Virus record (IMG/VR): IMGVR_UViG_3300002835_000767
Coordinates: 1-30,176 of that record
Length of the DNA: 30,176 nt
Direction: 5' to 3' (one strand)
DNA from: a virus
Shown in pieces: positions 1 through 30,176 of this stretch (the first letter of the stretch is position 1; the number at the start of each line of letters is the position of its first letter). The position numbers and the translations under genes were made by a program. Below the pieces are notes generated by a model that worked only from the letters and a program-made list of their open reading frames with translations, made no database searches and was not told the DNA's origin.

Positions 1-228
1 TTTGACGGTGTTCCTTCCTCTAATATTTTTGCCAACACCGGCCATGCTCAGCGTACAGACGCTAATGGCGCACCGTCCTCATTCGGATTCTTTCAGCCAA
101 GTCAATTCAATGGTGTTACTAGCACTGTAGTATTTGTTGCTGGCTACGGTCAGGCAAACACTACTGGAGATTACGGTCGTGAAAAGGTCAAAGAATTCAA
201 TGGAGTTCCTTCCGCTAAAGCTCTCTAA
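1..228 (+). CDS. C-terminal end of a possible virion structural protein (partial)
   Basis: An open frame enters from the left edge and ends at TAA 226-228, giving 75 visible residues. The piece is rich in Gly, Ser, Thr, Asn and Phe, has no membrane segment, and contains two similar stretches, FDGVPSSNIF near the start and FNGVPSAKAL at the very end, which looks like an internal repeat unit. This composition fits a phage tail, fibre or decoration protein, and the next genes are a membrane protein and a holin, as is common at the end of a structural module. The start lies outside the window, so the family cannot be named. The structural role is inference. Confidence 0.5.
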   Translation, partial: FDGVPSSNIFANTGHAQRTDANGAPSSFGFFQPSQFNGVTSTVVFVAGYGQANTTGDYGREKVKEFNGVPSAKAL

Positions 229-478
229 AGTATTCGGCACCCCGCTCATCTTAGAAAAAGATGATAAAAAAAGTGGGACCATAGCTTGGGGCGGCTTAGC
301 CCTTGGGATTATAGCGTATGACATATATGCTATAAAGTCCAAAAAAATCGAGACACTAACTCGAGCTTTTTGGAGGCATACAGAAAATAGAATAACAGGA
401 AGTATATTCACAGGAGTGTGGCTAGGTTTAACTTTTCATCTTCTTATAGAGAAGCTAATTAGAAAGAATTTTTCCTAA
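200..478 (+). CDS. small two-helix membrane protein (DUF7427-like)
   Basis: 92 residues. I take ATG 200 because it follows an AAAAGG stretch and limits the overlap with the upstream gene to 29 bases; a start at 134 is possible but would overlap more. There are two hydrophobic segments, about residues 27-43 and 68-85, separated by a charged stretch and followed by a basic tail (KLIRKNFS). The layout (WGGLALGIIAYD, then a second helix with LTFHLL) recalls the small actinophage membrane proteins grouped as DUF7427, which often lie near lysis genes. The holin gene starts 10 bases downstream. A lysis-accessory role is inferred from position. Confidence 0.6.
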   Translation: MEFLPLKLSKVFGTPLILEKDDKKSGTIAWGGLALGIIAYDIYAIKSKKIETLTRAFWRHTENRITGSIFTGVWLGLTFHLLIEKLIRKNFS

Positions 479-488
479 GGAAGGCATT

Positions 489-689
489 ATGAATAAATTA
501 CAAAAAGACATTTTAGAAAGAGCTATATGGACAGCGGCGCAAGCTTTCATTGCTGTTTACACAGTAGGTGGTGTTGATGAAATTAAGTCAGCAGCTACAG
601 CTGCAGTTGCAGCAGCAATAAGTGTTGTTAAAGGTTTGGTTGCAACAAAAATGGGTAATCCCGAGAGTGCAGCAACAATAAAAAATTAA
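489..689 (+). CDS. r1t-type holin
   Basis: 66 residues behind a strong AAGGAAGG ribosome-binding site. It starts with a short charged segment (MNKLQKDILERA), then a hydrophobic segment at about 11-28 (IWTAAQAFIAVYTV), a short polar turn and an Ala/Val-rich second helix at about 34-52. ERAIWTAAQAFIAV matches the ERAIKTxAQ signature of r1t-like holins common in phages of actinobacteria and lactococci. Such proteins oligomerise in the cytoplasmic membrane and release the endolysin at a set time. The endolysin of this phage is about 26 kb away, so this holin sits apart from it. A promoter and terminator follow directly. Confidence 0.75.
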   Translation: MNKLQKDILERAIWTAAQAFIAVYTVGGVDEIKSAATAAVAAAISVVKGLVATKMGNPESAATIKN

Positions 690-717
690 GTCAATAGAAC
701 ATAATCTGGCACTCTCA

Positions 718-726
718 TGCTATAAT
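718..726 (+). promoter_or_regulatory. extended -10 promoter candidate
   Basis: TGCTATAAT is a perfect extended -10 (TGN plus TATAAT) in a non-coding gap. No good -35 lies 17 bases upstream, which extended -10 promoters tolerate. Transcription would begin near 733, only about 20 bases before a terminator hairpin at 753. Confidence 0.5.
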
Positions 727-752
727 GCAGGAATGAGAAAGCCAATGTTACA

Positions 753-791
753 ACAACCCCGTCCACATGAGGCGGGGTTGTCTGTTTTCTT
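753..791 (+). terminator. rho-independent terminator after the holin
   Basis: A perfect 9-bp stem (ACAACCCCG 753-761 with CGGGGTTGT 773-781) closes an 11-base loop and is followed by CTGTTTTCTT. It ends the holin transcript and any transcript from the promoter at 718-726. Confidence 0.8.
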
Positions 792-843
792 CGGCAAGTA
801 TATATGTTTACATAATTTTATCTGGAACTATTAAGGATTGATG

Positions 844-1578
844 ATGTCTATACAAGAAGTACAACAGGCCATTGATAATAACTCGCTCCCTATAAGCGTT
901 GCTGAAAAGTACCTTAAGCTCTACGTCGCTGACATATCGTGGCAGGACTCAATTGCTACCCTATGGAAAAACTCCGTTAACAAAATGCAGAATCAAGAAG
1001 CTGCAAAAGAACATGTAAAGAAGGCTATCAGTTGTGCTACTATACTTCCTCTGATGGAAAAAACGACTATCCCCGATCCTGCTACAAATCTATTATTTTG
1101 GTGTACAGGCTGGGCTCAATTCAGTAAAAATGATTGGTTTACTCTTTACATAGATATCCTAAAAGAAGATGTAAAAATTAATGCAATGAGAAATGAGATC
1201 ATAGTATTAGGTATAATAGATCCGATAGATATATCTCCGATTACAAGACAAGCTTACAATTGGCTATATCAAAAAGCCGAAGAGTTTGAAGACATGTCTA
1301 AGGTCGATGCGTCGATATTGAAAGATAAACTAACCAACCTAGTCAAAGCATACGGTGGGGCTGTTATATGTAATATATTCATGAACCATAAATCTAATGT
1401 AGATAAGGTTTTCAATTGGAGAAGTGGCTACTTCTTTGAGAAGCAAATACATAACGTTTATTCAGTAGAACAAATTAAGAAAATAAAATTAGCTGAACTA
1501 GCTAAAACTAATAATAAATACATAAAAACAATAGCAATTAACACAGGAGATAAAAATGGAAAACAGTATTCTTTCTAA
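844..1578 (+). CDS. hypothetical protein upstream of the ribonucleotide reductase
   Basis: 244 residues; family not recognised. Three start codons are stacked at 838 (TTG), 841 and 844 (ATG); AAGGA ending at 837 gives the best spacing to 844. The protein is soluble, Trp- and Lys-rich, with a hydrophobic core stretch (IIVLGIIDPIDI, about 120-131) and no visible signal peptide, membrane span or catalytic motif. Its last 23 bases overlap the start of the ribonucleotide reductase gene, so the two are probably translated together. It is the first gene after the terminator at 753-791, so it may open an operon. A link to nucleotide metabolism is only suggested by position. Confidence 0.7.
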   Translation: MSIQEVQQAIDNNSLPISVAEKYLKLYVADISWQDSIATLWKNSVNKMQNQEAAKEHVKKAISCATILPLMEKTTIPDPATNLLFWCTGWAQFSKNDWFTLYIDILKEDVKINAMRNEIIVLGIIDPIDISPITRQAYNWLYQKAEEFEDMSKVDASILKDKLTNLVKAYGGAVICNIFMNHKSNVDKVFNWRSGYFFEKQIHNVYSVEQIKKIKLAELAKTNNKYIKTIAINTGDKNGKQYSF

Positions 1579-3490
1579 AGACTTTATAAACTCATACGCA
1601 GACAAGGTAGCTCCTTGGGGATTTAATGGTCTAGGCGAGATAGTATATCGAAGAACCTATTCTAGAGAAATAGAGTCCTTAGGTAGAAAAGAATATTGGC
1701 ATGAAACAATAGCACGTTGTATAGATGGCGCTCAGAAGATAGGTGCAGGCTATACGGTAGAAGAAGCAGAAAGACTGTTTGATTATATTTTTAATCTTAA
1801 GGGCATTTTTGCCGGACGTTGCTTGTGGCAATTGGGGACACCTTTAGTAGAAAAGATGAGTGGCGTCTCCCTAGTCAACTGTTGGATGACAACAATATCT
1901 AAAGTAGAAGACTTTCAATTCCTGATGGATCACCTAATGGTTGGCGGTGGCGTTGGCTTTACCGTAGAGCGAGCAAGTGTTCATGATTTCCCCAAGGTGC
2001 AAAACGTTCAATCTATTCGACATGAAAAAACTAATGACGCAGACTTTATTGTTGGCGACTCAAGAAAGGGTTGGTCAGCGTTACTTGGTAAGGTTTTAAG
2101 AAGCTACTTTGAAACTGGAGAATCCTTTACTTATAGTACCATTCTAGTAAGAGGGTATGGTGCACCCCTGAAGACGTTTGGTGGAACAGCGTCTGGCCCT
2201 GAAGTTCTTATCGAAGGCATTAAGAATATTTGCGATATTTTGAATTCTCGTATTGGAAAAAAGATTCGCTCAATCGATGCCTTGGACATAGCTAACATCA
2301 TCGGAAAGATAGTTGTAGCGGGCTCTGCTCGACGATCTGCCCAAATAGCTATTGGAGACCCTGATGATTTTCTTTTCTTAAAAGCGAAGAATTGGGGCAA
2401 GGGTGACATTCCCGCTTGGCGCGGTAATTCAAATAATTCAATCTATGCGGACGCGTATGAGGAAATTATTGACGAATTCTGGAAGGGCTATGATGGTTCC
2501 GGCGAACCCTATGGTTTGATTAACAGAAACCTTATTCGTAAAAATGGTAGATTGGGCGAAAAGGCTAATGACAGCCGAGTAATTGGCACCAATCCATGTG
2601 GAGAAATTGGATTAGAAGATGGAGAGCCTTGTAATCTAGCTGAAATTTTCCTTCCTAATATTACTTCAAAGGAAGAGCTTTTTGACGTAAGTATGCTCCT
2701 CTATAAGACCCAGAAGGCAATAACAACGTTGAGCTATCCATACAAGAAGAGTCAAGATGTCATTGAGAGAAACCGAAGACTAGGTCAGGGCATTACAGGG
2801 TGGCTGCAAGCCACAGAAGAACAACTATCATGGATCGATGAAGCCTACAAAAACCTTAAGCAGATCGATGAACAGTGGTCTGCTACTCTGGGAATAAATA
2901 AATCAATCAAATTAACGACTGTAAAGCCCAGCGGAACTCTAAGTTTGTTAGCAGGAGTTACGCCAGGTATTCATCCAGCTTACGCACAGTACTACATACG
3001 CCGAGTGCGCATGGGTAGCAACGATCCGCTCGTAAACTACTGCAGAGATAAGGGACATAAGGTTCAGTATGACGTAGGGTTAGATGGCAAAGAAAATCAC
3101 ACCATCTGCGTGGTTGAATTCCCTTGCAAGACTCCTGAGCACGCTACTCTTGCAAGTCAGATAACTGCAATTAGTCAACTTGAATGGGTAGTTAAGGCTC
3201 AATCAACATGGGCAGATAATAATGTAAGCGTTACCGTTTATTATAAGAAGGAAGAACTTCCAGAAATCCAAGAGTGGATGAAAAAGAATTATAAAAACAA
3301 AGTAAAGTCAGTATCATTCCTGTTGCACAGTGAGCATGGATTTGCTCTTGCTCCATATGAGGAAATTACCGAAGAAGTATATAATAAGTTAAAGTCAAAA
3401 ATTAAAGATGGAATTAACTTTACTGACTCTAGCAACGTAGATTTATTAGATAGTCTTGAGTGCGAAGGCGGAGCTTGCCCAATCAAGTGA
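1556..3490 (+). CDS. nrdJ: adenosylcobalamin-dependent ribonucleoside-triphosphate reductase (class II, monomeric type)
   Basis: 644 residues, start ATG 1556 after AGGAGAT. The enzyme reduces ribonucleotides to deoxyribonucleotides with a B12-derived radical and works with or without oxygen. Key residues are in place: Cys109 in VNCW and Cys359 for the redox pair, Cys348 (thiyl radical) and Glu350 in NPCGEIGLEDGEPC, and the shuttle pair Cys636/Cys641 in CEGGACPIK, an ending close to that of the Lactobacillus leichmannii RTPR. PLKTFGGTASGP (about 204-214) and TVKPSGTLSLLAG are further family signatures. At 644 residues it is about 100 shorter than the 739-residue L. leichmannii enzyme, as seen in other phage versions. 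It heads a cluster with thyX and dCMP deaminase. Confidence 0.95.
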   Translation: MENSILSKDFINSYADKVAPWGFNGLGEIVYRRTYSREIESLGRKEYWHETIARCIDGAQKIGAGYTVEEAERLFDYIFNLKGIFAGRCLWQLGTPLVEKMSGVSLVNCWMTTISKVEDFQFLMDHLMVGGGVGFTVERASVHDFPKVQNVQSIRHEKTNDADFIVGDSRKGWSALLGKVLRSYFETGESFTYSTILVRGYGAPLKTFGGTASGPEVLIEGIKNICDILNSRIGKKIRSIDALDIANIIGKIVVAGSARRSAQIAIGDPDDFLFLKAKNWGKGDIPAWRGNSNNSIYADAYEEIIDEFWKGYDGSGEPYGLINRNLIRKNGRLGEKANDSRVIGTNPCGEIGLEDGEPCNLAEIFLPNITSKEELFDVSMLLYKTQKAITTLSYPYKKSQDVIERNRRLGQGITGWLQATEEQLSWIDEAYKNLKQIDEQWSATLGINKSIKLTTVKPSGTLSLLAGVTPGIHPAYAQYYIRRVRMGSNDPLVNYCRDKGHKVQYDVGLDGKENHTICVVEFPCKTPEHATLASQITAISQLEWVVKAQSTWADNNVSVTVYYKKEELPEIQEWMKKNYKNKVKSVSFLLHSEHGFALAPYEEITEEVYNKLKSKIKDGINFTDSSNVDLLDSLECEGGACPIK

Positions 3491-3494
3491 TATT

Positions 3495-3851
3495 ATGTCT
3501 GAAAAAAATGAATTTGAGAATGAAGACTTTGAAAAGAAATTTTCTGAAATAGTTAATTCTAATGAGTTAAAAGAGATATCAGATTCTTTTACGTCAGAGG
3601 TAAAACTTGGCGTAAAAGAACTGCTATTGATTCAACAGGCACTATCTGATAATATTTCTAATATTACAGAAGTAATCATAGCCTCCCTAGATGGGGAGAA
3701 TATGCTTGGTGAGCCAGATAGCGAAATATCTGATATACTTGGTTCATTATATAAAATATCAGAAGATTTTAATGATTGCATGACGGATAACTTTATCTCT
3801 TTTGTAATCGTTGATGATGAAGATGAGGATTTTGAAGATGGAACAGAATGA
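3495..3851 (+). CDS. acidic hypothetical protein
   Basis: 118 residues, start ATG 3495, four bases after the reductase stop; an upstream TTG at 3456 would overlap the reductase and is less likely. The protein is strongly acidic, predicted mainly helical, and ends in an Asp/Glu-rich tail (DDEDEDFEDG). No Cys cluster, signal peptide or known motif is visible. It overlaps the next gene, thyX, by 14 bases. Sandwiched between two nucleotide-synthesis genes it may be co-expressed with them, but nothing in the sequence shows what it does. Confidence 0.7.
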   Translation: MSEKNEFENEDFEKKFSEIVNSNELKEISDSFTSEVKLGVKELLLIQQALSDNISNITEVIIASLDGENMLGEPDSEISDILGSLYKISEDFNDCMTDNFISFVIVDDEDEDFEDGTE

Positions 3852-4539
3852 AGATAAATTAATTACGGTATTAAATAATGGATATGTTAGACTGGTTGAC
3901 GTTATGGGTTCTGACCTATCCGTAGTCAATGCTGCCAGAGCATCATTTGCTAAAGAATCTAAGGAGATGACAGTCAACGATGGAAGACTGTTGGATTTCT
4001 TAGTAAGAGAAAATCATATGTCTCCATTTCGTCATGCGTTTATGACGTTTGAAATGAAGGCCCCCCTTATGGTTGCACGTCAGCACTGGAAATATGTAGT
4101 GGGCTCTGACCATACAATGGACTCATGGAATGAATCCAGCAGAAGATATATCACTATGGATCCGGAGTTTTACATTCCCACTAGTGAGCAATGGCGTTTA
4201 GCTCCAGATGACAAGAAGCAAGGGTCTGGTGGCCCAATAGATCCATGGACTGGCTCACTCCTGACTCAACAGTTGCAGGATTATGTTGATCAAGGTGAAG
4301 CCCTTTATTCTATGGCTATGGAAAATGGAGTAGCACCAGAGCAAGCTAGATTGTTTCTACCAGCCTACGGCATGCATGTTGTTTATCGCTGGTCAGCAAG
4401 TCTTCAATCTGTGGCGTTATTTTTGAATCAAAGATTAGCTGAAGACTCGCAAAAAGAAATACAGGAGTACGCTAGAGCAGTTTATTCTCTAATAGTGGAT
4501 AAATTTCCAGTGTGCATTGAGCTACTAACCAAGCAATAA
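3838..4539 (+). CDS. thyX: flavin-dependent thymidylate synthase ThyX
   Basis: 233 residues, ATG 3838 preceded by GAGG. ThyX methylates dUMP to dTMP with methylenetetrahydrofolate, FAD and NADPH. Supporting motifs are SVVNAARASF (about 28-37), HMSPFRH (60-66), NESSRRY (98-104) and ARLFLPAYGM (170-179). The classical ThyX RHR-x7-S motif is altered here: the region reads RQHWKYVVGS followed by seven residues and WNESSRRY, so the usual RHR is replaced and a few residues are added. SRRY and the FAD-side residues remain, so it is probably active. It lies between the acidic protein and a small membrane protein, two genes before dCMP deaminase, which supplies its substrate. Confidence 0.92.
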   Translation: MEQNEDKLITVLNNGYVRLVDVMGSDLSVVNAARASFAKESKEMTVNDGRLLDFLVRENHMSPFRHAFMTFEMKAPLMVARQHWKYVVGSDHTMDSWNESSRRYITMDPEFYIPTSEQWRLAPDDKKQGSGGPIDPWTGSLLTQQLQDYVDQGEALYSMAMENGVAPEQARLFLPAYGMHVVYRWSASLQSVALFLNQRLAEDSQKEIQEYARAVYSLIVDKFPVCIELLTKQ

Positions 4540-4540
4540 T

Positions 4541-4699
4541 ATGATTGATATATTAAAACTTTTAATATTTACATTAATAATTAACTGGTGCATATCACTC
4601 CAGATACTTAATCAGTCTCTTCCAAAAGGAAAAGAAAAGACAGTTGCAATCCTTCTTTGTCTAGTCTCAGGCGTAGCCGCTGCGTTGGTAGTAAAGTAA
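4541..4699 (+). CDS. small two-helix membrane protein
   Basis: 52 residues, ATG 4541 one base after the thyX stop. Two hydrophobic segments, about residues 4-22 and 35-51, flank a short basic turn (PKGKEK). No family is recognised. The gene fills the space between thyX and the dCMP deaminase exactly and has normal codon use for the window, so I believe it is real although short. Confidence 0.6.
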   Translation: MIDILKLLIFTLIINWCISLQILNQSLPKGKEKTVAILLCLVSGVAAALVVK

Positions 4700-4706
4700 T
4701 AATCTT

Positions 4707-5162
4707 ATGAATAGAAAAGATGAACAATACATGGAACTGTGTAGTTCCATATCTAAGATATTTTCAACTTGCGCAAAAAGAAAATACGCTGCCATTTTAG
4801 TAGACGAATATGGTCATATAGTTGGAGTTGGTTACAATGGTGGCCCCAGTGGGGTGAAACATTGTGATGAGGGTGGATGCCCAAGATTAACGCAAGGATC
4901 TGAGAACGGTTCCATTTATGATAATTGCATAGCAATTCACGCAGAGGCAAATGCGTTGCTCCATTCTGACTATTCTTCACGAGCAAAAAAAATGTATATC
5001 AATGGACCACCCTGCTTCTCATGTGCTAAACTAATTGCTAACTCAACAGTAGATACAGTTTATTGTTTATCAGATCAATCCTATAAGGAATGGCCTAAAG
5101 TGAAGAAGTTTTTGTCTGAGTGTTCCGTAAAGGTTTTGGAGGCGAATCATGCCAGCAGCTAA
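4707..5162 (+). CDS. dCMP deaminase
   Basis: 151 residues. The enzyme converts dCMP to dUMP, the substrate of ThyX. The zinc-dependent cytidine/deoxycytidylate deaminase signature is clear: HAEANALL (His78, Glu80) and PPCFSCAK (Cys103, Cys106). CDEGGCPR (Cys53, Cys58) is typical of dCMP deaminases rather than tRNA or cytidine deaminases, and VGVGYNGGPSG (39-49) is the usual substrate-side loop. Length matches the family. It overlaps the next gene by 14 bases. With the reductase and ThyX it forms the path towards dTTP. Confidence 0.93.
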   Translation: MNRKDEQYMELCSSISKIFSTCAKRKYAAILVDEYGHIVGVGYNGGPSGVKHCDEGGCPRLTQGSENGSIYDNCIAIHAEANALLHSDYSSRAKKMYINGPPCFSCAKLIANSTVDTVYCLSDQSYKEWPKVKKFLSECSVKVLEANHASS

Positions 5163-5367
5163 GTTAAACTATTTGGTAGTATACAAAAATCACAGTCAAG
5201 TCTATGGTTGCTCTTCTAAGAAAATAGCACTAGATAGTCCTCCGCCAGAAGGGTATTCTTTAGATGAGAAGAATATTTTTTTTGTAACATTTGAGCCAGA
5301 TACTGATAATCTTGCAATACATAGAGTAAATAATAAGGAAGAAAGCAATGTCAAAGAAACAGAATAA
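5149..5367 (+). CDS. hypothetical protein
   Basis: 72 residues, ATG 5149 with a GGAGG site inside the end of the dCMP deaminase gene. It opens with a beta-strand-like stretch (LNYLVVYKN) and is otherwise polar, without Cys clusters or membrane spans. Tight overlaps on both sides support translation. Function unknown. Confidence 0.65.
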   Translation: MPAAKLNYLVVYKNHSQVYGCSSKKIALDSPPPEGYSLDEKNIFFVTFEPDTDNLAIHRVNNKEESNVKETE

Positions 5368-5581
5368 TAAAAAGAAGTTAAGCGTTAAACTATCAATCGG
5401 GGAAACTGCTATAGTCATAGACTATGAAACAGCCATGCATATAGCCGAAACATACGATTATCTCGCTAATGAAAATCAAGACGAGCACGCAGATTCTTTT
5501 AGAAGAGTAGCCGACACTGTAAGAATGCAGGCTATAGAAAATTATTTTGATTCAATGGATGATGACTATGAAGAATGGTAA
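5348..5581 (+). CDS. hypothetical protein
   Basis: 77 residues, ATG 5348 after AAGGAAG, overlapping the previous gene by 20 bases. It has a Lys/Asn-rich start and an acidic end (DSMDDDYEEW). The middle (KLSIGETAIVIDYETAMHIA) suggests a strand-helix domain. No family recognised. Confidence 0.65.
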   Translation: MSKKQNNKKKLSVKLSIGETAIVIDYETAMHIAETYDYLANENQDEHADSFRRVADTVRMQAIENYFDSMDDDYEEW

Positions 5582-5825
5582 TAGGCTATTCTTCATAGTT
5601 AACTTACTTGCAATTGGATACACTTTAGGACAGAATAGATCAAAAAAAATGTCAGAAGAACATAGAAAAAACCCAACACTACATCAATATTTAAATAGAT
5701 TTAAAGAATTTTTTAATGAAGATAAATTAGAAAGTATTGAACAAGAATTTTTTAATTTAATTGAGTTTGGAATGAGTCCAGAAATGGCCTTTGAGGCAAT
5801 TACTTTTAGTGGAGAACTAAATTGA
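5568..5825 (+). CDS. small membrane-anchored hypothetical protein
   Basis: 85 residues from ATG 5568, chosen because it sits next to the end of the upstream gene; in-frame ATGs at 5547-5562 are also possible. A hydrophobic segment at about 6-18 (LFFIVNLLAIGYTLG) is followed by a charged helical region with likely coiled coil (FKEFFNEDKLESIEQEFFNL). This suggests a protein tethered to the membrane with a cytoplasmic helical tail. Function unknown. Its TGA stop overlaps the TTG start of the next gene. Confidence 0.6.
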   Translation: MKNGNRLFFIVNLLAIGYTLGQNRSKKMSEEHRKNPTLHQYLNRFKEFFNEDKLESIEQEFFNLIEFGMSPEMAFEAITFSGELN

Positions 5826-6613
5826 TAGATTTATGTGTAGTAAATTATAACACTAGGCCCTTACTCAATAGGTTCCTAGACTGCTTGCATAATGATTTGC
5901 ACGCAAATGAAAAAGTATGGAATCTGTATATAGCAGATAATGATTCAAAAGACGACAGCGCAGAGTGGCTTAAATATAATTCTCAAAGATATAAAATCAA
6001 TAAGGTATACAATAATGAAAATATAGGATATTCAGCTGCGTGTAATCAATTAGCTAAAGACGGGGAAGCAGATATAATCTGTCTGTTAAACGCAGACGTA
6101 TGGCTATCAAGCGAGAGTCTAGTTAATATTCAAAATATATTTAACAACAATCCAGATATCCACATCTTAGGCCCAAAGCAAAGAGACGAAAACGGATACA
6201 TAACTCACGCAGGAATCGTTGGAACAAATACGCAGCCACGACATCGGGGATGGCGCGAGCACGACCCGGCAGATCTTTTATATAAGGATAGAGTTGAATG
6301 CGTTACCGTGTCAGGTTCAGCATACTTCATTCGTAGGGAAGTTTGGAACGCACTAACTAATCACTCAGGCTATAAAGAGATGCACCCTGATGCAGAAGGA
6401 GCATTTCTCCCTACTCCTCACTATTATGAAGAGACTTGGTGTTCATATTTTGCAAGACACTTAGGTTACAATGTCGTATACGATGGAAGTGTTTCCATTG
6501 GCCATAGCTGGCACAAGTCTTCTACTGTTGGGGGCGAAGCAGATTCCCACTTTAAAACAAGTCAAGCAATATTTCGCAAAGCATGCGATTATATCGGAAT
6601 AGAGAGAGATTAA
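5822..6613 (+). CDS. family 2 (GT-A fold) glycosyltransferase
   Basis: 263 residues, starting with TTG 5822: a GGAG site about seven bases upstream and a TTGA overlap with the previous stop favour it, and no ATG lies nearby. It should move a sugar from a nucleotide sugar to an acceptor. The N-terminus IDLCVVNYNTRPLL, ADND (38-41), NIGYSAACNQ (67-76) and LLNADVW (88-94, the DXD-like metal site) are classic of rhamnosyltransferase-like GT2 proteins, and YYEETW near the end fits the catalytic-base region. The target (host wall polymer, virion or other) cannot be read from the sequence. It is the first of four glycosyltransferase-like genes in the window. Confidence 0.87.
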   Translation: MIDLCVVNYNTRPLLNRFLDCLHNDLHANEKVWNLYIADNDSKDDSAEWLKYNSQRYKINKVYNNENIGYSAACNQLAKDGEADIICLLNADVWLSSESLVNIQNIFNNNPDIHILGPKQRDENGYITHAGIVGTNTQPRHRGWREHDPADLLYKDRVECVTVSGSAYFIRREVWNALTNHSGYKEMHPDAEGAFLPTPHYYEETWCSYFARHLGYNVVYDGSVSIGHSWHKSSTVGGEADSHFKTSQAIFRKACDYIGIERD

Positions 6614-6614
6614 A

Positions 6615-7013
6615 ATGTCAGATAAATTAAATCCATGGATATATAACGCAGAAGTAAAAAAGGTTGTTGATGGCGATACATTTGATATTGTTATTGACTT
6701 AGGATTTGACACCCTGAAAAAGGGTAGAGTTCGTCTTTATGGAGTAAATACCCCCGAGAGTCGCACTACGAATCTAGAAGAAAAGAAAATGGGTCTAGCA
6801 GCAAAAGAGTTTACTGACCAGTGGCTAACAGCGGCTAGCCATAAGGTCAAGATAGAAACTATTCTTGACAAGAATGAAAAGTACGGAAGAGTTTTAGCTC
6901 GAGTATGGAATGCAGCCGGAGAGTGCCTAAATGATGCTATAATAGCATCTGGTCTAGCTAGAGAGTACTTTGGCGTAGGCGACAAAACATTCACTGAATT
7001 TAAAAAGGACTAA
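6615..7013 (+). CDS. staphylococcal-nuclease-like (SNase/thermonuclease) endonuclease
   Basis: 132 residues. It should cut DNA or RNA in a calcium-dependent way. The OB-fold SNase core is visible: VVDGDTFD (17-24), VRLYGVNTPES (39-49) and KYGRVLARV (89-97). Arg40, Glu48 and Arg92 line up with the catalytic Arg35, Glu43 and Arg87 of the S. aureus enzyme; the second calcium ligand (Asp40 there) is Asn45 here, as in some phage versions. There is no signal peptide, so it acts inside the cell, perhaps in host DNA breakdown or nucleotide salvage. It begins one base after the glycosyltransferase stop. Confidence 0.88.
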   Translation: MSDKLNPWIYNAEVKKVVDGDTFDIVIDLGFDTLKKGRVRLYGVNTPESRTTNLEEKKMGLAAKEFTDQWLTAASHKVKIETILDKNEKYGRVLARVWNAAGECLNDAIIASGLAREYFGVGDKTFTEFKKD

Positions 7014-7014
7014 A

Positions 7015-7434
7015 GTGCAGACATTTCTACCATATGCAGATTTTAAAAAGTCTGTAGAAACATTAGATTACCGTCGTCTTGGAAAGCAACGCGTTGAAAC
7101 ATATCAGGTTCTTAACATACTGCTAGAAAGAACGCCTACAAAAGGCTGGCGAAATCATCCGGTTACATTAATGTGGACTGGTTATGAATCCGCTTTAAAG
7201 TTGTATCAGAATATGACTATCCGCGAATGGTCCCGTAGAGGATATAAAAATAATATGTCCTTTGAGGAGATAGAGCCAAACTCAGTAGTCATGCCAGCAT
7301 GGTTTGGAAATGAAGAGTTTCATAGATCACATAGGTCAAATCTTCTTCGTAAAGATTTTTCATACTATTCACAATATTTCGATGAACCAATTGATTTAGA
7401 ATACTATTGGCCAGGAGTAGCATATGCCTCTTAA
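7015..7434 (+). CDS. pyrimidine dimer DNA glycosylase family protein (MSMEG_6728-like)
   Basis: 139 residues, starting with GTG 7015 behind AAGGAC. The opening MQTFLPYADFKKSVETLDYR, the LGKQRVE motif (about 22-28), the WRNHPVTLMW block (about 45-54) and the closing HRSHRSNLLRKD (about 103-114) match the MSMEG_6728-type proteins, which belong with the pyrimidine dimer glycosylase (Pyr_excise) family that includes T4 endonuclease V. The likely role is excision of UV-damaged bases, useful to a phage exposed to sunlight. The distance from T4 endonuclease V is large, so the activity is inferred. It overlaps the next gene by 11 bases. Confidence 0.7.
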   Translation: MQTFLPYADFKKSVETLDYRRLGKQRVETYQVLNILLERTPTKGWRNHPVTLMWTGYESALKLYQNMTIREWSRRGYKNNMSFEEIEPNSVVMPAWFGNEEFHRSHRSNLLRKDFSYYSQYFDEPIDLEYYWPGVAYAS

Positions 7435-7828
7435 AGTATTTCTTTCCGGAGCAATAGAAGGAGTTGAAGACTATGGTCGTTTTTGGCGCAAGTCTGCAAC
7501 AAAAGCTTTGCACCTTGCGGGCTATGACGTATTGGATCCAATGAATATTGCTGATAAAGATTACGAAACACCGGAAGAAATTGTTGAAAAAAATCTTTTC
7601 ATGCAACGCAGAGCAGATATCATTCTGGTAGAATATATGTTACAAGATCGCGCGTATATAGGTACTGATTTTGAGTTAGCTTGGGCTAAGTTTAATAATC
7701 AGCCAGCAGTTGTTTTTTGCTGTGACTCCAATAAAAATAGAGTCTATCTAAAATACATGGCAACAAAGCTTGCACCATCAATGCAAGATGCGATAGAATA
7801 TATCGCAGTCAATTATCCATCAAATTAG
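7424..7828 (+). CDS. nucleoside 2-deoxyribosyltransferase-like protein
   Basis: 134 residues, ATG 7424 after AGGAG. The family exchanges or hydrolyses the base of deoxynucleosides or deoxynucleotides. The order of motifs fits: KVFLSGAIE (4-12), a GYDVLDP strand (33-39), RRADIILVE (62-70) with Asp65, and GTDFELAWA (80-88) where Glu84 is the expected nucleophile. In the context of reductase, dCMP deaminase and ThyX it could recycle or clean up deoxynucleotides; a variant that helps make a modified base cannot be excluded. Start overlaps the previous gene by 11 bases. Confidence 0.78.
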   Translation: MPLKVFLSGAIEGVEDYGRFWRKSATKALHLAGYDVLDPMNIADKDYETPEEIVEKNLFMQRRADIILVEYMLQDRAYIGTDFELAWAKFNNQPAVVFCCDSNKNRVYLKYMATKLAPSMQDAIEYIAVNYPSN

Positions 7829-7844
7829 TCTAGAAAGGACTAAA

Positions 7845-8039
7845 ATGTCAGACAATAAGTTCAAGTATTTCACAGTAACAACAACATCAGTAGTCAAGGC
7901 AAACAATAAGGCTGAAGCTCAAAAAATTGCAATGAGCAATGGTCGTCGTACTTCTGGTATTTCCGGAGAACTCATCTGCAGCGATGTAGAAATTGAGCGA
8001 ATTTCTGCTATTGAAGCTCGCGAACAACTAGTTAACTGA
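7845..8039 (+). CDS. hypothetical protein
   Basis: 64 residues after a good GAAAGGAC site. It opens with a strand-rich segment (FKYFTVTTTSVVKA), then a helix with NKAEAQKIA; this looks like a small alpha/beta domain seen in many short phage proteins. It is the last gene before a strong terminator. Function unknown. Confidence 0.65.
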   Translation: MSDNKFKYFTVTTTSVVKANNKAEAQKIAMSNGRRTSGISGELICSDVEIERISAIEAREQLVN

Positions 8040-8065
8040 GATAGTTTTCGTATCGTATTCAATTT

Positions 8066-8102
8066 AGATTGAGGGGGGAGTCTCTCCCCTCAATCTTTTT
8101 TA
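8066..8102 (+). terminator. strong rho-independent terminator
   Basis: An 11-bp stem (AGATTGAGGGG 8066-8076 with CCCCTCAATCT 8086-8096), a 9-base loop and a T run. It separates the nucleotide-metabolism operon from the glycosyltransferase and replication genes. Confidence 0.9.
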
Positions 8103-8116
8103 CCCTTAGGACAATA

Positions 8117-8809
8117 ATGATTTATGCACAAATGATAGGCCGCAATGAATCTTCTAGATTTTTAGAAGATGTTCTTCAAAAACTTAGCAGTCAAGTTGAC
8201 AAAATTATTTTCACAGACGACTGCTCTACTGATAATACTCCTGAAATAGCTGCAAAGTACGCAGAAGTTTTTCAGTCGCCAGAGCCACTCTTCAAAGTCC
8301 ATGAAGCTAAGCTTCGAGCATATGCTTGGGGCAACATGGAAAAGTTTGCCAAAAAAGGCGATTGGATTGTTGCAATTGATTGTGATGAAAAGCTTTTTCA
8401 TTTGGAAAATATTGACATTAGAACAGCACTAAGTCAATCTCCGCAGGATGTGGTTAACGTAAGATTTTATCATATGTGGAACGAAAATCAATATCGAGTA
8501 GACAAGCTTTGGGCGCCAAACAATAGCTCTAGAATTTTTAGATTTGTAGAGGGTGGCGGATTTGCAAATAGAAAGTTAGCTTGTGGTTCAGAGCCCACCT
8601 ATGTATCCGACTGGATAAGACAGGGTAACTTTTGGAAAGACTCTAAGCTAGTAATGCAACATCTAGGTTATATCTTAGATGAAGATAAGCAGATAAAGCA
8701 TGAAAGATATACAGAAATAGATGGTGGAGAGTTTCATAACCTTAGCCATATCAACTCAATATTGGACACTAACCCAGTCTTAATTGACTGGGGAACGTTT
8801 GGAATTTAA
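8117..8809 (+). CDS. family 2-type (GT-A fold) glycosyltransferase
   Basis: 230 residues. I take ATG 8117, preceded by TTAGGA; a longer frame from 8069 would start inside the terminator stem. N-terminal MIYAQMIGRNESSRFLEDVL and TDDCSTDNTPEIA (33-45) are typical of the nucleotide-sugar half of GT2-like enzymes, and DCDE (88-91) supplies the DXD metal site. The C-terminal half is rich in aromatic residues and His and may bind the acceptor. Acceptor unknown. It is the first gene after the terminator and is followed nine bases later by another glycosyltransferase-like gene, so the two may act in sequence. Confidence 0.83.
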   Translation: MIYAQMIGRNESSRFLEDVLQKLSSQVDKIIFTDDCSTDNTPEIAAKYAEVFQSPEPLFKVHEAKLRAYAWGNMEKFAKKGDWIVAIDCDEKLFHLENIDIRTALSQSPQDVVNVRFYHMWNENQYRVDKLWAPNNSSRIFRFVEGGGFANRKLACGSEPTYVSDWIRQGNFWKDSKLVMQHLGYILDEDKQIKHERYTEIDGGEFHNLSHINSILDTNPVLIDWGTFGI

Positions 8810-8818
8810 TAGGAAAAT

Positions 8819-9460
8819 ATGACATTTTTAAATCAAGCACAGTCCATCATCAACTTAACATCTGCTATGGAAAAGAAGAAAAAATTTTCATACATCAATG
8901 TTCCAAAATCAGCAATAATTGCCTTAAGCAAAAACTCGGACAATTCTTTTCCAAGTCATTTTGCAAAAAACGTAGTTTCATCATTGAAGAATACAGATCC
9001 AAATGTAATGAAAGCAATTTCGCATTCGCTAGTATCTGACATTGAAGACGGCAAGCATTACAAGATAGGCCTCCACAAAAATGGAGAGTATTACTATTCT
9101 AATATCTTTGAATATTATTACATGAATAATAAAGAGATATATAATTCAACAGTCAATTATTACATTAAGAATACACCTAGTGTTGTTATTACTTTTCATG
9201 ATAAAAAGATAATTCAAAAACACTTTGGAAACAATACTCACATTATCAACGTAGCTTATACTAATTATTATGAGAAAATTGATAACATATATGCACAACT
9301 TGCAGAGTTTGAAGGCGGAGTTGACTATTGCATTATGGACTGTGGAGTATTAGGTCTAGCCTTAATGTCAAAAATATGGGACAACTTAAATATGTCAACC
9401 ATAGATTTTGGTAAAACACTTAGTTTGAGTAAGGTTACATATCCTCAGCCAGTAGCATGA
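8819..9460 (+). CDS. putative GT-D-like glycosyltransferase
   Basis: 213 residues, ATG 8819 with AGGAAA upstream. No GT-A motif is seen. The final part, DYCIMDCGVLGLALMSKIWD followed by MSTIDFGKTLS, resembles the closing motif of GT-D (DUF1792-type) glycosyltransferases, where a glycine-rich turn is followed by 'iDfGk'. The N-terminal half is Lys/Asn/Tyr-rich with no match that I recognise. Pairing with the glycosyltransferase just upstream supports a role in sugar transfer. Confidence in the protein is high, in the family moderate. Confidence 0.55.
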   Translation: MTFLNQAQSIINLTSAMEKKKKFSYINVPKSAIIALSKNSDNSFPSHFAKNVVSSLKNTDPNVMKAISHSLVSDIEDGKHYKIGLHKNGEYYYSNIFEYYYMNNKEIYNSTVNYYIKNTPSVVITFHDKKIIQKHFGNNTHIINVAYTNYYEKIDNIYAQLAEFEGGVDYCIMDCGVLGLALMSKIWDNLNMSTIDFGKTLSLSKVTYPQPVA

Positions 9461-10113
9461 AAGATAAAAAGAATAAGCTAGAAGAAGACGATGTACAGTT
9501 TTTGATTGATCTTTTACTAGAGACAAATTCATCAATTAGTGCAATAGCTAGAGAGCTAGATGTTTCAGTTAATGAAGTCAACAAAAAGATAAATCAATTA
9601 GGTTTGTCTTGGTTGAAAGAATCTAGAAAAAAAATGTCTAGAGGTCAGACAGCTCTAACTCAGATCATGCAAAAGATTCTTCCAGGTGAAGAAATAGTAA
9701 ATGAATATCACATTGATGATAGACTAAGATTTGACGTTTACTGTCCCTCATATAAGCTAGCAGCAGAATATCACGGACGTCAGCATTTTTTTTACACTAG
9801 TAGATTTTTTGAATCTAAGTACGAGTTTGAAGAGGCTCAAAAGAGAGATGAAAAGAAAGTCCAATACTGTAAAGATAATGGTATTGCTCTAATAGTTTTT
9901 CGTTATAATGACTCTCTAACTGAAGATAGCGTGTATAATAGAATGCTAGAGGCAATTAGGTCCAGTGATTATATCTCTGATAAGAAACAAAAAAAATCAC
10001 TTACAGATAATCCATTCTATAACGAAGCAAAAAAGAAAAACTCTGAGTATAGAAAAAGTCTATACAGAAAAATAAAAGGTTCTAAAATTGATGACAATAG
10101 AAGAAATCTCTGA
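9457..10113 (+). CDS. HTH domain plus Vsr/EDxHD-like endonuclease
   Basis: 218 residues, start overlapping the upstream stop as ATGA. Residues about 12-50 form a helix-turn-helix-like region (SISAIARELDVSVNEVNKKI). Residues 79-150 hold a Vsr-like PD-(D/E)XK nuclease core: EEIVNEYHI, LRFDVYCPSYKLAAEYHGRQ with Asp93, Glu104, His106 and His110, and a final IALIVFRYND strand. The C-terminus is a Lys-rich tail. This arrangement is found in free-standing homing-type endonucleases and in some phage repair nucleases. The gene overlaps the helicase gene by 23 bases, more like a resident operon member than a recent insertion. Which role applies is open. Confidence 0.72.
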   Translation: MKDKKNKLEEDDVQFLIDLLLETNSSISAIARELDVSVNEVNKKINQLGLSWLKESRKKMSRGQTALTQIMQKILPGEEIVNEYHIDDRLRFDVYCPSYKLAAEYHGRQHFFYTSRFFESKYEFEEAQKRDEKKVQYCKDNGIALIVFRYNDSLTEDSVYNRMLEAIRSSDYISDKKQKKSLTDNPFYNEAKKKNSEYRKSLYRKIKGSKIDDNRRNL

Positions 10114-11551
10114 GTCAGAAAATTCACCATTAGAGTATCAGGCTTTTGCCCTATGCCTAAAAGAGCATGGGGCAATAGCCTTTTTTAATGACAATTTACC
10201 GACCGATATAGTCGGATTGATACATGGCGAAAAAGGAACTCATGAATTTTATGAAGCTTTGTTATCTTTCTATAGAGCCACTAGTCTAGACATAGTTAAT
10301 CCAATAGCTTTCAAGTCCTGGCTAGAAAGTGAAACAGATATTTATTCTGCCCTAGGCGGCGGTGCTGGCATATCAATCATGCTGGACTACATTCTAAGTG
10401 TCGACACACCTAGTAGAGAGTCCGTCTTAGAGCTGCTCAAGCATAAGGCTAATAAGCGCAAGCAAATTAATTACCTACACGAGCTGCAGCTGCTTCTAAA
10501 TAAAAAAGGCTTGAAGTCAATAGAAGATGTACAAAGAATAAATGAAGTAACATCTCAAATTAAAGAATTAGAAAATTCAATAAAATACAATCCGCTGGAT
10601 AAGCTTACAACTGCTAATGACATTCTTGGCAGAGTAGATGGTCTTCTGGATATCCCTAACTTCATGTCTACTCAGTTTAAATCCCTAAATAGGGCTATGG
10701 GGTATACGGATGATGGTGGGTTCTTCAAGGGCGCCGTACACGCCATCATAGCTGCCTCAGGCAAGGGAAAAAGTACGTTCGCAAAGTGCCTAGCTAATCA
10801 TTGGCTAGATACTGGACATAGGGTTCTCTTTGTTAACTTTGAGGAAGCCACTGGTCACTGGGAAAGAATATTAATGACCCAAATTATTGGCAAGAATGTT
10901 TATTCAGAATCAGACAAATGGACAGAAACTGAAAAGCAGGGATACTTGAATCAGTTCAAGGCTAAGCTTGAAGAATGGGGAGATCGCTTAATGGTTCGCC
11001 ATGATCCGGACACACCTTATTTTGAAGATCTTGAACTTTGGTTAAGAGACTTAATAGGTCATGGAGATAAAATTCCTGATGTTTTAATTATCGATACAAT
11101 TCAGTCAATGTTTACGAGAGGCGCAGGCAAAGGCAAGCCACGTTGGGGTGAATTCGAAGAGATGATGGTTCGCCTAGAGAAGCTAGCTAGAGACATGAAC
11201 TGTGCGCTAATCATTACGGCACAAGAGAACTCAAATAGAATGAAAGAAAAAAGAGAAGTTGTTCAACAGTCAGATACTGGTGGATCTCTCGCTATTCAGC
11301 AAAAGTGTGCAGTAACTATTTTCATTACAGAAAAACGTCTGGCATCAAATGACGAAACTGAGGATGAGCACGTAATGCAACTACAAATACCTAAGAATAG
11401 AATTACTGGATCTGCATTCATGTATGATCCACCTCTAGTTAGATATAATGATGAAAAGAAAATATATGAAGAATATGAACATGTTTCTAAGAATTCATAT
11501 TCTGATGAAACAGACTTACAAAACCTATTAAGTGGAGAAGGATTTGATTGA
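10091..11551 (+). CDS. DnaB-like replicative DNA helicase
   Basis: 486 residues from ATG 10091 (a TTG at 10088 is an alternative). The N-terminal domain (about 1-170) is helical, as in DnaB, and would contact the primase. The RecA-like domain has Walker A ASGKGKST (222-229), FVNFEEA with the catalytic Glu near 251, Walker B VLIIDTIQSM (about 331-340) and a DTGGSLAIQQ segment typical of the DnaB motif around the sensor. It hydrolyses ATP to unwind DNA at the fork. It opens a chain of overlapping replication genes that includes the primase and DnaE. The last bases overlap the next start (TGATG). Confidence 0.9.
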   Translation: MTIEEISESENSPLEYQAFALCLKEHGAIAFFNDNLPTDIVGLIHGEKGTHEFYEALLSFYRATSLDIVNPIAFKSWLESETDIYSALGGGAGISIMLDYILSVDTPSRESVLELLKHKANKRKQINYLHELQLLLNKKGLKSIEDVQRINEVTSQIKELENSIKYNPLDKLTTANDILGRVDGLLDIPNFMSTQFKSLNRAMGYTDDGGFFKGAVHAIIAASGKGKSTFAKCLANHWLDTGHRVLFVNFEEATGHWERILMTQIIGKNVYSESDKWTETEKQGYLNQFKAKLEEWGDRLMVRHDPDTPYFEDLELWLRDLIGHGDKIPDVLIIDTIQSMFTRGAGKGKPRWGEFEEMMVRLEKLARDMNCALIITAQENSNRMKEKREVVQQSDTGGSLAIQQKCAVTIFITEKRLASNDETEDEHVMQLQIPKNRITGSAFMYDPPLVRYNDEKKIYEEYEHVSKNSYSDETDLQNLLSGEGFD

Positions 11552-12327
11552 TGATCAACCTTAATGTAAATTCAATTAAAGATTTTCAGACATGCGAAAG
11601 ACTATACGATTATAGGTATGTAGAAAAGCTTCCAGAAACTATTTACTCTAGAGATATATATACTTCTAGATTTGAAGCAACAATTAAAAGCATTATACAT
11701 TTTTTTTGGTTCAAGAAACAAGGTGGGATTACCCCGTCATACGCCTCCTTATTAAATAGATGGGAAAAAATTTGGTTTCCAAAAGATACTAGTCACTATG
11801 ATATCGCTACAGAAAAGCACGAGAGCGCCTACGGCAATGCGGCGAGCCTTACAACGCAGGCAGCGGGATTGCTATTGAGATTCCATGAAACATATAGTCA
11901 AACTGATCTCATACCTTTGTCTATCTATGATGACTATATAATTACAATAAACAATAACGTTAGAATAGAAGACAAATTTGATGTTATATATAGAAAAGAT
12001 AATGAAAACTATGTAGTTAAATTAATGTTTAATTACAAAAATAATTATCGACACATATATCAAATGGATTTTGCAGCCATGTATCTTGCATTTAAAAATC
12101 TACATCCAGCTAAAATAAAAAATACCAAGTTTGGATATATAGATTTATTGTCTAATAATTTATCGTTTAATGAATATGAAATAAATCAACAGGACATAGA
12201 TTCGATAGAATATTGGTGTGACTCAATAGAATCTAAAGAGGTCTTTGTTCCACGAAGAGGCTTAACACAATACTGCAAGAAGTGTCCATTCGATGCGCCT
12301 TGCTCAAAATGGAATGGATGGAAATAA
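11551..12327 (+). CDS. degenerate RecB/Cas4-like PD-(D/E)XK Fe-S protein
   Basis: 258 residues, ATG 11551 after AAGGA. The frame has the outline of a RecB/Cas4-like nuclease: SIKDFQTCERLYDYRY (8-23), a core strand pair near 138-160, Gln171 in QMDFAAMYLA, and a C-terminal Cys cluster YCKKCPFDAPC. Cys15, 242, 245 and 251 could bind a 4Fe-4S cluster. The usual catalytic D-x-K (DYKTGK) is missing: the matching place reads VVKLMF. Only Asp141 of the metal site seems kept. It resembles the intact protein at 18645-19445 in domain order, so it may be a catalytically dead, structural paralogue working with the helicase. That role is inference. Confidence 0.68.
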   Translation: MINLNVNSIKDFQTCERLYDYRYVEKLPETIYSRDIYTSRFEATIKSIIHFFWFKKQGGITPSYASLLNRWEKIWFPKDTSHYDIATEKHESAYGNAASLTTQAAGLLLRFHETYSQTDLIPLSIYDDYIITINNNVRIEDKFDVIYRKDNENYVVKLMFNYKNNYRHIYQMDFAAMYLAFKNLHPAKIKNTKFGYIDLLSNNLSFNEYEINQQDIDSIEYWCDSIESKEVFVPRRGLTQYCKKCPFDAPCSKWNGWK

Positions 12328-13001
12328 TGGCAAAAAATATATTAGATGAAATATTAAAAGATGATAAAAGCGATATCATTTCTAATGAGAATGAAGTTTT
12401 ATCTGAACTTTTAAATGAAATTAATTTAATCAACGATGACTCGATAGCATCCTTTGTTCGATCAATCTTACTTAAAGCAGAGATTTTTTGGAATATACCA
12501 TCTAGTTTTTCTGGGAAGTATCATCCGCCAGATGAACATAATGTCGGAGGCAATGTTCTTCACACTAAGCGTGTAGTCAGAGTTGCCGCTATATTGTGTG
12601 ATTCCTATTCGTTGTCAGGGGACGAAAGAGATATAATAATTGCAGCATGCATACTGCACGACATAACAAAAGGAATTGCTTCCGAGGATTCAACTTCATT
12701 TAATTATGATCCGATGCATCCTTATACGGTGGGTAATTTTATATCAAAGTGTCAAGCGCATGATAAAGAATACGGAAATGACTCCCAGTCAACCAGTCTT
12801 TTTATATCAGAGGATGTGGCTCAAACTATTTTGCGTCTGGTAAGATGTCACCTTGGCCCTTGGTCTCCGGTTCCAGAGACTTGCCCCATAACATATATGG
12901 ACTATATTGTTCACATAGCAGACAACGTTGCAAGTAAAATTCACAATGTTATTGAAGATAGCGAGTTAATGAATGAGCAGTGGAGAAAGTCTTCGAAATA
13001 A
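12327..13001 (+). CDS. HD-domain phosphohydrolase
   Basis: 224 residues, ATG 12327 overlapping the previous stop (TAATG). The HD-superfamily metal ligands are present in order: His79 (VLHTKRV), His111-Asp112 (ILHDITKG), His131 (HPYTVG), His175 (CHLGPWSP) and Asp199 (VHIADNVAS). The extra His residues point to a two-metal HD domain of the kind that removes phosphate from nucleotides or cyclic (di)nucleotides. In a replication operon it may act on nucleotides or a signalling nucleotide; substrate cannot be read. The first 50 residues are acidic and helical. Confidence 0.83.
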   Translation: MAKNILDEILKDDKSDIISNENEVLSELLNEINLINDDSIASFVRSILLKAEIFWNIPSSFSGKYHPPDEHNVGGNVLHTKRVVRVAAILCDSYSLSGDERDIIIAACILHDITKGIASEDSTSFNYDPMHPYTVGNFISKCQAHDKEYGNDSQSTSLFISEDVAQTILRLVRCHLGPWSPVPETCPITYMDYIVHIADNVASKIHNVIEDSELMNEQWRKSSK

Positions 13002-13158
13002 ACAAATAAGAATAGTTAATAGGATGTTTATTCTGTCGCACCTAGATGATATAATAAAAGAGTCCATTTACTATAGGTCACATTCTGGCAGTATTATAGA
13101 AGAAAAAATAGCCACGATTGACATTAATTGCGAAGAGGGTAAAGCTAAAATATTATGA
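12973..13158 (+). CDS. small hypothetical protein
   Basis: 61 residues from ATG 12973, overlapping the HD gene by 29 bases and ending in an ATGA overlap with the primase gene. An internal ATG at 13024 would give 44 residues. No ribosome-binding site is strong for either. It has a central helix (MFILSHLDDIIKESIYY) and no motif. The tight junction with the primase supports translation; function unknown. Confidence 0.5.
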   Translation: MSSGESLRNKQIRIVNRMFILSHLDDIIKESIYYRSHSGSIIEEKIATIDINCEEGKAKIL

Positions 13159-14366
13159 GAATACCAGATGATGACTCTAAATATTTGTCTTCTTGGAAGT
13201 ATGTAGAGATAGCTAAGTATGTGCCCTCTCTTTCTAGAGTAATACGTTCTAAGAATGGCGATAAGCCAATTCTAATAGACGTCAATAGTATTGAGTCTTT
13301 TAGAGCAGAGAATAAAAACATAGGACTATATACATCTGTCTGGTCTTATAATTCTCAGGACCTAGAGGAAGCAGTTAGACTAGGTTCTTTGTATTTTGAT
13401 ATTGACAACAAGGACCAGGAAATATCCTACGTAGAGTGCGTAAAGCTATATGAGTACCTCCTGCAGTACATTCCGAAATCCGCAATAATAGTTTATTTTA
13501 CGGGCAAGAAAGGATTTCACATTGAATGTGAGGCTGTTACTCTGGGCATTAGCCCTTCTAACAATCTTCCAAACATATTCAGATTCATTGCCACTTCTTT
13601 AAAAGAAAAACTTAGCCTTACCTCTTTGGATTTTAGTGTATATGACGCAAGAAGAATGTGGAGACTACAAGGAAGTCAACACCAAGACACTGGCCTCTAT
13701 AAAAATATAATTCCAGTTGAGGTATTAAGTAAGGGAATAGCTGAAGTATTGGAGTACTGTAAAGAGCAGTCGGAAAATACGATACAAGAACAAGCATTTA
13801 ATGCCAGAGCAAATGAATGGTTTAGAGAGTTTACATATAACTTAGAAATAGATAAAGAAAGATCTAAAGATTTTATTGGATACTTCAATAGACACGGGTC
13901 ATCTGCCTTTAAGACGGTAGAAGAAAAAGAAAAAGACTTTACTCCAAAAAGATTGCTGGAAAGCTGCTCCGCCATTAAGAGACTATGGCAACAGGCGATT
14001 GACAGTAAGTATCTAGAACATGAGGCTAGATTATTCCTATGCTCAATCCTGACATACAACCAGGAATCTATTGAATTTTTGCACGGTATACTAAGTAACT
14101 GTGACGACTACAATGTGGAGAAAACTAACAGCCACATTAATGATTGGGTCAAAAGAAGAAACTTAGGAATTGGTGGAAGACCCTATACTTGCGAAAGAGC
14201 AAACGCAGCCGGAGTAGGATGCGGCGAATGCTCTTTGGATAAAAGAAATAAATGGGTAAAAGTAGGAGACAAATTTATGGAAACTCAAGAGCAATCTGCG
14301 CCATCCCCAATCAGATTTGCCTACACAGCTCTCAGCAAGGGGGGTGAACGTGGAAGAGAACAATGA
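13155..14366 (+). CDS. archaeo-eukaryotic-type DNA primase (PriS-like)
   Basis: 403 residues, start in ATGA overlap. It should make primers for the polymerase. Hallmarks of the AEP superfamily are LYFDIDNK with the metal-binding Asp82 and Asp84, YFTGKKGFHIECE (114-126) with the conserved GKKGFH nucleotide-binding motif, and LDFSVYDARRMWRLQGSQH (158-176) where Asp159 is the likely third acidic residue. The C-terminal part is helical and ends with a Cys group (YTCERANAAGVGCGECSLD) that may bind zinc or an Fe-S cluster, as in primase C-terminal domains. It lies between helicase and polymerase. No DnaG-type primase is seen in the window. Confidence 0.85.
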   Translation: MRIPDDDSKYLSSWKYVEIAKYVPSLSRVIRSKNGDKPILIDVNSIESFRAENKNIGLYTSVWSYNSQDLEEAVRLGSLYFDIDNKDQEISYVECVKLYEYLLQYIPKSAIIVYFTGKKGFHIECEAVTLGISPSNNLPNIFRFIATSLKEKLSLTSLDFSVYDARRMWRLQGSQHQDTGLYKNIIPVEVLSKGIAEVLEYCKEQSENTIQEQAFNARANEWFREFTYNLEIDKERSKDFIGYFNRHGSSAFKTVEEKEKDFTPKRLLESCSAIKRLWQQAIDSKYLEHEARLFLCSILTYNQESIEFLHGILSNCDDYNVEKTNSHINDWVKRRNLGIGGRPYTCERANAAGVGCGECSLDKRNKWVKVGDKFMETQEQSAPSPIRFAYTALSKGGERGREQ

Positions 14367-14556
14367 AGAAGACGAAGTTATCGGTGTTTGTTCTGAATGT
14401 AAATCAGATCAACCTGAGAAGTATATGTACAATAGTCCATTCGCTCAAGAGGGAAAGTCAGTGCCCTGTAAGTTTTGTGGTGGAGTAGTCATTATTACTT
14501 ATCGTCACATAAGAAATAGAGCCTTAGATGGTTCGGATAAAAGTAGAGGAATCTAG
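14350..14556 (+). CDS. small zinc-ribbon protein
   Basis: 68 residues. I chose GTG 14350, which follows AAGGGGGGTG at suitable distance; a TTG at 14317 would overlap the primase more. After an acidic start (EENNEEDE) come CSEC and CKFC separated by about 25 residues, a four-Cys zinc ribbon. It lies between primase and polymerase and overlaps the polymerase start by one base, so it may be a small replisome accessory. Function unknown. Confidence 0.62.
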   Translation: MEENNEEDEVIGVCSECKSDQPEKYMYNSPFAQEGKSVPCKFCGGVVIITYRHIRNRALDGSDKSRGI

Positions 14557-17500
14557 TGAAAAATTGGACAAACTTACATAACCATACGGTTTACTCCATG
14601 TTGGATGGTCATGGTCGGATAGAGCAGTATTTAGATAGAGCGCAGTCCCTTGGGATGAAGGGACTAGCGACTACCGATCATGGCAACATCCATTCATGGT
14701 TAGATTTCTATGATGCTGGAGTAGCAACTGGGGTTAAGCCAATTCTAGGTTCTGAATTTTATCAAGCTAGAAAAACAAGATTCGATAAAGATCCAGAAGA
14801 AAGATCAGGCCCAGCTAAGAATGAGTGGGAACAAAGAGGGCCTTATCATATAACTATTTTGGCTAAGAATAATGCCGGGTACAATAACATAATCAAGATG
14901 TCTTCTAAATCTTTTCTTGAAGGGTACTATGTTAAACCAAGAGTCGATCACGATCTCATATCAGAACACTCTGATGGCATTATCGTTTTATCTGGGTGCC
15001 TTAATGGAGAAGTATCTCAAGCTCTATTGAGAGATGATTTTAACTACGCACTAGCGTCGGCTAAAAAGATGCAAGATATTGTAGGAAAAGAAAATTACTT
15101 TATTGAGATTCAAGATCATGGTTTATCTGAGCAAAGAAAAGTATTTAATCAACTAATCGAAATCGCATCTATAATTGGCGCTAAGGTAGTTCCTAGCGGC
15201 GACTGCCATTACGTGCATCAGCATGATGCTAGAGCGCATGACATCATGCTATGCGTAGCAACTAACGCAAATGTCAACACTCCTAATAGATTCTCTTTTA
15301 GTGGCGATGAGTTTTATCTGCAATCCTATGATGACATGGAAAGAAGATTTAATTCAGAGTGGCTGAAAAATACCATGGACGTATGCGACATGGTAGATGT
15401 TAACCTTAATTTTGGAAATATTTATTTTCCCAATTTTCCTATTCCCACAAATGAATCTTCTATAGACTATTTTGAACGATTAGCGTGGAGCGGATTGAAG
15501 GAAAGATATGGCGACCCACTTCCACAACACATTGTAGACAGAGCTCTCTATGAGATGAGAGTTGTAAAAGATATGGGCTTCCCAGAATATTTCTTGGTTG
15601 TTTCTGATTTAGTAAATTGGGCTAAAGATAATAATATTAGAGTCGGATGGGGTAGAGGATCCGCTGCTGGAAGTATTTTGTCATACGCATTTAAAATTAC
15701 TAATCTTGATCCTATTAAATTTGGTTTAATGTTTGAACGATTCTTAGTTGAGGGAAGAAAGTCCATGCCCGATATCGACCTCGACTTTGATGATAGACAT
15801 CGAGACGAAGTCATTGACTATGCTAGATCAAAATATGGATCTGACCACGTTGCACATATCTGCACATTCAACAGAAGTGGTGCTAGACAGTCTATCAGAG
15901 ACGCTGCAAGAGCTCTAGGGCACGATTTTACTACTGGTGACTCAGTTGCAAAGCTAGTTCCACCTCCTATTCTTGGCGTGTCTAAGAGCCTGTCTGAATG
16001 TATGGATGTTGAAGATTTTAATCAACTTTATAATAAAGATTCAACAGCTAAAAATATTATTGACGCAGCTTTTGGACTCGAGGGACTAGTTAGACAAACT
16101 GGCATACATGCTGCTGGAATTGTTATTTCTCGTGAAGCTCTGACTGAGTATCTTCCAGTAATGAAAAAGGGCGTGGACAATCCGTTAGTCACCCAATGGG
16201 ACATGGGAAGAGTTGAGCAATGTGGACTTCTCAAAATTGACTTCCTTGGACTTAGAAATCTTGGCGTTATTGACTCATGCATTAAGTTGGTCCTTAAGCA
16301 TAGAGGCATAGATGTAGACATAGATTCAATTCCCTTAGACGACAGCAAAACTTACGATGAGCTTTGCAAGGGAAACTGTGCAGGGGTATTCCAGCTTGAA
16401 TCATCTGGGATGAGACAGCTGATGATGCAGCTTCAACCGCGTAATGTTGAAGACATTATGGCCTTAATATCCCTGTACAGACCTGGTCCAATGGGTTCTG
16501 GAATGGATAAAGAATACATTGACAGAAAGCACGGTCGTAGTAAAGTTAAATATGAGCATGAAAAACTAGAAAAGGTTCTAGCTCCTTCCCTCGGTATTAT
16601 GTTATACCAAGAGGATGTATTAGGAGTAGCAAGAGAACTAGCTGGATTTACTTCAGCTGAAGCCGACGATCTTAGAAAGGTCATCGGTAAAAAGCTAATG
16701 GATAAAATTGCAAGCATTCGCTCAAAATTCGTAGAAGGCTGTCAAAAAACATCCGGACTAAGTGAATCTTTATCTAATAAAATATTCTCAGATATTGAAT
16801 ACTTCGGAGGATATGGATTCAACAGAGCACACGCAGCTAGCTACGCTATGATTAGCTATGTTACAGCCTACTTAAAGAGTAACTATACAGTTGAGTACAT
16901 GGCAGCACTGATGTCTTCAGTAGTCGGCAATAAAGAAAAGCAATCTTTTTACCTGGCAGACTGTAGAAAGTTGGGAATAAATGTACTTCCTCCATCAGTT
17001 AATTATTCTGGAATTGACTTTGAAGTTGATGGAGACAGCGCAATTGTTTTTGGCTTGTCTGCAATAAATGGAATAGGTGTTTCTATTGCAGACGCAATAG
17101 TTAATGCTCGAGATTTAAGTCTTCCATATACTAGCGTATATGATTTCTTTAGAAGATGTGATCCTTCAACGCTGAAAAAAACAACGCTAGAACATCTTGC
17201 AAGTGCGGGAGCTTTTGATGAGCTATTTGACTATAGGGATGATCTAGAAATTAACAGAATACAAGAAATAGAACTTCTAGAAAAAGAAAAAGAAGAACTA
17301 GGGATGTATGTAACTGATCACCCAGTTAACGGAATATGGGATATATTATCCAAGAAAATTGATTACGAAATTATTGATTTAGCAGAAGTTGCGACTGGAA
17401 CTCCAGTAAGAGTTGGCGGAATTGTAACAGACGTAAAGACTATAATTACAAAAAAGGGGACTAAGATGTATAAGGTCTTACTGGAGGATATATCTTCAGA

Positions 17501-17891
17501 TATAGAAATTGTCATATTCCCCAATTCGGCTAAGCAATTAAGTGAAGAACCTTTTTCGAAGGGGGACATATTTATTATGTCCGGATCGGTAAATAGAGAG
17601 AGCGATGAAGAGGGTTCTATTGTAAGATTATTTTACAATAATTCAGAAAAAATAGATTCACATATATTTTCTAGTGGAAAAGCTTTAGTATTTGATGTAG
17701 ATAAAAGTATCTCGCCCTTAACTATTCAAAAAATATATGATATAATTGAATCGTCAAAAGGTGATAAGCCTGTCTATTTACAAATAGAAGACGGTGTACA
17801 TAAGTTTATTTATAACTTTAAAAATAATACATCCGAAAAAGTTAAAAGTATTATAGAAGAAATTATTAGAATGGAGAAACAAAATGTCTAA
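14556..17891 (+). CDS. dnaE: DNA polymerase III alpha subunit (DnaE, C family)
   Basis: 1111 residues, GTG 14556 overlapping the previous stop. The N-terminal PHP domain (about 1-280) keeps its metal ligands: LHNHTVYSMLDG (7-18), TDHGN and SGDCHYVHQHDARAHD, so it may proofread, as in mycobacterial DnaE1. The palm carries PDIDLDFDDRH (Asp near 405 and 407) and LLKIDFLG (Asp near 561), matching E. coli Asp401/403/555. RQTGIHAAGI and YRPGPMGSG are further C-family signatures. An OB fold follows at about 945-1010 (VRVGGIVTDVKTI). Length is near the bacterial 1160. A bacterial-type replicative polymerase is notable for a phage paired with an AEP primase. Confidence 0.96.
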   Translation: MKNWTNLHNHTVYSMLDGHGRIEQYLDRAQSLGMKGLATTDHGNIHSWLDFYDAGVATGVKPILGSEFYQARKTRFDKDPEERSGPAKNEWEQRGPYHITILAKNNAGYNNIIKMSSKSFLEGYYVKPRVDHDLISEHSDGIIVLSGCLNGEVSQALLRDDFNYALASAKKMQDIVGKENYFIEIQDHGLSEQRKVFNQLIEIASIIGAKVVPSGDCHYVHQHDARAHDIMLCVATNANVNTPNRFSFSGDEFYLQSYDDMERRFNSEWLKNTMDVCDMVDVNLNFGNIYFPNFPIPTNESSIDYFERLAWSGLKERYGDPLPQHIVDRALYEMRVVKDMGFPEYFLVVSDLVNWAKDNNIRVGWGRGSAAGSILSYAFKITNLDPIKFGLMFERFLVEGRKSMPDIDLDFDDRHRDEVIDYARSKYGSDHVAHICTFNRSGARQSIRDAARALGHDFTTGDSVAKLVPPPILGVSKSLSECMDVEDFNQLYNKDSTAKNIIDAAFGLEGLVRQTGIHAAGIVISREALTEYLPVMKKGVDNPLVTQWDMGRVEQCGLLKIDFLGLRNLGVIDSCIKLVLKHRGIDVDIDSIPLDDSKTYDELCKGNCAGVFQLESSGMRQLMMQLQPRNVEDIMALISLYRPGPMGSGMDKEYIDRKHGRSKVKYEHEKLEKVLAPSLGIMLYQEDVLGVARELAGFTSAEADDLRKVIGKKLMDKIASIRSKFVEGCQKTSGLSESLSNKIFSDIEYFGGYGFNRAHAASYAMISYVTAYLKSNYTVEYMAALMSSVVGNKEKQSFYLADCRKLGINVLPPSVNYSGIDFEVDGDSAIVFGLSAINGIGVSIADAIVNARDLSLPYTSVYDFFRRCDPSTLKKTTLEHLASAGAFDELFDYRDDLEINRIQEIELLEKEKEELGMYVTDHPVNGIWDILSKKIDYEIIDLAEVATGTPVRVGGIVTDVKTIITKKGTKMYKVLLEDISSDIEIVIFPNSAKQLSEEPFSKGDIFIMSGSVNRESDEEGSIVRLFYNNSEKIDSHIFSSGKALVFDVDKSISPLTIQKIYDIIESSKGDKPVYLQIEDGVHKFIYNFKNNTSEKVKSIIEEIIRMEKQNV

Positions 17892-18249
17892 CGCAAACCC
17901 GTCAGTAAATCCAACTGATAAATGGTGTTGGGTTTTTTGTCCGTCCTGCAATAGGTGCCAGGACAAAGGGCGATATACAAAGTGTAACGGATGCAGCGGG
18001 CGCTACGATCCGCAGCTAAAAGTCAGTGCTGACAATGATGATTTTTGCGACTGTAAAAATGGAGTACTGAGATGGAAGACTCAGCAAGGTCGTTTAATAA
18101 CTACCAAGTTTAAGACGAATCCATTTAAGGGTCAAGTGAAATATGAAAAAGTCACAGAGGATGAACGAGACTGGGACTCTTACGTTAAAGATATGAGAGA
18201 AAAATTAGATAATCCAAATTGGAATCCAATAGGTATTTACGAGGAGTAA
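17884..18249 (+). CDS. cysteine-rich zinc-binding protein
   Basis: 121 residues, ATG 17884 overlapping the end of dnaE by eight bases, with GGAG upstream. Eight or more Cys occur in the first 60 residues (CPSCNRC, KCNGCSG, FCDCKNG), like the CxxCxGxG units of DnaJ-type or ribbon zinc fingers. The second half is charged and without motif. Its overlap with dnaE suggests a replication-linked role, perhaps protein or DNA contact, but this is inference. Confidence 0.68.
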   Translation: MSNANPSVNPTDKWCWVFCPSCNRCQDKGRYTKCNGCSGRYDPQLKVSADNDDFCDCKNGVLRWKTQQGRLITTKFKTNPFKGQVKYEKVTEDERDWDSYVKDMREKLDNPNWNPIGIYEE

Positions 18250-18251
18250 AA

Positions 18252-18482
18252 ATGTTAGAAAATTTCCCTGCAACGGTAGAAAAAGGTAATATTAAATTAA
18301 CTGAGTATACTGATTCTACGTATAATTATGACGATAAGTTATTCTTGCAATGCACCTGTGTTGGTTTTTATTTAACACAGAAAGAACTTAAGGATCTGTA
18401 CACAGTAGTAAGTTACTACTTGAATGCAGAAGAGCTTACAGAGGTCAAGGTATCCATAGGAGGCGAACATGTGGCCCTATGA
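18252..18482 (+). CDS. hypothetical protein
   Basis: 76 residues from ATG 18252, preceded by GAGGAG. It is a small alpha/beta-looking protein with two Cys (LQCTCVGFYLT) and a helix (KELKDLYTVVSYYL). No family recognised. The end overlaps the next small gene by 14 bases. Confidence 0.65.
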   Translation: MLENFPATVEKGNIKLTEYTDSTYNYDDKLFLQCTCVGFYLTQKELKDLYTVVSYYLNAEELTEVKVSIGGEHVAL

Positions 18483-18636
18483 AGAAGATGATCATATGGA
18501 ATTAGGTGAAACTGGTTGGGTAGCAATTGGCGAGGGTGTTTATATGAATAAACTCAACAATCATACTATGGATGAAATCGGAAGAGAATTCGATGAAAAT
18601 GGTCGATTAATATACGATCCCAATGAAGAGAAGTAG
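18469..18636 (+). CDS. small acidic hypothetical protein
   Basis: 55 residues, ATG 18469 with a strong AGGAGG six bases upstream. Acidic and Trp-containing (MWPYEEDDHMELGETGWVAI), no Cys, no membrane span. Strong ribosome-binding site and tight spacing to both neighbours support it. Function unknown. Confidence 0.6.
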   Translation: MWPYEEDDHMELGETGWVAIGEGVYMNKLNNHTMDEIGREFDENGRLIYDPNEEK

Positions 18637-18644
18637 GAATATTT

Positions 18645-19445
18645 TTGAGTTCTATATTGATTAAAAATTATGATAGTTTAAACGACTTACAAAAATTAGG
18701 AGTAGTTGACTTTTCCTATTCAAGAATAGACACCTATACACAATGCGCAGCCAAGTATTTTTATTCCTATATCCTTAAGGAGCCTAGGCAATTTAATCCG
18801 CCAGCCGTACTTGGTAATATAGTTCACTCTGTTTTGGAAAATATTTTAGATAATGAAAAAACATTAGATATAACAGATCTTAGAAATGAATACGAAAAGA
18901 ATATCCCTATTTGGGACCCTGATAATTTAATTTCTTCAGAGCTATTATCAGTCGGATCAGTAATCATAGATGAATTCTATGATCAACATGTTGACAAGAA
19001 GCTAAATATCTATGAAAAAGAAATGAGCTTTAATTTTATTATTGGAATATATAGGATCATAGGTTTTATAGATAGGGTAGATCTTATCGGAGATAGAGTT
19101 CACATTACCGACTATAAGACTGGTAAATGGGAAGCTACTCAAAAGGACATTCATAATAATCTTCAATTGGGTATATATGCGCTGGCAATGCACAACATCT
19201 TTCCTGAAAAAGAAGTATATGCAGAGCTATATTACCTAAGATCCGGAAAGAAAAAAGGTCATCTATTTTCTTTAGATGATATAGAAAATGTAAAAGTTAG
19301 AATATTAAAAGCCATTAATAGCATAATCGCAGACACCAACTTCCTGCCAACCGCCAACACAAGAATATGTAGCTATTGCGACCACGCAAAGAGCGAAGCT
19401 TGTGGAACTGGCGTCTTTAGAAATAAAAAGAATAACTTTAGATAA
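18645..19445 (+). CDS. RecB/Cas4-like PD-(D/E)XK exonuclease with Fe-S cluster
   Basis: 266 residues, TTG start at 18645 (AGGA six bases upstream; no ATG for over 100 codons). All RecB/Cas4-family motifs are present: SRIDTYTQCAAKYFYSY (26-42), GNIVHSVLE with His61, GFIDRVD with Asp143, the catalytic DYKTGK (Asp156, Lys158), QLGIYALA with Gln174. Cys34 plus Cys242, Cys245 and Cys253 would hold a 4Fe-4S cluster, as in Cas4 and AddB. No cas genes or repeats are near, so it is a phage replication or recombination nuclease acting on DNA ends. It closes the replication operon at a bidirectional terminator and is the intact counterpart of the protein at 11551-12327. Confidence 0.88.
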   Translation: MSSILIKNYDSLNDLQKLGVVDFSYSRIDTYTQCAAKYFYSYILKEPRQFNPPAVLGNIVHSVLENILDNEKTLDITDLRNEYEKNIPIWDPDNLISSELLSVGSVIIDEFYDQHVDKKLNIYEKEMSFNFIIGIYRIIGFIDRVDLIGDRVHITDYKTGKWEATQKDIHNNLQLGIYALAMHNIFPEKEVYAELYYLRSGKKKGHLFSLDDIENVKVRILKAINSIIADTNFLPTANTRICSYCDHAKSEACGTGVFRNKKNNFR

Positions 19446-19490
19446 AAGAAAAGGGGCCGAATAATCGGCCCCAGATCTTTTTATTTTAAA
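19446..19490. terminator. bidirectional terminator
   Basis: Perfect 8-bp stem (GGGGCCGA 19453-19460, TCGGCCCC 19465-19472) with a four-base loop, an A-rich tract before it and a T-rich tract after it. It lies between the converging plus-strand nuclease gene and the minus-strand gene and can stop both. Confidence 0.92.
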
Positions 19491-19496
19491 TACTGA

Positions 19497-19673
19497 TCAG
19501 AAGTCAGTAACTGGATTTTCTTCAGCTGACAACCAAAGGTTGAAATCTTCGAATTCAGTAACCATCTTGACTGCGGTTCCATGATTGAATCCCAAAGTTG
19601 AGGTTAAGTCTTCAATGATTTCTTCATTGATGTTCTGATTGATACTGTTGATGATTGTTGTTAGTTTGTTCAT
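19497..19673 (-). CDS. small hypothetical protein, the only minus-strand gene
   Basis: 58 residues; start chosen at the ATG ending at 19673, seven bases after a good -10 box. Longer frames (to 19721) would run into the promoter and operator. The protein is helical and acidic (NEEIIEDLTSTLGFNHGTAV is a likely helix-turn-helix-size region) and ends in a Trp- and Glu-containing tail. It is flanked by the bidirectional terminator and by a divergent promoter region with an inverted repeat, the usual setting of a small regulator. No known regulator family can be named; the regulatory role is inferred from context. Confidence 0.65.
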   Translation of the reverse strand: MNKLTTIINSINQNINEEIIEDLTSTLGFNHGTAVKMVTEFEDFNLWLSAEENPVTDF

Positions 19674-19680
19674 GATGGTC

Positions 19681-19709
19681 AGTATATCTCTTCCTGTTTG
19701 TATTTGCAA
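19681..19709 (-). promoter_or_regulatory. promoter of the minus-strand gene
   Basis: Read on the minus strand: -35 TTGCAA (19709-19704), 17-base spacer, -10 TATACT (19686-19681). The ATG begins seven bases after the -10, so the message would be leaderless or nearly so. The -35 sits inside the left arm of the inverted repeat. Confidence 0.6.
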
Positions 19710-19724
19710 CACAAAGTGCAAATA
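19701..19724. repeat. perfect inverted repeat, likely operator
   Basis: TATTTGCA (19701-19708), eight-base spacer, TGCAAATA (19717-19724). It covers the -35 of the minus-strand promoter and ends three bases before the -35 of the plus-strand promoter, so a bound dimer could control both. The arms plus spacer give a two-turn site suited to a dimeric repressor. Confidence 0.65.
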
Positions 19725-19726
19725 TT

Positions 19727-19755
19727 TTGCTTTTTTTATTTTTATGGTGTATAAT
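19727..19755 (+). promoter_or_regulatory. promoter of the nuclease-sigma operon
   Basis: -35 TTGCTT (19727-19732), 17-base spacer, -10 TATAAT (19750-19755). Start of transcription would be near 19762, leaving a leader of about 30 bases with GAAGGA before ATG 19793. This is the best sigma-70-type promoter in the window. Confidence 0.75.
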
Positions 19756-19792
19756 TTATATCACCACATGTTTACCCTATGAAGGATATCGA

Positions 19793-20359
19793 ATGAACAT
19801 AGAAGTTGTCAAGCCGGAAGACTTTTTTTTGGAAAAATCTTCCTTCAAGAAGCATCCCAATCTTAATAACATTAGAAATAAATCAATCAATTCTGAGGTC
19901 ATAGAAAATGATGGAGTCATTGCTCGGAAGAAGGGCAACGCTTACCAGTATACAAGGACCGGATACAGGAAAGATATTGAGCTAAATGTCAGGTCTAGCT
20001 GGGAAGCTAACTTTGTTAGAGTTTTAAATATTTACAAAATAGATTTTAAGTTTGAGCCAACTGTATTTCCATTCCCAATTAAAAGAGGAACCCGAGCCTA
20101 TACTCCTGATTTCTTTTTAACAAGAAATAATGAGTGGATAGAGATTAAAGGGTATCTTGATGATAAAAGTAAAATAAAACTAAAAAGATTCAAAAGATAT
20201 TATCCTGATGAATTTGCAAATTTAACATGTGTGATAAGCAAATATTCAAACGAAGCTAAAAATTTCATGGCAGAAATAGAAGTTTCTAAAATAGTCTTCT
20301 ATGAAGATATAAGAGATTATTATAGCCAATATATTATAAATTGGGAAGGAAAAAAATGA
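19793..20359 (+). CDS. PD-(D/E)XK nuclease (TnsA/phage endonuclease-like)
   Basis: 188 residues, ATG 19793 with GAAGGA upstream; longer starts would lie inside the promoter. The nuclease core is clear: RSSWEANFVRVL (68-79, Glu71), FKFEPTVFPFP, YTPDFF with Asp106, and WIEIKGY with Glu117 and Lys119. The domain pattern resembles the TnsA N-terminal and related phage endonuclease families that cut branched or specific DNA. It is the first gene behind the divergent switch and overlaps the sigma factor gene by four bases (ATGA). Possible roles are resolvase, DNA-end processing or attack on host DNA; the sequence does not decide. Confidence 0.8.
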   Translation: MNIEVVKPEDFFLEKSSFKKHPNLNNIRNKSINSEVIENDGVIARKKGNAYQYTRTGYRKDIELNVRSSWEANFVRVLNIYKIDFKFEPTVFPFPIKRGTRAYTPDFFLTRNNEWIEIKGYLDDKSKIKLKRFKRYYPDEFANLTCVISKYSNEAKNFMAEIEVSKIVFYEDIRDYYSQYIINWEGKK

Positions 20360-21216
20360 CGAGCTACAAAGAACAATACTACTCCTTAGCAGAGCAGGAA
20401 ATGCAAGACCTAATATCCAAAACAAAAAAGGGATCATCAAAAGCTCAAGAAGAGTTATTAAAAGTATTTAGCAACTTCTTGACCAAGTATGTATCATTAT
20501 TGTACTATGGGAAATTTAATTTAAACGACTATGACATCAGGAGATTTATCTCTCTTTTCATAAAGGATCCATCAACGCGCTTTGCCCTAATGAAAAATAA
20601 AATGAATAGTCATAATCTAAAGGTTATTAATGAGTGCATGAGGGGAATTCATTATATGACAAAAAGATATGGAGACGAAGAGGATATCAGGCAGACCGTC
20701 TATATGACATTCTTTCAATGCATATACAGATATGAAAGAAAGGATTCTGCCAAAGGGCCGATTCCATTTAGTGGATTTTTATATAGTTATTTTTTCTACC
20801 TGCTAAAGAAAAACGTAGACACATTCTTAATAGATCAGTTAGGTAGAAAAACATTCCCACTCTTAGACGACGACGCAACAAATGACGAAGGGGATGAAAA
20901 CTTTGTTATTGGCTTTAAGGCTGACCCAATTGAGCACAGCATGGAAGAGCTCTTGGCTACCGATTCAATTGATGAATTTTGGGTTCTAGGCGACAAAGCA
21001 CAGCCCCCCTTTGATAGACTGTCTGTGCAGGAAAGGCAGCTACTAAAGTGGAGATACGCTGATCTGAAAAGATCTAGTCAAATATCACTCATCATTAATG
21101 AGCATCCAAATACTGTAAGAGAACACATAAATAAAATAAAGCAAAAAGTAAAAGAAATAATGAAAGAAGAAAACATGGAAGAACTTTTCTTCCTATTCAA
21201 AACGGAGACGGAATGA
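20356..21216 (+). CDS. phage RNA polymerase sigma factor
   Basis: 286 residues, ATG 20356 with GGAAGG upstream. Residues about 105-160 look like sigma region 2 (DEEDIRQTVYMTFFQCIYRY, then SGFLYSYFFYLLKK), and about 222-270 like region 4: SVQERQLLKWRYADLKR, then a helix-turn-helix NEHPNTVREHINKIKQKV. An acidic linker lies between. It should direct host core polymerase to phage promoters, probably late ones. It is the second gene of the switch-controlled operon. Sequence is divergent from housekeeping sigma, as usual for phage factors. Confidence 0.78.
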   Translation: MTSYKEQYYSLAEQEMQDLISKTKKGSSKAQEELLKVFSNFLTKYVSLLYYGKFNLNDYDIRRFISLFIKDPSTRFALMKNKMNSHNLKVINECMRGIHYMTKRYGDEEDIRQTVYMTFFQCIYRYERKDSAKGPIPFSGFLYSYFFYLLKKNVDTFLIDQLGRKTFPLLDDDATNDEGDENFVIGFKADPIEHSMEELLATDSIDEFWVLGDKAQPPFDRLSVQERQLLKWRYADLKRSSQISLIINEHPNTVREHINKIKQKVKEIMKEENMEELFFLFKTETE

Positions 21217-21728
21217 ATTCATACTCTTTAGAAAAATTACAGGAACTTCTTGAAAACTTTCTTGGTCCTCAACTAAAAGAAGTTATAGACGCGTACACTA
21301 ATAACGATAACAATTACAGATACTTTATTGAAATACCAGAAACAGACATTGTAGATCTTGGTATAGAAAAAATAGCATCCCTGGTTGCCAGAACCTCCAA
21401 CGTCTATGGTCGCTCCGCACGCTTCGCCGGGATAGCTAGAGCACAGTACAAGATACTAGAAGGCAAATATAAAAAGATATATAAGTCCAATAGAGTTGGA
21501 AAAAATGAAGCTGAGCGTGAAGCTGCTGCCATGGACGCAGCAGAGGACGAGTACTTTGCCCTAGTTACTTGCGAAGCTATTGTTTCCCTGGCCGAAGCAA
21601 TGGAAGCCTCTGCTAGAATAGCATCTGAGTCCGCTAGAAAAATAATGGACAAAGTCCAGTCAATGCAAATAGCAGCATATAGGGAAGACAAAGGATCTTA
21701 TTTGGATTCAGATTTTAGCACCTACTAA
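21213..21728 (+). CDS. helical protein of unknown function
   Basis: 171 residues, start in ATGA overlap with the sigma gene. Apart from a short acidic N-terminal part it is almost all helix, with Ala/Glu/Arg-rich heptad-like stretches (NEAEREAAAMDAAEDEYFAL; EAMEASARIASESARKI). This pattern fits a coiled-coil oligomer. I considered a UvsY-like recombination mediator because of size and helix content, but found no shared motif. Position after the sigma factor suggests an early or middle DNA-metabolism or regulatory role. Confidence 0.7.
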   Translation: MNSYSLEKLQELLENFLGPQLKEVIDAYTNNDNNYRYFIEIPETDIVDLGIEKIASLVARTSNVYGRSARFAGIARAQYKILEGKYKKIYKSNRVGKNEAEREAAAMDAAEDEYFALVTCEAIVSLAEAMEASARIASESARKIMDKVQSMQIAAYREDKGSYLDSDFSTY

Positions 21729-21746
21729 AAGTTAAAAGGATATTAT

Positions 21747-21968
21747 ATGTTTATCGGTTACTATAAGAGTGTCAATTCTTCTAAGGAATTTTATTCCACT
21801 AAAAGAGAAGATCTAAATTTCCCCATGCAAGTCGAGTACAAGGGGGATAGATATCTTCTTGGAAAGACTATTCAGGTTACTCTAAGCGGAGAGAAGAACC
21901 TCAAAGAAACTGCCTCTAGGCACGGGATAGAATGCGACGTTAAGATAGATCCAAACACCATCAGCTAA
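21747..21968 (+). CDS. hypothetical protein
   Basis: 73 residues, ATG 21747 after AAAAGGA. Small, strand-rich, with FIGYYKSVNSSKEFYS at the start and no Cys cluster. Not recognised. About 36 bases separate it from the RNase H gene. Confidence 0.6.
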   Translation: MFIGYYKSVNSSKEFYSTKREDLNFPMQVEYKGDRYLLGKTIQVTLSGEKNLKETASRHGIECDVKIDPNTIS

Positions 21969-22004
21969 GTAAGTATTATTAATAAAAGATTGGTGTTTAA
22001 TATC

Positions 22005-22439
22005 ATGAACATAGAAGTATTTTGCGATGGCGCATCTAGAGGACAAGGGCAAAAAAAGTTTGGTGAAGCAGCTTGTTCTGCTGTGGTCTATAAGAATAGA
22101 AAAAAGATTGCACAATTTGCTAGAGGATTAGGTCCCAGGACCAATAACGAAGCAGAATACGAAGCCGTAATAGCCGGACTATTGATATGCTCAATGGCAG
22201 ACTTGGTGGATCCGATAATATATACAGACTCTGCCGTTGTGGCAAACCAGGTCAATGGTAGATGGAAGTGCAAAAACGATGCGCTCATACCACTATTAAT
22301 GACCATTGAAGAAATAAGAGATGAATTTAATTTTAGGGTAGTACAGGTCAAAAGATCTTTTGTGTGGGAGCCTGACGCTCTAGCAAACGCATTTTTAAAT
22401 GGATTAGAGATAAGAAAAGAACACATTAGTAGATCCTAA
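22005..22439 (+). CDS. ribonuclease H-like protein (RVT_3 type)
   Basis: 144 residues from ATG 22005; an in-frame TTG at 21990 is the alternative, and neither has a strong ribosome-binding site. It should cut RNA in RNA-DNA hybrids, for example removing primers. The four acidic residues are in place: Asp8 (FCDGASRG), Glu51 (TNNEAEYEAVIAGL), Asp75 (YTDSAVVANQVNG) and Asp124 (WEPDALANAF). WKCKND (87-92) is another typical motif. Length matches single-domain RNase HI. It follows the switch operon and precedes a promoter. Confidence 0.88.
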   Translation: MNIEVFCDGASRGQGQKKFGEAACSAVVYKNRKKIAQFARGLGPRTNNEAEYEAVIAGLLICSMADLVDPIIYTDSAVVANQVNGRWKCKNDALIPLLMTIEEIRDEFNFRVVQVKRSFVWEPDALANAFLNGLEIRKEHISRS

Positions 22440-22440
22440 G

Positions 22441-22449
22441 TGCTATAAT
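22441..22449 (+). promoter_or_regulatory. extended -10 promoter of the dNMP kinase gene
   Basis: TGCTATAAT, identical to the site at 718-726. Only six bases separate it from ATG 22456, and no purine-rich ribosome-binding site lies between, so the transcript would be leaderless. Confidence 0.5.
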
Positions 22450-22455
22450 GTACGT

Positions 22456-23241
22456 ATGAATAAAAAATATTACAAAGATTACCCTATAGTTATTGGCCTA
22501 GCTGGCAAAGCTGCCACTGGAAAAACTTCAGTAGCAGAAAAAATTGTGCCAAAAGCTCAAATAAATAGCGTTAGCAACCACATAGTCTGGGATCATATCT
22601 TTTTTGCTCTCCCGTTATATGAGTTAGCTTCAGTAAAAAAGAATACACTTGGTATCCGCCAAAAGGATAGACAACTTTTTTCTATACACGAAATTGTTTA
22701 TGATATCTTTGGATCCAATGCCATTGGTTCCATCCCTTCATATGAGGCTTTCACAAAGCTAGTCAATGATATATACGAACTTCCGATAGAGGAAGAGGGG
22801 ATCAAGCCGAGAACATTCCTACAGAAGGCTGGAGACCTATGCCGTCAGCATGATGAGCAATGCTTCGCTAAGTGGGGCGTGTTAAAGTCAAATAGAATAT
22901 ATAGGGAGTACATGAAAAGTCCCGAGTATGTAGATAACGATAATCCCTTGTGTGTTATAATATCGGATGTTAGATTTGAGAACGAGGCAAAGTCTATACT
23001 CAAGCAACCAAATGGCATGATAATATGCTACGAGGCTTCTGAGGATATTAGGGAGGAACGAATGATGAAAAGAGACGGATATAAAATGACATCTGCTCAA
23101 ATGAATCATAAATCCGAACAAGAGATAGACCTAGTCAAGGACATGGCATCAGCTATTATCAATACTGATAACCTAACAATAGAAGAGCAAACCGCAGAAA
23201 CAATTAAGATTGTACAATCCCTTACGGACGTATATGCCTAA
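22456..23241 (+). CDS. deoxynucleoside monophosphate kinase
   Basis: 261 residues. It phosphorylates dNMPs to dNDPs with ATP. The P-loop GLAGKAATGKTS (14-25) and the ISDVRFENEA block (about 170-179) are the marks of phage dNMP kinases related to T4 gp1, and NHKSEQEID near 215 is the usual later motif. KPRTFLQKAGDLCR is another conserved patch. With dCMP deaminase and ThyX it completes the road from dCMP to dTDP, although it lies 18 kb away from them. The start has no ribosome-binding site and appears to be leaderless. The end overlaps the next gene by eight bases. Confidence 0.87.
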   Translation: MNKKYYKDYPIVIGLAGKAATGKTSVAEKIVPKAQINSVSNHIVWDHIFFALPLYELASVKKNTLGIRQKDRQLFSIHEIVYDIFGSNAIGSIPSYEAFTKLVNDIYELPIEEEGIKPRTFLQKAGDLCRQHDEQCFAKWGVLKSNRIYREYMKSPEYVDNDNPLCVIISDVRFENEAKSILKQPNGMIICYEASEDIREERMMKRDGYKMTSAQMNHKSEQEIDLVKDMASAIINTDNLTIEEQTAETIKIVQSLTDVYA

Positions 23242-23554
23242 GATAACAAAAACAGCAATGGAGCAGTCAATTGACTCTCCCATAGACCAGGTGGTGAATA
23301 TTTTGAGTTCAGAAATATCTATTTCAACTAATCCAGTATTTATATGTGGAGTAAATAGAAAGATTAATATTGGTAATTTTGAAAACATAGACGTCTATGC
23401 TGGAATTACCTTGCCCTTAAATGATGTTTCCTTGGAAGATAAAGATAAACTAACTGAGATCATAGAAGCTGCAGCTTCTTATGGCTTTTCAATTGTCTCA
23501 AAAGAGACTGGCGAAAGATATCAGTTAATCAAAGAATCTCAACAAGGTAAATAA
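23234..23554 (+). CDS. hypothetical protein
   Basis: 106 residues from ATG 23234 (an in-frame upstream start at 23210 is less likely). It has an alpha/beta pattern (NPVFICGVNRKINIGNFENI, then DVYAGITLPL) and a final helix. No known motif. The overlap with the kinase gene suggests coupled translation. Confidence 0.6.
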   Translation: MPKITKTAMEQSIDSPIDQVVNILSSEISISTNPVFICGVNRKINIGNFENIDVYAGITLPLNDVSLEDKDKLTEIIEAAASYGFSIVSKETGERYQLIKESQQGK

Positions 23555-23595
23555 TAAATAAAAGTTAGCTAACATACCAAAAAAGGACAAAAACA

Positions 23596-23922
23596 ATGAT
23601 AAAACTAATTAAAAAAATAGCAAGAAAAATACTATTTAAAAAGTCACCTGCAAAACTTGGTGGATATGATTTAGATGACAAAGCCAATGTCAAGGAAGAT
23701 AAGCCGATTATATGGACAACTCCTACTACCTCGGTGAATTCTAAGGCTGCAGACATTAAGATCACACCCAGTGACCCATCTAAGGCATCCCCAGTTGCTA
23801 AGGCTGCGCCTTCAGTGGATAAAGTACCACAAAAGAAAAAGGCCGGAAGACCAAAGGGTGGGTCAACATCTAGCAAGAGCAACGCTCAAGTCCCTAAGAA
23901 GTCTCCACCAAATAAAAAGTAA
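23596..23922 (+). CDS. basic AT-hook-like, low-complexity protein
   Basis: 108 residues after AAAGGAC. An amphipathic Lys-rich start (MIKLIKKIARKILFKK) leads into a Pro/Ser/Ala/Lys-rich disordered region and an AT-hook core KKKAGRPKGG (about 84-93), then a tail of Lys and Pro. It resembles histone H1-like or DNA-binding tails and should bind AT-rich DNA. A terminator follows. A role in DNA compaction or transcription is inferred. Confidence 0.65.
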   Translation: MIKLIKKIARKILFKKSPAKLGGYDLDDKANVKEDKPIIWTTPTTSVNSKAADIKITPSDPSKASPVAKAAPSVDKVPQKKKAGRPKGGSTSSKSNAQVPKKSPPNKK

Positions 23923-23940
23923 TATATTACAAACAAAATT

Positions 23941-23963
23941 GAGAGGCGCTGCCTCTCTTTTTT
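23941..23963 (+). terminator. rho-independent terminator
   Basis: Perfect 7-bp stem GAGAGGC / GCCTCTC with a three-base loop, followed by six T. It ends the operon with the AT-hook-like protein. Confidence 0.9.
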
Positions 23964-23973
23964 GCTATATGGG

Positions 23974-23982
23974 ATTACTATA
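23974..23982 (+). promoter_or_regulatory. candidate phage promoter motif ATTACTATA
   Basis: This nonamer lies just after a terminator and 40 bases before ATG 24014. The same nonamer recurs at 25191-25199 in the same setting. Possibly the target of the phage sigma factor; weak evidence. Confidence 0.3.
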
Positions 23983-24013
23983 CATATTACACTATTATAC
24001 AAGGTAGGTCATC

Positions 24014-24163
24014 ATGGCTAAGGATAAAGGGTGGGGAAGTAAAACTTCTTCAGAAAAAAATCAATATAAATATCTCAAAGACGCAGTAATGAATGTCCAA
24101 GATTTCCCAAAGACAGATACTAAGTATTCAGATCATTGGAAAAACGCTAAAAAGCAGAAGTAA
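24014..24163 (+). CDS. small lysine-rich protein
   Basis: 49 residues, ATG 24014 with AAGGTAGG upstream. Basic (many Lys, Trp at 7 and 42), starting MAKDKGWGSK and ending KNAKKQK. First of a run of small basic genes placed end to end. No family recognised. Confidence 0.6.
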   Translation: MAKDKGWGSKTSSEKNQYKYLKDAVMNVQDFPKTDTKYSDHWKNAKKQK

Positions 24164-24165
24164 TC

Positions 24166-24276
24166 ATGGCTTTTAAAAAGTCAATTTACATTAGTGGTCC
24201 TCGCATGGGTACAAATAACCAAAAAAGCAATGGTCCAGTTCTAGGCAAAAAACGTAAAGCTAGAAAGAAAAAATAA
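24166..24276 (+). CDS. very small basic protein
   Basis: 36 residues, ATG 24166 two bases after the previous stop; its TAA overlaps the next ATG (TAATG). Ends in a run of basic residues (GKKRKARKKK). Short, but the exact fit between neighbours argues that it is real. Confidence 0.5.
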   Translation: MAFKKSIYISGPRMGTNNQKSNGPVLGKKRKARKKK

Positions 24277-24563
24277 TGGCGGCAAAAAAAGATTCACGAT
24301 TAACTAAAGCTGGAGTTTCTGGTTACAATAAACCCAAGCGGACACCTAGCCACCCCACTAAGTCACATGTAGTTGTGGCTAAGTCCGGGGATAAAGTTAA
24401 AACCATTCGCTTTGGACAGCAAGGTGTATCTGGATCTCCTGCGAAAAAGGGCGAATCTGCATCGGACGCAGCAAGAAGAAAGTCCTTTAAAGCACGACAC
24501 GCTGCAAACATTGCCAAGGGTAAGCTTTCTGCTGCCTTTTGGGCCAATAAAGTGAAATGGTGA
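24276..24563 (+). CDS. basic phage protein (DUF6321-like)
   Basis: 95 residues, very basic. SRLTKAGVSGYNKPKRTPSH, KVKTIRFGQQGVSGSP and SFKARHAANIAKGKLSAAFW form the pattern of a small conserved family (I recall it as DUF6321) found in large environmental and T4-like phages. No enzyme motif is visible; the basic composition suggests nucleic-acid binding or a virion DNA-associated role. Its neighbours are other small Lys-rich genes. Confidence 0.72.
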   Translation: MAAKKDSRLTKAGVSGYNKPKRTPSHPTKSHVVVAKSGDKVKTIRFGQQGVSGSPAKKGESASDAARRKSFKARHAANIAKGKLSAAFWANKVKW

Positions 24564-24566
24564 ACC

Positions 24567-24833
24567 ATGTCAGCTTTTTGGTCTACAATTATTTCAGCTG
24601 TAATTTTGGGGCCACTAGTTGTACTCATTCAAAGAAGTCGTAAAGAAAATAAAAGTGATCATAACACAGTAGCTTCTGTCTTACTAGAGGTCAAGGATCA
24701 AATCATTGATCTTCATTCAAAAATAGATCACGTAGATGAGCAGGTCGACAAGGTTGACGATCAAATGCAGGGTCACATGATGTGGCATTATAAGAAATCT
24801 ACCGAAGGAAAGAAGAAAGTAGAGGGGGTGTAA
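24567..24833 (+). CDS. membrane protein with coiled coil (DUF2746-like)
   Basis: 88 residues. An N-terminal membrane span (about 3-21, FWSTIISAVILGPLVVLI) is followed by a charged turn and a heptad-rich helix (LEVKDQIIDLHSKIDHVDEQ, then VDKVDDQMQGHMMWH). This layout, ending in a MMWH-type motif, resembles the actinophage DUF2746 proteins, found beside lysis or tail genes. It could be a holin-like or spanin-like accessory. It is about 2 kb upstream of the endolysin. Confidence 0.65.
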   Translation: MSAFWSTIISAVILGPLVVLIQRSRKENKSDHNTVASVLLEVKDQIIDLHSKIDHVDEQVDKVDDQMQGHMMWHYKKSTEGKKKVEGV

Positions 24834-24835
24834 TT

Positions 24836-24952
24836 ATGGCAATTATGAAAAAGAAAGCTGCGGGTTCCAAGAAAATGGGTGCTCCGAAAAAAATGAACGG
24901 CTCAAAGAAAATGAGTGGTTCTAAGAAAATGGGCACCAAAAAAATGTACTGA
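24836..24952 (+). CDS. tandem KKM-repeat basic protein
   Basis: 38 residues, ATG 24836. The protein is built from short repeats ending KKM (SKKMGAPKKM, NGSKKM, SGSKKM, GTKKM). It shares its start MA-x-MKKKAA with the next protein, so the two look like paralogues. Low complexity, no known family; likely disordered and able to bind nucleic acid. Confidence 0.55.
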   Translation: MAIMKKKAAGSKKMGAPKKMNGSKKMSGSKKMGTKKMY

Positions 24953-24993
24953 AATTAATTTTCAGTCTTAGTTTAAGACAAAGGAATAAAATT

Positions 24994-25128
24994 ATGGCAA
25001 TGATGAAAAAGAAAGCAGCTGCACCTAAGAAGACAGCTTCAAAAAAGACAGCTGGTCTTACAGCGGCACAAAAGAAACTTCCACCTTTTATCCAGGCTGC
25101 AATAGCTAAGAAAAAGAAGAAGATGTAA
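24994..25128 (+). CDS. small lysine/alanine-rich protein
   Basis: 44 residues, ATG 24994 with AAGGA upstream. Starts MAMMKKKAAAPKKTASKKTA and ends in AKKKKKM. Related in its first residues to the KKM-repeat protein just upstream. Histone-tail-like composition; function unknown. It is closed by a strong terminator. Confidence 0.58.
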   Translation: MAMMKKKAAAPKKTASKKTAGLTAAQKKLPPFIQAAIAKKKKKM

Positions 25129-25144
25129 TTTAATCACTTCGATT

Positions 25145-25183
25145 AAAAAGGGCTATGGCTACATGTCATAGCCCTTTTTTTAT
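25145..25183 (+). terminator. strong rho-independent terminator
   Basis: Perfect 13-bp stem (AAAAAGGGCTATG 25145-25157, CATAGCCCTTTTT 25167-25179) with a 9-base loop and a T run. The A-rich left arm makes it able to work from both directions. Confidence 0.93.
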
Positions 25184-25190
25184 TTATATC

Positions 25191-25199
25191 ATTACTATA
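25191..25199 (+). promoter_or_regulatory. candidate phage promoter motif ATTACTATA
   Basis: Second copy of the nonamer seen at 23974-23982, again just after a terminator and 43 bases before a start codon (25234). Candidate promoter of the surface-protein gene. Confidence 0.3.
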
Positions 25200-25233
25200 T
25201 CTCCCGCGGACAAGTTAAAAAATTGAGGGAGAT

Positions 25234-26649
25234 ATGTCTAAATTCAAAAATATTTTATCAGTATTGCTAATAACAATAGGCATTGGATTGTTTTTAAATC
25301 CAGTTAGTAACTCATCAGTAGCATTGGCTACTAGTGGCGGTGGTGGACCAATCGTATTAGATGGAATGGATCCAGTTTGTCACTCTGGATGGGAAAGTAC
25401 TGGACAATATATAGCCAAGGTTCTTAAAAAGGTACATGATGGTGCGCGAAATCTAAACAATGGCCATATTGCAATTGTCGGATCTAACGCAACAACCACT
25501 TCATGTGGGGCTAACTGGGCCAGTCAATTAAGTGCACAGTTTTTAGTTGAATTTCCCACTGCTCCTATAATTGATTTTTATATTACAGATTCACAAATAA
25601 GCAATTTTTTTAGTACTACAATTACGTCTAATCCTCCAGCTGTATTATGGATACCAGATAACTGGAGTCGTTCATCCGGCACTGAAGCAATATTTACAGC
25701 CAATGCAGAAAAGATAGCTGACTTTGTTAATGGTGGTGGCGGTCTGTTTGCAAATATGGGATCGTACGGTTGGCTGACTGCACTTTTACCTGGCGCTATC
25801 TATAATAATGGAGGGTGCAATGGTGGACCAGAAGCTACAACTGATGGGGTAAATGATTTTGGTTTAACAAATACACTTGTAGCTGCGTGCTGGCATGGGT
25901 ATTTCACCGGCAATGTAGGAACATTAAAGACTCTTGTCGACTACCCATATCCAGAAGCATCCGACTCTAGAAAGGCTGTTTCCATTGGAGGTGGCAGTGT
26001 ATCTCTTCCTAGTTCTTTTGTACTATCATATAGTCCTGCAACCCCTCGTGCAGGTGAGCCAATTACTATTACAGCAACGGCTCAAACTTTAGCTGGAGTG
26101 CCACAGTCTGGAGTCACAGTATCAATGACAGTTTTCTCTGGTCCAGATTTAGGGCAAACCTTTACCGCAACAACTGATGCAAGTGGTATAGCTAACATCA
26201 CTGTCAACACGGCATCGCAGGGCACGGCAGTTTATACCGCTAGTGCAACGGTTAATGGTGTAGTTAAAGTTGTCTCAATTACGGTTTTATGGGATGCGCC
26301 AGCGCCTACTACGACTATTGCAACAACGACGATTGCTCCCACTACTATCCCCCTAACTACAGTTCCCGAAACAACTACAACTCAAGCCCCTATCGTAACT
26401 GAACCCGAAACTACAACTACTATTATGAATGTTACAACAGTGCCACAAATAATCGTGGAGGAAACCACAACAACAGTTCACGACCACAGTAGTCATGATC
26501 ATGGGTCACAAGATACTCCGCAGAGCCCACTTCCAACGACAGGGCAAGACGGTAGTTCATCTATGAGTATCGGCGCGTTTTTGATTACTATAGGTATAGC
26601 AATATTTATATTTAATCGAAAGACTAGAAACTATGGCAAAGCCAGCTGA
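25234..26649 (+). CDS. LPXTG-type cell-wall-anchored surface protein
   Basis: 471 residues, ATG 25234 after GAGGGAGAT. A signal peptide (about 1-32, basic start, hydrophobic core, likely cut after VALA) is followed by an N-terminal alpha/beta domain with paired Cys and a glycine-rich turn (DFVNGGGGLF; loosely like glutamine-amidotransferase-fold domains), a bacterial Ig-like domain (about 262-353), a Thr/Pro-rich stalk (355-415), a His/Asp patch (HDHSSHDHG) and the sorting signal LPTTG (433-437), membrane span and RKTR tail. Host sortase would link it to peptidoglycan. No sortase gene is seen here. It may alter adhesion, block other phages or mask receptors. Confidence 0.88.
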   Translation: MSKFKNILSVLLITIGIGLFLNPVSNSSVALATSGGGGPIVLDGMDPVCHSGWESTGQYIAKVLKKVHDGARNLNNGHIAIVGSNATTTSCGANWASQLSAQFLVEFPTAPIIDFYITDSQISNFFSTTITSNPPAVLWIPDNWSRSSGTEAIFTANAEKIADFVNGGGGLFANMGSYGWLTALLPGAIYNNGGCNGGPEATTDGVNDFGLTNTLVAACWHGYFTGNVGTLKTLVDYPYPEASDSRKAVSIGGGSVSLPSSFVLSYSPATPRAGEPITITATAQTLAGVPQSGVTVSMTVFSGPDLGQTFTATTDASGIANITVNTASQGTAVYTASATVNGVVKVVSITVLWDAPAPTTTIATTTIAPTTIPLTTVPETTTTQAPIVTEPETTTTIMNVTTVPQIIVEETTTTVHDHSSHDHGSQDTPQSPLPTTGQDGSSSMSIGAFLITIGIAIFIFNRKTRNYGKAS

Positions 26650-26842
26650 TAAAAAATGGATCCAAAAAGCCATCAAAAGACCTGGAGCCTTCACTGCCAA
26701 AGCTAAAAAAGTTGGCAAAACTCCAGCAGGCTTTGCTGCAACAGTTACAAAAAACCCAGGCAGATACAGTAAACTAACTGTACAGCAGGCGAATTTCGCT
26801 AAGACTTTGAAAAAAATAACAAATAAAAATAAGAAAAAGTAA
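26633..26842 (+). CDS. small basic conserved phage protein
   Basis: 69 residues, ATG 26633 overlapping the end of the surface-protein gene by 17 bases. It opens with KKWIQKAIKRPGAFTAKAKK (7-26), a pattern seen in small basic proteins of many large phages and viruses, followed by RYSKLTVQQANFAKTL and a Lys/Asn tail. Likely nucleic-acid-binding or virion-associated; not shown. It lies just before the endolysin. Confidence 0.65.
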   Translation: MAKPADKKWIQKAIKRPGAFTAKAKKVGKTPAGFAATVTKNPGRYSKLTVQQANFAKTLKKITNKNKKK

Positions 26843-26856
26843 CAGGAGATTAATAA

Positions 26857-27669
26857 ATGAGTCAGTACCCTTACATAAAACTTGTAGTCCCAACTGCCCT
26901 TAAGCAGTACAAGAATGGCCAATTAGCCGAAAGCGTCCTTGCTTCAGTAAAAACTGGAGGAAAAATGTATGCACCAGTCGCAGCACAGTTTAATAAGATG
27001 TACGACGCTGCGTTAGCTGCTGGTTTTAAGCTTAAAAACGTTGGAGATTACCGCTCATTCCAGGGTCAGTTGTCAATGTTTATGGATCGTTATGTAACAA
27101 CTGACACTGGCACTGGTGTTACTCGTCAATATGAGGGTAAGACTTGGTGGTTGAAGAAGGGCAAAGCTCCCTCAGCTGCCCCAGACCCAACTGGCCTTAA
27201 GGGTTCCAATCACGGCTGGGGACTAGCAATTGACCTTGGTTATGATGCCAATGGTAAACTCACTTCAATGGGGGGTGCTTGTTTTGCTTGGATGTGCGCC
27301 AATGCACCCAAGTATGGTTTCTACCTACAAGGTAATAACGCAGCCTCTAAAGAATTCGAAGCTTGGCACTGGCAGTACGCGCTAGGTGACGCTTCGCCTG
27401 ATGGTTCCGTGCAGGCGCCAGTTGAAGCTCTGAAGCCCTCTGGAGGCTCCGTAGAGGCTGGCCCAATGGTATTTGCATACCCAGGAACTCCAGTTGGACT
27501 CGGCTCAAAAGGCGCATCTGCTATGCTCGTTCAGGCAGTCATCGGAGCAAAAGCTGATGGTGATTTCGGACCCAAGTCTGTTGCCTCGCTTAAGGCATGG
27601 CAGACTGCTAACGGCCTAACTGCCGACGGCTCCGTGGGTCCCGTGACTTGGAAGAAGATGTTTGGCTGA
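26857..27669 (+). CDS. endolysin: M15 (VanY-type) peptidase plus peptidoglycan-binding domain
   Basis: 270 residues, AGGAG upstream. It should cut peptide bonds of host peptidoglycan. The zinc site is clear: SNHGWGLAID (116-125, His118, Asp125) and EAWHW (167-171, Glu167, His170). DYRSFQGQ (63-70) is the usual substrate-side motif. After an Ala/Pro linker the C-terminal 50 residues form a PG_binding_1 domain (DGDFGPKSVASLKAW, DGSVGPVTW). No signal peptide, so it needs a holin. The end of the gene is clearly richer in GC than its neighbours, suggesting separate origin. It overlaps the lipoprotein start by one base. Confidence 0.92.
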   Translation: MSQYPYIKLVVPTALKQYKNGQLAESVLASVKTGGKMYAPVAAQFNKMYDAALAAGFKLKNVGDYRSFQGQLSMFMDRYVTTDTGTGVTRQYEGKTWWLKKGKAPSAAPDPTGLKGSNHGWGLAIDLGYDANGKLTSMGGACFAWMCANAPKYGFYLQGNNAASKEFEAWHWQYALGDASPDGSVQAPVEALKPSGGSVEAGPMVFAYPGTPVGLGSKGASAMLVQAVIGAKADGDFGPKSVASLKAWQTANGLTADGSVGPVTWKKMFG

Positions 27670-27860
27670 TGCGTAGAGCAATTTTACTATTAGCAGCTGT
27701 GTTAGGTGCATTTTGCATGGGATTATTAAGCGGATGTAACGATTCATATAGGTACCCATGTCAGGATCCAGCTAATTGGGAGAGTGCGGATTGTAAGCCA
27801 CCAATTTGTACAGCTTCTGGAACATGTCCAGAAGATATATATGGGAGCGTTCCTCAATGA
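27669..27860 (+). CDS. small lipoprotein, T4-like phage type
   Basis: 63 residues, ATG 27669 in TGATG overlap with the endolysin stop. A basic start, hydrophobic stretch and lipobox LLSGC (Cys23) mark it as an exported lipoprotein. The mature part has paired Cys (YRYPCQDPANW, DCKPPICTASGTCPEDIYG), a pattern I know from small proteins of T4-like cyanophages. It sits between endolysin and a membrane protein and may help lysis or shield the envelope. The function is not established. Confidence 0.72.
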   Translation: MRRAILLLAAVLGAFCMGLLSGCNDSYRYPCQDPANWESADCKPPICTASGTCPEDIYGSVPQ

Positions 27861-28162
27861 ATGAAAAGAAAAGATATACAAATAGCGAGATAAAAGCTCG
27901 CATGGTTTTATTTGTGGGTGCAACTTTAGCATTTACATTTACAGTTATTGTTTGTGGCGTAATGTATGCCTTGGTATTTGTTACCCAGCCGATTGACCAA
28001 CAGAGTCCCAACGACAAAGCTTTTATTGATTCTCTCTTGGTTCCAATAGTTCTATTCCTTTCCGGATGTTTGTCAGGAGTTCTTGCAGCAAACGGTTTGA
28101 AGGACAAGGAAACAAAGCCTACAGATAGCGGATACCAGATTTACGATCAAGATAGAAGCTAA
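27857..28162 (+). CDS. two-helix membrane protein, holin-like
   Basis: 101 residues, start in ATGA overlap with the lipoprotein. Two long hydrophobic segments, about 19-40 (ATLAFTFTVIVCGVMYALVF) and 61-79 (VPIVLFLSGCLSGVLAANGL), separated by a polar loop. NGLKDKE after the second helix is like membrane proteins in the same place of T4-like phages. Its position behind endolysin and lipoprotein makes a holin or antiholin likely. Confidence 0.65.
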   Translation: MNEKKRYTNSEIKARMVLFVGATLAFTFTVIVCGVMYALVFVTQPIDQQSPNDKAFIDSLLVPIVLFLSGCLSGVLAANGLKDKETKPTDSGYQIYDQDRS

Positions 28163-28164
28163 AA

Positions 28165-28281
28165 ATGACAGCGAAAAAAGCATCTGATAAAATTAAAAAA
28201 GAAATTGAAAAAGATAAAAAAAACAAAGGTCAGTTTTATAAAGATGATTATGAAAAAAATTTAAAGAAAAGAAAAAAGTAA
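28165..28281 (+). CDS. small lysine-rich protein
   Basis: 38 residues, ATG 28165. About half of the residues are Lys; it starts MTAKKASDKIKKEIEKDKK and ends KNLKKRKK. Its TAA overlaps the next ATG (TAATG). Composition-biased, so homology is hard to judge, but the junctions on both sides support it. Confidence 0.5.
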   Translation: MTAKKASDKIKKEIEKDKKNKGQFYKDDYEKNLKKRKK

Positions 28282-28457
28282 TGGCAGAGAAAAGAAATGT
28301 CCCAAAGAATCCAAAGCTATGGAGTCAAGCTAAGTCACAAGCTAAATCGAAGTTCGACGTCTATCCCTCAGCATATGCTAATGCGTGGGCTGCTAAAAAA
28401 TACAAAGCAATGGGCGGGTCGTGGAAAACTACTTCAGCTCCCAGAAAAAAGAAGTGA
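28281..28457 (+). CDS. conserved small phage protein (YPSAYANAW motif)
   Basis: 58 residues from ATG 28281, overlapping the previous stop. The sequence VPKNPKLWSQAKSQAKSKF followed by YPSAYANAWAAKKYKAMGG is the pattern of a small conserved protein found across large phages. A competing frame at 28297-28485 is a shadow. The tail is basic (SAPRKKK). Function unknown; virion or DNA-associated role is possible. Confidence 0.72.
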   Translation: MAEKRNVPKNPKLWSQAKSQAKSKFDVYPSAYANAWAAKKYKAMGGSWKTTSAPRKKK

Positions 28458-28463
28458 TATACT

Positions 28464-28736
28464 ATGGCTGGCCCAAAAGGTGTAGGCTTAACTAAGTGGT
28501 TTAATCAAAAATGGGTTAATATAGGAGCTCCTAAAAAGAATGGCAAGTGGCAACCCTGCGGAACCTCTGGTAAGGGTGGCGGATATGCTAAATGTTTACC
28601 AGTAGCAAAAGCAAATGCGCTTTCGCCCGCACAAAGAAAAAGTGCAGTACAAAGAAAAAGAGCACAGGGCACACCAGTCAAAGGAACCAAAGGGCAAGCT
28701 CCAAAAAATGTATCAACTTTTAAGAAGAAAAAATAA
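28464..28736 (+). CDS. small basic phage protein (KWFNQKWVNIGAP motif)
   Basis: 90 residues, ATG 28464. GLTKWFNQKWVNIGAPKK (8-25), PCGTSGKGGGYAKCLP with two Cys, and LSPAQRKSAVQRKRAQG form a conserved family seen in phages and large viruses. Very basic, ends FKKKK. Together with its neighbours it belongs to a set of small basic proteins of unknown role. Confidence 0.72.
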   Translation: MAGPKGVGLTKWFNQKWVNIGAPKKNGKWQPCGTSGKGGGYAKCLPVAKANALSPAQRKSAVQRKRAQGTPVKGTKGQAPKNVSTFKKKK

Positions 28737-28945
28737 TGGATGATATGACCTTCGCTGGTTTTATGCCAGCAATGAAGAATGTAGAAATCACTCCACCGAC
28801 TTCAATGATAACTACTGAAGGTGGATTAATTAGTGGTCATGTAATAAAAATAACTTTTGGAGATAATCAAGAAATGATTTTTAGTACTACCGAAGAACAA
28901 CTACAGAAATTATTCTTTTTAATTTTAAAAACAATTAATAAATAA
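28736..28945 (+). CDS. hypothetical protein
   Basis: 69 residues, ATG 28736 in TAATG overlap. Unlike its neighbours it is near neutral, with strand-rich GGLISGHVIKITFGDNQEMI and a final helix (EEQLQKLFFLILKTI). No motif. It ends just before a hairpin and promoter. Confidence 0.62.
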   Translation: MDDMTFAGFMPAMKNVEITPPTSMITTEGGLISGHVIKITFGDNQEMIFSTTEEQLQKLFFLILKTINK

Positions 28946-28957
28946 ATTACTATTATA

Positions 28958-29002
28958 AAATGGTGGTGCGGTGTGACTTTAGAGAGCACTGCGCCACCAT
29001 TT
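28958..29002 (+). terminator. long hairpin, probable terminator
   Basis: A 16-bp stem (28958-28973 with 28987-29002, two G-T pairs) with a 13-base loop. The following bases are TGTGTT rather than a clean T run, so termination may be incomplete. A promoter begins two bases later. Confidence 0.6.
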
Positions 29003-29003
29003 G

Positions 29004-29012
29004 TGTTATAAT
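29004..29012 (+). promoter_or_regulatory. extended -10 promoter of the exonuclease gene
   Basis: TGTTATAAT directly after the hairpin; transcription would start near 29019, about 39 bases before ATG 29058. No clear -35, since that space is the hairpin arm. Confidence 0.5.
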
Positions 29013-29057
29013 AGTTTAGAGCAATTTAATGCGCAAGCCAGACTGAAACAGGCATAT

Positions 29058-29816
29058 ATGGCAAAGATACTTTATTATGATATAGAAACTGCACCAAACT
29101 TAAGTTATGTTTGGGGGCACTTTGAACAAAATGTTATTGAACATGAACGCGAATGGTATTTACTATGCGTCTCCTATAGATGGGAGCACGAAAATAAAAC
29201 ACAAGTCTGTGCTTTAGTAGACTTCCCAGATACCTACGCAAAAGATCCAGAAAATGACGTGCACGTTGCAAAGAAATTGTGGGACCTTTTAGACGAGGCT
29301 GACATTGTTATTGCACACAACGGTGATAGATTCGATATGCGCAAAGCTAATGCAAGATTCGTGTACCATAATCTTGGACCGGTCTCGCCAGTAAAGCAAA
29401 TTGATACGTTGAAATCTGCTAGAAGATATTTTATGTTCAATAGCAATAAATTAGATAACCTTGGCAAGCACCTAGGCGTAGGTGCCAAGGTGGATACAGG
29501 CGGCTTTGCTACATGGGCTGGATGCATGCGTGGAGACATGAAGGCATGGAAGACAATGACAAAGTATGCAAAGCAAGACGTCGACTTGTTGCGTAATGTC
29601 TACATGAAGTTGAGACCATGGATGGCTAATCATCCAAACCTTAATGTATACTCAGGAGAAAGCTGTTGTCCAACATGTGGATCGGATGATCTGCAGCGTC
29701 GTGGACAGCGCTATACGCAAGTGGCTACCTATCAACAATGGTATTGTAACTCGTGTGGTGCGTGGAGCAGAACTAGAATGGTAGAGGATGTAGAAAAGCC
29801 TGGCCTAGTTCCCTGA
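29058..29816 (+). CDS. DnaQ-like 3'-5' exonuclease with zinc ribbon
   Basis: 252 residues, ATG 29058 with CAGG upstream. RNase H-fold exonuclease motifs: Exo I YYDIET (Asp8, Glu10), Exo II AHNGDRFDMRK (87-97, Asp93) and Exo III YAKQDVDLL (170-178, Asp174). The C-terminus has a zinc ribbon: CPTC (204-207) and CNSC (230-233). It could proofread for the phage DnaE or trim nucleic acids. Separate from dnaE by 11 kb, it has its own promoter. A tRNA follows nine bases later. Confidence 0.87.
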   Translation: MAKILYYDIETAPNLSYVWGHFEQNVIEHEREWYLLCVSYRWEHENKTQVCALVDFPDTYAKDPENDVHVAKKLWDLLDEADIVIAHNGDRFDMRKANARFVYHNLGPVSPVKQIDTLKSARRYFMFNSNKLDNLGKHLGVGAKVDTGGFATWAGCMRGDMKAWKTMTKYAKQDVDLLRNVYMKLRPWMANHPNLNVYSGESCCPTCGSDDLQRRGQRYTQVATYQQWYCNSCGAWSRTRMVEDVEKPGLVP

Positions 29817-29824
29817 TTAATTTA

Positions 29825-29915
29825 GGAGAGGTGCCAGAGTTCGGTTGAATGGAACATCCTGCTAAGATGTCGATATGGTAAAATGTATCCGTGGGTTCAA
29901 ATCCCACCCTCTCCG
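29825..29915 (+). tRNA. tRNA-Ser(GCT)
   Basis: 91 bases. Acceptor stem GGAGAGG (29825-29831) with CCTCTCC (29908-29914) and discriminator G; anticodon stem ACATC/GATGT with loop CTGCTAA, anticodon GCT at 29861-29863; a long variable arm as expected for serine; T arm GTGGG/CCCAC with TTCAAAT loop. CCA is not encoded. It reads AGC and AGT. Confidence 0.95.
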
Positions 29916-29928
29916 CTAAAGGAATATT

Positions 29929-30176
29929 ATGAAAGTATTTATAATAACAATAAAAGGAATGGATGCATCAGAGCGTCTTGCAGAAAAAGCGTTTACATCT
30001 GCGGAAACGTATGGTTATGATCCGTACTATTTCCCTGCGTATACTAAAGATGACTCAATTACATTTCTTGAAGCAAACAACGTAAGAGCAGTTTGGAATG
30101 AAGATACTCCTTACTTTGACCTATATAATAGATGGACTTCCGTAGGTGGAACTAGAGGTTGTTTTGCATCCCACTA
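29929..30176 (+). CDS. GT25-like glycosyltransferase, N-terminal part
   Basis: 82 visible residues, cut by the window edge; AAAGGA precedes ATG 29929. MKVFIITIKGMDASERLAEK fits the start of family 25 glycosyltransferases (named for LPS biosynthesis), and GGTRGCFASHY at the edge matches their GC-x-SH motif. The acceptor is unknown. Directly downstream of the tRNA-Ser. Confidence 0.7.
   Translation, partial: MKVFIITIKGMDASERLAEKAFTSAETYGYDPYYFPAYTKDDSITFLEANNVRAVWNEDTPYFDLYNRWTSVGGTRGCFASH

Follow-up and report, generated by a model that had tools for sequence, protein, structure and literature searches.

In the pLS20 conjugation system of Bacillus subtilis, the divergent promoters Pc and Pr overlap and can hold RNA polymerase at only one of them at a time, which makes the polymerase itself a part of the switch; its regulator, RcoLS20, is the product of one of the two divergent genes and loops the DNA between two operators (PMC4207663). 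The phage locus described here would be similar if its divergent promoters exclude each other and if a candidate operator-like site overlapping them is bound; this site is a covarying dyad confined to one class of relatives (the wide type, below). It differs from pLS20 in that a single dyad is seen, and the divergent gene, which encodes a protein of 58 residues (p58), is unlikely to specify a DNA binder. A DNA-binding regulator encoded by a divergent gene was not found here, as p58 is acidic and searches of its sequence and fold returned no DNA-binding fold.

The short gap, the divergent promoters and the dyad symmetry also recall the CI/Cro region of phage lambda. However, HTH repressor genes flanking repeated operators, as in lambda, were not found: the phage site has one dyad and no adjoining HTH repressor gene, and neither HTH_3 nor ribbon-helix-helix repressors, the classes scanned, were detected in five long related records. 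A third likeness is to late and middle transcription in phage T4 (the sigma factor gp55, the coactivator gp33 and AsiA), in that a sigma-like factor is accompanied by a small acidic candidate partner. The echoes of T4 in p58 itself are weak and not significant (late coactivator profile PF16805, E 0.12; gp33 structure, E 1.6), and p58 is shorter than gp55, gp33 and AsiA. Finally, mycobacteria have many leaderless mRNAs (PMC4633059). The p58 promoter resembles those of leaderless mRNAs in Actinobacteria in being placed so that a transcript would begin on the start codon or next to it, with the difference that for p58 this is predicted from spacing (PMC4633059). The principle of such a switch is already known; what is worth testing at this locus is a conserved, opposite-strand, predicted leaderless gene, its unusual protein and three interchangeable layouts of the region between the genes.

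The divergent locus and its phages

The window, that is the whole stretch of DNA analysed, comprises positions 1–30,176 of the IMG/VR record IMGVR_UViG_3300002835_000767. A gap of 119 bases separates the ATG of the minus-strand p58 gene (19673) from that of a rightward operon (19793), which encodes a resolvase-like nuclease, a sigma-factor-like protein, a 171-residue protein and, later, RNase H (Table 1). Apart from p58, the ORFs called on the minus strand of the window are short ones of spurious appearance, and in a near-identical record of 91.6 kb (G008) the opposite-strand coding called comes to about 402 bp in total.

The sigma, nuclease and p58 proteins served as queries to gather relatives from IMG/VR. 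Because many loci derive from the same contigs, we counted distinct gaps and not loci, which gave 44 versions. Many of these loci share the order exonuclease, p58 (reversed), nuclease, sigma factor, 171-residue protein and RNase H, and the divergence of the 58-codon gene from the resolvase-sigma operon, which had been noted in the window, recurs in essentially all loci found. In one contig (L113, just upstream of 2043) the gap is present and p58 is absent, with the C-terminus of the exonuclease abutting the gap; this is either a deletion or an assembly artefact. In relatives with sequence at that position, a hairpin terminator lies 3′ of p58 as it does in the window.

The initial annotation had also placed a sigma factor in the operon, and the profile matches bear this out in every homologue: phrog_351 covers residues 6–273 of the protein (E 2.4e-8). 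A PDB profile search with the sigma alignment gave no match, and the AlphaFold model of the sigma factor (pLDDT 54) was too poor and was left unused.

The phage family is uncultured and its host is probably an actinobacterium. This assignment is drawn from a WhiB domain (E 2e-14) at 23906–24106 of a related 193-kb record (G001), together with a protein in the window (25234–26649) carrying an LPxTG-like sorting signal and a membrane anchor, which indicates a Gram-positive host. No relative of the nuclease was found in GTDB genomes, and the INPHARED phage collection yielded no close relative of the sigma factor, the single match being a local one of 31% in Moorella phage MTATph1.

Table 1. Features of the divergent region and flanking genes, in window coordinates.
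Feature	Position	Strand	Remarks
Bidirectional intrinsic terminator	19453..19472	both	Between exonuclease gene and p58; ends p58 as a one-gene transcript
p58, 58-codon gene	19497..19673	-	Acidic three-helix protein with UBA-like motif; conserved here in nearly all relatives found
p58 -10, TATACT	19681..19686	-	7 bases before ATG; spacing kept in 31/44 distinct gaps
Left dyad arm, TATTTGCA	19701..19708		Sequence; arm covariation in relatives
p58 -35, TTGCAA	19704..19709	-	17 bp from -10; overlaps left dyad arm
Right dyad arm, TGCAAATA	19717..19724		Sequence; arm covariation in relatives
T-rich tract	19725..19745	+	Between dyad and plus -10; contains TTGCTT
Operon -35-like, TTGCTT	19727..19732	+	17 bp from -10
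Resolvase-sigma operon -10, TATAAT	19750..19755	+	Inside TGTATAAT
Shine-Dalgarno-like GAAGGA of nuclease gene	19781..19786	+	AGGATA kept 5′ of start codon
PD-(D/E)XK-type nuclease, Holliday-junction-resolvase-like	19793..20359	+	phrog_9019 E 2e-16; PF05367 E 2e-5, below its cut-off
Sigma-factor-like protein	20356..21216	+	ATGA overlap with nuclease gene; phrog_351 and phrog_1740 in 11/11 homologues

Two promoters and three gap layouts

Two divergent promoters had been proposed for the gap; both are seen in the window and their geometry is kept across the gaps of the relatives. In 31 of the 44 gaps the p58 promoter takes the form TTGNNN-N17-TANNNT (with an 18-bp spacer in L087), its -10 ending seven bases short of the start codon, and the seven-base distance from -10 to start holds in every gap of the close and wide types described below (31/31). 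A spacing this fixed predicts that transcription begins at the start codon or one base before it, and the p58 mRNA is accordingly described here as a predicted leaderless one. On the other strand, TGTATA[AC]T of the operon promoter was read by eye from the sequences in 42 of the 44 gaps; the -35 that goes with it in the window, TTGCTT, is a poor match to the consensus.

In a strict scan for leaderless promoters over the window and five long records, the window and four of the records had a match at p58. Three further strict matches open into frames of 11–16 codons and are likely to be chance. In six loci sharing one gap (that of L150), ATT takes the place of the p58 ATG at the leaderless position; an in-frame ATG close by overlaps the p58 -10.

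The gaps fall into three layouts, whose counts come from sorting the promoter table by hand, with the spacing of L037, L214 (wide) and L140 set by eye. In the close type (14 gaps) the -35 boxes stand 5–7 bp apart and the apparent inverted repeat consists of the two boxes themselves. The wide type (17 gaps, including the window) has its -35 boxes about 14–21 bp apart (17 bp in the window), with the dyad between them and then a T-rich tract ahead of the plus -10. The short type (13 gaps, nearly all of 89–98 bases) has neither a dyad nor a promoter at the leaderless position; a Shine-Dalgarno-like sequence precedes p58, and the plus promoter and p58 are both present in the absence of the repeat. 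These 13 gaps lack both the dyad and the leaderless promoter, so the phage family can do without a layout that has them. On a tree of the nuclease protein most of the short types group together, the close types are scattered among the wide ones, and seven changes of layout are needed overall. The expectation that the repeat would be conserved along with the promoters therefore holds for the lineage of the window and about six others, and fails for the 14 close and 13 short gap types.

Other promoter-like motifs recur in these phages. TGCTATAAT, an extended -10 form without a clear -35, lies at 718–726 and 22441–22449 of the window and is found in the records G008, G005 and G003; it recurs directly ahead of operons such as that for ribonucleotide reductase. 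TGATATAAT, a perfect extended -10, is present at about 13047–13055 of the window, at 14861 of G008 and at orthologous sites of G005 and G001, and recurs ahead of a primase-like gene and of structural genes starting MDxKRKVV. Structural genes of these phages thus have recurrent promoter-like motifs too. Among four phages, an element of the form GTTGTTTTTATAA ... TGTTACTAT is shared (oriented coordinates: G008 10989, G001 38557, G003 46400, G005 18928) ahead of a gene starting MGIPGV, MAIPGV or MATPGV, which probably encodes the tail sheath; this element is a candidate promoter for the phage sigma factor.

The p58 protein

With dN/dS of 0.03–0.27 where it could be computed, p58 is clearly under selection as a protein. 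Its net charge lies between -7 and -13 across all homologues. AlphaFold gives three helices (pLDDT 77, pTM 0.51), in which neither an HTH nor a ribbon-helix-helix was found by Pfam, PHROGs or fold, and fold searches of the PDB and of viral models failed to return a match with an E value of 0.001 or below.

Across 22 diverse members of the family the invariant residues are just Met1, Leu4, an Ala (Ala34 in the window's p58) and the Phe at the C-terminus. The C-terminus (19500–19511 in the window) is an acidic stretch followed by the Phe, and acidic residues precede the Phe in most of the 22; such a tail resembles those of single-strand DNA binding proteins. For T7 gp2.5, the C-terminal Phe is reported to be essential (reference 23 of PMC9917605). 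Furthermore, 8 of the 22 homologues match UBA/TS-N weakly, with E values of 1 or less (lowest 1.4e-4), without reaching the Pfam gathering cut-off (one member scores 21, against 22.4). The UBA/TS-N matches and the acidic tail ending in Phe suggest a docking role, and it is more likely, judging by these features, that p58 acts on a protein partner, which may be the polymerase, the sigma factor or a replication protein.

The dyad and how the switch may work

A repeat between the promoters had been described, and it is indeed there: TATTTGCA-N8-TGCAAATA at 19701–19724 has arms complementary at 8/8 positions around an 8-base spacer, the left arm overlapping the minus -35 and the right arm stopping 2 bp before the plus -35. 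As a single sequence it is not significant, because a dyad of 8 bp with a spacer of 3–20 arises in 5% of Markov-shuffled gaps and the window holds 45 of them, partly overlapping. No other copy was found at 0–1 mismatch in the window or in two related records. The significance of the dyad comes instead from comparison with relatives.

For this comparison each left arm was set against its own right region and against the right regions of other phages. In the wide type, own arms pair at 6.9/9 positions and exchanged arms at 5.5/9 (permutation p ≤0.00035 in the sets tested). When seven wide lineages are used, the exact permutation p is 2–14 of 5040 (0.0004–0.003) according to the representatives and the scoring, a result that rests on some seven hand-chosen lineages and a permutation that ignores the tree. 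The arms change in pairs, as in TTTGCAA/TTGCAAA, TCACAAC/GTTGTGA and GCTACAAC/GTTGTAGC. Because the arms covary, a symmetric element is taken to be maintained in the lineage of the window and about six others and, by this comparison of arms, the palindrome is real in some lineages, that of the window included. In the close type arm covariation is absent (5.0 for own arms, 5.04 for exchanged arms, p 0.68).

An operator could be dispensed with altogether if the symmetry were that of two -35 boxes read in opposite directions by one sigma factor, together with a relic -35 where a T-rich insertion shifted the plus promoter. The plus -35, at exactly 17 bp from its -10, does form the right element of 14 gaps, and between the relatives L197 and L087 the difference is a T-rich insertion of 10 bp, with the right box left at its old place. 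In the wide type, however, the right arm is off the -35 spacing; it nevertheless agrees with the left arm outside the TTG core, in a way that is specific to each lineage (TCACAAC/GTTGTGA, GCTACAAC/GTTGTAGC). We regard this account as unlikely, though one to be taken seriously.

The initial annotation suggested that a p58 dimer could sit on the repeat and shut both promoters, as an autoregulated switch. A divergent gene beside a dyad is the classic layout of an autorepressor, and the dyad is single-copy in the phage. The protein itself argues otherwise, being acidic in every homologue and lacking an HTH by profile or fold. In addition, the L188 lineage has the half-site TCACAA and not TTTGCAA, yet its p58 shares 86% identity with that of the window and has an unchanged helix 31–41, and p58 is kept in the 13 gap types that have no dyad. 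For these reasons p58 is an unlikely repressor, binding of the repeat by a p58 dimer is not upheld, and the autoregulated switch as a whole is improbable.

We think it equally improbable that the dyad works as a nucleic-acid hairpin, whether terminator-like on the plus strand with the T-rich sequence or in a leader on the minus strand. Arms that covary without their sequence being kept, a spacer that differs by one base between the close relatives L141 and L150, and the T-rich tract that follows would all suit a hairpin. On the minus strand, most of the unpaired arm positions would form G-U pairs, but this tally is too small to rely on and is biased by the double role of the left arm, which is also a -35. 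Against these points, the stems are short and A+T rich, the predicted promoters would transcribe the dyad on neither strand, and a strong bidirectional terminator is already present upstream in the relatives with sequence there. As a terminator the dyad is disfavoured, since one already lies between the exonuclease gene and p58. That the palindrome is there by chance, as the rate in shuffled gaps would allow, is very improbable given that the arms covary across lineages.

The reading that we prefer, and to which we give slightly better than even chances, is that of two competing divergent promoters with a lineage-specific, operator-like dyad and a putative binder. It builds on gene order, promoter spacing, arm covariation and protein conservation, all of them observed directly, and from these we infer that the promoters are active, that p58 starts leaderless, that polymerases compete, that a binder exists and that the switch has a role in timing. 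The gap would consist of two bipartite sigma-70-type promoters pointing apart, the minus promoter giving a short and probably leaderless p58 mRNA that stops at the bidirectional terminator, and the plus promoter giving the mRNA of the resolvase-sigma operon. Because the -35 boxes are close (17 bp in the window, 5–7 bp in sister lineages), polymerase at one promoter should hinder the other, although two polymerases might coexist with 17 bp between the boxes. Through this presumed competition, use of the p58 promoter would lower use of the sigma-operon promoter, and vice versa, so that the balance of promoter strengths would set the level of sigma-operon expression. In wide-type phages the dyad would add a second control over both promoters. 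Since the dyad occupies the stretch from one -35 box to the other and its two arms change in concert, it is probably acted on by an additional symmetric factor or structure; p58 is unlikely to be this putative binder. A role for the sigma factor in timing the late genes, as first suggested for this operon, is plausible.

A bolder combination, which we consider improbable when taken as a whole, would make p58 a new small regulator, acidic, UBA-like and with an SSB-like Phe tail, expressed from the sole opposite-strand leaderless transcript. Promoter competition and p58 dosage would then jointly time the late shift, with p58 docking on the polymerase, the sigma factor or replication proteins and not binding DNA.

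In summary, the preferred reading of competing promoters with a lineage-specific dyad offers a compact, testable candidate for the way in which these uncultured phages, a large group with probably actinobacterial hosts, control their own sigma factor. With three layouts kept around one gene pair, what promoter competition does can be told apart from what an operator does, and the p58 proteins, a conserved family of uncharted function, are worth assaying.
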